From NCBI RefSeq assembly GCF_005406125.1, contig NZ_BIXZ01000003.1:62001-126000 (forward strand): 64,000 nt of DNA, in the 5' to 3' direction. The DNA comes from Haloarcula mannanilytica (GTDB taxonomy: Archaea; Halobacteriota; Halobacteria; Halobacteriales; Haloarculaceae). The first letter of the stretch is position 1. Each line of letters starts with the position of its first letter. Shown in pieces: positions 1 to 64,000 of this stretch. The position numbers were made by a program, and so were the translations under genes. The notes under the pieces were generated by a model. That model did no database searches, had not been told where the DNA came from, and saw only the letters and a program-made list of their open reading frames with translations.

Positions 1-474
1 AACGCGACCGACCTGGTGGCCGACTACGACATCGTCGTCGACGCCTCCGACAATTTCGCCACGCGATTCCTCGTCAACGACGCCTGCACCCTCTCGGGCA
101 CGCCCTTTTCCCACGGGGCGATCTTCCAGTTCGAGGGACAGGTGACGACCTTTTCCGGCGACAGCCCGTGTTACCGCTGTCTGTTCCCGGAAGCGCCGCC
201 GGAGGGGACTGTCCCCGACTGCGCGACGGCGGGCGTCCTCGGTGTCCTGCCGGGGACTATCGGCTGCATGCAAGCGACCGAGGTCGTCAAGCTCGCTATG
301 GACTACGGTGAAACGCTGGAGGGCCGGCTCATCGCCTACGACGCCGCGGAGATGTCCTTCGAGGAAATCCCCGTCGCCGCCAACCCCGACTGCCCGGTGT
401 GTGGCGACGACCCGGCCATCGCCAGCGTCGCCGACGCCAGCTACGAGGGCCGCTGTTCGCTCGCTGAGGACTGA
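1..474 (+). CDS. ubaA: E1-like ubiquitin/sulfur-carrier activating enzyme UbaA (MoeB/ThiF family), 3' part
   Basis: The reading frame is open from base 1, so the true start lies outside the window; the GTG at 16 is internal. The family adenylates the C-terminal glycine of SAMP/MoaD-type proteins for protein conjugation, tRNA 2-thiolation and molybdopterin synthesis. Visible are the DNFATR nucleotide-binding segment, the loop HGAIFQFEGQV, the probable catalytic Cys in DCATAGVLG, and two CxxC pairs (CYRC, CPVC) that should bind zinc. The Rossmann glycine-rich loop is missing because of the window edge. SAMP3 (26 kb) and NcsA (53 kb) are likely partners elsewhere in this window. ThiF or HesA naming is the main alternative. 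Confidence 0.9.
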   Translation, partial: NATDLVADYDIVVDASDNFATRFLVNDACTLSGTPFSHGAIFQFEGQVTTFSGDSPCYRCLFPEAPPEGTVPDCATAGVLGVLPGTIGCMQATEVVKLAMDYGETLEGRLIAYDAAEMSFEEIPVAANPDCPVCGDDPAIASVADASYEGRCSLAED

Positions 475-568
475 CCGACTCGCTCCGTGCTGTTCCTCAA
501 TTCTCACTGCTGATACTGGAGAACCGAGTTTTATGCGCCGATAGCCGTGATTCTCGGTACCGCCTCTC

Positions 569-940
569 ATGTCCCGCCCTGACCACGCCTCCCACCCCCT
601 CTCGGTTCGCCTCCGGAAGCCCGGCTACGTCGAACTCGTGTTCTCGCTGGTGCTCGTCTGGGGCTTCGGCGATGCGCTGTCGACGCTGTTTGCTGCCCGC
701 TTTGCCGGCCCTGGGCTGGAAGCCAACCCCTGGATTCGAACTCTGTTGATTCACGAACCGCTGCTCGTCATCGCCCTGAAGATGGCTGTCGTCCTCTACG
801 TCGGCGTCGTCCTGCTTGAGTGTCGTGACCTCGTCGAACGGGTCCCGCTGTGGCGAGCCTGGCTGCTCTCCATCGTGGCGCTCGGCGCGGCGGTCGTGGT
901 CGGCAACACCTACGTTGGCCTGGCCGCAGCCGCCGCTTAG
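569..940 (+). CDS. small three-helix membrane protein
   Basis: This 123-residue protein has a basic N-terminus and three hydrophobic segments (about 20-44, 62-84 and 96-120). The GDALST and EANPW motifs between helices 1 and 2 recall the DUF5658-type membrane proteins common in haloarchaea; that link is from memory and unverified. A TATA-like GAGTTTTATG lies about 35 bases before the ATG. The stop codon overlaps by 3 bases the stop of the convergent cobalamin-binding gene, so the two genes run tail to tail. Function unknown. Confidence 0.75.
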   Translation: MSRPDHASHPLSVRLRKPGYVELVFSLVLVWGFGDALSTLFAARFAGPGLEANPWIRTLLIHEPLLVIALKMAVVLYVGVVLLECRDLVERVPLWRAWLLSIVALGAAVVVGNTYVGLAAAAA

Positions 941-1848
941 GCCCGGACGGTCCTGAGTTCGACGGCGGCGTCCCGTGGCGGCGCGTCGAACAGATCCGGA
1001 TGGACGAGCGCCGCCAGGAACTCAAGCGTGTCCACGAGCCGCGGCCCCGAGCGGTTGACGTAGTGGTGGCCGTCCATTACGTAGGTCCGGCCTTCGCGGA
1101 CCGCGGTCAGGTCGTCGAAACCGGGGCGTTCGGTCAGGTCAGCGAGGTTCTCGCGGGTCTGTGCCACGTCGAACCCACACGGCGCGGCGACAAGCACCTC
1201 GGGGTCGTATTCGCGGACCTCCTCCCATTCGCGGGGTCGAGAGTGTGCGCCCCGTTCTTCCATCCCGTAGGTGCCACCTGCCGTCTCGACCATCCCGGGT
1301 ACCCAGTGCCCGGCGACCATCACCGGGTCCAGCCAGTCGAGCACCGCGACGCGGGGCGTCGTCTCGGCCCGTGCCGCAGTCGTCTTGATGGCCGCGACCC
1401 GGTCCCGGAGGTCCGCGACAAGTTCGGCGGCGCGGTCGTCGCACCCGACCGCTGCGCCGACCCGGTGGATTGACTCGAATAAGTCACCGAGGCTGTGAAC
1501 GTCGAGCGTCAGTACGTCGGCGTCCAGTCCTAACTCCTCAACGGCGTCGGCGACCAGCACGTGGTCGACGGCACACACGTCACAGACACCCTGGGTGATG
1601 ATGAGGTCCGGGTCAAGCGCCGCCAGCGTTTCGCGGTCGATGGCGTAGACGCCGTCGCTCTCCTCGGCGGCCGCGACCTGCTCGTTAATCTCGCCGCTGG
1701 AGGCTTCCGGGTCGACGCGCGACCGATTGACGGACGGCTTCTCGCGGGCCGCCGGCGGATGGTCGCATTCGTGTGAGACGCCGACCGGCTCAACGCCGAG
1801 CGCGTAGACGATTTCTGTCGCCGAGGGCAGCAGCGTGACGACTCGCAT
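937..1848 (-). CDS. cobalamin/iron-chelate-type substrate-binding protein (BtuF-like)
   Basis: The protein has 303 residues and starts MRVVTLLPSATEIVYALG, the usual opening of BtuF-type periplasmic binding proteins. I chose this ATG because an in-frame start 15 codons upstream adds a stretch unlike the family. The class III fold shows as an N-lobe with the ITQGVCDVCAVD segment, a long linking helix near residues 125-155, and a C-lobe with DWLDPVMVAGHW and the ending GPRLVDTLEFLAAL. There is no signal peptide or lipobox, so it may be cytoplasmic, or secretion may depend on something not visible here. No transporter partner lies next to it. Binding of cobalamin is inferred from family likeness only. 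Confidence 0.85.
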   Translation of the reverse strand: MRVVTLLPSATEIVYALGVEPVGVSHECDHPPAAREKPSVNRSRVDPEASSGEINEQVAAAEESDGVYAIDRETLAALDPDLIITQGVCDVCAVDHVLVADAVEELGLDADVLTLDVHSLGDLFESIHRVGAAVGCDDRAAELVADLRDRVAAIKTTAARAETTPRVAVLDWLDPVMVAGHWVPGMVETAGGTYGMEERGAHSRPREWEEVREYDPEVLVAAPCGFDVAQTRENLADLTERPGFDDLTAVREGRTYVMDGHHYVNRSGPRLVDTLEFLAALVHPDLFDAPPRDAAVELRTVRA

Positions 1849-1943
1849 ACCCCGACCTTGGACCGCGCGGACAAAAACCTGCGTCCACCACACCGCTCCC
1901 GTGCTTCGTTACGCTTACCGTCTGTCGCCGAGGAGACGCGGGC

Positions 1944-2423
1944 ATGGAAGTCAAGTCGAGACACCACCTCCGCTCGGACGAGGTCGACACCATCACGACG
2001 GCGCTGTCGGAGAACCTCGGTGTCGAACTCGACGCGGACAGCTTCGAGAAAGTCGAGTTCGACGACAGCGATTGGGATGTCGTCCTCGTCGACGGCGACC
2101 CGCTCGTCCTCTATTTGAACGGCGAACCGTTCCTGACCGTCCAGGGAGCCAATCAGTACCCGCCGGAGAAACACATCGTCACCGTCGACGCCGGGGCCGT
2201 TTCGTTCGTCTCGGACGGCGCTGACATCATGCGGCCGGGCATCACCGAGGCCGACGACGATATCAGCGAGGGCGACCTCGTCGTCATCAACGAGGAGTCC
2301 CACGGGAAGTTCCTCGCCGTCGGCCGCGCACAGACCGACGGCGACGACATGGTCGGCGACAGCGGGAAAGTCGTCAAATCGCTGCACCACGTCGGTGACG
2401 ACCTGTTCGAGTTCTCGGTGTAG
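1944..2423 (+). CDS. PUA-domain RNA-binding protein (MCT-1-like)
   Basis: The protein has 159 residues. The N-terminal half (about 1-70) resembles the pre-PUA domain of archaeal MCT-1-like proteins. Residues 75-155 form a PUA domain, seen in HIVTVDAGAVSFVSDGAD, the MRPGI turn and the GDLVVINEESHGKFLAVGRA strand pair. PUA domains bind structured RNA such as tRNA or rRNA, so a role in translation or RNA modification is expected. It lies alone between a reverse-strand binding protein and a reverse-strand membrane protein. It has no catalytic domain, so it is not a full pseudouridine synthase or archaeosine transglycosylase. Confidence 0.85.
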   Translation: MEVKSRHHLRSDEVDTITTALSENLGVELDADSFEKVEFDDSDWDVVLVDGDPLVLYLNGEPFLTVQGANQYPPEKHIVTVDAGAVSFVSDGADIMRPGITEADDDISEGDLVVINEESHGKFLAVGRAQTDGDDMVGDSGKVVKSLHHVGDDLFEFSV

Positions 2424-2465
2424 CGTCGAGCGATCGTCCGCTGTCTGCCCGGCGATTTCCGTTTG

Positions 2466-2885
2466 TTACACCAGCGGTCGGAGTCCGAACCGGCCGACGC
2501 CGCGGTCGAGGCCGACTCTGACGAGTGCTTCGACACCACCAGCACCCACGGCGACCCCGAGCAGCAGGGGCCAGACGGTGAGATACGACGACAGCGGGTG
2601 GAGATGCGTCCCGTACAGCCACTCGGACACCGTGTTGCCGAGCAGCCAGAGCGTCACGAGTACCGGCGTGACAAGCCAAAGCCGGCTACAGAGATACAAC
2701 GGGACAGCCCCCGTGAGGACCATTCCGATGACGGCGTAGCCGGCCCCGAACGCGAGGGTCGCCGGCTCCTGTGACGTGAAGTAGACGCCGTTCGAAAATA
2801 GCCACGACAGCACGCCGATGGCATAGAGGACGCCACCGACGGCCGCGACAGTGATGGGGGTCGTTTTGCTGGAGGGCAGACGCAT
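2466..2885 (-). CDS. four-helix membrane protein of unknown function
   Basis: The protein has 139 residues from the ATG at 2885 (MRLPSSKTT). A start 32 codons upstream is possible but adds a non-hydrophobic stretch that runs into the shared promoter region. Hydrophobic segments lie near residues 10-30, 42-62, 68-88 and 98-118. The reverse strand has a TATA-like CGTTATTCAG about 25-35 bases before the ATG, which fits a leaderless transcript. It is divergent from sepF. I recognise no conserved domain. Confidence 0.65.
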   Translation of the reverse strand: MRLPSSKTTPITVAAVGGVLYAIGVLSWLFSNGVYFTSQEPATLAFGAGYAVIGMVLTGAVPLYLCSRLWLVTPVLVTLWLLGNTVSEWLYGTHLHPLSSYLTVWPLLLGVAVGAGGVEALVRVGLDRGVGRFGLRPLV

Positions 2886-3028
2886 CGCTGTCGGTATTTG
2901 TCCCGCCGCTGAATAACGTTTTGTGCAGTAGACGTGTTCCTGATGCTTACCGCGGCTAGTCAGGGGCTGCTGTGGCGACACGTTCGATGGACGAAAAGTT
3001 GAAACGGGTAGCGGACGCCGTGAGTGAC

Positions 3029-3388
3029 ATGGGACTGATGAGCAAGATCCTCGGGGAGTCTGGATCCTCGCGGAACACCGAGGATTACGTCGAACTGGAC
3101 GCGAACGAATTCGAGATGACCGGGACGGAACTCGAACGCCAGGTCCGGATCGCCCGTATCAGCGACAAGCAGGACGTTATTGACATCAAAGACGCCGTCT
3201 ACGACGGCGATGTAGTCGTCGCGGACATCACGCGACACTCCACGCAGGACCGCACGATGGAACACATCAGCGACGAACTCAAGCAGGTCGCCAACGAGGT
3301 CGGCGGCGACATCGTCCAGAAGGACGACGACCAGCTCATCATCACGCCGGCTGGCGTCGGCATCGCCCGGGAACGCCTCGGCCGGTAG
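3029..3388 (+). CDS. sepF: cell division protein SepF
   Basis: The protein has 119 residues from the ATG of MGLMSKILG, which matches the amphipathic membrane-targeting N-terminus known for archaeal SepF; in-frame starts at 2972 (GTG) and 2987 would add residues before it. The following DYVELD motif and the C-terminal SepF fold (DVIDIKDAVYDGDVVVADI, TMEHISDELKQVANEVGGDI, QLIITPAGV) are clear. In haloarchaea SepF anchors FtsZ2-based division rings to the membrane. FtsZ2 itself lies about 52 kb away in this window. Confidence 0.93.
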   Translation: MGLMSKILGESGSSRNTEDYVELDANEFEMTGTELERQVRIARISDKQDVIDIKDAVYDGDVVVADITRHSTQDRTMEHISDELKQVANEVGGDIVQKDDDQLIITPAGVGIARERLGR

Positions 3389-3500
3389 CTCACTCTACTG
3401 GACCGTGCTATTCTGTCTCGCTTGGTAGTTCGTATCAGTCTAACTGCCCGTTTTCGGAGGCTTCAATGCGTTTTTCGGTGTCGCCACGCTAAGGGCGGCA

Positions 3501-4445
3501 ATGACTGAACCGGCGATACGCGCCAGTGGGTTACAAAAGCGCTACGGCGATGTCCAGGCGCTCGACGACCTGGAACTGACCGTCGAGCAAGGCGAGTTCT
3601 TCGGGCTGCTCGGGCCGAACGGGGCCGGCAAGACGACGTTTATCAACACGCTGGTCGGTCTCGTCCACAAGGACGCGGGAACCGCCGAGGTGTTCGGCTT
3701 CGACGTGGAAGACGACTACCGGGAGGCCCGCGACCGCATCGGCGTCGCGCCACAGGAGTTCAACGTCGACCGCTTTTTCCCCATCATCGAGGTGCTGGAA
3801 CACAAGGCGGGCTATCACGGTATCGGCCGCAAAGAGGCCCGCGAGCGCGCCGAAGACGCGCTGAAGACCGTCGGCATCTGGGACAAGCGCGACACGCGCT
3901 TCGACTGGCTCTCCGGCGGGATGAAGCGGCGATTCGTCCTTGCGCGTGCGCTCGTCTCCGATCCGGACCTGCTCATCCTCGACGAGCCGACGGCCGGGGT
4001 CGACGTTCAGCTCCGCCACGACCTTTGGGACATCATCAATCGGATGAACGACGCCGGTACGACGATTCTGCTGACGACGCACTACATCGAGGAGGCCGAA
4101 CGCCTCTGTGACCGGGTCGCCATCATGGACGACGGACAGAAGGTCGAGGTTGCGACGCCCGACGACCTGATGGCTCGCGGGACGGACACTATCGTCCTCG
4201 AACTCGCCGAGATGCCGCGGACGGCCCCGCGACTCGATGTTGAGGGGATCACCGACATCGAACTGACCGACGAGGGGCTGGCCGTCACCGCGATGGGCGG
4301 GAGCCAGACCGCGCCGGCCATCATGCGCGAACTGGAGGCAAAAGGACATACGGTCAATTCGCTGGAGATCCGCCGCGCGTCCCTCGAAGAGGTGTTCGTG
4401 GACATGACCCGCGATGACCGCGAGTACGCGGAGGTGTCCGCATGA
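3501..4445 (+). CDS. ABC-2 type transporter, ATP-binding protein
   Basis: The protein has 314 residues. The nucleotide-binding domain shows Walker A GPNGAGKTT (about 38-46), Q-loop VAPQEFNVDRFF, signature LSGGMKRR (about 135-142), Walker B LLILDEPTAG and the H-loop LLTTHYIEEAE. A C-terminal domain of about 90 residues is typical of DrrA/NodI-type exporter ATPases. The stop overlaps the start of the permease gene by 4 bases (ATGA type), so the pair is translationally coupled. The cargo cannot be read from the sequence; lipid-like or drug-like molecules are usual for this family. Confidence 0.95.
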   Translation: MTEPAIRASGLQKRYGDVQALDDLELTVEQGEFFGLLGPNGAGKTTFINTLVGLVHKDAGTAEVFGFDVEDDYREARDRIGVAPQEFNVDRFFPIIEVLEHKAGYHGIGRKEARERAEDALKTVGIWDKRDTRFDWLSGGMKRRFVLARALVSDPDLLILDEPTAGVDVQLRHDLWDIINRMNDAGTTILLTTHYIEEAERLCDRVAIMDDGQKVEVATPDDLMARGTDTIVLELAEMPRTAPRLDVEGITDIELTDEGLAVTAMGGSQTAPAIMRELEAKGHTVNSLEIRRASLEEVFVDMTRDDREYAEVSA

Positions 4446-5209
4446 ACGCGAATGCGACACAGTTCCTGACGCTGGTCCGACGGGAGATACTCCGGTTCGT
4501 GCGCCGGCCGTACAACACGTTCCTGCCGCCGATAATCACGAACGCGCTGTATTTCTCCGTGTTCGGCGTGATTCTCGGGAGCCGAATCGGTGAAATTGCG
4601 GGCGTGAGCTACCTCCAGTTCGTCCTGCCCGGACTTGTCGTGCTGGGGGCCATCTCCGATAGCTTCGAGAACGCTTCCTTCACCATCTTCCACGGGCGCT
4701 GGAACGACTACATTCAAGCCGTCCTCACGTCGCCGATGTCGAACCGAAGCATGGTGGCCGCCTACGTCTCGGCCAGCGCGCTCCGGGGCATCGTCACGTC
4801 GCTGTTGATCGTCGGCGTGGGACTGGTATTCACCTCCGTCCCCGTCGCCAACCCCGTGTATCTCGTTTCGTTCCTGCTGGTGATTACCACGCTGTTTGGC
4901 GGCCTGGGCGTCATCGGCGGTCTGTGGGCGAGTGACTTCGACTACCTCACGGTGATGAACCAGTTCATCCTCCGGCCGCTGGTGTTTTTCGGTGCGGTGT
5001 TTTACTCGCTGGAAGTCCTGCCGGCGTTCTGGCGCAACGTCTCGCTGCTTAATCCGATGGTGTATATGGTGAACGGCGTTCGCTACGGGATGATCGGCGT
5101 CACCGAAATCGACCCGAACACGTCCCTGGCCGTCCTGACCGGGACGACCGTGGTCGTGCTGTCAGTCGACTACTTGCTGTTCAAGCGCGGCTACGGGCTC
5201 GCTGAGTAG
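4442..5209 (+). CDS. ABC-2 type transporter, permease protein
   Basis: The protein has 255 residues with about six membrane segments. The N-terminal LVRREILRFVRRPYNT and the central LPGLVVLGAISDSFENASF fit ABC-2 membrane-domain proteins of the NodJ/DrrB kind. The stretch near residue 180 (VFFGAVFYSLEVLPAFW) and NPMVYMVNGVRYG are also family hallmarks. It overlaps the ATPase gene by 4 bases and should form a 2+2 exporter with it. Substrate unknown. Confidence 0.93.
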   Translation: MNANATQFLTLVRREILRFVRRPYNTFLPPIITNALYFSVFGVILGSRIGEIAGVSYLQFVLPGLVVLGAISDSFENASFTIFHGRWNDYIQAVLTSPMSNRSMVAAYVSASALRGIVTSLLIVGVGLVFTSVPVANPVYLVSFLLVITTLFGGLGVIGGLWASDFDYLTVMNQFILRPLVFFGAVFYSLEVLPAFWRNVSLLNPMVYMVNGVRYGMIGVTEIDPNTSLAVLTGTTVVVLSVDYLLFKRGYGLAE

Positions 5210-5616
5210 GGTCCCTCGGCTGCTTGACTCTTCGTGGGCTCTCCCTCGTCGGTATCGCAATATCGTCCGAAAAACGGGGACGCTGGCTCGCCAACTGACC
5301 TGGCCGCGCTCGAATGCCGGATTGGGTCCGCTCCGGCAGGCGGACAAACTATGACAGGCTGCCCCGGAACTGGCTCCGTGGCAACACGAGGGTGTCTCGT
5401 GGCCCGGATACTTCTGTGCGCCTCCGGGCGGGGCGTATGTGAATGTATGCCACAACCGTATTTAGATGTGACGCCTGTCTGACGCTGAATGATACTGGCG
5501 GCACTCGGTAGCGGAACTTCTCCGAACGAGTGCCTGACGGATGCAGTCCACGCCGAGAACGATGGTGCTGTATCGCTCGCCCGGAACTCACGGCTTCGCC
5601 GACCGGGCGGCCGCCC
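5210..5616. other. intergenic stretch without a supported gene
   Basis: About 400 bases lie between the end of the ABC permease and the end of the convergent conserved gene. Short open frames exist on both strands (for example 5234-5482), but they have no recognisable motif, no consistent codon bias and no good start context. No terminator-like T-run or strong hairpin was found by eye. Confidence 0.5.
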
Positions 5617-6009
5617 TCAGACGTTGTCCGGTGCGTCGGCGTCGTCCTCGACCGAGCGTTTCAGCGAATCGCGGCGTGCCTTCGCGTCGCGGTCGGTCGC
5701 CTCCTCCAGGAAATCGTTCTTGATGGCGACGGCGTCCTCGGCCGCGTCGACGTTGCCCTCGGCGATAACATCCTCCGCCGGTCGCTCGTCGATGTGCAGC
5801 GCGAGCTTGTCCTTCTTGGAACCGTACTCGACGCGGCCCGCGACGACCCGGTCGAACACTGGGTTGTCGGGGTCGTCGACGACCAGCAGGTCGTTGCCCT
5901 CGTACTCTTCCGTGTCGGTTACCTCGCCGAAGTACTCCTCGACGAACGCTTCCATGTCAGGGACGCGGTCTTCGAGATGCTCGCCCCGTCGCATCTTGTA
6001 CTCTCGCAT
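5617..6009 (-). CDS. conserved haloarchaeal protein (DUF5611-like)
   Basis: The protein has 130 residues from the ATG at 6009 (MREYKMRRGEHLEDRVPDM); an in-frame start further upstream would overlap the neighbouring gene. The opening resembles DUF5611 proteins as I remember them, unverified. It is predicted alpha/beta, very acidic, and has a basic, charged C-terminal tail. It follows the zinc-ribbon gene on the same strand by 38 bases, so the two may be co-transcribed. Function unknown. Confidence 0.75.
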   Translation of the reverse strand: MREYKMRRGEHLEDRVPDMEAFVEEYFGEVTDTEEYEGNDLLVVDDPDNPVFDRVVAGRVEYGSKKDKLALHIDERPAEDVIAEGNVDAAEDAVAIKNDFLEEATDRDAKARRDSLKRSVEDDADAPDNV

Positions 6010-6047
6010 GGGCGAGTTTTTGCGAGGGGCTGTCTTACCCTTTGCGT

Positions 6048-6920
6048 TCACTCCTCGCGCTGGGTGATAAGTGAGCCCTTGTGACACTCCGGACAGAAGT
6101 CACCCTCGCGCAGCGAGGTCGACTCCACTTCGGTGGTGAACCCACATTCCGGACACGCGAACTCGCCCTCCGGCACCGTCACGGCGTTGTCGCTGACCGG
6201 CTCGACATCCGACTCGTCGCCGGTATCGGCGGGCATCGTCTCCGGCGACCAGTCGTCCCCGTCGTCGCCCGGCTCGTCCGGCCACTCGCCCGGCTGGCGG
6301 TCGCCACCGGCCGGCTCCGTCTCCTCGTCTTCCTCGCCGAGAATGAGTCCATCGTCTTTCTCCGGGTCGGTCTCGTCTTCGGTCACCGGTTCCTCGCCTT
6401 CGGCGTCCGGCACGTCGACCGTCGTCGTCGGCTCGTCTAGCTCCACGTCGACGCCTTCCTCGTCTGATTCTGCCTCCGACTCGCCGCTGTCGTCGATAAT
6501 CTCGGCGTCGTCGGCTGACGGATCGACCGGCTCGCCGTCATCCGCGACACCATCGTTGACTCCTGTGTCGCCCGGTGCTTCGACCGGGTCGTCGACGCTA
6601 TCCCAGCCGTCCGAACTCCCCGCGTCATCGTCGTCTGTCTCGCCCGCTCCCTCGACCGTCTCATCGGTGGCCGGCTCGCTGGTGGATTCCGCCGCCGTAT
6701 CGCCTTCCTCGTCATCCTCGACGAGATCGCTCGCGATATCGGACGGTGTCTCGATGGCTGTAACCTCCTTGTTTTCCGAAACGATACGCGTGTCTCCACA
6801 CCGCTCACAGGTCTCCCGTTCCTGGATGGTGATGACGACTTCGCTACCCTGCTCTTCGCGCTCGCGCTCGACGGTGGTCTCACCGTACTTGTGCCCGAGG
6901 ACGGAACATTTGAGACCCAT
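6048..6920 (-). CDS. acidic protein with zinc ribbons at both ends
   Basis: The protein has 290 residues from MGLKCSVLGHKYG at 6920. The first 60 residues hold a small metal site (Cys in KCSVLGHKYG, then CERCGD). Residues of about 75-250 are an extremely Asp/Glu/Ser/Thr/Pro-rich, low-complexity linker. The last 45 residues form a zinc ribbon (CPECGF then CPECHKG). This layout, with a disordered acidic linker between two metal-binding ends, occurs in conserved haloarchaeal proteins (I recall a DUF7093 name, unverified). It could be an adaptor for nucleic-acid or protein binding; this is inference. Confidence 0.75.
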   Translation of the reverse strand: MGLKCSVLGHKYGETTVEREREEQGSEVVITIQERETCERCGDTRIVSENKEVTAIETPSDIASDLVEDDEEGDTAAESTSEPATDETVEGAGETDDDDAGSSDGWDSVDDPVEAPGDTGVNDGVADDGEPVDPSADDAEIIDDSGESEAESDEEGVDVELDEPTTTVDVPDAEGEEPVTEDETDPEKDDGLILGEEDEETEPAGGDRQPGEWPDEPGDDGDDWSPETMPADTGDESDVEPVSDNAVTVPEGEFACPECGFTTEVESTSLREGDFCPECHKGSLITQREE

Positions 6921-7068
6921 TGCCAGAACTTCCCACCGTGGCGTACTTAAACCCTGCCCGTTAGCTCGACGATTCATGAAAGATGCTAAACCATTATTTG
7001 GCACGCCCATCTTAATTTCACCCTAGCTTACGAAATTTTATAACTGATACAAACGCAACCCTACGCCA

Positions 7069-8415
7069 ATGCACCGGATGTCGCTCCTCGCGTTGTCGGT
7101 TCTCGCCCTTTCGGCGCTTCTCGGCGGGACGGCAGTAGCGACTGGGACCCAGCCGCCGCTTGCCGACGCCGGACTGGACCAGTCTGTCGAGCGGGGCGCG
7201 ACAGTCCAACTGGACGCCAACGGCTCGCGCGACCCCGACGGGACAATCGAGCACGTCGAGTGGTCCATCGAAGCCCCGGACGGCACGACGCACACGCCAG
7301 ACTGCTCGACCTGCGTCCAGACGACGTTTTCACCGGCCGACACCGGTCAGTACAACGTCACTGTCACCGTCACTGATGACAACGGCGTATCGCAATCGGA
7401 CACACTTCGGGTCGACGTGGTAGCCGCCGGTGGGCCGTCAGTCTCTGTTTCGGCCCCGACTGCGCTCCCCACTGGCTCACAGCGAAATCTGACTGCCAAT
7501 GTGACCGCCGGTGAGGCCGACCTTCGAACGCTCGCCTGGGTTGTCAATGGGACTGCACGGAACCGGACGCAACTCGCCGGTGCGAACGGATCGTCGACGA
7601 TTACGCATACGTTCAACGACTCCGGCTCCGTGTCCGTCCGTGCAGTCGCCTACGATGCTGCCGGACGGCGTGGCGTCTCTAATCAGACAGTACAGATAGT
7701 TAGCTCAGGTGGTGGTGGTAGCAGTTCGAATAGTTGTCCGGCTGGAACGATAAACTACTACGATAGTGGCAATAAGCATCAGGGGTGTACTTCGGCTGCC
7801 ATGACCGTCGAAGATACCATCGTTGACACTGACGGGCGAGATGGTTTGTGGGTGCACGTGGATGGTGAACTCAGCCAAATTATCGAGGAGGAGAATATGA
7901 ACAGGTACTCTGAGGACGGTCGCGGAGAGACATTTAGTGAGGAGACTGTTGACGAGCAGAAAGCAACGATAGGACAAAAGCGACAAAAAGTGAAGAATGA
8001 TGGTAGCAGTAGTGACAATGATGATGGGAGTAATGGCAATGATGGTGGTAGTAGTAGTGATGATGATAGTTCCAACTCCGGTAGCACCCGTCCGGACTCT
8101 AGCGTACCGAATAACTTGATGGACCCAGACGGAGGGGGCGATGACGACGACGAGGATGCTTCACTGCCCGACGGACCATCGATAGAAGACGACAATCCGT
8201 TCGAGAGTAGTGACGACGATGATGGTAGCCTATTCGATGACGATAGCGATGACGGTGGCAGTAGCAGTGATGACGACAGTAGCAGTAGTGACGATGATGA
8301 TGGCGGTCTACTCGGCGGTCTATTTGATGGTGGCGATGACGGCAGCGCCGATAGTGGTGGCAGTGGCAACGATGGCAGTGGCAATAATGGCGGAGGAGGT
8401 TGGAGTTTCTGGTAA
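7069..8415 (+). CDS. secreted PKD-domain protein with Asp/Ser/Gly-rich tail
   Basis: The protein has 448 residues. A signal peptide covers about 1-25. A PKD domain spans about 29-117 (ANGSRDPDGTIEHVEW, TGQYNVTVTVTDDNG) and a second Ig/PKD-like domain about 120-212. A Cys-containing segment follows (about 213-300), then a long tail made almost only of Asp, Ser, Gly and Asn, ending GGGGWSFW. The first 650 bases have normal high-GC codons; from about 7,700 on, codons shift to AGT, GAT, GGT and AAT, so the 3' half is compositionally different. PKD domains mediate surface protein contacts. No hydrophobic anchor is seen, so the protein is probably released or held by partners. The two following genes are on the same strand. 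Confidence 0.85.
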   Translation: MHRMSLLALSVLALSALLGGTAVATGTQPPLADAGLDQSVERGATVQLDANGSRDPDGTIEHVEWSIEAPDGTTHTPDCSTCVQTTFSPADTGQYNVTVTVTDDNGVSQSDTLRVDVVAAGGPSVSVSAPTALPTGSQRNLTANVTAGEADLRTLAWVVNGTARNRTQLAGANGSSTITHTFNDSGSVSVRAVAYDAAGRRGVSNQTVQIVSSGGGGSSSNSCPAGTINYYDSGNKHQGCTSAAMTVEDTIVDTDGRDGLWVHVDGELSQIIEEENMNRYSEDGRGETFSEETVDEQKATIGQKRQKVKNDGSSSDNDDGSNGNDGGSSSDDDSSNSGSTRPDSSVPNNLMDPDGGGDDDDEDASLPDGPSIEDDNPFESSDDDDGSLFDDDSDDGGSSSDDDSSSSDDDDGGLLGGLFDGGDDGSADSGGSGNDGSGNNGGGGWSFW

Positions 8416-8475
8416 TATCCTCAATTCTGTTTTATGAAGATAGAATTTATAAAGAATAGTAGATAAATTCAAAAT

Positions 8476-8838
8476 ATGATTGATAGACATAGAAAAACTG
8501 GAGAGATAGTTTTGTTCCTGTTAGTGATGATTGCAGAAACTCTCCTGCTACCAGTCGTCGCTCCAGTTATCATGGTGACGAACCTCCGTGAGTCTGCTGA
8601 TGGGGACTTATTGATACCTGGTATCCAGTCCGGGGGTAGTTTTGTCAGTGCCCTGATCGCGTTCGTATCCGTTGGCGGGACTGTGCTTGATTCACCATCG
8701 GAGGGAGTGGACAGACGGTCGGCAACTGGTTTGACACCAGAACCTTTGCCAACCCCGATTAAAGCTCTGACTCTTCCGTCCGTTCAAAAAGAAAACAAGA
8801 AAATAGACCTAAAAAACGAGACTCAGAATCATGAGTAA
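8476..8838 (+). CDS. small membrane protein, two helices
   Basis: The protein has 120 residues with two hydrophobic segments (about 10-34 and 53-72) and a polar C-terminal tail of about 45 residues rich in Lys, Asn and Pro. Base composition is low in GC compared with the chromosome around it, like the lipoprotein gene next to it, which it overlaps by 8 bases. AT-rich sequence with TATA-like runs (AATTTATAAAG) lies in the 60-base gap after the PKD gene. No family recognised. Confidence 0.65.
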   Translation: MIDRHRKTGEIVLFLLVMIAETLLLPVVAPVIMVTNLRESADGDLLIPGIQSGGSFVSALIAFVSVGGTVLDSPSEGVDRRSATGLTPEPLPTPIKALTLPSVQKENKKIDLKNETQNHE

Positions 8839-9484
8839 GATCAGAACTATGATCAGCTCTGTCGCTATCGCACTGTTAATTATTTCTGCCGGCTGTTCCG
8901 CGTTTGCGGGAGGCAGTGGACCAGTCGAAGAGACAGCTACGTCAACGCAGACGCCAGAACTCACGACAGAAGTTACTGAGACCCCAACATCTGTAGCTAC
9001 GGAAACTGAGAACGAGTCAGTTGCTACAGAAGAACCTGAAATAGAAACCGAATCTGCCACTGAAGGAGATCCCAGTAAGGCAAAGAAGTTTGAAAAATTC
9101 GATGAAGAGATGGAATACCTCTCAAGAGATGATGCCTCTGTTGAAGGAGAGGCTTTCCCTGAGAACGATTCATACCACCTTACGTATGAAATGCGAGATA
9201 CAACAAACTTCACCAACACCCGAGACGACCGGCTTGATCCGCTATGGACATACTACGTCATTGTAGAGGAGTATAATAACAATGACGAACAAGACCACAC
9301 ATACATCGCTGATACAGTCAATATAACGTTCACTACGGAAGATGGCGGAGTGTTCGAGACGACTTACATTAAATACAATTGGGCGTACAAGTACTATACC
9401 GACGAATGGTCGCTCCGAATCTTCATGGCAAAGTATGGCTCTACCACTCAAGAGGGACCAGCTTACCACGATAATTGGCGGTAG
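8831..9484 (+). CDS. lipoprotein with Thr/Glu-rich stalk
   Basis: The protein has 217 residues. A signal peptide ends in the lipobox ISAGC (Cys near residue 21), so a lipid anchor outside the membrane is expected. Residues of about 30-80 are a Thr/Glu/Ser/Pro-rich stalk, a likely glycosylated spacer. A globular domain follows (about 85-217) rich in Tyr, Trp and Asn. Overlap with the preceding membrane-protein gene suggests coupled translation. Its low GC and the neighbouring secreted PKD protein suggest a cell-surface cassette acquired by transfer. No enzyme motif seen. Confidence 0.75.
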   Translation: MSKIRTMISSVAIALLIISAGCSAFAGGSGPVEETATSTQTPELTTEVTETPTSVATETENESVATEEPEIETESATEGDPSKAKKFEKFDEEMEYLSRDDASVEGEAFPENDSYHLTYEMRDTTNFTNTRDDRLDPLWTYYVIVEEYNNNDEQDHTYIADTVNITFTTEDGGVFETTYIKYNWAYKYYTDEWSLRIFMAKYGSTTQEGPAYHDNWR

Positions 9485-9650
9485 CGAGTTGGTCAACTCG
9501 GAATCACGAGCCATGGAGCGTTTTCGCCTACGGCCTCGCCGCTCAGGAGTCAGTCTTATCGCTGCAACATTTTACGGCGTGTCGATCAGGCACCCATGTT
9601 AGACTCTGACGAGGGACAAAGATTAGACCCAGCCGGTTTTAGAGGAGAGT

Positions 9651-9944
9651 ATGAGAGCGAAGCCGGAGTATCGTGACCGGGACGACACCGAGGTTGCGGT
9701 GCTCGATGCGCTCGCTGACCGCCGCGAGGAGGGGATGACCGTCTTCGAACTTCGGTCGCGGACGGAGGAGAACATCGACCGGATTGAGGACGCGCTCGCC
9801 GCTCTCAAGGCGGACGGTCTCATCGAGGTCGAGGACAACGGGGAGCGGACAGTCATTCTTCCAGGAGAGGGCGTGGTGGGCGAGTCAAAACCGGACGAAG
9901 CGGAATCGATTCTCGACCAGATTCGCAAGCGACTCCCCCTGTAG
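9651..9944 (+). CDS. small winged-helix-like protein
   Basis: The protein has 97 residues, opening MRAKPEYRDRDDTEVAVLDA. The pattern of helices followed by ADGLIEVEDNGERTVILP fits a winged helix-turn-helix of the MarR/ArsR-like fold, which is common in short haloarchaeal proteins (I recall a DUF6432 label, unverified). The C-terminal DEAESILDQIRKRLPL is a charged helix. It stands alone; DNA binding is inferred from the fold only. Confidence 0.75.
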   Translation: MRAKPEYRDRDDTEVAVLDALADRREEGMTVFELRSRTEENIDRIEDALAALKADGLIEVEDNGERTVILPGEGVVGESKPDEAESILDQIRKRLPL

Positions 9945-9967
9945 GGGGCCCCACCCTTGCAGCGGCG

Positions 9968-11149
9968 TCAGGCCACGTCCAACGGCGTGGCCGCACAGTT
10001 GTTCGGCCCGAGTTCGAGTTCGAATGCGGTGTCATCGTCGGCTGTCGCTGTTCCGAGATTAATCGCGATTATTCGCTCGAAGTTGGCCGGACGCGGCGGG
10101 ATGTCGTCACAGACGTATTCGACAAACGCCTCTCGCTCCATCTCGAATGCGGGCAGCTGGTCGCGGAGGGTACCGAGGGTGGCCGTGAACGTCCCGTCGG
10201 CCGCCGGTGTAGTCGACTCGTTGTAGTGGCCCGGCGCAACGCGTGTCTCGTCGGGCAGCGCCGCGAGGCGCTCGGTCAGCGTCCGGTGGAGGTCGCGGGC
10301 GAGGTCGCGAGCGCCGTCGGCGCCGGCTTCCAGGTCCGGCCGGGCAACGCTGTCGAGGAAGATGCTGTCGCCGGCTAAGAGTACAGCACCGACGGTGAAA
10401 CCGGTCATCCCCGTTGTATGGCCGGGTAGCGGGTTGGGTTCTAGCGTGACTGAGCCGACCTGTAATGTTTCGTCGTCGGCTAGTTCAGTCACGTCAGCGG
10501 CGACGCCGCGGTCGGCCGCGCGCTCAGAGAGGATCGGTTCGGCGTCGGTTTCGGCGGCGAGGCGGCGAACGCCGCTGATGTGGTCTGCGTGGACGTGCGT
10601 GTCGACGGCATAGGTGAGCGTGGCGTCGCGGTCGACGGCATCGGCGACGTATCGGTCGGTGAACGTCCGGAGCGGGTCGACGACGGCGGCCGAGCCGTCG
10701 CTGACGACCATGTAGCCCAGACAGCCCGACGACCGGCGGCGGTACTGGAGGACGGTGGCGGCGTCACAGGCAATCTCGCGGGCCTCGTAGAGGCGCGCCC
10801 ACCCCTCCATGCCGTCGCTGAGGTTCCGCGCCTCGAAGCCGTGTTCTGTCAGGAGGCCGGCGACGAAGGCGCTGGCCTCACCGCGAGCGCAGACGACCGT
10901 TATCGGCCCGGTACCGGCCACCGCTGCAACGAGGTCGTCCACCTCGCCGGTCACTTTCGCCTGGAGGAGCTTCGGGAAGGGCAGCTGTGTCGCCGTCACC
11001 GAATCGCCGCTGAGCCGCCACTGTTCGTACTCGTCGCGGTCGCGCACGTCGAGCAATCGAATCGACTCGCCGGCGTCGAGTTTCGACTGCAACGCAGCTG
11101 TCGACAGCGACGGTGGGTCCGTGGGCGGATCGGGATAGTCCTCGGCCAT
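9968..11149 (-). CDS. rhodanese-MBL-fold fusion (persulfide-dioxygenase-like)
   Basis: The protein has 393 residues. An N-terminal rhodanese domain (about 13-110) carries the active-site Cys in VVCARGEAS. A metallo-beta-lactamase domain follows from about residue 130, with metal motif HVHADH, then PLPGHTTGM, LLAGDSIFLD and APGHYNES. The whole resembles ETHE1/persulfide-dioxygenase relatives, which oxidise glutathione- or protein-bound persulfide; in many known fusions the rhodanese domain follows the MBL domain instead. It probably handles sulfane sulfur in the cytoplasm. Glyoxalase II is the main alternative, less likely because of the fused rhodanese. Confidence 0.88.
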   Translation of the reverse strand: MAEDYPDPPTDPPSLSTAALQSKLDAGESIRLLDVRDRDEYEQWRLSGDSVTATQLPFPKLLQAKVTGEVDDLVAAVAGTGPITVVCARGEASAFVAGLLTEHGFEARNLSDGMEGWARLYEAREIACDAATVLQYRRRSSGCLGYMVVSDGSAAVVDPLRTFTDRYVADAVDRDATLTYAVDTHVHADHISGVRRLAAETDAEPILSERAADRGVAADVTELADDETLQVGSVTLEPNPLPGHTTGMTGFTVGAVLLAGDSIFLDSVARPDLEAGADGARDLARDLHRTLTERLAALPDETRVAPGHYNESTTPAADGTFTATLGTLRDQLPAFEMEREAFVEYVCDDIPPRPANFERIIAINLGTATADDDTAFELELGPNNCAATPLDVA

Positions 11150-11219
11150 GCTGACTGTAGCGCCGCTCGGCGGATAAATCGGGCGGGGATTTCAAGCCCG
11201 TCCCGCGCCCAGCGGACGT

Positions 11220-11822
11220 ATGGACGCAGGGGCCGCTATCGACGCCGTTCGCGACCGGACCGAGACGGAGCGCAACAGACTGGGATCGGATAAGGCACTC
11301 ATCGCAGCGACGGACGCGACGCTGGAGACTGAAGCAGTGCTCGCGGCGGCCGCGGCGCGCGAGTCAGGACTCGCACGCGTGCTCGATCAGTGGGCCGGCG
11401 AGAGCGACGACGCCGCAACGACCCAGTTCGAGGCGGCCGCTGCGGGTGCGGCCGAGCGGGCCGACCGCATCGACGCAGACGTGGGGGACTCCGATGCGTT
11501 CATCGACCATCTCGAAACCGTCAGCGGAACCGCGAACCGCGTCGGGGCTGGCCTCGTCGCCGCGCCGCTGGTCGCCGACCGGTTTTACCTGCAGGTGGTG
11601 AGCTTCTTCGTCAACGAGGCGGACGAAGGGCGGGCTGATACGTTCCGTGAGATCCGACAGGGAGCGTCGGCGCTCAATCACGGTGAGACTGCGCTCGGTG
11701 CTCTTTCGGAATCTGAGCGTGAGACGGCGGCAACGGCCGCGACTGAGGCTATTGAAGCAGCCTACGACGATTACGCGACAACGCTGGAGGCGATGGGACT
11801 GGACCCAAAGCCCATCTGCTAA
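11220..11822 (+). CDS. all-helical conserved haloarchaeal protein
   Basis: The protein has 200 residues and is rich in Ala, Glu and Asp, predicted to be almost all alpha-helical. Long helices with regularly placed acidic residues (MDAGAAIDAVRDRTETERNRL opening, then HLETVSGTANRVGAGLVAAPL and FREIRQGASALNHGE) suggest a four-helix bundle, perhaps ferritin- or rubrerythrin-like, but I cannot point to a full ExxH metal set. It is divergent from the rhodanese-MBL gene by about 70 bases and overlaps the convergent ABC permease by 4 bases. Function unknown. Confidence 0.65.
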   Translation: MDAGAAIDAVRDRTETERNRLGSDKALIAATDATLETEAVLAAAAARESGLARVLDQWAGESDDAATTQFEAAAAGAAERADRIDADVGDSDAFIDHLETVSGTANRVGAGLVAAPLVADRFYLQVVSFFVNEADEGRADTFREIRQGASALNHGETALGALSESERETAATAATEAIEAAYDDYATTLEAMGLDPKPIC

Positions 11823-13429
11823 TCCAGTCGGTAGGTCGCCACGCGGTTGGCGGCATAGAGGAAGCCCGCGACAGCGCCCGCAATCGCTATTACCACCGTC
11901 ATCGCCAGGCCGCCGCCCAGGAGCCACGGTGTGCCGAGCGGTATCTGGAACAGGTCACGAACAGCGAGTAGGTAGGCGAGGCTGGCCGGCGTGACGGCCA
12001 CGCCGAGGACAAGGAAGTACAGCCCAAACGCCCAGCCGCTGGGGACGACCACTTCGCGGCCCTGCACCGACGAGGACTCGAATTTCGGGAATACGACGCC
12101 GGAGCCGACGGCCATGGCCGGCGCGGCGACAGTTGCGACGAGCGCGGTCGCGAGTCCCACAGCGAGCGTGACCGGCGGCGTCCCGGCCGCGGCCCCGAGG
12201 CCGACCACCAGAAGCGTCGTGACCGCGACGCTGGGGAGCGCGCCCGCGAGGACGAGTCCAGTGACGAACGCCCGACCCGAGACGTTGGCTGTCAGCGTCA
12301 GCGGGAGCACGCCTTCCTCGCCGCCGAGCGGATTGAGCGAGAACGCCGCGCCGAACGCCGCCGCGCTGGCGAGGCCAGCGGTGAGCGGGAGCGTCGGCGG
12401 CACCACCCGCTCTAGAACGACGATCTGGAGGTGATACACCAGAAAGAAAAACGGCATGACCGCGAACTGGACGGTGACCGGGGCTCGCTTGGCTCGGAGC
12501 CAGGACTTCTGGACCACGACGCGAGTCGCTGTCGGGACCCGCCCTTTCAGCAGGCGATCTGAAAGCGTCCGCTCGTCGGCGTCGAACTCGTGGTCGGGCT
12601 GGACCGGGTCGGCGTACCAGACCCGCCCGGCCAGCCACAGGCAGGCCGCCACGCCGACAGGAATCGTTGCGACCAGTCCCACTGTGGCAACGACGGCGGT
12701 TACCGGAGTGCCGCCGGTCCCCAGCACGAGCAGGACCACGTCGGCGGGCCAGGAGAGGGGCGACTGGGTCGCCAACTGGAGCACGCGAAGCTGTATCGTC
12801 GGAACGGCCGTCATCGCAACCCAGCCAATCGGGAAGATGAGGGAGACGATGGCCCCGACGCTCGCGCGATGACTGGCGACGAATGCCGAACGGTTCGCGA
12901 CCAGTTTCGTCACCAGCCCCACTCCGAAGCCCAGAACGGTCCCCAGCAGCACGACTGTGACCGAACCACCGAGAACGATGACAGCGACGAGAACGCCGGC
13001 ATCACCGACTGCGAGCCCGCCCACCAGCGCCAGAACCGGGACGGTGAGCGCGAGCGACACGCGACCGACCTCAGCGGCGAGCAGCCCGGCCGCCGCGTCC
13101 TCGTAGGGGACCGTCGTCAGCAATCCGTCGGCAGCGTCGGGCTCGCCGGCCGATTTCACCGTGTGCTGGAGCGTGACGAAGCCGACGAGTCCGAGCAGCC
13201 CGACGATGCCCGCCGTCGTCGCAAGCCTGACCGTATGTGGCTCGCTGACAGCGAGGACGCCGCCGAGAAAGAAGGCCGCCGCGCCGATAGCGAAGCTGTA
13301 GACGACGAGCATCAAGCCGCCGCCGAGCAGCATGAGCGTCCCGCGTGTCGTGCCCATGAGTTTGCGCCAGGTCCGCTGTAGCTCTGTCCGCGCAATCAGG
13401 AGCGCTCGCTGTCCGTTCGGCCGTCTCAT
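11819..13429 (-). CDS. ABC transporter permease, large multi-helix type
   Basis: The protein has 536 residues with roughly 12 hydrophobic segments and a basic N-terminus (RTELQRTWRKLMG). It lacks any ATPase motif. It begins within the last 4 bases of the ABC ATPase gene (ATGA overlap), which strongly pairs the two as one exporter. The architecture, with two six-helix halves, is like ABC-2-type permeases of haloarchaea. Cargo not predictable. Confidence 0.85.
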   Translation of the reverse strand: MRRPNGQRALLIARTELQRTWRKLMGTTRGTLMLLGGGLMLVVYSFAIGAAAFFLGGVLAVSEPHTVRLATTAGIVGLLGLVGFVTLQHTVKSAGEPDAADGLLTTVPYEDAAAGLLAAEVGRVSLALTVPVLALVGGLAVGDAGVLVAVIVLGGSVTVVLLGTVLGFGVGLVTKLVANRSAFVASHRASVGAIVSLIFPIGWVAMTAVPTIQLRVLQLATQSPLSWPADVVLLVLGTGGTPVTAVVATVGLVATIPVGVAACLWLAGRVWYADPVQPDHEFDADERTLSDRLLKGRVPTATRVVVQKSWLRAKRAPVTVQFAVMPFFFLVYHLQIVVLERVVPPTLPLTAGLASAAAFGAAFSLNPLGGEEGVLPLTLTANVSGRAFVTGLVLAGALPSVAVTTLLVVGLGAAAGTPPVTLAVGLATALVATVAAPAMAVGSGVVFPKFESSSVQGREVVVPSGWAFGLYFLVLGVAVTPASLAYLLAVRDLFQIPLGTPWLLGGGLAMTVVIAIAGAVAGFLYAANRVATYRLD

Positions 13430-14166
13430 CGTGCGTCCGGCTGTTCGCTGGTCACGTCGAGGAACACGTCTTCGAGCGTGCTTCCGGACTCGACGCCCTC
13501 GGTCAGTTCGGCCGGCGATCCCTCCGCGACGAGATCGCCGTCGTACAGCACGCCGACGGTGTCGGCCAACTCCTCGACGACAGGCAGGATATGCGTCGAG
13601 AGAAAGACGGTCGTCTCCGCGGCCGCGACCTCGCTGATGGTGTCACGCACCGTCCGGGCCGCCCGCGGGTCCAGGCCCGAGGTCGGTTCGTCCAGAAAGA
13701 GAACCTCGGGGTCGTGCAACAGCGCCTGGACCAGCCCGAGTTTCTGTTTCATTCCCTTCGAATACGTCTCGACGCGCCGGTCGGCGTCCTCGTCGAGGTC
13801 GAACCGGTCGAGCAGCGATTCCACGCGGTCCCAGTCCTCGTGGCCGCGCAGGCCGGCGACGTACTCCAACTGCTCCCGGCCGGTGAGTTCGTCGTACAGT
13901 GGCGGTTCTTCGGGGAGAAAGCCGATGTGTTCGACCACCGCAGCGCGGTCGGCGACCGACTCGCCCGCGACCCGGGCCGAGCCGCTTGTTGGATTTGTCA
14001 GCGTCGTCAGAACCCGAATCGTCGATGTCTTGCCCGCGCCGTTGGGACCGAGAAAGCCGAAGACGCTGCCACGCGGGACCGACAGATCGAGGTCTTCTAT
14101 CGCCGAGACGCCACTGTAGCGCTTCGTCAACCCCTCGGTGACGATTGCGGGTGCTGGAGGGCACAT
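13426..14166 (-). CDS. ABC transporter, ATP-binding protein
   Basis: The protein has 246 residues. It shows Walker A GPNGAGKTS (about 39-47), Q-loop GFLPEEPPLY, the signature region YSKGMKQKLGL in which the usual LSGG is replaced by YSKG, Walker B EVLFLDEPTSG and the H-loop FLSTHIL. YSKGMKQ is normal for the CcmA/ABC-2 exporter group. It sits first in a two-gene operon with the large permease. The repeat element at 14,267-14,365 lies about 100 bases upstream. Confidence 0.95.
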   Translation of the reverse strand: MCPPAPAIVTEGLTKRYSGVSAIEDLDLSVPRGSVFGFLGPNGAGKTSTIRVLTTLTNPTSGSARVAGESVADRAAVVEHIGFLPEEPPLYDELTGREQLEYVAGLRGHEDWDRVESLLDRFDLDEDADRRVETYSKGMKQKLGLVQALLHDPEVLFLDEPTSGLDPRAARTVRDTISEVAAAETTVFLSTHILPVVEELADTVGVLYDGDLVAEGSPAELTEGVESGSTLEDVFLDVTSEQPDAR

Positions 14167-14266
14167 ACGGGCAGTGCCGACCCGTTTCTCAAAAGGTCTT
14201 CCTGTTGATAGGCGCGTCTTTGGAATGTGGGCTTGATCTCCTTCAGCCTGGAGTTAGAGTTTGAAC

Positions 14267-14365
14267 AGCCAGAAAGCCCCCTGTCGCTGGGCGTTCGAGA
14301 CGACGCAAGCACGCGAAGCGCGCACAGCGAGGCGCGGGAGCTGAGAACGCGGGGGCTTTCTGGCT
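14267..14365. repeat. long-hairpin intergenic element A (99 bp) with AGCCAGAAAGCCCCC ends
   Basis: Perfect 15-base inverted ends (14,267-14,281 and 14,351-14,365) enclose a short interior with a further inner pair GCGTTC (14,291-14,296) and GAACGC (14,345-14,350), so the unit can fold into one long hairpin. It begins 58 bases beyond the stop codon of the RNase R-like gene and lies upstream of the ABC ATPase gene. The same ends flank element B at 31.7 kb. It contains no open frame of note. Confidence 0.75.
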
Positions 14366-14422
14366 CTCGAAGACGGTAATTACAGAACCAAACCAACCAT
14401 CCAATAACAAATAGACTAACCG

Positions 14423-15787
14423 TTACTCTTCGGCGGTTGCGTCGGCTGCATCTGCGTCCGCCTCGTCCTCGTCATCAGGATTTTCGACCACTTCGATGCC
14501 GCGGTTGTTGACCGCCGACGGGTCCAGGCCGACCTCCTGCAGGAAGTCTTTGTACTCGCGCTCGCACTGCTCGGCGTCCTTCTGGCGGTCGCTAGCGCGG
14601 TCACACAGCGCGATGAGGTCCTCGGGCACGTCGTTGGTGTAGACGATCCAGTGGTTGATGAGGTCCGAGAGCCGCCGGATGGGCGAGGTGAAGTGCCCGT
14701 AGATCTCGAAGTTCAGTGCGTGGTGGCCGCCGAAGGGGTCGTTCATGTACTTCGCGCGGGGCATCACCTTCATCACGGCCCACTGGATCTTATCGAGCTG
14801 GCGACCGGGGGCCTGTTCGAGCGTGGCGTTGACGGCCTTCCGCGGATCGTCCCAGGCGTCGCCGGGGATAGACACGCCGTCCAGTTCCTGAATCTCGACT
14901 AAGGCCTCGTCCCACTCGTCGGGGCTGGGCTGGGGGTGGACGCGGTACATCGCCTCGACGCCACGAGACCACATCAGCTCGTGCGTGACGGCCTTGTTGG
15001 CCTTCAGCATGCACTCCTCGATGATGGTGTGGGCGCGGTCACGCGCGGGGTTGAGGACGAGCGACCCCTCCTCCTTGCGCTGTTCGTGCATCCGGTCGGC
15101 CAGTTCCCAGACGCGCTCGGTCTTCTCCGCGAGGTCGACGCTCTGGTCCTCTAGCACGTCTTCCGCGGTCTCTGGCTCATCCAGCAGGCGCTCGGCCTCG
15201 GTGTAGGTCAGCCGGGCGTCGCTGCGGATGACGGACTTGTAGATGTTGATCTCCTCGTAGCCGAGGTTCTCCTTGTCGAGGTGCATCTCCACGGTGTGGG
15301 CCAGGCGGTCTTCGTTGGGGACCAGCGAACAGACGGTCTCGGCGAGGACGGGCGGCAGCATGTGGACGGTGTAGGCCGGGAGGTAGACGGTGTTCCCGCG
15401 CTCGACGGCCTGGTCCCACATCTCCGTGTCGGGGTTGACGTAGTGGGTCACGTCGGCGATGTGGACCCAGAGGACGATTTCGTCCTCGCGCTCCTCGATA
15501 GAGATGGCGTCGTCGAAGTCCTGTGCGTCGATGGGGTCGGTCGTCCAAGTCGTCATCTCCCGGAGGTCCTCGCGTTCGTCGACCTCGTCCTCGATTTCGG
15601 CCTGCACGTCTTGTGTGCGCTCTTTGGCCTCCTCCAGTACCTCGGGTGGGAACTCGTCGGGGATACCGAACTTCTCGAACAGCTCCTCGCGTTTGTTCTC
15701 CAGATGCCGGGCCATCTCCTCGTCAATCTGAACGGGACCTTGTCCCTCGGCGGTCCCGGCGGCCGCCTGCGCGTCGTCTGTAGTCAT
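14423..15787 (-). CDS. rnr: RNase II/R-family 3'-5' exoribonuclease
   Basis: The protein has 454 residues from the ATG at 15,787 (MTTDDAQ); the in-frame ATG 21 codons upstream adds an atypical extension. The RNB catalytic domain (about 85-390) shows the magnesium-binding motif TDPIDAQDFDDAIS, then VHIADVTHYV, the TVYLPAYTVHMLPPVLAE segment and, near the C-terminus, HFTSPIRRLSDLINH. N-terminal cold-shock and C-terminal S1 RNA-binding domains of bacterial RNase R are absent, as is usual in haloarchaea. It degrades RNA from the 3' end. The tail after residue 425 is highly acidic. Confidence 0.92.
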   Translation of the reverse strand: MTTDDAQAAAGTAEGQGPVQIDEEMARHLENKREELFEKFGIPDEFPPEVLEEAKERTQDVQAEIEDEVDEREDLREMTTWTTDPIDAQDFDDAISIEEREDEIVLWVHIADVTHYVNPDTEMWDQAVERGNTVYLPAYTVHMLPPVLAETVCSLVPNEDRLAHTVEMHLDKENLGYEEINIYKSVIRSDARLTYTEAERLLDEPETAEDVLEDQSVDLAEKTERVWELADRMHEQRKEEGSLVLNPARDRAHTIIEECMLKANKAVTHELMWSRGVEAMYRVHPQPSPDEWDEALVEIQELDGVSIPGDAWDDPRKAVNATLEQAPGRQLDKIQWAVMKVMPRAKYMNDPFGGHHALNFEIYGHFTSPIRRLSDLINHWIVYTNDVPEDLIALCDRASDRQKDAEQCEREYKDFLQEVGLDPSAVNNRGIEVVENPDDEDEADADAADATAEE

Positions 15788-15853
15788 GTCACCCGGTACG
15801 AACAGGGCGTAGTTAGGGCTGTCGGGGTGGGATTGGGCTGTGACTCCCACGTC

Positions 15854-16138
15854 TCAGTCTCTGTTGGCGTCGTCTTCGGAGAGTTCCCGGAACCGTTCGA
15901 GAAACGTCGCCCGGTCGGTCTCACCGGCCCCGGCGGCGTCGAGTGTCGTTTCGAGGCCGTCCCGCGGTTGCTGGCACAGGTCGGCGAAACAGGCCTTACA
16001 GAGGTGCTCGAACGCCTTGTCCCGGCGGTCCCATCGGTCCCCGTGCTTGTCGTACTCGCGGGCGTCGGACCGCGGGATGGATTCCCCACACGCGATGCAG
16101 GTGACTGACTCCCCCCGGGAGTTCCGGGACCCGAACAT
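15854..16138 (-). CDS. small zinc-finger protein
   Basis: The protein has 94 residues. Two Cys pairs, CIACGE (about 14-17) and CKACF (about 47-50), flank a charged segment and should bind one zinc ion. The C-terminal third is helical and acidic (FLERFRELSEDDANRD). It lies 66 bases upstream of the RNase gene on the same strand and may be co-transcribed with it. A conserved haloarchaeal family of unknown role. Confidence 0.75.
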   Translation of the reverse strand: MFGSRNSRGESVTCIACGESIPRSDAREYDKHGDRWDRRDKAFEHLCKACFADLCQQPRDGLETTLDAAGAGETDRATFLERFRELSEDDANRD

Positions 16139-16266
16139 ACGAACCCGTTGCGACTGACAGCGTTTAGAGCTTTTCGCACAGGCAACAGTTCCCCGTTCCG
16201 GGCCACACGTTTATTCACCACCCGCCACTAGAGAGGGTATCGGCTACACGGAGCCAGGGACACCGA

Positions 16267-17847
16267 ATGAAGCCACCAGAGACACTCGCTCACTCGACGT
16301 TGGACACGCTACCGATCAATATTGCTGTTCTCGACGACGAGGGGACGATCCTGTTTACGAACCACGCCTGGCGGGAGTTCGCGGGCGACGAGGACGGGGA
16401 GATGGAGGGGACGAACTACTTCGCGACAACCGACGTTGACGCAGATGAGTACGCTGGCAAGGCGCTCGACGGCATCGAGTCGGTCATCGACGGTGAGCAA
16501 GATCTGTTCACGATGGAGTACCCGTGTCACTCCCCGGAGGAGAAGCAGTGGTTCCTGATGCGGGTCGCGCCGCTGCCGGCAGACGAGGCCGGGAGCGCGG
16601 TCGTCGCACACATCGACATCACCCAGCGGAAGCTCGCCGAACTGGCGGCCGAGCGCCGGAGCGAGGAGCTCAAAGCCGAGCGCCAGAACCTCAAACATCT
16701 CGTCGACCGGGTCGACGGCCTGCTGAAGGCGGTGATGGGCGACGTGTTGACCGTCGACTCGCGCGAGGCGATCCAACAGACCGTCTGTGACCGGCTGGCC
16801 GCGGTCGACTCCTACCAGTTCGCCTGGGTCTCCGAACTGGACCTGCGCGACGAGACGCTGTCGTCGACAGCGCTGTCGGCCGACCGCCCGACCTCGCTGT
16901 CGATCCCGCTTGACGCCGACGACCCGGTCGCAAAAGCGGCCCGTTCCGAGGAGATGCAGGTCGTGACCGGTGACATCGACGAGCAACACAACCGGCTCGC
17001 CGACTCCGAGGTCGCGTCGGTGGCGGCCGTCCCGCTCGTCTCGGGCGACTCGCTGTACGGCGTCCTCACCGTCTACGCCGACAGCGACGACGTGTTCGAC
17101 CCCCGGGAGCAGGCGGTACTGGGAACTATCGGCCGGGCGACCGCGGCAGCCATCGACGCCCGCGAGACCAGCCGGCTGCTGACCGCCGACAACGTCACTG
17201 AACTCGAACTACAGGTCACCGACCCCGAGGTGTTCTACATCGATGTGGCGAGCGAACTCGGCTGCTCGATGGAGTACGGCGGCAGCGTCCCCGACGGCGA
17301 GGAGACGGTGATGTTCTTCCTCGTCCAGACGGACGACCCCTCGGCGGTCTGTGCCGTCGCCGCCGACCATCCGCAGGTGTCGGGCGTCTCGCACGTCTCG
17401 ACGGCGGATTCGTCGGCACTGTTCGAATTCACCGTCTCGGACCCGCCGGTCGTCTCGGTCGTCGCCGATCGCGGGGCCCAGACGGGCGACATTCTCGTCG
17501 AACCCGGGCACGCCACGGTGACTGTTACCCTCCCGGCGTCGATGGAGACCCGGACCGTGGTCGAGCAGGTCCGGGACCGGTACCCGGAGACGGAACTGCT
17601 CTCCGTCCGGGAGCGGGACGAACCGCCCGTCTCCCGGCAGGCCTTTATTGCCAACGTTGAGGATCGACTGACCAACCGCCAGCTCACGGCGCTCCGGAAG
17701 GGATTCCTCGGCGGCTTCTTCGACTGGCCACGCGACGTGTCCGGTGAGCAACTGGCCGAGTCGATGGACATCTGTCCGTCGACGTTCCACCAGCACCTCC
17801 GTGCGGGTGAGCGAAAGTTACTGGAAGAAGTGTTCGAAAACTGGTAA
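16267..17847 (+). CDS. bat: Bat-like transcriptional activator (PAS-GAF-HTH-10)
   Basis: The protein has 526 residues. A PAS domain (about 14-125; NIAVLDDEGTILFTNHAW) is followed by a short coiled-coil linker (about 125-155), a GAF domain (about 160-290), the Bat-associated beta-rich domain (about 305-455), and a C-terminal HTH-10 DNA-binding domain (LTNRQLTALRKGFLGGFFDWPRDVS, SMDICPSTFHQHLRAGERKLL). In Halobacterium, Bat senses oxygen and light and activates bop, brp and crtB1. Here it stands directly upstream of crtB, crtY and brp on the same strand, which supports the same role. Other HTH-10 regulators share the architecture, so the symbol rests on context. Confidence 0.85.
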   Translation: MKPPETLAHSTLDTLPINIAVLDDEGTILFTNHAWREFAGDEDGEMEGTNYFATTDVDADEYAGKALDGIESVIDGEQDLFTMEYPCHSPEEKQWFLMRVAPLPADEAGSAVVAHIDITQRKLAELAAERRSEELKAERQNLKHLVDRVDGLLKAVMGDVLTVDSREAIQQTVCDRLAAVDSYQFAWVSELDLRDETLSSTALSADRPTSLSIPLDADDPVAKAARSEEMQVVTGDIDEQHNRLADSEVASVAAVPLVSGDSLYGVLTVYADSDDVFDPREQAVLGTIGRATAAAIDARETSRLLTADNVTELELQVTDPEVFYIDVASELGCSMEYGGSVPDGEETVMFFLVQTDDPSAVCAVAADHPQVSGVSHVSTADSSALFEFTVSDPPVVSVVADRGAQTGDILVEPGHATVTVTLPASMETRTVVEQVRDRYPETELLSVRERDEPPVSRQAFIANVEDRLTNRQLTALRKGFLGGFFDWPRDVSGEQLAESMDICPSTFHQHLRAGERKLLEEVFENW

Positions 17848-18091
17848 TCAGTGATTCCGAACCCCTGTTCTAGTAGTGGACTCCTGATGTGGTTCCCGAA
17901 GCAGTTTGGTAGTCCGTTTATCCCGATAACAACCGTACATACATGTAGTGATACGGACCCAGTGTCCTGTTTGCTGCCGGCAAACGGACGGGACACAGCC
18001 CTTCGCGACAGCGGGTCGACCGGACCATTACGGACAGCCTGCAGACAGCGCGCAACGTATCGCCCGCCGAATGACCACTCGATAGCTTTCA
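17848..18091 (+). promoter_or_regulatory. bat-crtB intergenic region with strong hairpin
   Basis: The 244-base gap holds an imperfect hairpin at 17,962-17,996: GTGTCC/GGACAC outer arms and GTTTGC-TGCCG-GCAAAC inner arms. It could be a terminator of bat or an operator for crtB. A loose match to the Bat upstream activator box (ACCC and CTAGT elements) lies at 17,861-17,880, but the spacing differs from the known box. No other gene is seen in the gap. Confidence 0.4.
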
Positions 18092-19063
18092 ATGCACTCC
18101 GATAACATCCAAACCAGCAAATCGATACAGCAGGAGACCGGACGGACGTTCCACCTCGCGACGCGGCTGCTTCCGGAACGTATCCGCCACCCGACCTACG
18201 TCATGTACGCCTTCTTCCGGGTGGCCGACGAGGTCGTCGACCAGCCCGACGGGCCGCCGCCGACCGTCCAACACGAGCAACTGGAGGTGATTCGCGAGGC
18301 CGCCCTCGGGAACCTCGAACCGTCCGAAACCGACCACGAAGCCGTTCTGGCGGCGTTTCAGGACCTGGCCGAGCGCCACGATATCTCCGAGGAGACGATT
18401 AACGTCTTCATCGACGCAATGGAGATGGACATCGCACAGGCCCGCTACGAGACCTTCGAGGACCTCCGTGAGTACATGCGCGGCTCCGCCGTCGCCGTCG
18501 GCCACATGATGACCGAGGTGATGGACCCGCCACAGAAGGAGGAGGCCCTGCCCCACGCGACGGCGCTGGCCGAAGCGTTCCAGCTCTCGAACTTCCTGCG
18601 GGACGTTCGCGAGGACATCCACGACTACGGCCGGGTGTACCTGCCACAGGAGACGCTCAAACGGCACGGCGTCACCGAGGAGCAACTGGCCGACGCCGAG
18701 GTCGATGAGGCATTCCGCGCTGTCATGCAAGAAGAACTGGCCAGGACCGACGAACTCTACCGCGAGGGCGTCGCCGGCATCCGGTATCTCCCCGAAGACT
18801 GCCAGTTCGGCGTCCTGCTGGCTGCGGTGCTGTACGCCGACCACCACCGACTTATCCGCGACCGCGGCTACGACGTGCTGACGGAGACGCCGGAGCTGAC
18901 CCGTCGCCGCCGGCTGTGGCTGCTCGCCCGGACCTGGTGGCACTGGCGGCGCAACGGCGACCCCGAGGCGACCTTCTACACGGTGAGTGCCGTCTCCGAG
19001 CGCGGCCCCGGCGAGACGCCGACGGACGTGCACGGCCACGGGCAACCCGCGTGGCGCGGATGA
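18092..19063 (+). CDS. crtB: phytoene synthase
   Basis: The protein has 323 residues. It condenses two geranylgeranyl diphosphates to phytoene, the first step to carotenoids. Both Asp-rich magnesium sites are present: DEVVDQPD (about 46-53) and NFLRDVREDIHDYGR (about 168-182), with the family segment YMRGSAVAVGHMM between them. Length is normal. It is the first gene of a crtB-crtY-brp run; crtY begins 48 bases after its stop. Squalene synthase relatives share the fold but the neighbours make phytoene synthase the clear choice. Confidence 0.95.
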   Translation: MHSDNIQTSKSIQQETGRTFHLATRLLPERIRHPTYVMYAFFRVADEVVDQPDGPPPTVQHEQLEVIREAALGNLEPSETDHEAVLAAFQDLAERHDISEETINVFIDAMEMDIAQARYETFEDLREYMRGSAVAVGHMMTEVMDPPQKEEALPHATALAEAFQLSNFLRDVREDIHDYGRVYLPQETLKRHGVTEEQLADAEVDEAFRAVMQEELARTDELYREGVAGIRYLPEDCQFGVLLAAVLYADHHRLIRDRGYDVLTETPELTRRRRLWLLARTWWHWRRNGDPEATFYTVSAVSERGPGETPTDVHGHGQPAWRG

Positions 19064-19111
19064 CAGCCACGCGCCGGGAATCGCTTCTGACTTCCTGTTT
19101 CACTTGAACCG

Positions 19112-19837
19112 ATGACGCCCACGCTCACGTATCTGCAGTTCCACGCCCTGTTCGTGGTGCCCGTCGTGGCCGGGCTGGCGCTGACGGCCACGTACCGTCT
19201 CGGGAGCCGACGGGACACCCTCACGGGGACGGCCATCCTCGCGGGACTGGCCCTCGTCTACACGACGCCGTGGGACGGGGCGCTCATTCGACGCGGCGTC
19301 TGGTGGTACGGCGACGGCACCGTACTGGCGCGGCTCTGGTCGATTCCGCTCGGCGAGTACCTCTTTTTCGTCCTGCAGACCACGATGGTCGGGCTGTGGG
19401 TCGCCCGGTTTCGGGTGGATACGGACCGCCCGCTGGCGACGCCGACACGGACGCGGCTCGTCGGGTTCGCTGCCGCGCTCGCCGTCGCCATGGCCGGCCT
19501 CGCGCTCTTGCGCTCTGATTCCGGGCTGTATCTCGGGTCGCTGCTGGTCTGGAGCGGGCCGATCCTCGCCATTCAGTGGACCTTCGGCTGGCACTTCCTC
19601 GCGGGAGAGTGGCGGACAGTCGGGGCCGCGACACTGGTCCCGACGCTGTATCTCTGTGGCATCGACAGCGTCGCCATCCGACTCGGCGTCTGGACACTCT
19701 CGAAACAGTACACGACCGGCTACGCGATTCCCCTGCTCGACCTGCCGATAGAAGAGGCGGTCTTTTTCTTCCTGACGACGCTGTTTGTCGTACAAGGGGT
19801 CGTGCTATACGTCTGGCTCGTCGACAGATGGACGTGA
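19112..19837 (+). CDS. crtY: lycopene beta-cyclase, fused two-domain membrane type
   Basis: The protein has 241 residues with about seven membrane helices. Two tandem lycopene-cyclase domains are visible, each ending in the acidic motif: PLGEYLFF (about 86-93) and DLPIEEAVFFF (about 209-219); TTPWD precedes the first. Fused CrtYc/CrtYd-type enzymes convert lycopene to beta-carotene. Its end overlaps the start of brp by 10 bases, so beta-carotene cleavage is translationally tied to its synthesis. Start ATG at 19,112. Confidence 0.93.
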   Translation: MTPTLTYLQFHALFVVPVVAGLALTATYRLGSRRDTLTGTAILAGLALVYTTPWDGALIRRGVWWYGDGTVLARLWSIPLGEYLFFVLQTTMVGLWVARFRVDTDRPLATPTRTRLVGFAAALAVAMAGLALLRSDSGLYLGSLLVWSGPILAIQWTFGWHFLAGEWRTVGAATLVPTLYLCGIDSVAIRLGVWTLSKQYTTGYAIPLLDLPIEEAVFFFLTTLFVVQGVVLYVWLVDRWT

Positions 19838-20859
19838 GCCACCGCGCCGCTGTCGGGCCGTCGGTTCTCTACCGGATGGCGCTGGCTCCCGGTTGGGTCG
19901 CCAGTATCGCCGTCGTCGTCCCGTTTCTCGCTGGAGTCTCGATACCGCCCGCGTTCCAGTACGCTCCGCTGGTAGTTAGCGCCGTCCTGCTCGGCCTGCC
20001 CCACGGCGCGGTCGATCACCTCGCGGTTGCGCGCACCCACGGCGACCAGCCGGACCTGGCCGCTATCGCCCGCGTGTTCGCTCTCTACGGCGTTGTCGGC
20101 GGGGCCTACGCCGTTGTCTGGTTCCTCGCGCCCACGGCGGCCTTTGCCCTGTTCATCGTGGTGACGTGGTTCCACTGGGGCCAGGGCGATCTGTACGCGC
20201 TGCTCGCGCTGGCCGACGCCGACCACCTCCGGACGCTCCCCCAGCGGGCCGGGGCCGTCTTCGTCCGCGGCGGCCTCCCGATGCTGGTCCCCTTGCTCGC
20301 CTTTCCCGAGTGGTACCGCCGCGTCGCGACGGACCTCGTCTCGCTGTTCGCGCCCGACGCCGCGGCCGGCATCGGCTGGGCGTTCCGAGCCGATGTCAGA
20401 ACCGCGCTCGCTGTCACCTACGGCGCGCTCGTCGTGGCGACGCTGGCCGTCGGGTTCGTCCGCGCTGACGCTCGCCGGCCGTGGCTCCTCGACGCCAGCG
20501 AAACGCTTGGCCTGCTCGCCTACTTCGCCCTCGTTCCGCCGGTGCTTGCCATCGGCGTGTACTTCTGTCTATGGCACTCGCTGCGCCACGTCGCCCGCCT
20601 CCTGCTGGTCGACGACGCGGCCGCCGCCGCGCTCGAAAACCGCGACCCGACGGCCGCACTGGCGCGGTTCGCCCGCGACGCCGCACCGCTGACCGCCGCC
20701 TCGCTCGCCCTGCTCGGCGGGCTGTATTTCCTTGTTCCGAATCCACCCGGAACGGTCCCGGAGTGGGTCGCGCTGTATCTGGTGTTCATCGCCGTCGTCA
20801 CGCTCCCCCACGTCGTGGTTGTCAGCATCATGGACCGGGAACAGCGTATATGGACGTAG
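19828..20859 (+). CDS. brp: Brp/Blh-type beta-carotene 15,15'-dioxygenase
   Basis: The protein has 343 residues from the ATG at 19,828; an in-frame start further upstream is antisense-like sequence inside crtY and is rejected. The family is a multi-helix membrane enzyme that splits beta-carotene into two retinals. Conserved histidines appear in GLPHGAVDHL, TWFHWGQGD, LWHSLRHVARL and TLPHVVVVS, the expected iron ligands. Overlap with crtY and the upstream bat-like regulator complete a retinal module. Whether to call it brp or blh cannot be settled here. Confidence 0.92.
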   Translation: MDVSHRAAVGPSVLYRMALAPGWVASIAVVVPFLAGVSIPPAFQYAPLVVSAVLLGLPHGAVDHLAVARTHGDQPDLAAIARVFALYGVVGGAYAVVWFLAPTAAFALFIVVTWFHWGQGDLYALLALADADHLRTLPQRAGAVFVRGGLPMLVPLLAFPEWYRRVATDLVSLFAPDAAAGIGWAFRADVRTALAVTYGALVVATLAVGFVRADARRPWLLDASETLGLLAYFALVPPVLAIGVYFCLWHSLRHVARLLLVDDAAAAALENRDPTAALARFARDAAPLTAASLALLGGLYFLVPNPPGTVPEWVALYLVFIAVVTLPHVVVVSIMDREQRIWT

Positions 20860-21269
20860 TTCAAGCGGACCGTACAGAGAAGGCTCTGTTCTCGAAAGTA
20901 GCACCAATGACGAATCGAAAAATCGAGTTACGGTTCCGAAAGGGTCCGGGTCGCGCTTAGAGGTTACCCGGCGGGAACAGTCGCGCAGTCGCGGACCCGT
21001 CGCCGGCGTTGCTGGAGCCCGACCTGTTGGACCGCCGAACTTTCTTGCCAAGCCATTTCTGTGTGTCAGCGAGCAGCAATTTTACCTGAGGTTTTCTCAT
21101 TATGTGTCCATTATCGCTCGAACGTATAAGAGTTTCATACATTATTGTTCATTTGTGCATTAACGATGGGGTAGATCAGGCAGTCACAGCACTGAGGCTG
21201 TGACGAGAGCTACTGAAGCTGTGACATATTTCGTCCGAACACGTCCGCAAAAAGACAGGTGCGTCGGCG
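20860..21269. other. intergenic stretch between brp and rpl15e
   Basis: About 410 bases lie between convergent genes. The middle (21,060-21,170) is AT-rich. A perfect 7-base hairpin TCACAGC-ACTGAG-GCTGTGA lies at 21,182-21,201, with one more GCTGTGA copy at 21,216-21,222; it may help terminate rpl15e. A reverse-strand frame of 47-61 codons (20,957-21,142) has partly haloarchaeal codon use but no known motif; I do not call it a gene. Confidence 0.4.
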
Positions 21270-21860
21270 TTACTTGCCCTTGCCGCTGTTGCTGCGCAGC
21301 GACGGGCGGGTCTTCTCGCTACCTTTGCCCTTGCCGCCGAGGCCGCGGTTGCGACGGCCGGCACCGGTCAGACCGCGGAAGACGCGGTCGGCCTGGTCGT
21401 CGGCACAGATCCACGACAGGTCGTCGTCGTTCTGGATGGCCGGGTGGTTCGGGTCGATGAGGATGACTTCGTGCCACTTCTGGCGGCCGTCCTGGCCGAC
21501 GGAGTAGCTGTTGAGCACGCGCAGGTTCGGGAAGGTGCGGGAGGCGCGTTCCTCGGCGACGCGCTGGATGTCCTTCCGGCGGGTGATGCGCGTGACGCCC
21601 TGGCGCTTGGACCGGCGGCCGGCCTTGTGTCGGCGCTTGCGTGCGCCGCCCTTGCGGACGGAGACGCGGGCGACGACGACGCCCTGTTTCGCCTTGTAGC
21701 CCTGCGAGCGGGCCTTGTCGAGGCGGGTCGGGCGCTCAATGCGTTCGACGGCCCCTTCGTTGCGCCACTCCTGCTGGCGCTGCCACTGTAGTTCTGCGAG
21801 CTTTCCGTCACCTGGGTTCTTCCAGGCGTCTCGAATGTACGAATATGCGCTTCGTGCCAT
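21270..21860 (-). CDS. rpl15e: 50S ribosomal protein L15e
   Basis: The protein has 196 residues opening MARSAYSYIRDAWKNP, the classic L15e start. It is basic with stretches KGGARKRRHKAGRRSKRQG (about 71-89) and NLRVLNSYSVGQDGRQKWHEVI, ending in a lysine-rich glycine tail. It is a structural protein of the large archaeal/eukaryotic ribosomal subunit. The promoter side has a TATA-like CTTAAG about 125 bases upstream in the divergent region with the AOR gene. Confidence 0.97.
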   Translation of the reverse strand: MARSAYSYIRDAWKNPGDGKLAELQWQRQQEWRNEGAVERIERPTRLDKARSQGYKAKQGVVVARVSVRKGGARKRRHKAGRRSKRQGVTRITRRKDIQRVAEERASRTFPNLRVLNSYSVGQDGRQKWHEVILIDPNHPAIQNDDDLSWICADDQADRVFRGLTGAGRRNRGLGGKGKGSEKTRPSLRSNSGKGK

Positions 21861-22120
21861 ATGTGTTCACCACGGGCGTTGCATGGTTCAAGTCGCGCAT
21901 GGCGCAACTCACATCCCGACCTGCACACGCAGGTGCCCGCTGGTGCCCGTCGTCCAGCGAGTTACACGGAGTTTGCCGTTCGGACTCTTAAGCGGTTCGG
22001 ACCACAGCTACGGGTGTGACTGGGTCACGAAGGCATAGCAGTCGGTGAAAAACGCGGGCAAGCCACAGCCTGATAACACAAATCGTTAAGTTGTTCCCGG
22101 CCGGATAGTCACATATTACC

Positions 22121-24067
22121 ATGACAGACCTTGGTGGCTTCCAGGACCACGTGGCGCGAATCGACCTCGGGGATGGGGACGTAGCCTACGAAGGCATTGA
22201 CGAAGAGGACGCAAAAAAGTACATTGGTGCACGCGGACTGGGGGTGAAATACGTCTTCGACCAGGGGCCGGACGTGGACCCGCTGGGCCCGGACAACCTG
22301 CTGGCGTTCATGAACGGCCCGCTGACGGGGACGCAGGTGACGATGAGCGGTCGCATCGCTGTCTGTACGAAGTCGCCGCTGACGGGAACCGTCACTGACT
22401 CCCACCACGGCGGCTGGTCGGGCGCGCGGCTGAAGTGGTCGGGCTTCGACGGCCTGCTGTTCGAAGGGCAGGCTGACGAGCCAGTGTACGCCTACGTCGA
22501 GGACGGCGAAGTGGAACTGCGCGACGCCTCACACCTCTGGGGCCAGGGCGTCCACGACACCATCGACGAGCTCGAAGCCGAAATCGAGGGCGGCTCGCTG
22601 GGTAAGAACCTCTCAGTGATGGCTATCGGGCCGGGCGGCGAAAACGAGGTCAAGTACGCCTGTATCATCAACGAGGACGACCGCGCGTCGGGCCGCGGCG
22701 GCACTGGCTGCGTGATGGGCAACAAGAACCTCAAGGCCGTCGTCGTGAAATCCGGGACGCGGATGCCCAAACCGAAGGATCAGGAGACGTTCCAGGAGGG
22801 CCACAAGCAGGCAATGCAGGTCATCCAGGAGTCCGACGTAACCGCGCCCAACGAGGGCGGCCTCTCGATGTACGGCACCAACGTCCTGATGAACCTCACC
22901 GAGGAGATGGACGGCCTCCCGACGAAAAACGCGAAGTACTCCTCGACGCGGTCGATGTCCGAGTCGGAGGGCGACGGCGAGCGCATCATCGACTCGGAGA
23001 ACGTCTCCGGCGAGAACGTCCGGGAGAACATCCTGGTCGACGAACCGACCTGTCACTCCTGTCCGGTCGCCTGCAAGAAGGAAGTCGAGGTGCAGGCGAT
23101 GCACAAGGGCGAGGAGATGAACGTCCGCACGGAGTCCTACGAGTACGAGTCCGCGTGGGCCCTCGGGCCGAATTCCGGGCACGTCGAGCGGGACAAGATC
23201 GCCGTGATGCTCGAACGGTGTAACGATGTCGGCGTCGACACCATCGACGTGGGCAACACCATGGCGATGGCGATGGAGATGACCGAACAGGGCAAGTTCG
23301 ACGACCTCGGGGACGGAATTGATTGGGGTGACGCCGACACGATGATCGACATGATCGACATGATCGGCAACCGCGAGACGGAACTCGCGGACCACCTCGC
23401 CGAGGGGCCAGACCACCTCGCCGAGGAGTTCGATGCCCACACCAACTCCCTTGCGGTCAAGGGCCAGACGATGGCCGCATACGACCCACGGTGTATGAAG
23501 GGGATGGCAATCGGCTACGCCACCTCGAACCGCGGCGCGTGTCACCTGCGCGGGTACACGCCGGCAGCAGAGATTCTCGGTATCCCGGAGAAAGTCGACC
23601 CGCGAGAGTGGGAGGGGAAAGGCGAACTGTGTGCCACCTTCCAGGACCTGCACGCCATCAGCGACTCCTTCGACATCTGCAAGTTCAACGCCTTCGCCGA
23701 GGGGATCGAGGAGTACGTCCTGCAGTACAACGGCATGACCGGGCTGGACGTAAGCGAGGAGGAACTGATGGAAGCCGGCGAGCGCATCTACAACCTCGAA
23801 CGGTACTACAACAACCTCGCCGGCTTCGACGGGAGCGACGACGACCTCCCCAACCGCTTCGTCGAGGGCGACGAGCACGCGATTCCGGCCCAGGGCGGTT
23901 CCGAGGGCGAACTCGCGGAACTCTCGAAGATGAAAGACGAGTACTACGAGGTGCGTGACTGGGAGAACGGCGTCGTCACCGACGAAAAGCTCGACGAACT
24001 GGGCATCGATATCGGCCCCGGAACCGGCGTCAGTTCCGGCGGCGCAGCGGCACCGAGCGACGACTGA
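22121..24067 (+). CDS. aor: tungsten-type aldehyde ferredoxin oxidoreductase
   Basis: The protein has 648 residues, full length for the family, which oxidises aldehydes to acids with a tungsto- or molybdo-bispterin and a 4Fe-4S cluster, passing electrons to ferredoxin. The N-terminal domain shows GARGLGVKYVFDQG and GRGGTGCVMGNKNLKA (pterin binding). The cluster Cys set is CHSCPVAC (about 311-318) plus a later Cys in DICKFNAF. The C-terminus ends in a Gly/Ala-rich tail. A TATA-like CGTTAAG lies about 35 bases before the ATG. MoaD/SAMP-type genes lie within 1-2.5 kb. A second, shorter AOR is at 33.8 kb. The true aldehyde substrate is unknown. Confidence 0.93.
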   Translation: MTDLGGFQDHVARIDLGDGDVAYEGIDEEDAKKYIGARGLGVKYVFDQGPDVDPLGPDNLLAFMNGPLTGTQVTMSGRIAVCTKSPLTGTVTDSHHGGWSGARLKWSGFDGLLFEGQADEPVYAYVEDGEVELRDASHLWGQGVHDTIDELEAEIEGGSLGKNLSVMAIGPGGENEVKYACIINEDDRASGRGGTGCVMGNKNLKAVVVKSGTRMPKPKDQETFQEGHKQAMQVIQESDVTAPNEGGLSMYGTNVLMNLTEEMDGLPTKNAKYSSTRSMSESEGDGERIIDSENVSGENVRENILVDEPTCHSCPVACKKEVEVQAMHKGEEMNVRTESYEYESAWALGPNSGHVERDKIAVMLERCNDVGVDTIDVGNTMAMAMEMTEQGKFDDLGDGIDWGDADTMIDMIDMIGNRETELADHLAEGPDHLAEEFDAHTNSLAVKGQTMAAYDPRCMKGMAIGYATSNRGACHLRGYTPAAEILGIPEKVDPREWEGKGELCATFQDLHAISDSFDICKFNAFAEGIEEYVLQYNGMTGLDVSEEELMEAGERIYNLERYYNNLAGFDGSDDDLPNRFVEGDEHAIPAQGGSEGELAELSKMKDEYYEVRDWENGVVTDEKLDELGIDIGPGTGVSSGGAAAPSDD

Positions 24068-24103
24068 GACAGCACCGGCCGCCGAACACATTTCATTTCT
24101 CTA

Positions 24104-24469
24104 ATGCGCAAAGAAGACATCGACGACTTCGAATTCCAGGTCGAGTCCCGACTGACCAGCCACGGCGTCTACGTCTCTGAGTTCACCGACGAGGGCGAGA
24201 CGTACCGCGTCACCTACGAGTCCATTTCGGCCGACGAGGCAGCTGTCATCCCCCACAGAGAAATCGGCCGCGTTATCAACGTCTTCCGGGACCTCCACGC
24301 GGATGACTGGTCCGGGGTCGACGTTGAGGCAACCGTCACGGACCTCGACGGCACGGAACTCGGCGAATGGTCGGTCGACAGCGAGTGGATCGACGAACTC
24401 GAAAACGGCGACCTCTCGGAGACGGAGTTCTCCCAGCGCGTGCTGGAGACGATTACGGTTCGGCAGTAA
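24104..24469 (+). CDS. conserved acidic protein next to AOR
   Basis: The protein has 121 residues, predicted alpha/beta, with no Cys or hydrophobic helix. It opens MRKEDIDDFEFQVESRLTS and contains ADDWSGVDVEATVTDLDG. It follows the AOR gene by 36 bases on the same strand, so co-transcription is likely. Its end overlaps the convergent gene by 17 bases. No family recognised; a small AOR-linked protein is possible but unproven. Confidence 0.65.
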   Translation: MRKEDIDDFEFQVESRLTSHGVYVSEFTDEGETYRVTYESISADEAAVIPHREIGRVINVFRDLHADDWSGVDVEATVTDLDGTELGEWSVDSEWIDELENGDLSETEFSQRVLETITVRQ

Positions 24470-24821
24470 TCGCCAGCACGTCCCGTATTTCCAGCGTCGC
24501 CGCGAACTCCTCGCTTCTGTCCAGCCGCCGGCCGTCACGCTCGAACTGGGCGACGTGGGCCCGCCGAACCGCGTCCCGTTCGCGGTCGTTCAGCCCGGTT
24601 TCTGTGCCAATAGTCTCCCAATGGCCCGACTCGACGCAGACGTAATCGGCCGTTCTGGGACCGTTGATGCGCTCGTACTCTCGTTCGTAAGACGCTCTGT
24701 TCGCCCGGAGATAGGACTGTACCCGCTCCAGTAAGTCCGGGAGCTGGTCGAGCGGGACGCTGGCCCGCGTGCCGGCCAGCAGGACAATCTGCCCCTCGAT
24801 GGGGTACGACGGCTCGGCCAT
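24453..24821 (-). CDS. conserved haloarchaeal protein, unknown
   Basis: The protein has 122 residues. It opens MAEPSYPIEGQIVLLAGTRASVPLDQLPDLL and has a charged helical middle (RVQSYLRANRASYEREYERI). A single Cys lies in YVCVESGHWE. No motif is recognised. It is the last of three reverse-strand genes (25,560 to 24,453) with gaps of 8 and about 107 bases, so an operon with the MoaD-related gene is plausible. Confidence 0.65.
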   Translation of the reverse strand: MAEPSYPIEGQIVLLAGTRASVPLDQLPDLLERVQSYLRANRASYEREYERINGPRTADYVCVESGHWETIGTETGLNDRERDAVRRAHVAQFERDGRRLDRSEEFAATLEIRDVLAITAEP

Positions 24822-24829
24822 TGTCCCGG

Positions 24830-25084
24830 TCAGCCGCCCGCTCGCATCGCTTTCTGTGCGAACTTCTCGATGAGCGGCTCCAGCGTCTCCGGGTCGCCGT
24901 CGAACTGGATCGTCACCTCGTTGAGTTGCAGGCTCGGGCCGATGGCGACTTTCTCCTCGGAGAGGCTGGCCGCCCAGCCGTCGCCTTCGACGGTTGTTTC
25001 GTCCTGTTGCTCGCCGCCGAGGTTCTCCAGATAGCCGATAGCGGCTCGAACCGAGATACCGCGAAAACTCCGTTCACGCTCCAT
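24830..25084 (-). CDS. small protein, possibly MoaD-related C-terminal-domain type
   Basis: The protein has 84 residues: FRGISVRAAIGYLENLGGEQ at the start, then DGWAASLSEEKVAIGPSLQL and a C-terminal helix. I recall this pattern from haloarchaeal proteins named after the C-terminal domain of archaeal MoaD-like proteins; this is memory, not a search. The location between AOR and the SAMP3/MoaD-like genes fits a role in pterin cofactor supply. It lacks a C-terminal Gly-Gly tail suited to sulfur transfer: it ends MRAGG, and Ala-Gly-Gly follows a helix rather than a beta-strand. Confidence 0.55.
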   Translation of the reverse strand: MERERSFRGISVRAAIGYLENLGGEQQDETTVEGDGWAASLSEEKVAIGPSLQLNEVTIQFDGDPETLEPLIEKFAQKAMRAGG

Positions 25085-25191
25085 CGTGTGCTCGTTACGG
25101 GTGCGGTCGTCTAAACCTATCGACGGTCGGGCGCTCGGTCATCACAACCGCGCTATCCTGGATGGGTTCGCCTCTTCCGGACGAACGTGGC

Positions 25192-25560
25192 CTACCCCGG
25201 TCGGATGCCGTCGTCGACGATGCGGGCGTTGCGCTCGCGGTTGATGCGCTCGTCTAGGTCCTCGTGGTCGTAAATCTGGGCGATGACGGCGGCGTGGAGG
25301 TCCCGCCAGGCCATCGCGTAGATGGGCGACTGGCCCCAGGCACGGAGTTCGACGACGTACTCGTCGTAGGCCTCCCAGCGCTGCTCGAACTGTTCGATGT
25401 GGTCGACGACGGCGCTGGCCGGCTCCTCGGAATCGAGGGCGGCGTTGAGTTCCCGCTCCCACCCGCCGACGGCCTGTTCCATGTCGCGTTTCGTGTCCTC
25501 GCTGTCCGGCGGTAGCGAGTCGACAATCCCAGCCGGAATCCCCAGTTCGATGTCTTCCAT
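25192..25560 (-). CDS. conserved haloarchaeal helical protein
   Basis: The protein has 122 residues from the ATG at 25,560 (MEDIELGIPAGIVDSLP); an in-frame start 52 codons upstream would run through the divergent promoter. It is mostly helical and acidic, with an aromatic stretch (FEQRWEAYDEYVVELRAWGQSPIYAMAW has several Trp and Tyr). No Cys, no membrane helix. It is divergent from the Cys-Cys MoaD-like gene with about 90 bases between them. Function unknown. Confidence 0.65.
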   Translation of the reverse strand: MEDIELGIPAGIVDSLPPDSEDTKRDMEQAVGGWERELNAALDSEEPASAVVDHIEQFEQRWEAYDEYVVELRAWGQSPIYAMAWRDLHAAVIAQIYDHEDLDERINRERNARIVDDGIRPG

Positions 25561-25652
25561 ACCCCTGCCACACGGCTCGTCGATAATAAACCCCCGCGGT
25601 GGCCGAACATGTTCACCTCTAGTGGTTTGTGGGAGCAGCGTGTAGCGCAGGT

Positions 25653-26057
25653 ATGGCCAGCGACGCACTGGAGCAGCGTCAGTCGACGACACCCGACCTG
25701 ACGACTGTTGAGGCACGGTGTACCGGGCACGTCCGACGAGTCGTCGGCGAATCGTCGCTCTCGTTCACCTTCGAGGGCGACACGCTACGGGACTTCCTCG
25801 ACGCGTTCTTCCGGGAGTACGACGTGAGTGACATGCTCATCGCCGAAACCGAAGCGGACGCTACCACGGAGGGCTGGGCTCCGGAGATGGCGGACCTACC
25901 GGGCGACTGGGAGAAAAACCCCGAGGGCGAACAGACCCGATGCTACGCGCGAGTGGCGGTCAACGGCGAGTTCAACGAACACCTCGACGGGCTGAACACG
26001 GAACTGGAAGCCGGCGACCGCGTCTCGCTGATGTTCCCGTTCATCTTCTGTTGCTGA
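25653..26057 (+). CDS. MoaD/ThiS-like beta-grasp protein ending in Cys-Cys
   Basis: The protein has 134 residues from the ATG at 25,653 (MASDALEQ); an upstream in-frame start at 25,629 is possible. The beta-grasp core shows FTFEGDTLRDFLDAFFREY, then a long insert with GWAPEMADLPGDWEKNP, then RVAVNGEFNEHLDGLN and LEAGDRVSLMFPF. The normal Gly-Gly end is replaced by FCC (codons TGT TGC, each one base from GGT GGC). It should thus be unable to undergo E1 activation in the normal way. It is convergent with samp3, with 27 bases between stops. Whether the Cys pair carries sulfur or metal is an open question. Confidence 0.75.
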   Translation: MASDALEQRQSTTPDLTTVEARCTGHVRRVVGESSLSFTFEGDTLRDFLDAFFREYDVSDMLIAETEADATTEGWAPEMADLPGDWEKNPEGEQTRCYARVAVNGEFNEHLDGLNTELEAGDRVSLMFPFIFCC

Positions 26058-26084
26058 TACTGTCGGCTGTTCCGCCGGAACAGT

Positions 26085-26360
26085 CTACCCGCCGGCGACC
26101 GGCGGAAAGATACTGAGTTCGTCCCCGTCCGCCAGTGTCGTCTCTAACCCGTCGAGATGCGTGATGTCCGTGCCGTTGCGTAGAATCGTCAGGTACTCCC
26201 GCAGTTCGCCGTCCTCGAACAGGTCCATCCCGGGGAACTCCTCGGGGAGTTGGCGGAGCACGTCGCCGGCCTGCAGGCCGTCGTTGTCGTACTCGCGCTG
26301 GATCGTTTTCTGTCCCACGGCTTCCCGGAAGTTAGCGAAAAACCGCAGCTCGATTTCCAT
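26085..26360 (-). CDS. samp3: SAMP3-like ubiquitin-like modifier / MoaD family
   Basis: The protein has 91 residues with the beta-grasp fold: MEIELRFFANFREAVGQKTI opening, YLTILRNGTDITHLDGLET, and the ending LSIFPPVAGG with a free C-terminal Gly-Gly. It closely resembles Haloferax SAMP3 as I remember that sequence. Such proteins are adenylated by UbaA and joined to lysines or used as sulfur carriers. A TATA-like GATTTAAG lies about 25 bases before the ATG on this strand, so it is probably leaderless. MoaD for molybdopterin synthase is the alternative. Confidence 0.85.
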   Translation of the reverse strand: MEIELRFFANFREAVGQKTIQREYDNDGLQAGDVLRQLPEEFPGMDLFEDGELREYLTILRNGTDITHLDGLETTLADGDELSIFPPVAGG

Positions 26361-26526
26361 GTCGCTTCGTTGGCGACCGAGCGGCTTAAATCACAGCGCT
26401 CAGGACTGCGAGGCTGGACCGCGGCGCGGTTTGCTATCGTTGTATCCGATTTATCATGGACCTCGAATTCCTACCCGGCGGGAACGACGCCGACCCGTTT
26501 TAGGCCTGCTGTCCGTCACTCGACAT

Positions 26527-27489
26527 ATGGAACGCGTGGTCGCAAGCGATGATCCGATGATAGATGTCGACCGACTGCAGGCGGAACTTGACGCCGATGT
26601 CGTTGCCGCAGAGACGGGCACCGAGGACGCACTTCGGGACGCGGCCGCCGGTGCGGCGGCGCTCGTCGTGGACGTGAACACGCCGGTCACTGCCGCAGTC
26701 CTCGACGCGCTGGACGACCTCCGAATCGTTGCGAGAGCGGGGGTCGGTATCGACAACATCGACGTGCCGGCAGCGGCGGACAACGGCGTGACCGTCACAA
26801 ACGTCCCCGAGTACTGCACCGACGAGGTCGCCACCCACACGGTGACGCTGCTGCTTGATTGTATTCGGACCGTCGCCGCCTACGACCGCGACGTTCGCGA
26901 CGGCGGGTGGGGCTGGGAGCGGACCCGTCCGGTGCATCGCGTCCGCGACCGGACGCTCGGCCTCGTCTCCTTCGGCCCCATCGCCCAACGGGTGCGCGAC
27001 CAGCTGCGGGGCTTCGACCTCGACGTGATCGCCTACGACCCATACGTCGACGCCGAGGAGATGGCCGACGCCGATGTCGAGAAGGTCACGCTGGAGGCGC
27101 TGTACGAGCGGGCCGACTACGTTTCGCTGCACGCGCCCCTGACCGAGGAGACGGCGGGGATGATAGACGCCGACGCGCTCGCGGCGATGCGCGACCACGC
27201 CGTCCTCGTCAACACCGGCCGCGGCGGCCTCGTCGACGAGGGGGCGCTCCGGGCGGCGCTTGCCGACGGGACGATTGCGGCCGCTGGCCTCGACGTACTG
27301 GCCGAGGAACCGCCGACGGCGGACCACCCGCTGGTCGGCCTGGACAACTGCATTGTCACGCCGCATGCGGCCTGGTACTCCGAGGAGGCCCGCGAGGACC
27401 TGAACGCTGCCGTCGCCGCGAATGTCGGGGCCGCGCTGGCCGGTGAGACGCCGCCGAACCGGATCGACCCGGACACGGACTGGCTGTAG
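26527..27489 (+). CDS. D-2-hydroxyacid dehydrogenase family, CtBP-like
   Basis: The protein has 320 residues from the ATG at 26,527; in-frame sequence further upstream is antisense to samp3. It has the two-domain D-isomer-specific dehydrogenase fold: TLGLVSFGPIAQRV as the nucleotide-binding loop (an unusual form of GxGxxG), Arg in NTGRGGLVDE, Glu in LAEEPP and His in VTPHAAWYS. The substrate could be glyoxylate, 3-phosphoglycerate or another 2-oxoacid. Length suits CtBP-like members rather than full SerA with ACT domain. A TATA-like CGTTTTAG lies about 27 bases before the ATG. Confidence 0.88.
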   Translation: MERVVASDDPMIDVDRLQAELDADVVAAETGTEDALRDAAAGAAALVVDVNTPVTAAVLDALDDLRIVARAGVGIDNIDVPAAADNGVTVTNVPEYCTDEVATHTVTLLLDCIRTVAAYDRDVRDGGWGWERTRPVHRVRDRTLGLVSFGPIAQRVRDQLRGFDLDVIAYDPYVDAEEMADADVEKVTLEALYERADYVSLHAPLTEETAGMIDADALAAMRDHAVLVNTGRGGLVDEGALRAALADGTIAAAGLDVLAEEPPTADHPLVGLDNCIVTPHAAWYSEEAREDLNAAVAANVGAALAGETPPNRIDPDTDWL

Positions 27490-27549
27490 CTGGACGGTTG
27501 CATCTGACTGTACACGCCAGTGAGACAAATACTAGGGAGCCGCCTTTGC

Positions 27550-27945
27550 TCAGCAACGAAGGAACTCTCGGCGCTGGTCGCCGAGGGCGCTCTGACCGGT
27601 GACTGCCGTCTTGATGTCACGAGCGAGATTCGAGAGATACGCGCGGGGGCCGGGGTCACACGTCCCAATGTGCCTGGCCTGCCGGTAGTCACAGCAGAGC
27701 GCGACCGGCAACAGCGGGGCGGCGAACAGCCCGGACAGTGTGACCCCCAACTGGAACGGGTGGCCGGCCGGGACGACCAGCCATGCCGCGGCCACGGCCG
27801 CCCAGAACACCACGCCGTAGATGACAGTGTGTCGCCAGTTGTGTACGGGGAGTCCGTACCCGGGCGAGGAAGCGTCGTCCGGCGCGTCGCCAGTGACTGG
27901 TCCACCGGGCGACTCGCCAGTAGATGGGGAAACAGGACAGGACAT
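27550..27945 (-). CDS. small two-helix membrane protein
   Basis: The protein has 131 residues from the ATG at 27,945 (MSCPVSPSTGESPGG); longer frames would cross the divergent promoter. The first 40 residues are Pro/Gly/Ser-rich and disordered. Two hydrophobic segments follow (VIYGVVFWAAVAAAWLVV and FQLGVTLSGLFAAPLLPVAL). The tail holds CCDYRQARHIGTCDPGP, with three Cys near the membrane. It shares a palindrome-containing promoter region with the HTH-10 gene next to it. Confidence 0.6.
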   Translation of the reverse strand: MSCPVSPSTGESPGGPVTGDAPDDASSPGYGLPVHNWRHTVIYGVVFWAAVAAAWLVVPAGHPFQLGVTLSGLFAAPLLPVALCCDYRQARHIGTCDPGPRAYLSNLARDIKTAVTGQSALGDQRREFLRC

Positions 27946-27965
27946 ATTCTTTCGGTGGCCTTCCG

Positions 27966-28016
27966 TGCTAATCACAACTCGTTTGGCATGCGCCAAATGA
28001 GACCGTGCGTATAAGC
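27966..28016. promoter_or_regulatory. divergent promoter with 24-bp palindrome (operator candidate)
   Basis: A near-perfect palindrome (27,978-28,001) has core TTTGGC-ATGC-GCCAAA and extended arms CTCG/TGAG with one mismatch. It sits between a leftward TATA-like box (27,966-27,976) for the membrane gene and a rightward box TATAAG (28,010-28,015) for the HTH-10 gene, both about 25-30 bases from their start codons. A related copy lies at 29,259-29,279. Confidence 0.7.
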
Positions 28017-28039
28017 CGCTCGACACGCAACGGGAGCAT

Positions 28040-28825
28040 ATGCGAGAGTTCATCTTCACCATCGATTACGAGCGCAACGTCGACCCCGTGATGGACGTGT
28101 TCATCGACTACCCGGAGACCCACTCTCGGACTATCGCGTGCAACGTCACAAAAGACGGGATGTGGCGGCTCGAACGGGTCGCCGGCCCTGAGGCAGCGCT
28201 TGAACAACTGGACGACGTGTACGACGACCCGGTCCAGTGTACCGAGTGCATCGGGACCCGCAACTGCAAAACCGACTGGACGTACGAAGTCATCGGCTCG
28301 GACCCGGGCGTCCGGACGGTGTACAGCTACCGGTCTGAAGCCGGCGACTGTCACTCGATTCCGCGGCTAGCCATCGACCACGTCGGCCGCGGCGTCCTCG
28401 TCGAGACCGAGCGCCGCGGCAGCCGGTGTGAGTGGCGACTGCTCCTCTGTAGCGACGCCGGCGTCGACGGACTGTTCGAGGAGATGGAGTCCGAACTTCG
28501 GGAGGGGCTCACCGTCGAGTTCCGACAGCTCAGCTCGCCGTCGTACTGGGTCGACGAGGCGGTGACGCTGGCGGAACTCCCGCCGGAGCAACAGGCCGCC
28601 GTCGAGGCCGCCGTCGAACACGGCTACTACCGGACGCCGCGGGACATCTCCCTTACCGACCTCGCCGAGACGCTCGACGTGTCGCGGTCGACGCTCCAGT
28701 ACCGCCTCCAGCGGGCCGAAGCGTGGATCGTCCGGTCGTTTGTCACCCGGTCGATGGGGCCGGTCCAGGCCGACGAAGACGTGGCCGAGGGCGGCCGGCT
28801 CCGCATCGGTCGCTCGGGCGTGTAA
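28040..28825 (+). CDS. HTH-10 (Bat-type) transcriptional regulator with Cys cluster
   Basis: The protein has 261 residues. The N-terminal domain (about 1-130) carries CTECIGTRNCKT (about 68-79), a possible redox or metal site, and further Cys in EAGDCHSIP and SRCEWRLLLC. The C-terminal HTH-10 domain (about 195-245; LPPEQQAAVEAAVEHGYYRTPRDISLTDLAETLDVSRSTLQYRLQRAE in parts) binds DNA. The gene is leaderless: TATA box at 28,010-28,015. The palindrome at 27,978-28,001 directly upstream suggests autoregulation. What it senses is not known. Confidence 0.85.
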   Translation: MREFIFTIDYERNVDPVMDVFIDYPETHSRTIACNVTKDGMWRLERVAGPEAALEQLDDVYDDPVQCTECIGTRNCKTDWTYEVIGSDPGVRTVYSYRSEAGDCHSIPRLAIDHVGRGVLVETERRGSRCEWRLLLCSDAGVDGLFEEMESELREGLTVEFRQLSSPSYWVDEAVTLAELPPEQQAAVEAAVEHGYYRTPRDISLTDLAETLDVSRSTLQYRLQRAEAWIVRSFVTRSMGPVQADEDVAEGGRLRIGRSGV

Positions 28826-28843
28826 TCGTCGATAGAACGGATC

Positions 28844-29212
28844 TTAGGCGGTCGACCTGCTTTCGGCGCGAATCTTCTTGCCGATCCCGACGACAACAAT
28901 CGACAGCACCGCGGCGACGACGAAAAACAGCACGTCGCCCCGTGTCACCAGAATCGGGTCGACCTGCGTCACTCGCACGCCGAACGCGTATTCGAGTGCC
29001 TGTCCGAGGCCGATGGTGATTGCGACCGCTGGAACAGCAGCGATACTCAGAACGATGAGCGGGAGCCGCGGAATTTGCTGGAGTATGCTGATAAACGGTG
29101 TCGCCGCATCATGCGTCGACAGCGCGACCAGCGACCCATACGCCAGCGTCTGCACGGCGAACACCACCGCAGTGTGGCGATTCAGGGCGGTGGACCAGCG
29201 TGGTTTCGCCAT
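28844..29212 (-). CDS. small membrane protein, three helices
   Basis: The protein has 122 residues with hydrophobic segments near 14-32, 45-75 and 92-110 and basic ends. It opens MAKPRWSTALNRHTAV. A TATA-like CTTATGTTATC (29,236-29,245 on the reverse strand) stands 25-30 bases before the ATG, so the gene is probably leaderless. The copy of the palindrome at 29,259-29,279 lies just upstream. No family recognised. Confidence 0.65.
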   Translation of the reverse strand: MAKPRWSTALNRHTAVVFAVQTLAYGSLVALSTHDAATPFISILQQIPRLPLIVLSIAAVPAVAITIGLGQALEYAFGVRVTQVDPILVTRGDVLFFVVAAVLSIVVVGIGKKIRAESRSTA

Positions 29213-29258
29213 GTGTCGTAGTGATACGCAGATAACATAAGTGCGCTGCTCAGACGAA

Positions 29259-29279
29259 TTTCGGCGTGTGCCAAACGAG
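29259..29279 (-). promoter_or_regulatory. second copy of the TTTGGC palindrome, tfb divergent region
   Basis: Read on the reverse strand, this site matches the site at 27,978-28,001 at 17 of 21 positions, with core TTTGGC-ACAC-GCCGAA. It lies between the leftward promoter of the membrane gene (29,212) and the start of the tfb gene. The spacing to the leftward TATA is similar to that at the first site. Confidence 0.6.
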
Positions 29280-29350
29280 TCCTCATGCAGGAAGCACCCC
29301 TACAATTGGGTACGACCGCGGGCGTCCCCACGCGCTCGCAGAGGCACACT

Positions 29351-30370
29351 ATGACGACACGCAGCATCTACTCCCCCGACGAACGCGGTGACAGTGTGGA
29401 CGAACAGGCCGAGTCCGAGGAGAGTACCGGCCACGCCTGCCCGGACTGTGGCGGGAGTCTCGTCACCGACGACAGTCGCGGCGAGACTGTCTGCGAGTCG
29501 TGTGGTCTCGTCGTCGACGAGGACGAGATCGACCACGGGCCGGAGTGGCGCGCCTTCGACAGCCAGGAGCGGGACGCCAAGCGCCGCGTCGGCGCGCCGA
29601 CGACCGAGATGAAACACGACAAGGGCCTCTCGACGAACATCGGCTGGCAGAACAAGGACGCCTACGGCAATTCCCTGTCGACCCGCCAGCGCGAGAAGAT
29701 GCAGCGGCTCCGGACCTGGGACGAGCGGTTCCGCACCCGCGACCACGCCGAGCGCAACCTCAAGCAGGCGCTTGGCGAAATCGACCGGATGGGCAGCGCG
29801 CTGGGCGTCCCCGAGAGCGCCCGCGAGACGGCAAGCGTCATCTACCGCCGCGCGCTGGACGAGGGCATGCTGCCCGGCCGCTCCATCGAAGGGATGGCGA
29901 CCGCGGCGCTGTACGCCGCCGTAAGGCAGGCGAACCTCCCGCAGACGCTGGACGACATGGCCGTCGTCAGCCGCGTCGACGAGATGGAGTTCACCCGCGC
30001 GTACCGCTATCTCAACCGCGAACTCTCCTTGCAGGTCGGCCCGCCGGACCCAGCAACCTACCTCAGCAAGTTCGTCTCCGAACTCGACGCCGACGACGCG
30101 CTGGAACGCCAGGCCCGCGCCCTCATCGAGGCAGGGAAGGAAGCGAACGTCCACAGCGGCAAGAGTCCGGTCGGCCTCGCCGCCGCGGCCATCTACGCTG
30201 CCGGCCTGCTGCTCGGCGAGGAGATGACCCAGGAGACCGTCAGCGAAGCGACCGACATCAGCACCGTGACAATCCGCGAGCGCTACCGCGAACTGCTCGA
30301 AGCCGAAGCGGAACTCGACGACAGCGCCGTCGACGCGACGACCGGCGCTGAATCCGGCGCGAGCGCCTAA
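29351..30370 (+). CDS. tfb: transcription initiation factor TFB
   Basis: The protein has 339 residues from the ATG at 29,351, which has GAGG six bases upstream; an in-frame ATG at 29,285 remains possible. The N-terminal zinc ribbon (CPDCGGS about 25-30 and CESCGLV about 44-50) is followed by the B-finger region and two cyclin-like repeats (about 120-205 and 215-305), with SIEGMATAALYAAVRQ and SPVGLAAAAIYAAGLL as the matching helices. TFB recruits RNA polymerase to TBP-bound promoters. Haloarchaea have several tfb genes with different targets; which paralogue this is cannot be said from sequence alone. Confidence 0.93.
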   Translation: MTTRSIYSPDERGDSVDEQAESEESTGHACPDCGGSLVTDDSRGETVCESCGLVVDEDEIDHGPEWRAFDSQERDAKRRVGAPTTEMKHDKGLSTNIGWQNKDAYGNSLSTRQREKMQRLRTWDERFRTRDHAERNLKQALGEIDRMGSALGVPESARETASVIYRRALDEGMLPGRSIEGMATAALYAAVRQANLPQTLDDMAVVSRVDEMEFTRAYRYLNRELSLQVGPPDPATYLSKFVSELDADDALERQARALIEAGKEANVHSGKSPVGLAAAAIYAAGLLLGEEMTQETVSEATDISTVTIRERYRELLEAEAELDDSAVDATTGAESGASA

Positions 30371-30417
30371 GCCGTCGCGCTGGCGCTCCCGTTCCCGTCT
30401 TATCTCCGTTTTCCGTC

Positions 30418-31212
30418 TTAGTTCCGCTCCCCGTCGAACTCCTCCAGCCACCCGCGCACAGCGTTCTGTACCGCGCCGGTCGTGCTCCCGACGTGGAGAA
30501 TCTGATACCCTGACTCGGCCTTCTCGTTTACGTCGTCCATCCCGAAGCCGAGGCCGCCGACGGTGACATCCGCCTCGACGGCTGCTGAACGGACCGTCTC
30601 CACCGCGTCCTGTACCTCTGGATGCTCGATTTCGCCGGGGTGGCCAAGCGACACCGAGAGGTCAAAGGGTCCGATGAACACGAAGCCGAGGTCGGGCACG
30701 GCCAGAATATCCTCGATGTTCTCGACTGCCTCCTTCGTCTCGATTGTGGTCCCGACCAGCGTCTCCTCGTCCGAGGCCTCGATGTAGTTCTCACCGAGGC
30801 CCCAGCGACGCGCTCGGGGCGCGGCCAGTCCTCGGTCGCCCGCCTCGCCGTCGTACCGGAACCGGCCGGACTTGACCGCTTCACGCACTTCGTCGGCGGT
30901 TTCGACCCGCGGGAGGAAGACGTTCTTCACCCCCAGGTCCAGCGCCTTCCGCACCAGCGTCGGGTCCGTGTCCGGCAGGCGAACCAGTAGCTCCGTTCCG
31001 GTTCCGTCGGCCGCCCGCAGGAGGTTCTCGACGGTCGCCGCGTCCCACGGGTCCGGTCCGCCGTGTTCGAAGTCGAGCCAGATGAAATCGACGCCGAGGT
31101 CGCCGTAGAACTCTACCAGCGTCGGACTGTACGTGTTGTCGAGAACGCCCAGCGCGACGCCCCCGCTATCGACTGTCTTGCGGAGTCCGTTCGTCGGCAG
31201 TGGTTCGGCCAT
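30418..31212 (-). CDS. HpcH/HpaI-family aldolase
   Basis: The protein has 264 residues with the TIM-barrel pattern of class II pyruvate aldolases: DFIWLDFEHGGPDPW near residue 40, RLPDTDP, VETADEVREAV, metal ligand Glu in ETKEAVEN and Asp in FIGPFDLSVSLG. Members split 2-keto-3-deoxy sugar acids or 4-hydroxy-2-oxoacids into pyruvate and an aldehyde; the substrate is not predictable here. Neighbouring AOR and aldo/keto reductase genes could use aldehydes or sugar acids, but no operon links them. Confidence 0.88.
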   Translation of the reverse strand: MAEPLPTNGLRKTVDSGGVALGVLDNTYSPTLVEFYGDLGVDFIWLDFEHGGPDPWDAATVENLLRAADGTGTELLVRLPDTDPTLVRKALDLGVKNVFLPRVETADEVREAVKSGRFRYDGEAGDRGLAAPRARRWGLGENYIEASDEETLVGTTIETKEAVENIEDILAVPDLGFVFIGPFDLSVSLGHPGEIEHPEVQDAVETVRSAAVEADVTVGGLGFGMDDVNEKAESGYQILHVGSTTGAVQNAVRGWLEEFDGERN

Positions 31213-31289
31213 ACCGTGTCAGTGAACTGTGATACCAATAAGCGTGGTGCGGAACCGGTTGGCCGGCACAGCTGCTTCGGCGGCAGCCC

Positions 31290-31616
31290 CTACTGCCCCG
31301 GCAGCGGACAGAGGCTCGCGGTCAAGACAGCAACCTCGTCGGTGTGATTGTGCGCGCCGTGGGCCTGCCCCCGCTCGTTCAGGACGACGCCCGGCGCGGC
31401 GATGGTCTCCTCGGTGTCGTCCTGCTGGACTGTGACCTCGCCGCGGATCACATGGAACACGTTCGTCGCCCCGCCGTGCTCGTGCGGGTCGATTGTCGCA
31501 CCCGGTCCCAGCGCGAACGCCTTCACCAGCACGTCGTCGGTTACTGCCAGTTCCCCGTCGATGACTTTACCCTCTGCCGGCTCTGCGTCGAACTCGGACA
31601 AGCGGTCGAGTGTCAT
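31290..31616 (-). CDS. cupin-domain protein
   Basis: The protein has 108 residues, a single small beta-barrel. Cupin motif 1 shows as DPHEHGGATNVFHVIRGE (about 43-60) with His-x-His and Glu-like ligand positions; motif 2 shows as NERGQAHGAHNHTDE. A metal ion is therefore likely. Such small cupins often bind sugars or act as sensors or isomerases. The gene lies on the reverse strand, 77 bases after element B. Confidence 0.85.
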   Translation of the reverse strand: MTLDRLSEFDAEPAEGKVIDGELAVTDDVLVKAFALGPGATIDPHEHGGATNVFHVIRGEVTVQQDDTEETIAAPGVVLNERGQAHGAHNHTDEVAVLTASLCPLPGQ

Positions 31617-31692
31617 ATCGGGTCGTCGGACGGGGCGTCCTTAGCCGTTCGGTTGCTAGGAGCCTTTGGTTCTGGGATAGATGTGTTATCTC

Positions 31693-31968
31693 ACAGCCAG
31701 AAAGCCCCGACTGCCTGAACTCGGGGGACTCGCTGCGCGCTTCCTCGCTCCCGATGGTCGCTCGTGCAGTGCTTTCATCGTCCGCCGTCGTCCAGGCAGT
31801 CGCCCCTTTCAATCCCACCTCGTCGATGTTCGGTCAGCCGACACGGGAGGGACTGAAAGGGGCCGATACGCTCCGGGAACCCCGGCGACGGAAGCACCGC
31901 AGGGAGTGAAACGACCGAGGAGCGCAGCGAGCCGCGGGACCGGAGCGTATCGGGGGCTTTCTGGCTGT
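31693..31968. repeat. long-hairpin intergenic element B (276 bp) with AGCCAGAAAGCCCC ends
   Basis: Inverted ends of 18 bases (31,693-31,710 and 31,950-31,968, one inserted G) match those of element A. Nested inside are an inner pair GCCCCTTTCAATCCC (31,802-31,816) with GGGACTGAAAGGGGC (31,849-31,863), and a partial pair near 31,729-31,747 and 31,915-31,931, so the whole element can fold as one long hairpin. It begins 37 bases after the stop of the methyltransferase gene. Short open frames inside are shadows of the repeat. Confidence 0.75.
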
Positions 31969-32005
31969 CAAAACATTCGTTCTCATCGCAGTACCGTCCC
32001 ATATC

Positions 32006-32734
32006 TCACACATCTCCGAGCCGGAATGCGAGACTGTACATCGTCCCGGCTCGCTCGGAGCCGATAGCAGCCACCAGATCTTCAGCCATAGCAGCCAGTG
32101 GCTCCCCAAGGGAATCTGGAAGCGTCGCAGCGTACTCACGCACCACGTCGGCGTGGGCGTTCAGATGTGCCTCGGTCCAGGGAACAGGGTCCAGCAAGGT
32201 CGCTTTTCGCTCGATAGCCCAGCCGTGGTCGGCGAACACCGCGGCCAGCACAGCGGGCGGATAAAACGCCAGCGCCGGCCGACCGTCGACCACCCGCGCG
32301 GCGGCGTTCTCCAGCGCGAACAGTCGGGTGACGGCCGCATCGGCCGGCGGCACCGCGTAGTCGTCGACAACGAGACGCCCATCGGATTTCGCGACCCGCG
32401 TCAGTTCGGCCGCGACGGCGTCCAGATCAGCCGGTGGCAGGACGTTACAGAGTCCGTGGGCGGTGACGAGGTCGACGCTGTCGGTCGCAAGCGGCGTCGC
32501 CCGGAGGTCGGCCTCAACGACGACCAACCGGTCGGCGCTCCCGTCGCCGACGCGCTCCCGCACCGTCGCGGCGTGGTCGGCGTCGTTCGTCACCGCGTAC
32601 ACCCGCTTTGCGCCCGCGGCCAGCAGCCCGGCCGTCGTGTTCCCGACGCCGGCCCCGGCTTCGAGGCAGACTTGGCCCTCGACCTGCCGGTCGGCGAGGG
32701 CCGCGGTCACCGTCTCCGGAACGTCTGCGGCCAC
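32006..32734 (-). CDS. SAM-dependent class I methyltransferase
   Basis: The protein has 242 residues. Motif I is VCLEAGAGVGNTTAGLL (about 22-38), motif II an acidic VVEADLRATPL, followed by DLVTAHGLCNVLPPADLD. The fold is the seven-strand Rossmann methyltransferase. The substrate is unknown; an N-terminal VPETVTAAL and LDPVPWTEAHLNAH region may form a lid. It begins 2 bases after the stop of the AKR gene (start at 32,734, AKR ends at 32,737), so the pair is co-transcribed. Confidence 0.85.
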   Translation of the reverse strand: MAADVPETVTAALADRQVEGQVCLEAGAGVGNTTAGLLAAGAKRVYAVTNDADHAATVRERVGDGSADRLVVVEADLRATPLATDSVDLVTAHGLCNVLPPADLDAVAAELTRVAKSDGRLVVDDYAVPPADAAVTRLFALENAAARVVDGRPALAFYPPAVLAAVFADHGWAIERKATLLDPVPWTEAHLNAHADVVREYAATLPDSLGEPLAAMAEDLVAAIGSERAGTMYSLAFRLGDV

Positions 32735-32736
32735 GC

Positions 32737-33621
32737 TTAGTGGTGCAGTTGCTCAGGTACCGGGCTGTCGTCGTGGCGTACTTCCTCAATGAGCGAGCGC
32801 TGGCGGGCCTCGTCCATTCCCTCAAAGCGGCTTGCGGCGTCGAGCACCATTTTGACGAGCTTCGGGTCGCCGGGGCTGACGACGGTATCGAGGCCCTGGG
32901 CGGCGGCGAAGTCGAACCGCTCGCGGATGGCCTCCGGCGTATCGACCGGCTCGTACCAGTTCGCGTACGGGCGGTCGGCCTCGGCCAGTTCGTCGGTCGA
33001 CGGCCACGACCCCTTCGCGAACGCTTTGATGCCCAGCGTGCCGATTCCCTCCGACTCACAGCGTTCCAGCACGGCCTCGTAGTCGTACTCGCTATCGTCC
33101 TTGCCGGCAACGACGGGGTTCAGCGGGAACATCACCGTCTCTAGGTCGTCGATGCGGTCGATGGCGTCGAGGATGAGGTCAGGGTCGCCGTGGCTCGTTA
33201 GGCCGATGTGGTCTATTTTCCCCGCTGCCTTCGCCTCTCGTATCGCGTCCAGCGCGCCGCCGTCGGCGGTGATGGTGTCCAGTTCCTCCTCGTACTCTAG
33301 GCCGTGGATCTGGTAGAGGTCGATTGTGTCGATGCCCAGTCGGTCCAGTGACCGGTCGATCTTCCGGGCCGCGCCCTCGTACTCGCGCTCCTGTGTCTTG
33401 CAACCCAGGAAGATGTCCTCGCGGTACTGGCGGAGCTTCGGCCCAAGTTTCAGCTCCGCGTCGCCGTAGGTCGGTGCCACGTCGAAGTGATTGACGCCGT
33501 GGTCTAACACGAGTTCGACCATCTGGTTCGCCCCCTCCTGTTCGAGCCAGTTGAGTGCGATCGAGCCGAACGTCAGCACCGTGCTCTCCTGTCCAGTGTC
33601 GCCCAGCGCTCGGGTCTCCAT
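32737..33621 (-). CDS. aldo/keto reductase family protein
   Basis: The protein has 294 residues with the AKR barrel: catalytic Asp and Tyr in FDVAPTYGDAE (about 47-57), Lys in FLGCKTQERE, His in DLYQIHGLEYEEE. The C-terminus is shorter than that of sugar-type AKRs. Substrates would be aldehydes or ketones with NADPH. It is followed by a methyltransferase gene 2 bases downstream on the same strand. A second AKR is at 59 kb. Confidence 0.9.
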   Translation of the reverse strand: METRALGDTGQESTVLTFGSIALNWLEQEGANQMVELVLDHGVNHFDVAPTYGDAELKLGPKLRQYREDIFLGCKTQEREYEGAARKIDRSLDRLGIDTIDLYQIHGLEYEEELDTITADGGALDAIREAKAAGKIDHIGLTSHGDPDLILDAIDRIDDLETVMFPLNPVVAGKDDSEYDYEAVLERCESEGIGTLGIKAFAKGSWPSTDELAEADRPYANWYEPVDTPEAIRERFDFAAAQGLDTVVSPGDPKLVKMVLDAASRFEGMDEARQRSLIEEVRHDDSPVPEQLHH

Positions 33622-33800
33622 ACCGGGTGCATGGACCGGAGACCAATAACCGTTGGTCGATTACTGTGGTCGCGGCCAGCGGGTCGAACGAATCTATGTA
33701 GCCGAGGCCGAACCTGATCGGCCCTTCGATAGGGAAACTACCTGCAAGCGCCTCACCGACAGGCACAATCGATAAGGCCGTGCCACGGCGATAAATAATA

Positions 33801-35462
33801 ATGATACATGCAGCCGGGCCGCTGTTGCGGATCGATCTGACTGCAGGCGAAACCGATACCGAGAACATCGACGGCGTACTCGAACAGTATCTCGGCGGCC
33901 GCGGCGTCGGCACACGGCTGGCCCACGAGCGGATTCCCTTCGACGTGGACCCGCTCAGCGCGGAGAACCGACTGGTGTTCTCGACTGGGCCGATGCAGGC
34001 CGCTCAGATGAGCTTCACCGGGCGGATGAACTGCACCGGTGTCTCGCCGCTGACCGACGGGCTGCTCTCGTCGAATGCCGGCGGCTTCATGTCCCGTAAC
34101 TTCGCCGATACGGGGTACAGCGCCGTCGAACTCACCGGCGAAAGCGACGAACTCGTCATCGTCCACGTGCGTGACGACGGGGTCGAATTCGAGCCCGTCC
34201 CCGACCTCACCGGCGCAACCGTTCCCGAGACGCTGGACTATCTCGACGCCGAACACGGAATCGAGTCGGACCAGACGGCAGTCATCGGGCCGGCCGGCGA
34301 GAACGCGGTCCGGTTCGCCTCCATCATGACCAGCGCGGAGCGGGCCTTCGGCCGCGGCGGCCTCGGCGCGGTCATGGGCGCGAAAAACGTCAAGGGCGTC
34401 ACGTTCGCCGGCGACTCCCCGCCGGACATCGAAATCCCGGCGATGCAGATGGACATTCACCGGGAGGCCGCCACGGAGGACCACATCATGAAACGGCAGG
34501 GAACCGTCTCGGTGATGGACCTCGCCAACGAGGTCAACGGCCTCCCCTCGTACTACTTCTCCGAACAGACCTTCGCCGGCGTCGAGGGCATCAACGGCGA
34601 TGCTGTCGAATCGAAGAAGTACAAGAAGGGGACCTGCTCGGCGTGTGCCTTCGCCTGCAAGCTCCCGACGCGGGACGAAGAGCGCGGCGTCGAGACCGAG
34701 GGCCCGGAGTTCGAGGTGGCGATGGCTTTTGGCTCGAATTCCGGCGTCGACGACATCGTTGACGTGATGCAGTCCAATGAGCTCTGTGACCGCCTCGGGA
34801 TGGACGCCATCTCAGCCGGCAACACTGTCGCGGCTTACCTCGCCAGCGAGGACGCCTTCGGCGACACCGACCTGATTCACGAGACCGTCGAGAAAATCGC
34901 CCACCGAGAGGGCATCGGCGACACGCTGGCGGAGGGCATCGACCGCTGTCACGACGACCTGGGGGTCGAGAACTGGACAGTCAAGGGGATGGACTTCGCC
35001 GCCCACGAGGGACGTGTCCTCCACGGTCAGGGACTCTCCTATGCCGTCGCCAACCGCGGCGCGGACCACATGTACGCGACGTTCTACTCTGTCGAGTACC
35101 CCCTCGTCCCCGACGACCAGGCGGTCGCGCCCGAGGGAACGCTCGGCAAAGCCGACGTGCTGGTCGAGCGGGAGAACCTGATGGCACTGAACGACAGCGG
35201 TGTCGTCTGCAAGTTCTCGCGGGACTTCATGACGCCCGAGCGCTACGCGGCCCTCTTCGACGCCGACTTCGAGGACCTGCTGGCGGTCGGCGCTCGAACC
35301 GTGACGCTCGAACGTCACTTCAACAACCAGCGCGGATTCGACCGAGGGGATGACACGCTCCCCTACGATCTCCCGTCGTTCGAGGGGGCGCTGGACGAAT
35401 ACTACGACGCGCGCGGCTGGTCCGACGACGGCACCGTCCCCGAGAGCGCGCTTCCGGTGTAG
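33801..35462 (+). CDS. short aldehyde ferredoxin oxidoreductase paralogue
   Basis: The protein has 553 residues, about 95 fewer than the first AOR. Pterin-binding motifs GGRGVGTRLAHERI and GRGGLGAVMGAKNVKG are present, as is the cluster Cys set CSACAFAC (about 275-282) and a late Cys in SGVVCKFSRD. The reduction is mostly in the middle and C-terminal parts. The gene is probably leaderless: AATCGATAAG lies about 30 bases before the ATG at 33,801. The substrate may differ from the first AOR; no linked small genes are seen here. Confidence 0.9.
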   Translation: MIHAAGPLLRIDLTAGETDTENIDGVLEQYLGGRGVGTRLAHERIPFDVDPLSAENRLVFSTGPMQAAQMSFTGRMNCTGVSPLTDGLLSSNAGGFMSRNFADTGYSAVELTGESDELVIVHVRDDGVEFEPVPDLTGATVPETLDYLDAEHGIESDQTAVIGPAGENAVRFASIMTSAERAFGRGGLGAVMGAKNVKGVTFAGDSPPDIEIPAMQMDIHREAATEDHIMKRQGTVSVMDLANEVNGLPSYYFSEQTFAGVEGINGDAVESKKYKKGTCSACAFACKLPTRDEERGVETEGPEFEVAMAFGSNSGVDDIVDVMQSNELCDRLGMDAISAGNTVAAYLASEDAFGDTDLIHETVEKIAHREGIGDTLAEGIDRCHDDLGVENWTVKGMDFAAHEGRVLHGQGLSYAVANRGADHMYATFYSVEYPLVPDDQAVAPEGTLGKADVLVERENLMALNDSGVVCKFSRDFMTPERYAALFDADFEDLLAVGARTVTLERHFNNQRGFDRGDDTLPYDLPSFEGALDEYYDARGWSDDGTVPESALPV

Positions 35463-35724
35463 GTTCTCTCGGAATTTCTGTAGGTCGCTGTTCGGTCCAG
35501 TTCACCGTTCCCCGGGCATAGGCGTCGGTCAATAGCGGGCCTTGTTCGCTGAAAGAACATCGTCTCCGGCCACACCCTGTGAAAAACGAGTCGACAATCG
35601 TGTGCAGTACCTTTGTCGAGATTCTATCAGAACTGGGGCCGGAATCCTCGTACTCGGCCATCTTTTCCATGTCATGACTGTTCCATCCATACGCCGCAGT
35701 ATCATTTCATCTGTGGCGGTTCAA
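35463..35724. other. intergenic stretch after the short AOR
   Basis: About 260 bases lie between two convergent genes. No open frame with haloarchaeal codon use or motif was found; a frame on the reverse strand (35,320-35,670) runs into the AOR and is rejected. Nothing strong by eye. Confidence 0.45.
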
Positions 35725-36147
35725 TCAAGGGGTCTCTTCGTCCGAGGGCGACGACCCTGAGTCTCCAACCTCCCGAGTGCGCTCTCCTTCGCCATCACAG
35801 GGGAGCGTCGCCGCCAGTCGCTCGGCGACCATCGGACTGACCAGGCCCGCCAGTTCCATCGCCTCCGTCTCGTGGTCGTCGAGATCCAGTACGCCCCGGA
35901 AAAACCACGAGACGGTCACGTACGTTTCGTGTAACTCCGCGGCTTCCTCACGTCCCGACTCGGTCAGTGTCACCCCGTCGTAGGGCTCATAGGAGACGAG
36001 ATTCTCCTCCGCGAGTCGCTGACACATCTCCGTCACCGCCGCGGGCGACCGGTCAAGCATCTCTCCCAGCTCACCCGGTGCGACGGGCGGTTCGTCCCGA
36101 TGCTGGGCGATATAGATCGCCAGCAGGTACTCCGGCGCTGTACTCAT
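35725..36147 (-). CDS. DtxR/MntR/SirR-family metal-dependent regulator
   Basis: The protein has 140 residues: winged helix-turn-helix (about 5-65; PEYLLAIYIAQHRDE, LDRSPAAVTEMCQRLAEENLVSYEPY) and dimerisation domain (LHETYVTVSWFFRGVLDLDDHETEAMELAG) with acidic and His/Cys ligands for a divalent metal. No C-terminal SH3 domain. The target sites just upstream (36,377-36,390 and 36,413-36,426) are textbook DtxR-type dyads, so autoregulation is likely. Metal preference (manganese or iron) cannot be decided here. The gene start overlaps the stop codon of a small ORF. Confidence 0.9.
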   Translation of the reverse strand: MSTAPEYLLAIYIAQHRDEPPVAPGELGEMLDRSPAAVTEMCQRLAEENLVSYEPYDGVTLTESGREEAAELHETYVTVSWFFRGVLDLDDHETEAMELAGLVSPMVAERLAATLPCDGEGERTREVGDSGSSPSDEETP

Positions 36148-36293
36148 TACTCCGGTGAGTTCGTCCCGCCCCCGCCGCTCGCTGCGGGTTTGCCGTTTGT
36201 CGACTCCCCGGTCGCTCCCTCACCGGGCTCGAAGACCACTGCGTAGGCCCACGCCCACAGCCGAGCGCGCACACGCTGCGGGCGTTTACCCAT
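36147..36293 (-). CDS. small ORF (48 aa) ending in the DtxR-type start codon
   Basis: The ORF starts at 36,293 (MGKRPQRVRARLWAWAYAVV) and its stop codon TAA (36,147-36,149) shares a base with the start ATG of the regulator gene (TAATG), which suggests translational coupling. The first third is basic with Trp and Tyr, the second third is Gly/Pro/Ser-rich. Codon use is high GC. It overlaps a 15-codon frame upstream (start 36,333). Nothing about the function is known; it may be a leader or small partner of the regulator. Confidence 0.5.
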   Translation of the reverse strand: MGKRPQRVRARLWAWAYAVVFEPGEGATGESTNGKPAASGGGGTNSPE

Positions 36294-36329
36294 CTGTTTC
36301 TCCCGGCGCTTCGGTATCGCTGTCAGAGA

Positions 36330-36371
36330 TCATCGCCTTCGGCTCCCGTATTCGGTATCGGTATCTTCCAT
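36330..36371 (-). CDS. possible leader peptide ORF (13 aa), leaderless start
   Basis: The ATG (36,369-36,371) lies about 25 bases downstream of a TATA box (36,391-36,400 on the reverse strand), at the expected transcription start. The frame reads MEDTDTEYGSRRR and ends TGA, inside which the ATG of the next 15-codon frame (36,333) overlaps. Only sequence layout supports it. Confidence 0.35.
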   Translation of the reverse strand: MEDTDTEYGSRRR

Positions 36372-36376
36372 ATGAT

Positions 36377-36426
36377 TTAGGCCCGCCTAACAATATATAA
36401 CGTCTACGGTTTTTAGGGTGCCCTAA
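36377..36426 (-). promoter_or_regulatory. DtxR-type operators and core promoter
   Basis: Two 6-2-6 dyads are present: TTAGGC-CC-GCCTAA (36,377-36,390) and TTAGGG-TG-CCCTAA (36,413-36,426), with centres 36 bases apart. A TATA box (TTATATATT on the reverse strand, 36,391-36,400) lies between them, so the first dyad covers the initiation zone and the second covers the upstream BRE side. This fits metal-dependent repression of the mini-ORF/regulator transcript. A rightward transcript is also possible but has no good gene. Confidence 0.8.
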
Positions 36427-36664
36427 TCAATTCTATGGGGACAACTCAGGAACCACGGAACTGCCGCCTGGCAAGCAGATCTGTCCCACGACACACGAAC
36501 TGGCTGTCGGGAGAACAATCGTCTCCGCTATCTCCCTTTGAACCTGCCGTCAGTCAGCATGATCAATTTGATATAGCGATATATAATTTATTTAGACAGC
36601 GCTTGGAATAGCTCCGGCTCATGAATGACCGACCAAACGAGAGTGCTACGCGGCTAAAACGTCG

Positions 36665-37573
36665 CTATTCGGTAAACTCGGTAATAGACTCAAACGAGTC
36701 GGTCGCCAGTTGTTCGGCGACGGCCCGTCTGTCGACATCCCTGATTTCCTGTGGATATTTCCGCTCGAAGTAGCTCACGATGTTCTCCACGTCACGCGTT
36801 AACAACTCACGCGCGTTTTCGTGATCGGTCGGGACGGCCTGGGGCCAGTCGAAGACGACGACGCCCTCGTTTGTGACGAAGACGTTGTACTCGCTCATGT
36901 CCGCGTGGACGTACCCCTCGCGGTAGGCCGTCTGCATCTCCTCAAGAACCAGGTCCAGAATCGGCAGCACCTGCTCCGATTCGAGTCTCGTCCGGGAGAG
37001 TTCGACGCCATCGATCTTCTCCATGACAATCGCGTGGCGGTTCGTATCGATGGGCTGGGGGACCGATACGTCCGGATACAGCGTTTCGAGGGCGTCGTAC
37101 TCACGCTCTGCGGCCTTTCGGGCGGTGTAGAGCCACGAAACGTGGTCGCGGTCGGCGGTGTACTCCCGCTCTTTCATCACTTCGCGGAAGTTGGTGTACC
37201 CCTCGCGGTGGTACTTCAGAGCCACGGGTTTGTACGAATGGGCCTCGTACACGTCGCTCTCCTTGCCCACGCCAAGCGGCGACCCAACGCCGTCGATGGT
37301 GTCGCGCTCGGCAAACGTATGCAACGCGAGCGTGTCGTACCCCTCGAAGGTGAGTTTGAAGCCTTCGTACTGGATGGTCTTGCGTTCGACCAGCCCCCGG
37401 TCCGCACAGCGGTCGAGTCGGTAGTCGACATCCTCCGTCGTCAACCGGGAGAACTCGGTCAACTTCTCGCGGGCGACGTACTCCGAGAACCGCATTCCCT
37501 GTTCGACGCCGGAGAGCAGATGGAAATCCTCGGGTTCCAGCTCTGCCATCACTGAAGCCACGTTCTGGACCAT
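36665..37573 (-). CDS. rio2: RIO2-type serine/threonine kinase
   Basis: The protein has 302 residues from the ATG at 37,573 (MVQNVASVMAELEPEDFHLL); 36 codons upstream in frame add a hydrophobic stretch that looks non-coding. An N-terminal winged helix (about 5-90) precedes the RIO kinase domain: P-loop GVGKESDVYEA, Lys in PVALKYHREG, catalytic loop VHADMSEYNVFV, metal loop VVFDWPQAV. RIO2 acts in maturation of the small ribosomal subunit. TATA-like GGTTTATACC lies about 60 bases upstream. The flanking DNA is unusually AT-rich. Confidence 0.93.
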   Translation of the reverse strand: MVQNVASVMAELEPEDFHLLSGVEQGMRFSEYVAREKLTEFSRLTTEDVDYRLDRCADRGLVERKTIQYEGFKLTFEGYDTLALHTFAERDTIDGVGSPLGVGKESDVYEAHSYKPVALKYHREGYTNFREVMKEREYTADRDHVSWLYTARKAAEREYDALETLYPDVSVPQPIDTNRHAIVMEKIDGVELSRTRLESEQVLPILDLVLEEMQTAYREGYVHADMSEYNVFVTNEGVVVFDWPQAVPTDHENARELLTRDVENIVSYFERKYPQEIRDVDRRAVAEQLATDSFESITEFTE

Positions 37574-37681
37574 TAGGTCCCTGTACTCGGCCGACTCGTA
37601 AAAGGCCGACGCGTTCGCTGGACAGTGGTATAAACCAATAATAACTATACTAAATCCGAATCTCGATAGCAGGCTAATCAA

Positions 37682-38253
37682 GTTACCGTTGGATTGTGGG
37701 CGACCCGACCGTGTTCAAATCGGCCGACCGGTGGAATAGTTCGATCTTTGGTCTGTGTACGGACGATCTATACTGATGCGAACACGTGGCTGGTGGCGCG
37801 GTAGTGAGCGGACGACAGCGGGACGCGATTTCGAGATGGTCCGGACGATCGTGACTTCAAGAATACTGAATTTTTGTTAGTTATGCAATTAATCAAAAGA
37901 ACAACTATTTGTTGATGCTCGGCAGCCGAAACCGGTTCTAGGCCGATATTTTACGGAGTAAGGAATACTTTCACCCACATATTCACACATTTCTGTAGTG
38001 ATATTATTGCCTGTATATTATTGCTGTACTGTCACTTCTGTCGCTTAAAGCCCGATTGAGTCACCGTGGGAACGGGTCTATCTACGACCGTCGAGGTGAC
38101 ATATCCGAACAAGACGGTAAGCTACACATCAGTTTGAAAATACATTCCTAACTAGACTGGCTGTATATGTAATGGGAGCATCATTTCACTTCAGATACCG
38201 ACTCTGTTCTAAACTACTCTCTACTTTTGGCCCCCTGTGTCTAAGCGGGGTAC
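37682..38253. other. AT-rich intergenic stretch upstream of rio2 and the glycosyltransferase
   Basis: Over 550 bases hold no gene with codon bias or motif. Composition is far lower in GC than nearby genes (runs such as TTTTTGTTAGTTATGC and ATTATTGCTGTACTG). It is the shared upstream side of rio2 and the GT-C gene, so long promoter regions or regulatory RNA are possible. An 11-base match to the tRNA-Tyr T arm (GTTCAAATCGG, 37,713-37,723) has no cloverleaf around it. Confidence 0.5.
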
Positions 38254-39639
38254 GTGAGCAGACGAAACAGAGACCGGCTCAAAGATTCGCTTCGCTCGCT
38301 TGCTCTCCATCCCCGCGACCGACGGCTTGCATTTCCGGTTTTGTTCGCTGTCGGCACTGAAATTTACTTTTTTCTGACAATTACACTCAATTTCTCTCGG
38401 CCTCCGATGGCACCGGATGCTGGTATCTTCCAACACATCGGCTGGTATGTGACACAGGGTGGTCGGCTGTACGTCGATGCCTGGGAACCGAAGTTCCCGC
38501 TGTCCTACGAGACGACCGGGCTGCTGGCAATGTTGTCTGGCGGTGATATGTATCTCCTCCATCTGCTCAGCGTGTTGCTGATGATCGGGTCGGTGTGTGC
38601 AATCGTTGGACTCGTCGTGATACTCGTCTACGACATCACTGGTGACGATACCGCTGCGGCACTGGCCGGCCTCTCGTTGTTCCTGTTACCGGGATTCGCC
38701 GTCCGGCCGGCGTATGGATTCAAAGCGAAATATCTACTCGTTCTCTGTGGCTTACTGGCGATCTATCTGTACACGCGCGGGTACCCGGCACTGAGCGGCG
38801 TGGCTGCGGCAGCCAGCGTGGGATACTGGCAAGCCGGGGTTATTTTCCCACTGCTAGTGGTCGGTCTGGCGATCCAGCAGCGCGATATGCGGGCGCTTGA
38901 GCGTGTAGTCGCTGGCGGGCTTGGGTTTACCGTCGTCATGTTGATGCCGGTCTTTTTCGTCTGGCACTCAGCCCTGGAAATGGCCGTTCAGGTGCTCCTC
39001 GTGCCGCTAACAACGGATGAATACACCTCGTTGTTTGCTCGACTTGTCGCCGGCGTCGTTCACTTCAAGTGGGCGTCGCCGTTCGTTTTGCTCGGCGGAC
39101 TCGGCCTCGCTCACACCGCCCGATGTTGGTTCAGGAGCAGCGACGGCGTTGTCGGGCGAACCGACTGGTGGATCCCGGTCGGTGCCGCGTGGTTCGCGTT
39201 TCTCATATTTTTCGTCGATTTCGAGACCGGCGGCTACACTGACCTTATTCCGGGACTCCCCTTCGTCGCAATCGGTATCGGTATCGCCGCAGCAGCGCTT
39301 CGTGATCGGCGACGGAAGCAGTTTCTCGGGAGCGCACTCGCACTCGTTCTCGTCGTGAACGTCGTGTTCCTCGGCAGCGTCGGCGCTATCTTCACACCTG
39401 TCGACACGCCGGGACCTGTGCCGATGTCGGACCTCGAAACTCACGACCTCCCGCAGGCCTACGACGAGGCCGAGCCAGTCCCCGATGTCCGGTATCTCTA
39501 CTGGCAACAGATAGAGCCCTCGACGTGTCACTACCGGCTTTCGGTGATGGAATTACGATGGCTCGACAGTATCGGCTCGACAACCGAGAGTCGCTGTGTC
39601 GACTTCGGAACCGCTAGAGCCCGGCTCGCTGGCGGGTAG
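38254..39639 (+). CDS. GT-C membrane glycosyltransferase (DolP-mannose mannosyltransferase type)
   Basis: The protein has 461 residues from a GTG start at 38,254 (SRRNRDRLKDSLRSLALHP). About ten hydrophobic segments follow. The first luminal loop holds PDAGIFQHIGWYVTQGG, with the acidic Asp motif typical of GT-C enzymes, and WEPKFPLSYETTGLLA. The family uses dolichol-phosphate-mannose to add mannose, as in haloarchaeal N-glycosylation (AglS in Haloferax). The C-terminal part is a soluble domain with a few Cys. The start is preceded by AT-rich sequence rather than a neighbouring gene. Confidence 0.75.
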   Translation: MSRRNRDRLKDSLRSLALHPRDRRLAFPVLFAVGTEIYFFLTITLNFSRPPMAPDAGIFQHIGWYVTQGGRLYVDAWEPKFPLSYETTGLLAMLSGGDMYLLHLLSVLLMIGSVCAIVGLVVILVYDITGDDTAAALAGLSLFLLPGFAVRPAYGFKAKYLLVLCGLLAIYLYTRGYPALSGVAAAASVGYWQAGVIFPLLVVGLAIQQRDMRALERVVAGGLGFTVVMLMPVFFVWHSALEMAVQVLLVPLTTDEYTSLFARLVAGVVHFKWASPFVLLGGLGLAHTARCWFRSSDGVVGRTDWWIPVGAAWFAFLIFFVDFETGGYTDLIPGLPFVAIGIGIAAAALRDRRRKQFLGSALALVLVVNVVFLGSVGAIFTPVDTPGPVPMSDLETHDLPQAYDEAEPVPDVRYLYWQQIEPSTCHYRLSVMELRWLDSIGSTTESRCVDFGTARARLAGG

Positions 39640-39642
39640 CGC

Positions 39643-40827
39643 TTAGGACTCCGTGGAGTCGTAGTCGGAGAGCGACGTTTGTGTCGTGTCTACTGAGCCC
39701 GTAATGATGTATGGAACGATGATGTAGAAGAACTGGGCAATCAACACCAGCAAGATCGGACCCAGGAAGATGCCGTAGAAGCCAAACGCGATCGGCCCGA
39801 GGATGTACGCGAACATCAACAGGCCGACGTGGGTCAGGTCACCGCTGACGTACGGTCGGATCAGGAAATCCGGGATCGTATCGACGACGACCAGCGTGAC
39901 GACGAGGAAGAGAGCGACCCAGGCGAGGGCGGCCGTCTGTCCCGTGACGATAGCGGAGACCGCAAGCAGTGCAGCGACGGGGAGGTACACGATTTTCATT
40001 CCGACGACGGGAATGAGGCTGCCGATACCGGTCAGCGCGCCGACGAGCGGCGCAAACGGGATCTGTACCGAGCCGGGAGCGATCAGATTGTACAGCGTGA
40101 ACACGAAAATCCCGATGACGCCCGTCACGAGCGCGTTCAGGATGTTCCCGAACAGGATCGAGGAGAGTTCGTCGTCGACGACCGCCGCGAACTCGCGGAG
40201 AATACCCGATCCGTCGAAGGTGTCAAGGAACCAGCCGACGAGCCGCGGCCCGTCGGTAAGCAGGTAGTACGTGCCGGCGAGCATGATGAACACGCGAAGC
40301 AGCAGTGATGTCAGCAGACTCAGTGAGCCGAAGAGTGTATCTGAGACGCGTCCCAGCCACGACTGGACTGTCGCGTTTTGCAACACATCGATCAACTCGG
40401 CCGGCCCCATCGTCAGCAACTCGCTGAGGCCGATGTCGGCCAGTGGTCCCGGCAGCGATCCGCCCTGAAGCGCCTGAAACTGAGAGAGGTACGTCGAGGC
40501 CAGGCCGCCTTCGCCGAAAAACGCCTGTAACTCGGGGATAACGAGGAATACCGTATAGCTGACTAGCACCACGAACGGCAAGAGAAAGAAGAAAATCGTC
40601 GCGGCCGCGTGGATCTGTTTCTGGTAGGGTACGGGCCGCTTCAGGAACGACTCGGGCAACGGGAGCTTCCCGAGCCGCCGATAGATCGGTCGGCTGGCGT
40701 AGTACAGGAAGACGGTAAACACGAGCGTCGGGAGGAACTGGGACAGGACGAGCCCGACCATGATGAGGAGTACCACGCCCGCGAGGGCAAGGAGGGCGCG
40801 CCGTCCGAGGTCGGTACTGTATTCCAT
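39643..40827 (-). CDS. AI-2E/PerM-family membrane transporter
   Basis: The protein has 394 residues with about eight membrane segments. The family's central part shows FGNILNALVTGVIGIFVFTLYNLI, the GSLIPVVGMKIVYLP loop and the conserved DFLIRPYVSGD. The name comes from one bacterial autoinducer-2 exporter; haloarchaeal roles are unknown. It is leaderless, with an inverted repeat over its start codon. It ends 3 bases from the stop of the convergent glycosyltransferase gene. Confidence 0.88.
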   Translation of the reverse strand: MEYSTDLGRRALLALAGVVLLIMVGLVLSQFLPTLVFTVFLYYASRPIYRRLGKLPLPESFLKRPVPYQKQIHAAATIFFFLLPFVVLVSYTVFLVIPELQAFFGEGGLASTYLSQFQALQGGSLPGPLADIGLSELLTMGPAELIDVLQNATVQSWLGRVSDTLFGSLSLLTSLLLRVFIMLAGTYYLLTDGPRLVGWFLDTFDGSGILREFAAVVDDELSSILFGNILNALVTGVIGIFVFTLYNLIAPGSVQIPFAPLVGALTGIGSLIPVVGMKIVYLPVAALLAVSAIVTGQTAALAWVALFLVVTLVVVDTIPDFLIRPYVSGDLTHVGLLMFAYILGPIAFGFYGIFLGPILLVLIAQFFYIIVPYIITGSVDTTQTSLSDYDSTES

Positions 40828-40860
40828 ATGTTTTCAACACAACATATGGATAAAAAATAA
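40823..40860 (-). promoter_or_regulatory. inverted repeat overlapping the start codon, with TATA box
   Basis: A perfect 10-base inverted repeat TCCATATGTT (40,823-40,832) and AACATATGGA (40,841-40,850) with an 8-base spacer covers the start ATG of the AI-2E-type gene (40,825-40,827). On the reverse strand a TATA-like TTATTTTTTATC lies directly upstream. A repressor bound here would cover the promoter and the start. Confidence 0.6.
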
Positions 40861-40930
40861 AACCACCGGTCGGGACGATGATTTCCCAGCGGACGGGCAG
40901 TACGGAGCGCTTCCGTGCTATCTGCGACGG

Positions 40931-41350
40931 TTACAGCCCTTCGAACTGCGCAATCTTCTTCCGCCAGTCTTCGGGAATGGAGCGCGAGGACTCCGTGTCG
41001 CGGTCGTAGGTGACGACGGTCGTCTCCCCGGTCGCGGCCACGCCGTCGTCGGTCCGAACCTCGTACTCGAAGGGGAAGCTCTTCTCGCCCAGGCGTGGGA
41101 CCCGGACGGCGACGGCTACGGTATCGCTGATCTGGACCGGCTGGAGGTAGTCGACCTCCAGATTGGCGATGACGATACCGGTGCCGGACTCACTGCCCGA
41201 GAGCAACGCGTCGTCGCTGCCGACAACGTCCTCTAAGTAGTCGATGCGGGCCTCCTCGAAGTAGGTCGCGTACGTCGCGTTGTTGACGTGGCCGTACGTG
41301 TCGATATCCGTGTACCGGACTTCGACCTCGGTCGTGTACTCGAAGCTCAT
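40931..41350 (-). CDS. acyl-CoA thioesterase (4HBT hot-dog fold)
   Basis: The protein has 139 residues. The motif RYTDIDTYGHVNNATYATYF near residues 12-31 is the 4HBT active-site helix with Asp. Small family members hydrolyse acyl-CoA or 4-hydroxybenzoyl-CoA. Its ATG overlaps the stop codon of msrA by 4 bases, so they are coupled. A 3-hydroxyacyl specificity cannot be read. Confidence 0.88.
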   Translation of the reverse strand: MSFEYTTEVEVRYTDIDTYGHVNNATYATYFEEARIDYLEDVVGSDDALLSGSESGTGIVIANLEVDYLQPVQISDTVAVAVRVPRLGEKSFPFEYEVRTDDGVAATGETTVVTYDRDTESSRSIPEDWRKKIAQFEGL

Positions 41351-41871
41351 GCCAGCAGCTCCGCATGTTTCTGTTTGAGCTTCTCGATCTTCGGCGGGAT
41401 GGTCAGCTGGCAGTAGCTCTGGTTCGGGTTCTTCTCGAAGTAGTCCTGATGATACTCCTCGGCGGGATAGAACGTCTCCAGTGGCTCGACTTCGGTGACG
41501 ATGTCGCTGTCGTAGCCGGGCTGGATCTCCTCGATGAGTGCCTCAACGGTCTCGCGCTGGCTCTCGTCGTGGTAGAACACGGCCGAGCGGTACTGGGTCC
41601 CCACGTCGTTGCCCTGGCGGTCCTTCGTCGTCGGGTTGTGCGTCGTGAAGAAGACGGCAAGCAGGTCCTCGTAGCTCACCACGTCGGGGTCGTAGGTGAG
41701 CTGGACGCACTCGGCGTGGCCCGTCTCCTCGCGGCAGACCGCCTCGTAGCTGGGGTCGGCGACGTGGCCGCCGGCGTAGCCAGAAACGACCTCGGTCACG
41801 CCATCGACCTGCTTGAACACCGATTCCGTACACCAGAAACAGCCGCCCGCGAGTGTCGCTTGTTCGGTCAT
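41347..41871 (-). CDS. msrA: peptide methionine-S-sulfoxide reductase A
   Basis: The protein has 174 residues from the ATG at 41,871. The catalytic motif GCFWC (about 10-14) with FKQVDGV and GYAGGHV is clear. A resolving Cys near the C-terminus lies in QSYCQLTIPPKIEKL. It repairs oxidised methionine. Start 9 codons upstream adds no known feature. It is co-transcribed with the thioesterase (ATGA overlap). Confidence 0.95.
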   Translation of the reverse strand: MTEQATLAGGCFWCTESVFKQVDGVTEVVSGYAGGHVADPSYEAVCREETGHAECVQLTYDPDVVSYEDLLAVFFTTHNPTTKDRQGNDVGTQYRSAVFYHDESQRETVEALIEEIQPGYDSDIVTEVEPLETFYPAEEYHQDYFEKNPNQSYCQLTIPPKIEKLKQKHAELLA

Positions 41872-41933
41872 CACCGGACGTACGTGCCCGGCGTACAAAA
41901 CTCACTGGCTGTGTCCGGTCCGAGCGGGAACGG

Positions 41934-43571
41934 CTACCGGTCGACCTCACCCATGATGGTGTCGAGACTCCCCAACGTCGCCACAAGGTCGGGGACGAAC
42001 TCGCCGCGGACCATCTCCGAAAGTGCCTGGACGTGCGAGAAGGAGGGACCGCGGATCTTGAACCGCGCGGGGGAGTCTGTTCCGTCCGAGCGGATGTAAA
42101 TGCCGAGTTCGCCTTTCGCGGCCTCAACGGCGCGATAGATTTCGGCGTCGGGGTCGGGCCGAAGGGTGCGGGGGACGTTGGCCTGAATTTCGCGGTCGTC
42201 CTCGGGCCAGTCCTCCAGCAGGTCGACGCACTGACCGATAATTTTCGCGGATTCCTCTACCTCGCGCAGGCGCACGAGCAGGCGAGCGAAGTTGTCGCCG
42301 TCCCGCTCAGTGACGACCGACCAGTCGAGTTCGTCGTAGTAGCCGTAGGAGTCGTCCCGGCGGAGGTCGTAGTCGACGCCGGAGGCCCGTGCAACCGGGC
42401 CGGTACAGCCGTAGGCCTTCGCAGTCTCGGCCGAGAGGTGACCCGTGTCGACCGTCCGGAGCTGGAGGATTTCGTTGCTGGTCAGCATGTCGTGGTACTC
42501 GGCGAGCTTGTGGGGGAGGTCGTCGAGGAACGAGCGTATCTTCTCGAAGAACGCCGCCCGCGGGTCGGGCAGGTCCCAGGCGACCCCGCCCAGCCGCAGA
42601 TAGTTGAACATCAGCCGCTGGCCGGTGAGGTCTTCGAGGATGTCCTGGACCAGTTCGCGGTCCCGAACCCCCCACTGGAAGGTCGCGGTGAACTCGCCGA
42701 CCACGTCCAGGGCATAGGTCGCGACTGCGAGCATATGCGAGAGGATGCGCGATAGCTCGCCGCCCATCGTCCGGATGACCTGCGCGTATTCGGGCACCTC
42801 GATGCCGGCGAGGTCCTCGGCCGCGCGGGCGTAGGCCCACTCGTTCAGCAGCCCGGCCCCACCCCAGTCCCAGCGGTCCGGGTAGGGCATTATCTGGTGG
42901 CGGTAGGTTCCTTGCTGGCACATCTGCTCCTCACACCGGTGGATGTAGCCGATGTCGGGGTCGACGGCTGCCACCTGCTCGCCGTCCAGTCGGACGTTCA
43001 GGTGGAGGACCCCGTGGGTCGAGGGGTGGTGTGGCCCCATGTTGAGGTGCATCGTCTCCGGTCCCTCACGGTGGTCTTCGAGTAGTCGCTCGTGTTCGCG
43101 GAAGGAGACGATCTGTGGCTGGTCCTGATTGTAGTCCCGGCTCAGCGGGTGGCCCTGCCACGTCTCGGGCAGGAGAATGCGCCGCAGATCCGGGTGGTCC
43201 TCGTACTCGATACCGACCAAGTCGTAGGCCTCCCGCTCGTGCCACGCCGCGGTCGGGTACACCGGTGCGGCCGACTCGCTGCTCGGTGCGTCTCTGGGTG
43301 TCGGAACGACGACAGAGAGTTCCTGTGTCGGGTCGGCGTAGCGCCGCAGGTGATAGATGGTCTCGAAGCGGTCGGCGTACTCCTGAGCCGTGACGCAGGC
43401 ACAGTGGTCCAGCCCGGCCTCACTCCGGAGCGTCGAGAGGACTGCCTGTACCTCGTCCGCGCGGATAACGACGGCCGGGGCGTTCTCGTGGCTGTCCGTT
43501 GTGAGGACGTGGTCGGCAATCGGTTCGACGAGCGGATGGATGTCGTCGGTGCGGTAGACTGTCCGGGCCAT
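41934..43571 (-). CDS. nuoCD: NuoCD-type subunit of complex I, apparently orphan
   Basis: The protein has 545 residues, a fusion of the 30-kDa (NuoC; about 30-150, with WHEREAYDLVGIEYEDHPDL) and the 49-kDa (NuoD; from about 175, NMGPHHPSTHGVLHL, IGYIHRCEEQM, QRLMFNYLRLGGVAWDLP) subunits of NADH:quinone oxidoreductase. The nuo operon expected around it is absent: no nuoB, H, I or J-N. It diverges from the haloarchaeal NuoCD I remember (for example GGELSRILSHMLAV). It may serve an alternative dehydrogenase or hydrogenase-like complex. It is divergent from an HTH-10 gene by 89 bases. Confidence 0.85.
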   Translation of the reverse strand: MARTVYRTDDIHPLVEPIADHVLTTDSHENAPAVVIRADEVQAVLSTLRSEAGLDHCACVTAQEYADRFETIYHLRRYADPTQELSVVVPTPRDAPSSESAAPVYPTAAWHEREAYDLVGIEYEDHPDLRRILLPETWQGHPLSRDYNQDQPQIVSFREHERLLEDHREGPETMHLNMGPHHPSTHGVLHLNVRLDGEQVAAVDPDIGYIHRCEEQMCQQGTYRHQIMPYPDRWDWGGAGLLNEWAYARAAEDLAGIEVPEYAQVIRTMGGELSRILSHMLAVATYALDVVGEFTATFQWGVRDRELVQDILEDLTGQRLMFNYLRLGGVAWDLPDPRAAFFEKIRSFLDDLPHKLAEYHDMLTSNEILQLRTVDTGHLSAETAKAYGCTGPVARASGVDYDLRRDDSYGYYDELDWSVVTERDGDNFARLLVRLREVEESAKIIGQCVDLLEDWPEDDREIQANVPRTLRPDPDAEIYRAVEAAKGELGIYIRSDGTDSPARFKIRGPSFSHVQALSEMVRGEFVPDLVATLGSLDTIMGEVDR

Positions 43572-43603
43572 CTCCGTGGCCGCGCGTTCGCCGTCCGCGT
43601 TCC

Positions 43604-43645
43604 TCGACTTATCCCCTCACGGCCGAGGTTATTTTAAAAAACCGA
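43604..43645. promoter_or_regulatory. divergent promoter of nuoCD and HTH-10 gene
   Basis: For the rightward gene the box TTATTTTAAAAAACC (43,630-43,645) lies 16-30 bases before the GTG start at 43,661. For nuoCD a TATA-like GGATAAGT (43,604-43,612, reverse strand) lies about 30-40 bases before the ATG at 43,571. The short shared region suggests joint control of the two genes. Confidence 0.55.
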
Positions 43646-43660
43646 CTGGAACTGTCCGGT

Positions 43661-44335
43661 GTGAAATACGTCACGCTCTCGCTGTGGATGGGTCCCGAAA
43701 TACGCCACCCGATGCACCAGTTCGTGATGGACCACGACGGCTACGAGGCGAGCTATCTCCTCCGGTGGAACGACATGGGTGCCGCGGTCCAGACCCTGCT
43801 CTTTCACGTCGACGGCTGGCCGGTCGAACCGTACCGGGAGGCCCTGGACCACGCCCCGAGGGTTCAGGAGTACGCCATCTCACCCTGTCCCGACGACTCC
43901 TTTTACCTGTACGTACGCGGCCGGCCGACCGACGCCGACACGGACCTCATCGACGCGTTCACACGAGTCGGCCTGGTCATCGTCTCGCCGGTCGCCTACC
44001 GCGCCGACGGCACGGCCGAACTCACGCTGGTCGGTCCCGGCGGGACGGTCCAGCAGGCCGTCGAGACAGTGCCAGATAGCGTCTCCGTCGACGTTCGCGA
44101 GGTCGGCGAGTACGACAGCCGGCGGCTCGATACCGGGGCGGCGCTCACTGACCGTCAGTTCGAGGCCGTCGCCGCTGCCGTCGACTGTGGTTACTACGGC
44201 GACCCCCGCGAGGGTAGCGTCGACGAAGTCGCCGACGAACTCGGCTGTGCGCCCGGGACTGCCGCCCAGCACCTCCGGAAGGCCGAGGCTCGCGTGATGG
44301 CTGACCTGCTCGAACAGCGGAACTCGTCGGTGTAG
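43661..44335 (+). CDS. HTH-10 regulator next to nuoCD
   Basis: The protein has 224 residues from a GTG start (KYVTLSLWMGPEIRHPMHQF). The N-terminal part (about 1-150) is a ligand-like alpha/beta domain; the C-terminal HTH-10 domain spans about 160-215 (LTDRQFEAVAAAVDCGYYGD, EVADELGCAPGTAAQHLRKAE). No PAS or GAF domain. Divergent from nuoCD, which is the best guess for its target. Confidence 0.82.
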   Translation: MKYVTLSLWMGPEIRHPMHQFVMDHDGYEASYLLRWNDMGAAVQTLLFHVDGWPVEPYREALDHAPRVQEYAISPCPDDSFYLYVRGRPTDADTDLIDAFTRVGLVIVSPVAYRADGTAELTLVGPGGTVQQAVETVPDSVSVDVREVGEYDSRRLDTGAALTDRQFEAVAAAVDCGYYGDPREGSVDEVADELGCAPGTAAQHLRKAEARVMADLLEQRNSSV

Positions 44336-44447
44336 GGTCTGCTGTGTCAGGACAGGGGAACCATTTGTATTCGAATCAAAACGTACCCGGGACTGACCAG
44401 CGACGCGAGCCCGCAATTCATATCGTATCGCCTCACCAAGGTCGGGT

Positions 44448-45242
44448 ATGTCACTGGCCGACCTGGAGTGGCGCGTCATCGGCGAGGAAACGCGGCCCGG
44501 GCCGATGACGATGGGGCTGGAAGCGGCGGCCGCCGAAACCGTCGCCGCGGGCGGTCCGGCGACGGTGCGGGTGTACACTTGGCCCGACACGCTGTCGCTT
44601 GGCTACGGACAGGACCCCGACACTATCGACTGGGCGTTCTGCGACCGCGAGGACATCGGGGTGACGCGCCGACCCACCGGCGGCGGGGCGATATATCACG
44701 ACAGCGTGGCTGACATCTCCTACGGTATCATCGCGCCGGCCGAGGCCGTGCCGGGCGACCTGATGGCGTGTTACGAACAGTTCTGCGAGCCGGTTCTGGC
44801 GGCGTTCGAGCGCATGGGCGTCGACGCGTCGTTCGCTGACGACGAGCGCGAGGCGGTCCACCAGCCGGCCTGTTACCTGCGGCAACTCCATCCGGCCCAC
44901 GACATCGTCGGGCCGGACGGCCGCAAACTCAGCGGGAACGCCCAGTACCGCCAGAAAGACGCCGTCATCCAGCACGGCTCCGTCTCCGTTTCGCTACGCC
45001 CGGAGCGCCATTGGGGCTGTTTCATCGCCGACCCCGATGTCGAACGGTTCACCGAGCGCGTCGGGGCGATAGACGAGTATGCCGACATCGACCGCGACGA
45101 AGTCGTCGAAACGCTGCGCTCGACGCTGGCAGAGTGGGTCGACGCCGACGCGGGCGAGTGGTCGGACGACGAACTGGCTCGCGCACGCGAACACGCGAAC
45201 GAGAAATATGCCGCCGACGAGTGGGTCCGTCGGTCGCCGTAA
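44448..45242 (+). CDS. lipoate-protein ligase / octanoyltransferase family protein
   Basis: The protein has 264 residues with the BPL/LplA fold: VYTWPDTLSLGYGQDP, TRRPTGGGAIYHDSVADISYG and KLSGNAQYRQKDAVIQHGS (catalytic Lys). It adds lipoate or octanoate to E2 and related proteins. Haloarchaeal LplA is often split into two proteins; this is a complete N-part with its own C-part (about 205-264). A LipM-type transferase is the alternative. Confidence 0.88.
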   Translation: MSLADLEWRVIGEETRPGPMTMGLEAAAAETVAAGGPATVRVYTWPDTLSLGYGQDPDTIDWAFCDREDIGVTRRPTGGGAIYHDSVADISYGIIAPAEAVPGDLMACYEQFCEPVLAAFERMGVDASFADDEREAVHQPACYLRQLHPAHDIVGPDGRKLSGNAQYRQKDAVIQHGSVSVSLRPERHWGCFIADPDVERFTERVGAIDEYADIDRDEVVETLRSTLAEWVDADAGEWSDDELARAREHANEKYAADEWVRRSP

Positions 45243-45280
45243 CTGGATTCTATACCGCAGTATGCGGCCCGGCTCGCTCG

Positions 45281-45535
45281 CTACTCTGAGAGGGCAATCG
45301 GCGGTTCCACGGGCGTGTCGATGCCCTCCCGGTCGAAGGCGGCCAGCGTCCGCTCGGTCACGTCGGAGGTGAAGGCGAACTCGTCGCGCAGATCGGCGAC
45401 GTAAGCTTTTCGGCGAACCGTCCGGTAGTACGTGCCGTCTTCGACACGGACGACGGCCGGGTGGTCGTCGTCAAGCAGCGTGGCCGGGTCGACGCCGTCG
45501 GGGCGCTGTTCCGCAGCCGACTGGGACTCACTCAT
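45281..45535 (-). CDS. conserved small haloarchaeal protein
   Basis: The protein has 84 residues from the ATG at 45,535 (MSESQSAAEQ); another ATG at 45,580 adds 15 residues. It is acidic, with VVRVEDGTYYRTVRRKAYVADLR in the middle and a C-terminal EGIDTPVEPPIALSE. No Cys or membrane segment. No family recognised. It is convergent with the lipoate-ligase gene with 38 bases between. Confidence 0.6.
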   Translation of the reverse strand: MSESQSAAEQRPDGVDPATLLDDDHPAVVRVEDGTYYRTVRRKAYVADLRDEFAFTSDVTERTLAAFDREGIDTPVEPPIALSE

Positions 45536-45666
45536 GGACTCGCGCCTCGGGCCATGCGGTGTGTCTTGGGTGGGTGACATATTAGCTGTGCCCGAAACGG
45601 TTGGGTGGGATGAACCTGTGTCTGAAACGACGCCACTGTTTTGTGGCGGCTCGACCCAGTGATGAT

Positions 45667-45969
45667 ATGGTCTCATCCCCCGCTGATGAGGACCCCTCCA
45701 GCGGTCCGGCGACGGACGGCAGTGTCGCACAGCTCTCAGAGGACGAACTGTATGCGATTGTCCGGGTAGCAACCGAAGACGCGGTGCTTGGCGCGCTCGG
45801 CACGCTCATGCTGGTCGGTATCGGCGTTTTTCTCATCGCAGCGGGTACGTCGCTGTTCTTTGCGCTGTCACCGCTGCCATCGGTTGTCGGCGTCGTACTC
45901 ATCGCCTATGGTGCGTATCTCGCGCTATCGAGCCTCCGCATCATCCCGCCCGCTCGCGAGTGGGTCTGA
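45667..45969 (+). CDS. small two-helix membrane protein
   Basis: The protein has 100 residues from the ATG at 45,667 (MVSSPADED). The first 35 are acidic and disordered; two hydrophobic segments follow (about 43-62 and 67-88). It is followed by the endonuclease IV gene, 40 bases downstream. Function unknown. A longer start at 45,601 would be TTG and is unlikely. Confidence 0.6.
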
Positions 45970-46009
45970 CTCCGGAACCTCTTTTGTCGGTCACCCCCCA
46001 CCCGTGTGC

Positions 46010-46843
46010 ATGGTACGAGTCGGCGCACACACCTCTATCGCCGGCGGCGTCTACAACGCCGTCGAAGAGCAAGTCGAGTACAGCGGCAACTGCGGGCAGA
46101 TCTTCTCCCATTCGCCGCAGGTCTGGCAGGACCCCAACATCGACGACGACGAGGCTGCGCAGTTCCGCGTTCTCACCGACGAACACGACGTTGGGCCGTG
46201 GGTCATCCACTCGTCGTACCTGGTGAACCTCTGTACGCCCAAAGACGACCTCCGTGAGAAGTCGCTGGACTCCATGCAAAAGGAGGTCGACGCCGCCGCG
46301 AAGCTCGGCATCGAGTACGTCAACGTTCATCTCGGGGCCCACACCGGCGCGGGCGTCGACGGCGGCCTGGACAACGCGGCTGGCGTTCTGGACGACCTTG
46401 ACATCCCCGAGGGCGTCACCGTGCTGGTCGAGTCCGACGCCGGGAGTGGGACGAAGCTCGGCGGCCAGTTCGAGCACTTGGCGACGGTCCGGGAGCGCAC
46501 CGACCAAGACATCGAGTTCTGTCTCGACACGGCCCACATGTTCGCCGCGGGTTACGACCTCTCGACGCCCGAGGCCGTCGACGAGACGCTCGCAGCGTTC
46601 GACGAGGTCGTCGGCTTCGAGGACCTGGCCTGTGTCCACCTCAACGATTCGAAACACGAGTGCGGGACGAACAAGGACGAACACGCCCACATCGGCGAGG
46701 GCCACATCGGCGAGGACGGCATGCGGGCGTTCGTCAACCACGACGCTATCCGCGACGTGCCGCTGGTACTCGAAACACCGACCGAGGACGGCAAGAGCTT
46801 CGCCTGGAACATCGAGCGCGTCAAGGAACTCCGCGGCGAGTAG
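46010..46843 (+). CDS. nfo: endonuclease IV
   Basis: The protein has 277 residues from the ATG at 46,010. It cuts DNA at abasic sites during base-excision repair. Zinc-ligand motifs in order: [61 protein letters not shown] and [17 protein letters not shown]. These match the three-zinc AP endonuclease signature. Length is normal. The longer upstream frame is not supported. Confidence 0.95.
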
Positions 46844-46953
46844 TAGCCACCACCGAACTAGACTGTCCGAGTTCTCGATGGTACATCCTGCCAAACGGTG
46901 AGCGAGCGCGTTCGACCGCGGTATTTTTGGGGGCGACTCGACACTGAACACCT

Positions 46954-47745
46954 GTGCGCAGGTTCTCCGCCGACTACCTCGAAACCACTCGCCGAGGGAT
47001 GTGGGGTGACTCCCGCGAGGCGCTTTCGGACCTCCAACTGGACGAGTGCGAGCGCGTCCTCGATGTGGGCTGTGGGACCGGCGAATTGACCCGCGTCCTC
47101 CGCGAGGAGACCGACGGAACGGTCGTCGGACTTGACGCCGATACGGACCTGCTTTCCGCCGCCGGCGACCCGACCGTCTGCGGGGACGCGACACGGCTCC
47201 CGTTTACCGACGACAGCTTCGACCTCGTGGTGTGTCAGGCGCTACTCATCAATCTGCCCGATCCCGAGGACGCGGTCCGGGAGTTCGCCCGCGTCGCCAC
47301 CGACCGGGTGGCCGCTATCGAGCCGAACAACGCCGCCGTCACCGTCGAGTCGACCGTCGACGCTGAGCCGGTGCTGGCACGCCGCGCCCGCCGGCTGTTC
47401 CTCGATGGCGTCCGGACGGATGTCACCCTCGGCAGCGACGCCGCTGACGTGTTCCGCGACGCGGGGCTGGCCGTCGTCTCGACGACGCAATACGACCAGG
47501 AACAGCGCATCGAGCCGCCCTACGACGACGCGGCGATGCAAGCGGCCCAGCGGAAAGCCACTGGGTCCGGGCTGGCCCACGACCGCGACACGATTCTCAA
47601 CGGCGAGACGACGCTAGACGAGTATGACGCGCTCCGGGAGCGCTGGCGGTCGATGGGCCGGGACGTAATCGAGCAGATGCAGGACGAGTCGTACGAACGC
47701 CGCGAGACGGTCCCGTTCTTCGTCACTGTCGGGGCGGTTCCGTGA
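46954..47745 (+). CDS. SAM-dependent methyltransferase
   Basis: The protein has 263 residues from a GTG start, with a TATA-like GTATTTTT about 30 bases upstream. Motif I is VLDVGCGTGELTR (about 35-47), motif II VVGLDADTDLLS, motif IV DDSFDLVVCQALLINLPD. The class I fold fits small-molecule, tRNA or protein targets; an arsenite- or ubiquinone-type role is not supported. It overlaps the convergent membrane gene by 23 bases. Confidence 0.85.
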   Translation: MRRFSADYLETTRRGMWGDSREALSDLQLDECERVLDVGCGTGELTRVLREETDGTVVGLDADTDLLSAAGDPTVCGDATRLPFTDDSFDLVVCQALLINLPDPEDAVREFARVATDRVAAIEPNNAAVTVESTVDAEPVLARRARRLFLDGVRTDVTLGSDAADVFRDAGLAVVSTTQYDQEQRIEPPYDDAAMQAAQRKATGSGLAHDRDTILNGETTLDEYDALRERWRSMGRDVIEQMQDESYERRETVPFFVTVGAVP

Positions 47746-48301
47746 CGCGCTCGTGCCCGGCTTCGGGGAGCAGATAGCCCGCGAGTCCGTACATTGCGAT
47801 GTCCAGCAGGCTAACGAGCAGTCCGACGACGCCGCCGACGACAGCGGCCACACCGACCCCGATGAGAAGCACCAGCAGCACTGCCTGCAGTCGGACCCCG
47901 CCGCTCTGGAGTGTCGGCACGAGCGCCACTGCGAACAGTCCCAGCAGGAACGCGACGCCCGCGACACTCCCGGCAGCGGTCCCGTGGAGCGCGAGCGTGC
48001 TGACTCCGGCCGAATCGAGCGACACCCGGCCGTGAACCCAGCGGACCGCGAGAACGAACAGCGCCCAGAGATAACAGAAGACGGCGACACCGACGAGCGT
48101 GTTCAGTCCGGCGAGCAGGTCGGCGAGGCCGCCGCTCGCGTGGGCGGCGAGGACGCCGAGTAGGACGAACAGGGCGGTGTCGAACGTCGCGAGCGTCCAC
48201 GTCACGAGCGAGACCGGTCGCGTCTCGACCCGTTCCGCGTCGCGCGTTGGCTCGGTCATTGTCTCGCTTTCGGTCATCCGCTCATGCCGGTCTTCAGCCA
48301 T
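47723..48301 (-). CDS. four-helix membrane protein
   Basis: The protein has 192 residues from the ATG at 48,301 (MAEDRHERMTESETM). After a polar N-terminus of about 30 residues, four hydrophobic segments follow. Its start overlaps the stop of the CopD-like gene by 8 bases, so the two are coupled. No family recognised. Overlaps the methyltransferase gene by 23 bases tail to tail. Confidence 0.65.
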   Translation of the reverse strand: MAEDRHERMTESETMTEPTRDAERVETRPVSLVTWTLATFDTALFVLLGVLAAHASGGLADLLAGLNTLVGVAVFCYLWALFVLAVRWVHGRVSLDSAGVSTLALHGTAAGSVAGVAFLLGLFAVALVPTLQSGGVRLQAVLLVLLIGVGVAAVVGGVVGLLVSLLDIAMYGLAGYLLPEAGHERVTEPPRQ

Positions 48302-48725
48302 GTGCGAGGACCTCCGCGAGGATGACGATACCCAGGAGGACGGCCGCCGTCGCGCCGTAGGCCCGCGAAAGCGTTCGCCGCAGAGCGGGGGACAGGTCGA
48401 CGGACGTGCCTTCGCGGTCGCTGGCCTGCACGAGGAGGAGCGTGCGCACGACCGATCCGCCGACGAGGGCAACGACGATGAGAAGTTTCACGAGCAGGGT
48501 CTGTCCCCAGTCGGTTCCGGGACCCGGTGGCCCGAGCGCGCCGAGGTTGCCGACGCCGGTGAACACGAGCACACCGACGCCGCCCCAGAACAGCCACTCG
48601 AACTGTTTTGCGGGCGCGAGCGAGGCGATAGCGCCGCTCCGATAGCTGTACCAAAGAACGGTCGTGCCGCCGACGAGGACCGCCATCGCAAGCACGTGGA
48701 GGGTCCGAATCGGGAGGGCTGCCAT
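48294..48725 (-). CDS. CopD-like membrane protein
   Basis: The protein has 143 residues from the ATG at 48,725 (MAALPIRTLHVLAMAVLVGG). Four membrane helices with His in helix 1 (RTLHVLAMAVLVGG) and the stretch EWLFWGGVGVLVFTGVGNLGALG recall CopD/YcnJ-type four-helix copper-resistance modules, often with heme or copper. It is coupled to the next gene (8-base overlap) and follows the lipoprotein gene. Copper handling is inferred only. Confidence 0.65.
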   Translation of the reverse strand: MAALPIRTLHVLAMAVLVGGTTVLWYSYRSGAIASLAPAKQFEWLFWGGVGVLVFTGVGNLGALGPPGPGTDWGQTLLVKLLIVVALVGGSVVRTLLLVQASDREGTSVDLSPALRRTLSRAYGATAAVLLGIVILAEVLAHG

Positions 48726-48764
48726 AGCTGTCGGTTCACCGGCAGGCCGCAAAGAATACCGGGG

Positions 48765-49562
48765 TCAGTCCGACCGGTCGAGTGTCACGACGCCCTCGCC
48801 AGTCGCCACGTTGTACCGCGTTTCGGGGTCGACAGTCAGGCTGACGACGCCGCTTTCGAGGGTATCGGGCCGCTCGAACCTGGCAACCGTCGACCGGGCG
48901 GTGAAGTCGTCGGTGTAGACGCAGGGCTGCGTGTAACAGCCGAACGCGTGGACGCCCGCCGCTGTCTCCTCGATGCGTTTCAGGTGGGGGAGAACCGAAC
49001 CGGACCCCCAGCCGGTCTGGACGACGAGGACGGCGTGGCTCCCGAAGTCGGTGTCGGCGGCGAGGCGGTAGGCGTCCCCACTGTCCTCGAACCGCTCGAT
49101 GTCGTCGGCGCTCGTCAGTAGCGCCGCGTAGAGCTGGTCGTCGTTGTTGTCCGGGGCGAACTCCAGCCCCTCGTCGGCAAGCGTCCCCCGCGTCGACACT
49201 TGCTCGAACGACAGCGACGGCTCGGCCGACATGTTCGCACAGAGATACAGCGGGTCGCGGTCCCCCTCCCCGGAGTCGTCGATATTGCATTCGATATCCT
49301 CGATTTCGTACGGCGGCGAATCGACCCGCTCCAGGTCGTCGGGCAGCCCGCCCGGCGTATCTGTCGGCGTTTTGTCGTCAGTGGCCGTCTCCGTCTCCCC
49401 GTCGTTCGTCTCGATGTCGGGGTCGGTTCCGGGCGACGGGTGCGTGCGTGTTTCCGTGCCGCCGTCGCCGCTGCCGGTCCCGCCCGGTGCAAGACAGCCG
49501 CTCAGGGCTCCCATCGCCACGCCACCGACCAGTCCCAGGGTCGCTCGTCGCGTTCGTCTCAT
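48765..49562 (-). CDS. Tat-type lipoprotein
   Basis: The protein has 265 residues. An Arg-rich N-terminus (MRRTRRATLGLVGG) and lipobox LSGC (about 21-24) mark a Tat-exported lipoprotein. A Thr/Asp/Glu-rich linker (about 26-75) precedes a globular domain with four Cys in two groups (CNI, LCAN; FGCYTQPCVY). The domain function is not recognised. It lies 39 bases upstream of the CopD-like gene on the same strand, and a copper-related surface role is possible. Confidence 0.7.
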   Translation of the reverse strand: MRRTRRATLGLVGGVAMGALSGCLAPGGTGSGDGGTETRTHPSPGTDPDIETNDGETETATDDKTPTDTPGGLPDDLERVDSPPYEIEDIECNIDDSGEGDRDPLYLCANMSAEPSLSFEQVSTRGTLADEGLEFAPDNNDDQLYAALLTSADDIERFEDSGDAYRLAADTDFGSHAVLVVQTGWGSGSVLPHLKRIEETAAGVHAFGCYTQPCVYTDDFTARSTVARFERPDTLESGVVSLTVDPETRYNVATGEGVVTLDRSD

Positions 49563-49728
49563 ACGACCACCTTCCCGCGGTGTGGGTGTATCCCTTCTGT
49601 TCGTTCAAAACGACATTGTAGTTGTCGCGGGCGTCGCGGCCGACGGGTCCCGGCCAGCGGGATGTGTCCGCCGATAGACCCTTGCGGGGCGAGCGGCTAC
49701 GAACGACCAGTATCGGTCCCAGCCCATC

Positions 49729-49884
49729 ATGATCCCACCGCTTGTCCGCCGCTGTCCGGCGTGCCGACACGTGGCTTGGAGCCGTCGGTTCACCGCTATC
49801 GACGACGGCGAGAGCGGGTCACGCGTCGAATGTCCTGCCTGCGGACATCAGTTCTCGACGACCGACGCGCCCTGGCTGCAGTAA
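49729..49884 (+). CDS. small zinc-ribbon protein (51 aa)
   Basis: The frame starts at 49,729 (MIPPLVRRCPACRHVAW) and ends TAA at 49,884. Two CxxC pairs (CPAC near residues 9-12 and CPAC near 35-38) make a compact zinc ribbon, followed by a short C-terminal STTDAPWLQ. Codon use is typical for haloarchaea. Small rubredoxin-like ribbons are common and hard to name. Confidence 0.65.
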   Translation: MIPPLVRRCPACRHVAWSRRFTAIDDGESGSRVECPACGHQFSTTDAPWLQ

Positions 49885-49910
49885 ATCGGCCTGTCAAAGC
49901 CCGCGGCCGC

Positions 49911-50561
49911 CTACACTACGTCGCCACGGACCGTCGCCCCTTCCTGCTGTGCCCGGTACTGCTTGACCGCGTCGGCGGCGTCGCCGGCCTCCGTCTCGTC
50001 CATGCCGAGCATCGACAGCGACTGGGTCAGCGTCGGGAAGACGAACTCGTTGTCCCGGAGCTTCTGGAACGCGTCGGGCGACCGCTCGCCGTCGAGCCAC
50101 AGGCAGGCCCCGCGCGGGTCCAGTATCTGCTCGTAGTCGTTTCGCATCTTGGCCCCTTTGAGCCGCTGGGTGACGTTGTCCTCGAAGGAGGCATTGCACA
50201 CCTCCAGGTGGACCGGTTCGTCGTCCTTCAAGAGATGGGCGGCCAGGCATTTCTCTGGCGCGGCGTGCCCGTTAGCGTTCGCGCGGATGTACTCGGGGTA
50301 CTCGTCGGCCCACGCTGCGCGGACGGTCTTGCCGACGCCGTCGACCCCGTGACTGCGCTGGAACTCCTCGGCCCGCTCCGGGGCGTCCTTGAACAGGATG
50401 TCCTTGGTGACGTACACGTCCAGCCGTTCGACCGGGTCCAGTCCGAGCGCGGCGTCGCCGTACACCCACACTTCGCGGACCGGGACCGGCATCGTCTCTT
50501 CCTCGACCGTCGCGACGATCTCCTCGACCCGCTCGACTGCCTCCGGACGGTCCATACTCAT
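49911..50561 (-). CDS. conserved haloarchaeal protein (DUF7095-like)
   Basis: The protein has 216 residues. The stretch REVWVYGDAALGLDPVERLDVYV (split in two motifs about 29-50) resembles the G-x-D-x-D core of nucleotidyltransferases, but one catalytic residue is not evident. A second part (from about 95) has Cys in EVCNASFED. I recall the label DUF7095, unverified. Function unknown. Confidence 0.7.
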   Translation of the reverse strand: MSMDRPEAVERVEEIVATVEEETMPVPVREVWVYGDAALGLDPVERLDVYVTKDILFKDAPERAEEFQRSHGVDGVGKTVRAAWADEYPEYIRANANGHAAPEKCLAAHLLKDDEPVHLEVCNASFEDNVTQRLKGAKMRNDYEQILDPRGACLWLDGERSPDAFQKLRDNEFVFPTLTQSLSMLGMDETEAGDAADAVKQYRAQQEGATVRGDVV

Positions 50562-50623
50562 TGCCCGCTCTATCAGTCGAGCGGCCTAAACGCTGACTCT
50601 CCGCGCACGCGATGCAGTGAGTA

Positions 50624-52102
50624 TCAACTCCGGACGTGGTCCGCCGCGACTTTGCTCCCTTTGACACAGGCGACGGTCCCCAGTCCGGGCCACGTGGTGT
50701 CGCCGGCGAGGTAGAACCCCTCGATACCCACGTCCTGTGGCACAGCGCCCTGGTTCGCGTTCGCCGGCGTCTGCTTGTACCCCCCGACTGCCCCGCGGGG
50801 TCGGTTCGTGAACTGTTCGTAGGTGACCGGCGTCGCCACCTCGGAGACGACCGGGTCAGTCCCGAGTTCGGGATAGACGGTCCGGCCGCCCGCAAGTAGT
50901 TGCTCGCGAGCGGCCCCTTTCTGTTCCTCGTAGGCTGCCCTGTCCAGGTCTTGCCACGGTTCGACTGCACAGTGAGTGGACAGCATGACCGCCCGGTGCC
51001 CTGCTGGTGCGCTCACGTCGTCACCCGGTGCGGAGACGGAAACGAACATATTGTTCCCGTTGCCCAGTGGCTCATCGTAGGCCTGCAGAATCTGGTGGTG
51101 GGTCCGCTCATGGCCCTCCACCTCGGTGTCGGGCACGCCGAGAAACAGCACGAGCGCGCTCCCCTCGTGGGCTCGCAGCATCGAACAGTAGTCGTCGAGC
51201 CTGTCGCCGACGACCGTCGACGCGAGGTCTCTGGTAACGGGGACCGGGACAGTGCTGACGACCTGCTCGGCGTGGACTGGTCCCGCCGCGGAATTCACCC
51301 GGAACTCGCCGTGGCTGCCGGTCACCCCGGTGACGGTGCGGCCCGTCTCGACCCGTCCACTGATATCGGTGTACTGGTCGACGAAGGAGTCCCAGAAGCC
51401 GTACATTCCACCGGTCGCTCGGCCCAGCCCCGTCCGGTGGATTGTCATGCCGAGGACGGCGTTCAACAGCGGTGCTTCGTTCAGCGAGGCGTGGACCGTA
51501 TCCTCGACGAGCATCGAGACGACTGCACGCAGCGCGCGGTCGTCGTACACGTCGTGGGCGCGCATCGCGTCGGCCATCGTCCAGCGGAGATACCTGGCTA
51601 GCGGAAGGTCCCGGAGACCGACCGCGCGGGCGTTCCGAACGATATCGCCCACGCCCTGTATCGGCATTTTGATGTCTTTTCTAGTGAGTCGCCAGAGCCG
51701 CGTCGAGAGGTCGTCGATGAAGTCGTAGAACGCCAGATGCTGCTTGTCGTCGCCGAGTTTCGCCCGCCGCTCGGCATCCCAGTCGGTGTGGTCGCGGTAC
51801 AGCGTCACCGTCCGGTCCGGCAGACAGACATCGTAGGCGTCCTGTATCGCTATCGCTGGCGGCTCGAAACCGACGGCCGACAGCAACTGGCCGCCGACAC
51901 CGCCGGGCACGAAATCGACGAGCGTCGTCGCGCCGACATCGAACCGGAACCCCGCCCGCTCGTAGTAGCCGGCACAGCCGCCGACGTTGTGGTGCTGTTC
52001 GAGCACGACCGTCGAGTAGCCGTCCGCCTGCAGACGCGCGGCCGTGCTCATGCCCGCGACGCCACCGCCGATGACGGCCACGTCTGCGGACTCAGTCTCC
52101 AT
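50624..52102 (-). CDS. FAD-dependent carotenoid/phytoene desaturase family protein
   Basis: The protein has 492 residues from the ATG at 52,102. The N-terminal FAD-binding motif is VIGGGVAGMSTAARLQADG; the C-terminal end GFYLAGDTTWPGLGTVACVKG is the usual amine-oxidase/CrtI hallmark. It may desaturate or isomerise carotenoids, in keeping with the retinal module at 18-21 kb, but all-trans-retinol saturases and other CrtI-type members share the motif. It sits alone here. Confidence 0.85.
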   Translation of the reverse strand: METESADVAVIGGGVAGMSTAARLQADGYSTVVLEQHHNVGGCAGYYERAGFRFDVGATTLVDFVPGGVGGQLLSAVGFEPPAIAIQDAYDVCLPDRTVTLYRDHTDWDAERRAKLGDDKQHLAFYDFIDDLSTRLWRLTRKDIKMPIQGVGDIVRNARAVGLRDLPLARYLRWTMADAMRAHDVYDDRALRAVVSMLVEDTVHASLNEAPLLNAVLGMTIHRTGLGRATGGMYGFWDSFVDQYTDISGRVETGRTVTGVTGSHGEFRVNSAAGPVHAEQVVSTVPVPVTRDLASTVVGDRLDDYCSMLRAHEGSALVLFLGVPDTEVEGHERTHHQILQAYDEPLGNGNNMFVSVSAPGDDVSAPAGHRAVMLSTHCAVEPWQDLDRAAYEEQKGAAREQLLAGGRTVYPELGTDPVVSEVATPVTYEQFTNRPRGAVGGYKQTPANANQGAVPQDVGIEGFYLAGDTTWPGLGTVACVKGSKVAADHVRS

Positions 52103-52271
52103 GACTGCCCGTCCACGGGACTGTTCCACCTTCGACTGACGCGAGAGGGCCGACGCACTTGATTGCGGTTGGTTGGACCAAAACCATTGATTCAGATACA
52201 GGAAGGCCGGGCTAAATGGTTCCCCCTCCAGAAGCCGAACGCTGATTTACCAGTGTTGTCTCTGGACCGAC

Positions 52272-53297
52272 ATGCCCGACCTCCAGATGCAGTTCCGGGA
52301 CCTCGCCACGTGGGCCGAGGACTCCTCCCCGCTGTACGCCCATCTCTGCCGGGAAGCCGCCGACGACGACACCGTCCTCGACCTCGCGTCAGCGGCCCCC
52401 GAGGGTCGCCAGGCTCCGCACCTCCTGCTCGCCGCGGTCCACTACCTCCTCGACGGGGACCCTGACCACCGGTTGGCCCAGTACTACCCGAGCACCGTCG
52501 CGGACCCGCGAGAACCGGACGACGAGTGCTTCTCGGCCTTCCGCGAGTTCAGCCTCGACCACGCCGACGACATCCGGCCGCTCCTGCGGACCCGGCGCAC
52601 GCAGACGAATGCGGTGCGGCGCAGCGCGGTCCTCTATCCGGCCATCGCGCAGGTGTCCCGCGCCGTTGACGGGCCGCTCGCGCTGGTGGAACTTGGCCCC
52701 AGCGCCGGCCTGAATCTCCTGTTCGACCGCTACCGCTACGATTACGACGGCCGCGTAGTCGGCGACAGCGGCTCGCCGGTCACCATCGAGAGCAGCGTCC
52801 AGGGCGGCGACCCGCCGCTGCCGGAGACACCGCCCGCGATTCGCTCTCGGGTCGGTATCGACCGCAATCCGCTGGACGTAACAGACGACGGCGACCGTGG
52901 CTGGCTCCGCGCGCTCATCTGGCCGGAACACGAGGAGCGTCGCGCCGTGCTGGACGGTGCGCTGTCAATCGCTCGGGACGACCCGCCGCGGTTGATCGAG
53001 GGCGATATGCTCGATGCCTTGCCGGCGGTGATCGATGGTATCCCGGACGACGTGCCGGTCTGCGTTTTCAATACGCTCGTGCTGTATCAGGTTCCCGAGC
53101 AACTGAGCGAAGCGTTATCAGCGTTCCTCGAAGACCAGATGACCGAGCGGCCGCTACACTGGCTCACTGGGCGGCGGGACCTCTCTGGCGGCGAGTCGGT
53201 CGGGCTGGACTGGAAACGCCGGACCGGTGAAGACATCGAGACCACACACCTCGTCGATTACGAGCCACACGGTGCGTGGCTGTCGTGGCGGCCCTGA
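52272..53297 (+). CDS. DUF2332-family protein
   Basis: The protein has 341 residues with the family stretch LVELGPSAGLNLLFDRYRYD (about 138-157), VGIDRNPLDVTD and VFNTLVLYQVP. The fold looks like a methyltransferase-type Rossmann unit with an added N-terminal helical domain. A TATA-like GATTTACC lies 26 bases before the ATG. The ncsA gene starts 116 bases downstream. Function of DUF2332 is unknown. Confidence 0.8.
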   Translation: MPDLQMQFRDLATWAEDSSPLYAHLCREAADDDTVLDLASAAPEGRQAPHLLLAAVHYLLDGDPDHRLAQYYPSTVADPREPDDECFSAFREFSLDHADDIRPLLRTRRTQTNAVRRSAVLYPAIAQVSRAVDGPLALVELGPSAGLNLLFDRYRYDYDGRVVGDSGSPVTIESSVQGGDPPLPETPPAIRSRVGIDRNPLDVTDDGDRGWLRALIWPEHEERRAVLDGALSIARDDPPRLIEGDMLDALPAVIDGIPDDVPVCVFNTLVLYQVPEQLSEALSAFLEDQMTERPLHWLTGRRDLSGGESVGLDWKRRTGEDIETTHLVDYEPHGAWLSWRP

Positions 53298-53413
53298 CTA
53301 CGGCCGAACTATCGACGGTGCAACTCGATGCCGTCTCCGACAGTCACCATGACTTGCTGTCCCGGAGCCGAGACGAAACCCCTTCACCACTGCGGCCACG
53401 ACTACTCGTCACG

Positions 53414-54409
53414 ATGGAGTGCGACAAATGCGGCGAGAACGCGGTGTTACACGCGGCCTATTCCGGGCTGCACCTCTGTGAGTCCCATCTCTGCCGAGCG
53501 GTCACGAAACGGGTCCGTCGTCGCATCCGCGAGGACGGCCTCGTCTCTGACGACGCCACCGTCGAGGACCCAGAGACATGGGTCATCGGACTTTCGGGCG
53601 GGAAAGACAGCGTCGTCCTCACGCAGATTCTCTACGACACGTTCGCCGAAGATCCCCGCATCGAACTGGTTGCGCTTTCTATTCACGAGGGCATCGAGGG
53701 CTACCGCGACGCGAGCCTGGAGGCCTGCGAGGAACTGACCGACGACCTGGGCATCGAACACGTCACCGTCTCCTACGCCGACGAGTTCGGCGTCCAGATG
53801 GACGACGTGGTCGAGGACGACCCCGAGGGAATGGCCGCCTGCGCCTACTGCGGTGTGTTCCGACGCGACCTTCTCTCGAAGTACGCGGAGGAACTCGACG
53901 CCGACAAACTGCTGACCGGCCACAACCTCGACGACGAGGCCGAGACGGCGCTGATGAACTTCCTCGAAGGCGACATCTCACAGATCGCCAAGCACTTCGA
54001 AGCGTCGCTCGGCCCGTTCGATTCGGCTGCCGACGCGGCCACGGAGCGAACGCGAGACGCCCAGGACCACCACATCCCCCGGGCCAAGCCGCTCCGCGAT
54101 ATTCCAGAAAAAGAGGTCGCGCTGTATGCCCGCTTCAAGGACCTCCCGGCACACATCACCGAATGTCCCCACGCCGAGGAGGCCTACCGCGGCGAGATAC
54201 AGGAACTCATGCTCGGTCTGGAAGAGAACCACCCCGGGACGCGCCACTCGATCATGGCCGGCTACGAGAAACTCGCAGCGCTGGCCGCCGACACCTACGG
54301 CGGCGAGAACGGCGACACGGACTACGGCGAGTGTGACAACTGTGGCGCGCCGACGGCGCGGGACCTCTGCCGGAAGTGCAATCTGCTGGACGCGCTGGAA
54401 GCGGTCTGA
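53414..54409 (+). CDS. ncsA: tRNA 2-thiolation ATPase NcsA (Ncs6/CTU1 family)
   Basis: The protein has 331 residues from the ATG at 53,414; an upstream in-frame stretch (53,276) overlaps the end of the DUF2332 gene and is rejected. An N-terminal zinc finger (CDKCGEN, CESHLC), the PP-loop SGGKDS (about 62-67), CAYCGVFRR, GHNLDDEAET and a C-terminal zinc finger (CDNCGAPTARDLCRKC) identify it. The enzyme thiolates wobble uridine of tRNA with sulfur from a SAMP-type carrier activated by UbaA, whose gene is at the window start. Confidence 0.93.
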   Translation: MECDKCGENAVLHAAYSGLHLCESHLCRAVTKRVRRRIREDGLVSDDATVEDPETWVIGLSGGKDSVVLTQILYDTFAEDPRIELVALSIHEGIEGYRDASLEACEELTDDLGIEHVTVSYADEFGVQMDDVVEDDPEGMAACAYCGVFRRDLLSKYAEELDADKLLTGHNLDDEAETALMNFLEGDISQIAKHFEASLGPFDSAADAATERTRDAQDHHIPRAKPLRDIPEKEVALYARFKDLPAHITECPHAEEAYRGEIQELMLGLEENHPGTRHSIMAGYEKLAALAADTYGGENGDTDYGECDNCGAPTARDLCRKCNLLDALEAV

Positions 54410-54489
54410 CCGAACTCTCGCTTGTCAGACACTGCCGAGTAAAAGCGCCGCTCACGACTGAGAAACCGAAAGAAGAACCGCAGACGCCG

Positions 54490-55728
54490 CTACTTGTCCG
54501 TTCGGATAACGTCGAGTCCGTTGTTCTTCTCGCGTTGGTCCTGTCCGCCGTCGGTTTCGCTGTAGCCGGCGTTGCGACCGCTGCTGTTCTGGTTCCCGCC
54601 GTTCGGGGCGGGGCTGTCGAAGCTTTCGACGTTGTCCGAGGCGTCGAAGGACGTGTCGTCGCCGACTTCCTGAATCGCCTCGCGGGACTTGTTGGCCTGC
54701 TTCTGGGTCGTCGGACCGAGTACCTGAGCGGACTGGACACCGGTCATGATGGCCATGACCCGCACCTTGCCCTTGTACTCTTCCTGAATCCGTGCGCCCC
54801 AGATGACGTTGGCGTCGGCCTCGAGTCGCTCGGTGATGTTCTGTGCGATGCCCTCGGCCTCCTTCAGCGTGAGGTCCGGACCACCGGTGATGTGGACCAG
54901 GCCACCGCTCGCGCCGCGGTAGTCCACGTCGAGCAGTGGGTGGTTCATCGCGTCCTTGACGACCTCCTCGGTCTTGTTCTTGTCCTGGGTCTCACCCACG
55001 AGCATCACCGCGACGCCGCCCTGGTTCATGATGGATGTCATGTCGGCGTAGTCGAGGTTGATGAGGCTCGGCTGGGTGATGGTCTCGGAGATGCCCTTGA
55101 CGGTCTCAGCGATGATCTGGTCCATCACGGAGAACGCCTTGCCGATTGGCAGGTTCGGGACGTAATCGAGCAGGCGGTTGTTGTCCAGCACGATGATGGA
55201 GTCCGCTTCGTTGCGGAGCTTCTCCAGGCCTTCCTCGGCCTTGACCGTGCGGGCCCGCTCGACGTTGAACGGCGTCGACACCATGCCGACGACGATTGCG
55301 CCCTGTTCCTTGGCGATCTTCGAGACGACGGGGGCCGCGCCGGTCCCGGTGCCGCCACCCATGCCGGCGGTGACGAACACGAGGTCAGCGTCGCCCAGTA
55401 CTTCCTTGATGGTGCCCTGTGCCATCTCCGTGGCGCGCTCGCCCATGGATGGGTCGCCACCGGCCCCGAGGCCGTTGGTGAGGGACTTGCCGACCAGAAT
55501 TTTCGTGTCGGCTTCGATCATCTTGAGGTGCTGTTTGTCCGTGTTGATGGCCACGGTGTCAGCGCCCTCGACGCCGATGTTGTACAGGCGGTTGACCGTG
55601 TTGTTGCCGGCGCCACCACAGCCGACGATGACGATGCGCGGGTCGCCGAACCCGTCGACATCCTCGTCGGACATTTTCTGTTGCTCCTGCTCGTCGCGTT
55701 CGAGGGCCTCGTTGACGATATCCTGCAT
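54490..55728 (-). CDS. ftsZ2: cell division protein FtsZ2
   Basis: The protein has 412 residues. The GTPase domain shows [13 protein letters not shown], the tubulin signature [11 protein letters not shown] (about 107-117) and the T7-loop NLDYADM. The N-terminal [13 protein letters not shown] and the long C-terminal disordered tail ending NNGLDVIR match the FtsZ2 type in haloarchaea rather than FtsZ1. It polymerises into the division ring. Its start lies 2 bases after the stop of the small RHH gene cdrS on the same strand, so they are coupled; cdrL is further upstream. Confidence 0.95.
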
Positions 55729-55730
55729 CG

Positions 55731-55907
55731 TTACACCTTGGCCCAGGACCGCTTCTTTTCGGAGGTTTGCTCGGAGCCTTCCTCGGCGAGCATCTCCCGA
55801 ACCGCCGAGCGAATCGCTTCGCTCCGATTGGGGTACTCGCCCGTCTCGACCATCTGTTCGACCTCTTCGATCTGCTGCTTCGGAATCCGTAGTGTCACAC
55901 GCTCCAT
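55731..55907 (-). CDS. cdrS: ribbon-helix-helix regulator CdrS (58 aa)
   Basis: The frame [20 protein letters not shown] to SWAKV runs 58 residues and stops at 55,731-55,733. The RHH motif is complete: beta-strand RVTLRIP, helix [10 protein letters not shown], helix [13 protein letters not shown]. In Halobacterium and Haloferax CdrS controls ftsZ2 and other division genes (established). It lies 2 bases before ftsZ2. Palindromes upstream at 56,025-56,042 and others may be its targets or those of CdrL. Confidence 0.88.
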
Positions 55908-55970
55908 GTTTGGTAGTTTCCCCTTGGGTAAGACGGCCTGGACGGGGACCGTTTACCGCCCGCCCGAGTG

Positions 55971-56042
55971 TTTACACAGCGAAACCGCAGTACGAGAGCG
56001 CCATCCCCTCGCGTTCGACGCTGTGTAAGACGACCGTCTTAC
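55971..56042. promoter_or_regulatory. palindromes upstream of cdrS-ftsZ2
   Basis: A perfect 8-2-8 palindrome GTAAGACG-AC-CGTCTTAC lies at 56,025-56,042. A 10-base inverted pair TTACACAGCG (55,971-55,980) and CGCTGTGTAA (56,020-56,029) overlaps it by 5 bases. TATA-like TTTTAATAC (56,070-56,080, reverse strand) stands upstream. These are likely operators for CdrL or CdrS in the cdrS-ftsZ2 promoter. Confidence 0.6.
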
Positions 56043-56101
56043 GCAGACTAAACCACTGACCCTGATGTATTAAAACTTACGGGCGGTGTCATACATCCGC
56101 C

Positions 56102-56139
56102 CGTTTACGCGGTTAGAGCGTGTCTGTTGTGCGTAAACG
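56102..56139 (-). terminator. candidate hairpin after cdrL
   Basis: A perfect 9-base inverted pair CGTTTACGC (56,102-56,110) and GCGTAAACG (56,131-56,139) with a 20-base loop begins just after the stop of cdrL (56,145, reverse strand). It may be a terminator, or one more member of the TTTAC-type sites in the cdrS promoter. The sequence alone does not decide. Confidence 0.45.
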
Positions 56140-56144
56140 ACACT

Positions 56145-56771
56145 TTAGGTTTGGTCAAGCACGTCAGCCGCGGGGGTTCGTCTCCCACAACTGGGGCAGA
56201 ACCCCCAGTCCGACCGGAGCTCATCACCGCAGTCACAGAACACCCGACGGGAAGATTTTTCGCCGCAATTCGGACAGTAAACGTGGTCAGAACCCAAGTT
56301 CTCACCACATTGCGCGCACGTCTTACGTTCCTCTCCGTCGGCTCGGTCCCGCGTTTCCGGCTCTGTCTTACGCCCGGTCGTGTTAGGCGTCTGATCTTCT
56401 CTGTATGACTGTTCGCTCTCGGCATCCGCCGTTCTGTCAGCACTGCGCCGTCGTTCGGTTTCGGCGTTTTCTGTCCCCGCGCTTTCGCCGTCTAACGAGA
56501 TGTTTACGTTGACATCCTGGGGTTGTGGGTGGGGACGGTAGTCCCGCAGCCTGTCGCCGATGATGCTGTCGACACGTTCTTCGATGAGTTCGTCGATTGT
56601 GTCGGCGTCGGTAACGGACTCCGACGACGCCGACGGTGACTCCGATGTTGACGATGATGCGTCTCCGAGATACTCCCGGAGCGCTTCGCGCATGACCTCG
56701 CTCTTTGAGGCGTCGAACGCCTCAAGTTGCTCGATGAGGTCGTCGTCAGCACGGAACGTTATTTTACTCAT
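56145..56771 (-). CDS. cdrL: ribbon-helix-helix regulator with zinc ribbons, CdrL
   Basis: The protein has 208 residues. The N-terminal RHH part (MSKITFRADDDLIEQLEAF, KSEVMREALREYL) is like that of CdrS. A Ser-rich middle (about 38-130) follows, then four CxxC pairs making two zinc ribbons (CAQCG, CPNCG, CDCG, CPSCG). CdrL is known in haloarchaea as a regulator of cdrS-ftsZ2. It lies upstream of cdrS on the same strand with about 240 bases between them. The long middle has no recognisable fold. Confidence 0.85.
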   Translation of the reverse strand: MSKITFRADDDLIEQLEAFDASKSEVMREALREYLGDASSSTSESPSASSESVTDADTIDELIEERVDSIIGDRLRDYRPHPQPQDVNVNISLDGESAGTENAETERRRSADRTADAESEQSYREDQTPNTTGRKTEPETRDRADGEERKTCAQCGENLGSDHVYCPNCGEKSSRRVFCDCGDELRSDWGFCPSCGRRTPAADVLDQT

Positions 56772-56990
56772 CGGGCTCGGTGAAGCTATTATACATGATG
56801 GTATTTTAATCTTCCCGCGTTGTCTGACGCCCGTCAGCTACCGACACGTCGGTAAACCACCTCTCCCATGGAGTACACTCACGAATTGCCACGGTTCGTC
56901 GAACGCAGCACGGGTCAGACGTGTCCGACACCGGGCCGGTGTGCTACTCCGCGTCGTGTGACCGACCGCCGTACCCTCTGCGAATAACAA

Positions 56991-57000
56991 TCCTTAAGTC
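56991..57000 (+). promoter_or_regulatory. TATA-like box for tRNA-Tyr
   Basis: The sequence TCCTTAAGTC stands about 30 bases before the first base of tRNA-Tyr, the normal distance for an archaeal TATA box. It is the only AT-rich run in the short gap. Confidence 0.5.
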
Positions 57001-57028
57001 TGGACGGCGGGGTACTTCCGGGTGTCGA

Positions 57029-57102
57029 CCGCCCTTAGCTCAGACTGGTAGAGCAGTCGACTGTAGATCGACTTGTCCCCCGTTCAAATCGGGGAGGGCG
57101 GA
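57029..57102 (+). tRNA. tRNA-Tyr (anticodon GUA)
   Basis: A 74-base cloverleaf folds: acceptor stem CCGCCCT with AGGGCGG plus discriminator A, D arm GCTC/GAGC, anticodon stem GTCGA/TCGAC with loop CTGTAGA (anticodon GTA at 57,063-57,065), T arm CCCCG/CGGGG with loop TTCAAAT. The C1-G72 pair is typical of archaeal tRNA-Tyr. No intron is seen. Its 3' end is repeated 140 bases downstream. Confidence 0.95.
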
Positions 57103-57244
57103 CTCCTTCTGACGCCGACTGCGAACGAAGTGAGCCAGCGGCGTCTGTCGAGTAACCCACTGCCCGATTTGAGCCTGGAAGTCGCAGCGGCCGAGCAAGG
57201 CGAGGCCGACCGTCTTCCTCTGTTCAAATCGGGGAGGGTGGACT
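57082..57244 (+). repeat. duplicated tRNA-Tyr 3' end (att-like)
   Basis: The tRNA 3' part (57,082-57,104) recurs at 57,222-57,244 with 22 of 23 bases equal, exactly 140 bases apart. An inverted partial copy TGCCCGATTTGAGC lies at 57,161-57,174. Between them is only 117 bases with two small GC hairpins. The pattern is that of attL/attR sites left by an excised or deleted integrative element, though simple duplication is possible. Confidence 0.6.
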
Positions 57245-57367
57245 TGGTTTGCAGCCGGTCTGGTGTGGCTGTGAACTGGCTCGGTGCAGTTGCTGTGCTG
57301 TCGAATGCAAGTGTCGAGTGTGTTCTCCGGTCGGTGAACTACACCTCGAAACACAGTCAATGCAGCA

Positions 57368-58549
57368 CTAGAACCGCTCGCTCATCGCCGCCAGTCCGGC
57401 GTCCACGTCGACGGCCGCGCCCTGCTCACCGAGCGCGTTGCCCAGCGCCGCGAGCAGGTAGCTGACGTTCTTGCGACGAGCGGAGTGGCCCATGCAGCCG
57501 ATGCGCCAGATGTCGCCTTCGAGCGCGCCCAGCCCGCTAGCGATTTCGAGGTCGTACTCGTCTAGCAGGTGCTGGATGACAGCGCCGTCGTCGACGCCGT
57601 CGGGCACGCGGACGGTGTTCAGGCTCGGGAGCCAGAAGTCCTCGGGGGCGTTCATTTCCAGGCCCATTCCCTCGACGCCGGCTTTCAGCGCGCCAGCGAC
57701 GCGCAGGTGGCGGTCCCAGCGCTCTTCGATGCCTTCCTCGGCGACGAGCCGCAGCGCCTCACGGAGCGCGTACACGTTCGTAATCGGAGCCGTGTGATGG
57801 TAGGCGCGCTCCTCGCCCCAGTACCCCTCCAGCAGTGAGATGTCCAAGTACCACGAGCGGGCCTCGGACTCACGGTTGAGGACCTTGTCCATCGCGTTGT
57901 CATTGAGCGTGAGCGGGCTCGCGCCCGGCGGACAGGAGAGGCACTTCTGGGGGCCGGAGTAGGCCACGTCGATGTCCCACTCGTCGACGCGGAGTTCGAC
58001 GCCGCCAAGCGAGGTGACGGTGTCGGCGATGACCAGCGCGTCGTTCGCGTGGGCGATGTCCGTCAGTTCGGGCACCGACGGCTGGAGCACGCCGGTGCTA
58101 GTCTCGGCGTGGACGAACCCGAACACGTCCGGGCTGTGTTCGTCGAAGGCGGCTTCGACCGCTGCTGGGTCGAGCGGCTGGCCCCATGGCGCGTCGACGG
58201 TGACCACGTCGCCGCCCGCTCGCTCGGCCATACTCGCCATCCGGTCGCCGAAGTAGCCGTTCGTCGGGACCAGCATCGTATCGCCCGGTTCGACGACGTT
58301 CCCGATGGCTGCCTCCATCGCTGCGGAGCCGGTGCCAGAAACCGGAATCGTCCACTTGTTGTCCGTCTGGAACGTGTACCGGAGGAGGTCCTGTACCTCC
58401 TCCATGATTTCGATGAATGAGGGGTCGAGATGGCCGACCAGCGGCGTGCTCATCGCCTTGAGCACGCGCGGGTGTACGTCGCTCGGGCCGGGTCCCATCA
58501 GCGTTCGGTCCGGTGGTGTCAGCTCCCCAACAGCGGGTGGTTCATCCAT
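57368..58549 (-). CDS. class V aminotransferase (alanine-glyoxylate / serine-pyruvate type)
   Basis: The protein has 393 residues. The N-terminal LMGPGPSDVHPRVLKAM and SGTGSAAMEAAIGNVVEPGD bind PLP phosphate; the Lys for the Schiff base lies in SGPQKCLSCPPGASP (about 200-214); SGLGALEGDIWRIGCMGH closes the active site. Alanine-glyoxylate, serine-glyoxylate and aspartate-type reactions are possible. It is leaderless: GTTTAAACC lies about 28 bases before the ATG (reverse strand). It stands alone and is probably core metabolism. Confidence 0.92.
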   Translation of the reverse strand: MDEPPAVGELTPPDRTLMGPGPSDVHPRVLKAMSTPLVGHLDPSFIEIMEEVQDLLRYTFQTDNKWTIPVSGTGSAAMEAAIGNVVEPGDTMLVPTNGYFGDRMASMAERAGGDVVTVDAPWGQPLDPAAVEAAFDEHSPDVFGFVHAETSTGVLQPSVPELTDIAHANDALVIADTVTSLGGVELRVDEWDIDVAYSGPQKCLSCPPGASPLTLNDNAMDKVLNRESEARSWYLDISLLEGYWGEERAYHHTAPITNVYALREALRLVAEEGIEERWDRHLRVAGALKAGVEGMGLEMNAPEDFWLPSLNTVRVPDGVDDGAVIQHLLDEYDLEIASGLGALEGDIWRIGCMGHSARRKNVSYLLAALGNALGEQGAAVDVDAGLAAMSERF

Positions 58550-58793
58550 ATCAGGTCTTACCTGGAGACTGGGGTTTAAACTCCGCGGTCAGGGCGCTCC
58601 GTCGATTCGAGAGGCCAGCCATCTTCGCCGGGACGGCATCTCTTTTCACTCAAAAACATAAATAAAGTACCACTTCTACGTTGCTGGTCTCCGACCAACA
58701 CCACCCCCACCCATAATCACAACCGCACGACTGCGACGGCATGAAGCGCGTGAACGATCTGCCCTGTTTTTATTATCGTACTGCTAAGGCGGC

Positions 58794-58955
58794 ATGTGGT
58801 CGTCGATGGGATTGTTCGATAACGCTGTGTCCCCTGGGGAGGAACCGAGACGCCGGTACACCTGTCTGGTGTGTCGGGCGTCGTTCGACGTTCAGTACCA
58901 CTCGTGTCCGGACTGTGGTGCGTACGACATCCGCCGGACGAAGTGGCTCACGTAG
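58794..58955 (+). CDS. small zinc-ribbon protein (53 aa)
   Basis: The frame starts at 58,794 (MWSSMGLFDNAV) and ends TAG at 58,955. CLVC (about 24-27) and CPDC (about 38-41) form a zinc ribbon, with the C-terminal AYDIRRTKWLT after it. A TATA-like TTTTTATTATC stands about 25 bases before the ATG, so the gene may be leaderless. A later ATG (residue 5) is also possible. The role is unknown. Confidence 0.65.
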   Translation: MWSSMGLFDNAVSPGEEPRRRYTCLVCRASFDVQYHSCPDCGAYDIRRTKWLT

Positions 58956-59077
58956 CCCCCGGCGTCCACGTTGGCACGTCCACCGGACTGCCTGCTATCG
59001 GGCTACACTGCCCTTTTTTGTTCAGGTTGTTGTCGCGTACCACAGCCACCAAGTGGCCGCCGGCAGTACGGTCGTCC

Positions 59078-60067
59078 GTGAACCGACGACAGCTAGGGAC
59101 GACGGGGTATGACGTGACAGATGTTGGACTGGGAACCTGGAACATCGGCGGTGACTGGGGCGATGTCTCCGAGGAGGAGGGCCGCGAGACGGTCCGGACC
59201 GCGCTCGATGCGGGCGTCGACTTCATCGACACCGCCGACGTGTACGGCGACGGCTTCAGCGAGCAGCGCATCGCCGAAGTGCTCGACGAACGGGAGGTCC
59301 GCGACGAGGTGACTGTCGCGACGAAGGCCGGCCGCCGGCTCGACCCACATACCGCCGAGCGCTACAACTACGACAATCTCTCCGAACACGTCGACCGCTC
59401 CCGGGAGTACCTCGGGGTCGACACGCTCGAACTGCTGCAACTGCACTGCCCGCCGACCGACGCCTACTACCAGCCGGAGACGTTCGACGCCCTCGCGCGG
59501 CTGAAAGACGAGGGGAAGGTCGACCACTGCGGCGTCAGCGTCGAACGCGTCGAGGAAGCGCTGAAAGCCATCGAGTACCCGGAGGTCGAGACGGTCCAGA
59601 TAATCTTCAACATGTTCCGCCAGCGACCCGCGGAGCGGTTCTTCGAGGAAGCAAAGCGCCGGGACATCGGCGTCATCGTCCGCGTCCCGCTGGCCTCCGG
59701 ACTCCTGACCGGCAAGCTCTCCCGGGACATGGAGTTCCCCGAGAACGACCACCGGAACTTCAACATCGAGGGCGAGGCCTTCGACCGCGGCGAAACCTTC
59801 GCCGGCCTCCCGGTCGATGCAGGCTTCGACGCCGTCGAGGAACTCCGCGGGCACGTCCCCGAGCGGATGACGATGGCCCAGATGGCGCTGCGCTGGATTC
59901 TGGACCACGACGCGGTGTCGACTGTCATCCCCGGCTCTACCAACCCGGACCACGTTCAGGCGAACGCAGCAGTCAGCGAGATGGACTCGCTCTCGAACCA
60001 GGTCCACGGTGCGGTGCGTGACATCTACGAGGAGTACGTCTTCGACAGTGTCCACCATCGCTGGTAG
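59078..60067 (+). CDS. aldo/keto reductase
   Basis: The protein has 329 residues from a GTG start at 59,078 (NRRQLGTTGYDVTDVGLGTW). AKR hallmarks: Asp and Tyr in DTADVYGDGFSEQ (about 46-58), Lys in VATKAGRRLDPH, His in LLQLHCPPTDA, C-terminal cofactor loop VIPGSTNPDHV. Reactions include reduction of aldehydes with NADPH. It is a different subgroup from the 32.7-kb AKR. An upstream frame from 58,871 is rejected because it antisenses the zinc-ribbon region. Confidence 0.9.
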   Translation: MNRRQLGTTGYDVTDVGLGTWNIGGDWGDVSEEEGRETVRTALDAGVDFIDTADVYGDGFSEQRIAEVLDEREVRDEVTVATKAGRRLDPHTAERYNYDNLSEHVDRSREYLGVDTLELLQLHCPPTDAYYQPETFDALARLKDEGKVDHCGVSVERVEEALKAIEYPEVETVQIIFNMFRQRPAERFFEEAKRRDIGVIVRVPLASGLLTGKLSRDMEFPENDHRNFNIEGEAFDRGETFAGLPVDAGFDAVEELRGHVPERMTMAQMALRWILDHDAVSTVIPGSTNPDHVQANAAVSEMDSLSNQVHGAVRDIYEEYVFDSVHHRW

Positions 60068-60257
60068 TCGCCACGCCACGAACAGGTCTGTCTACAGACA
60101 CTTTGTAACAGCGGTCGAGCACGACTGAAGCGGTGAACTCAGTCTCAGAATTTCGCTGGGAACACAGACGATGTACCTGGATTTAGATACGCAAACCGAC
60201 TATTCGGTCGGCGGAAAACATATGAATACAGATAGTTTTCGGGTATTGTCGTATCAG

Positions 60258-60396
60258 AATATATAAACGAGTCAGACAGTTGGCGGATGCTGTGGCAGAC
60301 ACCGGAATCGCCTGTCGGTCGGCGAGGGACACCGGTCCCGTGCCTGCCATCGCAGGCGGGCGTTCTATTCCCGTGGCTCCTGATGCATGGACTGTG
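60258..60396 (+). promoter_or_regulatory. strong TATA box with leaderless mini-ORF and hairpin upstream of BrkB gene
   Basis: The run AATATATAAAC (60,258-60,268) is followed 24 bases later by an ATG (60,287) opening a 36-codon frame (MLWQTPESPVGRRG) ending at 60,396. Inside it the hairpin GCCTGC-CATC-GCAGGC (60,342-60,357) is perfect. The start of the BrkB-type gene is about 160 bases from the expected start of transcription. This may be a leader, a small protein or an RNA element; no decision is possible. Confidence 0.4.
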
Positions 60397-60449
60397 AATC
60401 TCGTTCAGCTATCAGGTATCGTCTGCACTACTGGCGTGTGGCTCCAACG

Positions 60450-61208
60450 ATGAGTGGTGTCGCAACCGGGCGCGAGATCGTCCAGACGGTCCGGGAGGAG
60501 AACGTCCCGTTCATGGCGGCCAGTATCGCCTACTACGCGATTGCCTCTATCGTTCCGCTGCTTGCGCTCTCGCTCGCCGTGCTCTCCGCGTTCGGGGGGA
60601 CCGCCACGCTACTGGACCTCCTTCGGACGGTGCTGGGCGAGAACGGGCAGGCGATTCTGACGGAACTGATCGAGAACACGCGCGGCCACGGAGCCACCGG
60701 AACCCTGAGTCTGTTGTTCGTGGTCTGGAGCGGTAGCAAGGTGTTCCGCGGCCTCACCATCGCCTTCACCGAGGTGTACGGCGAGGTCACTGATATCTCG
60801 TTGCCGGCCCAGTTCGCCCGCAGCGTAGCCGTGATGGGCGTACTCTTCGGCGCTGTCATCCTGCTGTCGGCCACTAGCGTCGCACTCACGTACGTTCAGT
60901 TGCAGATTCCGTATCCGACGCTGGTCGGCAACCTCACCGCGTTTGTCGCCCTCGTCGTCGCGTTCGGTCCGATCTACTACGTGCTGCCGCCGGTCGATAT
61001 CTCACTCTCGCACGTCGTGCCGGGCACGCTGGTAGCTGCAGCGGGCTGGATCACCATTCAGGTCGGGTTCTTCTACTACTCGGGCGCTGCCGGTCGGTAC
61101 GCGGCCTACGGCTACCTCGGGGCACTGCTCCTGTTCGTGACGGCGCTGTATCTGGCTGCGACTGTGTTGCTACTCGGTGTCGTCGTCAACGCGACGCTGG
61201 ACTGGTAG
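60450..61208 (+). CDS. YihY/BrkB-family membrane protein
   Basis: The protein has 252 residues from the ATG at 60,450 (MSGVATGREIVQTVREENVP); an in-frame start at 60,387 adds 21 residues. Six hydrophobic segments follow. Family signs are FMAASIAYYAIASIVPLLAL near the N-terminus and VWSGSKVFRGLTIAFTEVY. BrkB-type proteins are widespread with poorly known function (sometimes listed as tRNA-linked or transporter). The next gene lies 82 bases downstream on the same strand. Confidence 0.82.
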   Translation: MSGVATGREIVQTVREENVPFMAASIAYYAIASIVPLLALSLAVLSAFGGTATLLDLLRTVLGENGQAILTELIENTRGHGATGTLSLLFVVWSGSKVFRGLTIAFTEVYGEVTDISLPAQFARSVAVMGVLFGAVILLSATSVALTYVQLQIPYPTLVGNLTAFVALVVAFGPIYYVLPPVDISLSHVVPGTLVAAAGWITIQVGFFYYSGAAGRYAAYGYLGALLLFVTALYLAATVLLLGVVVNATLDW

Positions 61209-61290
61209 GGTGGGCCGGCCCGTTCACCTCGGGTCTTGCACTGGCAGGCAGTAGCTTCCTGCTGGTCCCACCAGTCTATCCAGTCGCTAT

Positions 61291-61656
61291 ATGAGTAAGT
61301 CAACATCACTGCGGCCCCGGGTCGCCGGGCGTCTGCAGTCCAGCGCGGAAGCGGCGATCAAACGACCGGTCAAGGAGGCTGTCCGGGAGGCGCTTGCGGA
61401 CACAGCCCAGAACGAGGCCGGCAATGCCGACCCCGCGACGGACGCGCTCGGGGCTGAGTCGCGGCGCATCGAAGTGGACACCTCAGATGTCGGCGACGCT
61501 GACGAGTCGGGGTCGTCCACTGGGGACCCCACACAGCCAGAGTCGGGTTCGCGGGTCCGGCGTCGGCTCAAATCTCGTCGAACGCTGGCGCTCGGGCTGG
61601 TCGCGCTCGGTGCCTACCTCACCCGTCGCCGCCGGTCCTCGACGAAAGACGACTAA
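61291..61656 (+). CDS. small protein with acidic middle and C-terminal helix
   Basis: The protein has 121 residues: a basic N-terminus (RPRVAGRLQSSAEAAIKRPVKEAV), an acidic middle (about 45-85) and a short hydrophobic segment near the end (LALGLVALGAYL), followed by RRRRSSTKDD. This suggests a membrane-anchored peripheral protein. It probably shares a transcript with the BrkB gene. No family recognised. Confidence 0.55.
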   Translation: MSKSTSLRPRVAGRLQSSAEAAIKRPVKEAVREALADTAQNEAGNADPATDALGAESRRIEVDTSDVGDADESGSSTGDPTQPESGSRVRRRLKSRRTLALGLVALGAYLTRRRRSSTKDD

Positions 61657-61684
61657 CGCCGCCGGCGATGCCACAGCATCGCTG

Positions 61685-62368
61685 TCAGTCGAACTCGTCG
61701 AAGTCGACGAACAGTACGTCCTCGACGAGGGCGTCGGTCGCGCGTCTGAGTCGCTCGGAGGCCGCCTGATGCGTGATGTCGAGGTCGTCGGCGAGTTCCT
61801 CCAAACTCACTTCTCGGGGCACCTTGAAGTAGCCCCGTTCGGAGGCCTCGGCGAGGATTTCGTACTGGGCGGATGTGAGCCCGTAGCGGCCCGCCGGATC
61901 TTCGTCGAGTTCCCGTATTGACGAGACCTCGAACGCGAGATTGTGGTCCTCACAGAAGTCATGCGTCCGGGAGAACAGCGACCGGCGCGGATACAGCACG
62001 CGCAGTTTCCAGGTGGTCCCTTGGCCCACTGCATCGAGAATCGTCGCCTCCGAGTTGGTGAGCATCTGGACGATGAGGTCGACGTGGTCGATCCACTCCA
62101 TCCTGAACAGCCACTCGTCCTCAAAGTCGCCCAGCAGTTCGACGTTGTCGACGGTCGGGTCCGCTTCGAGCGTCTGCTCGATGTCCTCGCGCTGGCTCCC
62201 CCGAACCCACAGCATCGGCATGAGTGCGTCGTTACCGCTCGTGACGATCCGCTCGATTTCGAACTGCAACTCCGGTAACTGCTCCAGCGAGTGGTTGAGC
62301 GCGAGGTCGCTGGCGGGCACCGTTCCGGAGACGATGGTGGGCATGGATACCCGAACTGCGAGCGGCAT
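61685..62368 (-). CDS. HTH-10 regulator with N-terminal sensor-like domain
   Basis: The protein has 227 residues. The N-terminal part (about 1-150) matches the Bat-associated ligand domain (SGNDALMPMLWVRGSQREDIEQTL, WKLRVLYPRRSLFSRTHDF). HTH-10 spans about 165-215 (LTSAQYEILAEASERGYFKVP, LADDLDITHQAASERLRRATD). It is divergent from the small PRC-like gene with 120 bases between. Its target is unknown. Confidence 0.82.
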   Translation of the reverse strand: MPLAVRVSMPTIVSGTVPASDLALNHSLEQLPELQFEIERIVTSGNDALMPMLWVRGSQREDIEQTLEADPTVDNVELLGDFEDEWLFRMEWIDHVDLIVQMLTNSEATILDAVGQGTTWKLRVLYPRRSLFSRTHDFCEDHNLAFEVSSIRELDEDPAGRYGLTSAQYEILAEASERGYFKVPREVSLEELADDLDITHQAASERLRRATDALVEDVLFVDFDEFD

Positions 62369-62488
62369 GCTAGTATGTCTTTCCGTTGACTAATCCGGGT
62401 CCGGAGGCACGCGACTGTCTCGATCTCCCCGTCGGCTGCGTATGCAAGCACGTCTGTGATGCCCGTACCGGCAGTAGCGACGGCTGCA

Positions 62489-62737
62489 ATGTCTACGATC
62501 CAACTGACCGACGACGATGTCGGCAAGACAGTCGTTACGAGTACTGGTGACGAGGTCGGTATCGTCAGCAGGTACAGATACGGCACCGCCTACGTCGACC
62601 CGGACCCCGGGCTGAAAACGACGCTCCTGACGAAACTCGGCTGGGAGGACACCGACGACGAGGACGGCTACCCGCTGCAGACTGACGCCGTCGACACCAT
62701 TACCGAAGAGCAGATTCGGCTTAGCTCGGACCTGTAA
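62489..62737 (+). CDS. small PRC-barrel-like protein
   Basis: The protein has 82 residues from the ATG at 62,489 (MSTIQLTDDDVGKTVVTSTG). The repeated short strands VGIVSRYRYGTAYVDPDPG fit the PRC-barrel-like fold seen in small haloarchaeal proteins. The C-terminal half is acidic. The fold is inferred from pattern only. Confidence 0.6.
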   Translation: MSTIQLTDDDVGKTVVTSTGDEVGIVSRYRYGTAYVDPDPGLKTTLLTKLGWEDTDDEDGYPLQTDAVDTITEEQIRLSSDL

Positions 62738-62847
62738 GTGACGGAGGTCAGGAGTCGGGGTATCGCAGTGCAACTGTTTTCTCGTGTCCGCTACCGAACA
62801 GCGAGTCGGTGACGACCGCTCACCGCTCGGCCGTTATCTGTCCGTCG

Positions 62848-63195
62848 TCACTTGACCATCGACTCACAGGCCTCAGCGCACTCCGACAGGACCTCGGCAC
62901 AGGTGCGACAGTGGTCGTGGTCGTGCTGTCGACATTCTTCGGCGCACTCCCGACAGACCGTCGCACAGAGTCCGGCCATCGCCTCTCGGTGTTCGGAGCC
63001 TCGGGCCAGGAGCTTGCAGTGGAGGGAGGCGATGTCCGTCACGTCGCGGCAGTGGCGAACACACTCGGTCATACCGTCCAGTCCCGCACACTCGTCGGCG
63101 CACCACTCGCATACTTCGACTGCGCGGCGACACAGTTCCAGACACTCGCGTTCACGCTCGCTCAGATGCGATGCGTCAGTGAGGGGTTGTGACAT
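62848..63195 (-). CDS. four-helix Cys-rich copper-storage-type protein (DUF326-like)
   Basis: The protein has 115 residues from the ATG at 63,195 (MSQPLTDASHLSERERECLE). It carries about 13 Cys in ExCxxC-like helical repeats (CLELCRRAVEVCEWC, CVRHCRDV, LCATVCRECAEECRQ, CRTCAEVLSECAEACE), with His at several turns. This matches the Csp/DUF326 four-helix bundles that bind many Cu(I) ions. Location is cytoplasmic (no signal peptide). An in-frame start 60 codons upstream is not used here. Confidence 0.82.
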   Translation of the reverse strand: MSQPLTDASHLSERERECLELCRRAVEVCEWCADECAGLDGMTECVRHCRDVTDIASLHCKLLARGSEHREAMAGLCATVCRECAEECRQHDHDHCRTCAEVLSECAEACESMVK

Positions 63196-63733
63196 TGCAG
63201 TGTCTGCTACCGCCTGTTCGCCCACGAGACTGTAGCTTGCATGCGAAGGTTGGCCGTCAGCTATGGGCAGGGCAGTCTCACAGCCGGCCCCGGACAGTCG
63301 ATGCATCTCAGCGGGATGGAAACGAGAACTGGGTACTGCGAACGGACCCGTCGAGGACCAGTGCCGGGTGGGCAAACCCGGCGTGGCACCGTCCCGTACA
63401 GGGGAGCAGGGGACGGTGGGTGTCGGGAGAGTACGAGCACGGAACGTGCTCGCATACGCCTCTCTGTGCTATCCGATGTTTGTTATACAGCCCTTTATCA
63501 GGAGATACTCGACGGTCTGTTCGACAGGAGGCGACTACCGAACGTCGGCCACACCGGCGCGGAGTCGTCGTCACTGACCGCTGCAACCGACGGTACGCCC
63601 GTCGCCAATCAGTCGTACTCCCCGTTTACAACGGACTAGCCAGCCGCTACTGGGTTGTCTCTGGACCGAAACGGGCCACGACGTTCTCCTCGCCCGGGCG
63701 GCGTCGACCTATGACGGGTGCGCCGCAGTGGGC
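63196..63733. other. intergenic stretch upstream of the DUF326-like gene
   Basis: About 540 bases have no supported gene. A long forward frame (63,241-63,639) lacks a good start, known motif and steady codon bias. A perfect hairpin GAGCAC-GGAAC-GTGCTC lies at 63,435-63,451. A TATA-like TTGTTATAC is near 63,480. Nothing more is certain. Confidence 0.4.
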
Positions 63734-63994
63734 TTACTCCTCTGTCACCAGTTTCGGACCCGGCTTCCAGGTGTTCCCTTCGAGGACAACGAGGTCGTAC
63801 CGTTCGAGTACCTGGAGTGTATCGACGACCGCCTGGGCGTCGAAAGAGACGGCCATATCTTCGGGCAGCTGCTGGGCGATTGCGCTGCGTGTCCCACCGT
63901 CCATCCGGACGACGGTGTCGAGCAACTGTTCGAGGTCGTCAAGCAGCGAGACGAGGGAGGTCGAACCCTCGTCCTCTGTCGCCAGCTTCGACAT
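63734..63994 (-). CDS. small winged-helix-like protein
   Basis: The protein has 86 residues (MSKLATEDEGSTSLVSLLDD), mainly helical with a closing beta-hairpin (YDLVVLEGNTWKPGPKLVTEE). The pattern helix, turn, helix, then the wing recalls small haloarchaeal wHTH proteins. It lies at the window edge and its upstream region is cut off. DNA binding is inferred only. Confidence 0.55.
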   Translation of the reverse strand: MSKLATEDEGSTSLVSLLDDLEQLLDTVVRMDGGTRSAIAQQLPEDMAVSFDAQAVVDTLQVLERYDLVVLEGNTWKPGPKLVTEE

Positions 63995-64000
63995 TACTTC

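Follow-up and report, generated by a model that had tools for sequence, protein, structure and literature searches.

A palindrome that occurs twice in the window, the whole 64-kb stretch of Haloarcula mannanilytica DNA analysed here, is more aptly described as a conserved and very probable operator of the HTH-10 protein, by which the regulator would be wired to a dedicated TFB and to a DUF7127 protein. The palindrome is conserved, keeps its place upstream of its genes, is absent together with the regulator, and varies at one base along with one residue of the regulator. From these regularities we infer binding by the HTH-10 protein, the direction of control (activation), the signal, and a downstream step exerted by the TFB. 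The features are listed in Table 1.

Table 1 Positions of the features discussed. Coordinates refer to the window unless a contig is named.
Feature	Position	Strand	Remarks
MP1, small membrane-type protein, 131 aa, divergent from HTH-10	27550-27945	-	membrane nature read from sequence only
Weak TATA-like element of MP1, TGATTAGC (TGATTA)	27967-27974	-	about 7 bp from operator 1; read from sequence
Operator 1, TTTGGCATGCGCCAAA	27982-27997	.	pattern search, 0 mismatches
TATA box of the HTH-10 gene, TATAAGCC (TATAAG, about 28010)	28010-28017	+	12 bp after operator 1; read from sequence
HTH-10 regulator, 261 aa, HVO_2928_N sensor-type domain and HTH_10	28040-28825	+	family scan
MP2, small membrane-type protein, 122 aa	28844-29212	-	orphan of the Haloarcula mannanilytica genome
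Operator 2, TTCGGCGTGTGCCAAA	29260-29275	.	pattern search, 1 mismatch to strict form
tfb, dedicated TFB paralogue	29351-30370	+	TFIIB repeats and zinc ribbon by family scan
Third operator in this genome	C1:639514-639529		one mismatch to consensus
DUF7127 gene (L110, L129)	G000:C1:639571-639819		outside window

The sequence-only reading had named two places for the palindrome, and both palindromes and their positions proved real. TTYGGCRYRYGCCRAA (TTYGGC-RYRY-GCCRAA, with an alternating centre) was found in the 4.2-Mb genome only at operators 1 and 2, with 0.08 matches expected per genome by a base-composition estimate, and TTYGGCNNNNGCCRAA occurred exactly at three places, two of which were the same operators. 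The match claimed for the second copy on the reverse strand was also confirmed from the window sequence, 17 of 21 bases being equal between 27978-27998 and the reverse complement of 29259-29279. Within the 64-kb window alone, a loose pattern with two mismatches gave 2 matches against 0.91 expected, and this number was reached by 21 of 100 shuffles of the window, which is not significant. The rarity of exact sites genome-wide and the absence of any match to a reversed control pattern in the 32 Haloarcula genomes searched rule out a chance origin, though the window statistics alone would allow it. The description of the palindromes as lying between two TATA boxes held for the first site, which has TATAAG on one side and the weaker TGATTA on the MP1 side. 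It held less well for the second, where the tfb promoter showed no clear or canonical TATA at the expected or a comparable spacing, and a weak element about 7 bp after the operator.

The HTH-10 protein matched HVO_2928_N (PF24281) with 227.6 bits against a curated cut-off of 27 (E 8e-68) and, at its C-terminus, HTH_10 (PF04967) with 52.8 bits against a cut-off of 23.1 (E 3e-14). HVO_2928_N was also matched by all 18 aligned relatives. Cys34, 67, 70, 76, and 104 were conserved in 27-29 of 29 clade members; the Cys cluster noticed earlier is thus a conserved one, which makes a metal or redox signal plausible and would fit metal- or redox-sensing by the protein. The predicted structure (mean pLDDT 80) comprised two beta-alpha-beta-beta-alpha-beta units, with a helical HTH at the C-terminus. 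No solved structure matched the protein by sequence. A fold search with the sensor domain returned nothing reliable (best E 1.5e-3, TM 0.39), and that with the HTH part gave weak matches of sigma region-4 type.

An HTH-10 orthologue was present in 28 of 32 Haloarcula genomes. A search upstream of the orthologues, proposed in the sequence-only reading as a check, found the palindrome 57-62 bp before the start in all 28 (26 without mismatch and two with one mismatch), and related forms were seen in other genera and families. In the Haloarcula alignment, most of the defined operator columns at this promoter had about 2 bits, and the flanks mostly far less, TATA excepted.

The tfb gene was found in the same 28 genomes, and the palindrome lay upstream of it in 27 with two mismatches or fewer; L103, from an incomplete genome, was the one exception. 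In the window, operator 2 stands 91 bp before the tfb start. This start (MTTRSIYS) is the conserved one; an in-frame upstream ATG at 29285 is not favoured by conservation. The family scan found a zinc ribbon (PF08271) and two stretches of PF00382 in the product, which scored 364.4 bits with NCBIfam PRK00423.1, below the cut-off of 384. Because all the TFB domains are present despite this score, the product was taken as a divergent TFB paralogue.

The third recurrent exact site in the Haloarcula pattern search lies before the gene of an 83-aa DUF7127 protein. In 25 of 26 genomes, a palindrome with two mismatches or fewer was observed between -54 and -60, usually at -57; in the remaining genome (L141), the gene is close to the end of a contig, with an exact site 57 bp before it. 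Judged by this site conservation, DUF7127 is a third conserved operator target, invisible to the earlier reading. A literature search on DUF7127 found no paper. The likeness of the protein to small heat-shock proteins is an impression from its sequence only. In several genomes, the DUF7127 gene was followed by a gene for a DUF368-like membrane protein.

Four Haloarcula genomes (G099, G100, G107, and G110) lacked HTH-10, tfb, and DUF7127 alike, and two further, incomplete genomes lacked DUF7127 only. The palindrome sites were gone from the genomes without HTH-10, as would be expected from the earlier proposal that the motif is lost with the regulator. The dehydrogenase adjoining MP1 here was present in all four module-less genomes, and in G100 and G107 the module-flanking dehydrogenase and aldolase were near each other, with the module gone. 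The four genomes form two pairs of relatives, with a single loss or origin possible, and therefore do not count as four independent events. Haloarcula genomes with the module have about three conserved sites each.

These distributions also bear on the four-gene regulon proposed earlier, of which three members stood: HTH-10, MP1, and tfb share a very probable HTH-10 operator. MP1 orthologues with 47-86% identity were found in most, not all, of the module-bearing Haloarcula genomes examined, and AT-rich columns were seen at the MP1 TATA spacing across the genus. MP2 was rejected as a member and is not a conserved target. It was not found at the corresponding place in the other Haloarcula genomes searched, and its position between HTH-10 and operator 2 occurs only in the Haloarcula mannanilytica genome; among 96 family genomes its single match (35%) was in another genus (G087). 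Because MP2 is missing there in all other Haloarcula genomes, site 2 has tfb as its conserved target. Neither MP1 nor MP2 matched a Pfam or NCBIfam family.

We consider it likely that a Cys-cluster HTH-10 sensor binds the palindrome, activates the dedicated TFB and DUF7127, and regulates itself. The protein would bind TTYGGC-RYRY-GCCRAA, most likely as a dimer, and its trigger is probably the redox state or a metal acting on the five conserved Cys. Once triggered, it would promote transcription where the operator sits 7-12 bp upstream of the TATA region, that is, at its own gene, the divergent MP1, the tfb paralogue, and the distant DUF7127 gene. With the TFB induced, RNA polymerase would in turn be guided to additional promoters, much as happens in bacteria when an alternative sigma factor is induced. 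The direction of control is suggested by operator placement. In Haloarcula, operator and TATA region were separated by 12 bp at HTH-10, by 8 bp at DUF7127, and by about 7 bp at both MP1 and tfb, whose elements are weak; at each of these four promoter classes the operator thus has a fixed position a few bp before the TATA region. The activator GvpE of haloarchaeal gas vesicle genes, an unrelated protein that is not known to be of the HTH-10 type, offers an analogy. GvpE works from this side too, through an element of 20 nt immediately before BRE and TATA (PMC8241225), which resembles the operator here in position and differs from it in sequence and targets.

The same operators could also be bound by an HTH-10 protein that mainly represses, with the signal derepressing tfb, DUF7127, and its own gene. 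A palindrome near TATA/BRE could indeed block TFB binding, and in other genera the HTH-10 gene has its operator over the TATA/start region, at -22 to -27, suggesting that HTH-10 represses its own gene in those lineages. Against general repression, the operator stands upstream of the TATA region at Haloarcula tfb, DUF7127, and MP1 and at tfb of several other genera, and Bat, NarO, and DmsR, described relatives within the HTH-10 group, are referred to as activators. We regard repression as unlikely, though it is the strongest of the alternatives to activation.

That the HTH-10 protein itself is the binding partner is suggested by residue 216, which lies close to the beginning of the predicted recognition helix. 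Arg216 was found in 13 of 13 genes with symmetrical C half-sites, and Gln, Leu, or Thr in 11 of 12 genes with T half-sites, the single exception (L170) having Arg216. Arg reading G and Gln reading A are common in protein-DNA chemistry. The tracking of the operator base (C or T) by this residue (Arg or Gln) points to HTH-10 as the binder. On a tree calculated from residues 1-200 only, which leaves out the recognition helix, the operator base needs at least three changes, and five by the simplest count. Other protein columns correlated with the base as well as residue 216 did, via clade structure; hence, the covariation is support and not proof. The HTH-10 protein very probably binds the shared operator at its own gene, at the divergent MP1, and at tfb, and the covariation offers a first specificity rule for this HTH-10 family.

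The pairing extends beyond the genus. In other haloarchaeal genera and families too, HTH-10 is found next to a tfb, and related palindromes (TTYGGY-N4-RCCRAA) accompany the pair, often at each of the two promoters. Of 88 distinct HVO_2928-family genes, 17 had both the palindrome and an adjacent tfb, 65 neither, five the palindrome only, and one tfb only (p = 7e-13, a statistic that ignores kinship). All tfb-linked genes fell in one clade with moderate support (82/92). Gene order varied: HTH-10 and tfb are in tandem in Haloarcula and divergent in others, with a palindrome at each promoter, as in L222, L223, and L226 of other families, and at L227 and L246 tfb lies downstream of HTH-10 on the opposite strand. 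At L026/L158, DUF7127 adjoins HTH-10, followed by tfb, and four palindromes surround them. A relaxed core, TYGG-N6-CCRA, was present within 100 bp upstream of 34 of 96 family genes, against two of 96 with the reversed control. The looser TTYGGYNNNNRCCRAA gave no further clear targets in three other genera, control matches being nearly equal in two.

This linkage of HTH-10 and palindrome across families and gene orders also speaks against another regulator as the binding protein, with the HTH-10 gene merely one of its targets. Such a reading could draw on the two further HVO_2928_N proteins encoded in this genome; however, the sites vanish with HTH-10 and residue 216 tracks the operator base, and we judge it very improbable. 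Chance matches or RNA hairpins acting as terminators, for which the loose matches in the window and the closeness of site 2 to the HTH-10 stop codon in some Haloarcula genomes might be cited, are negligibly probable given near-complete conservation against variable flanks, the empty control search, and a constant position ahead of TATA elements, from whose promoters the sites are not transcribed.

Palindromic motifs have been linked to an HTH-10 protein before, and in this respect the earlier statement that no operator of this form was described has to be narrowed. The semi-palindromic CGAAYATDKTYG, for which NarO is the known haloarchaeal regulator, sits 66-79 bp before the start codon at the denitrification promoters of nir, nor, and nos, and motifs of this type occur in 82-83 promoter regions in Haloferax mediterranei (PMC10062603, PMC11218638). 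NarO and DmsR are, like the protein here, HTH-10 (bacterioopsin-activator-like) regulators without PAS/GAF, and are linked to anaerobic metabolism; the NarO-linked motif likewise lies upstream of promoters. The sequences differ, however, the CGAAC-type motif standing against TTYGGC-N4-GCCRAA here, and so the present operator itself still appears undescribed. The targets differ as well: those of NarO/DmsR are respiratory (nar, nir, nor, nos, and dms), whereas the exact Haloarcula sites were at HTH-10, tfb, and DUF7127. Our literature search found no paper on this operator or on an HTH-10/TFB pair, which is weak evidence of absence, since subscription literature was mostly uncovered.

The tfb gene here is one member of the haloarchaeal TFB paralogue expansion. 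Haloarchaea have many such paralogues, which contribute differently to fitness under stress; the work on this describes neither a dedicated regulator linked to a TFB paralogue nor an operator for one (PMC4230888). One paralogue now has a linked regulator, a defined operator with about three conserved sites per genome, and natural presence and absence within one genus, which makes the question of the signals and regulators behind an individual paralogue directly testable. In function, the arrangement would resemble a bacterial alternative sigma factor that has a regulator of its own: a sensor controls a dedicated initiation factor, which would re-aim RNA polymerase. The comparison is one of function between non-homologous systems, and its second tier, promoters chosen by the TFB, is only proposed. 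Whether several haloarchaeal families have a Cys-cluster HTH-10 protein with a dedicated TFB paralogue of its own, the two connected through a private palindromic operator into a sigma-like cascade, with Arg or Gln at 216 setting specificity, is in our estimate evenly balanced.

A recurring site with one mismatch, TGTGGCACGTGCCGAA (e.g., at G000:C5:12957-12972), was seen in most of the Haloarcula genomes listed. It also occurs in genomes without HTH-10 and therefore was not counted as a target; it is probably unrelated to the operator and perhaps coding. A second HVO_2928_N protein (L156, G000:C6:99229-99744) is encoded by an open frame of no more than 191 aa, which leaves no room for a complete HTH-10 domain; other Haloarcula genomes have short copies like it, and the protein is possibly a partner or antagonist without a DNA-binding part. 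For HVO_2928 of Haloferax volcanii, which gave the family its name, an antisense RNA with processing sites has been reported (PMC8303175). Finally, the stretch between operator 2 and tfb (29276-29350) is itself well conserved (GGATGCACCCCTAYAATTGGGTACG in Haloarcula; L079-L106) and could represent a leader or an additional promoter element.
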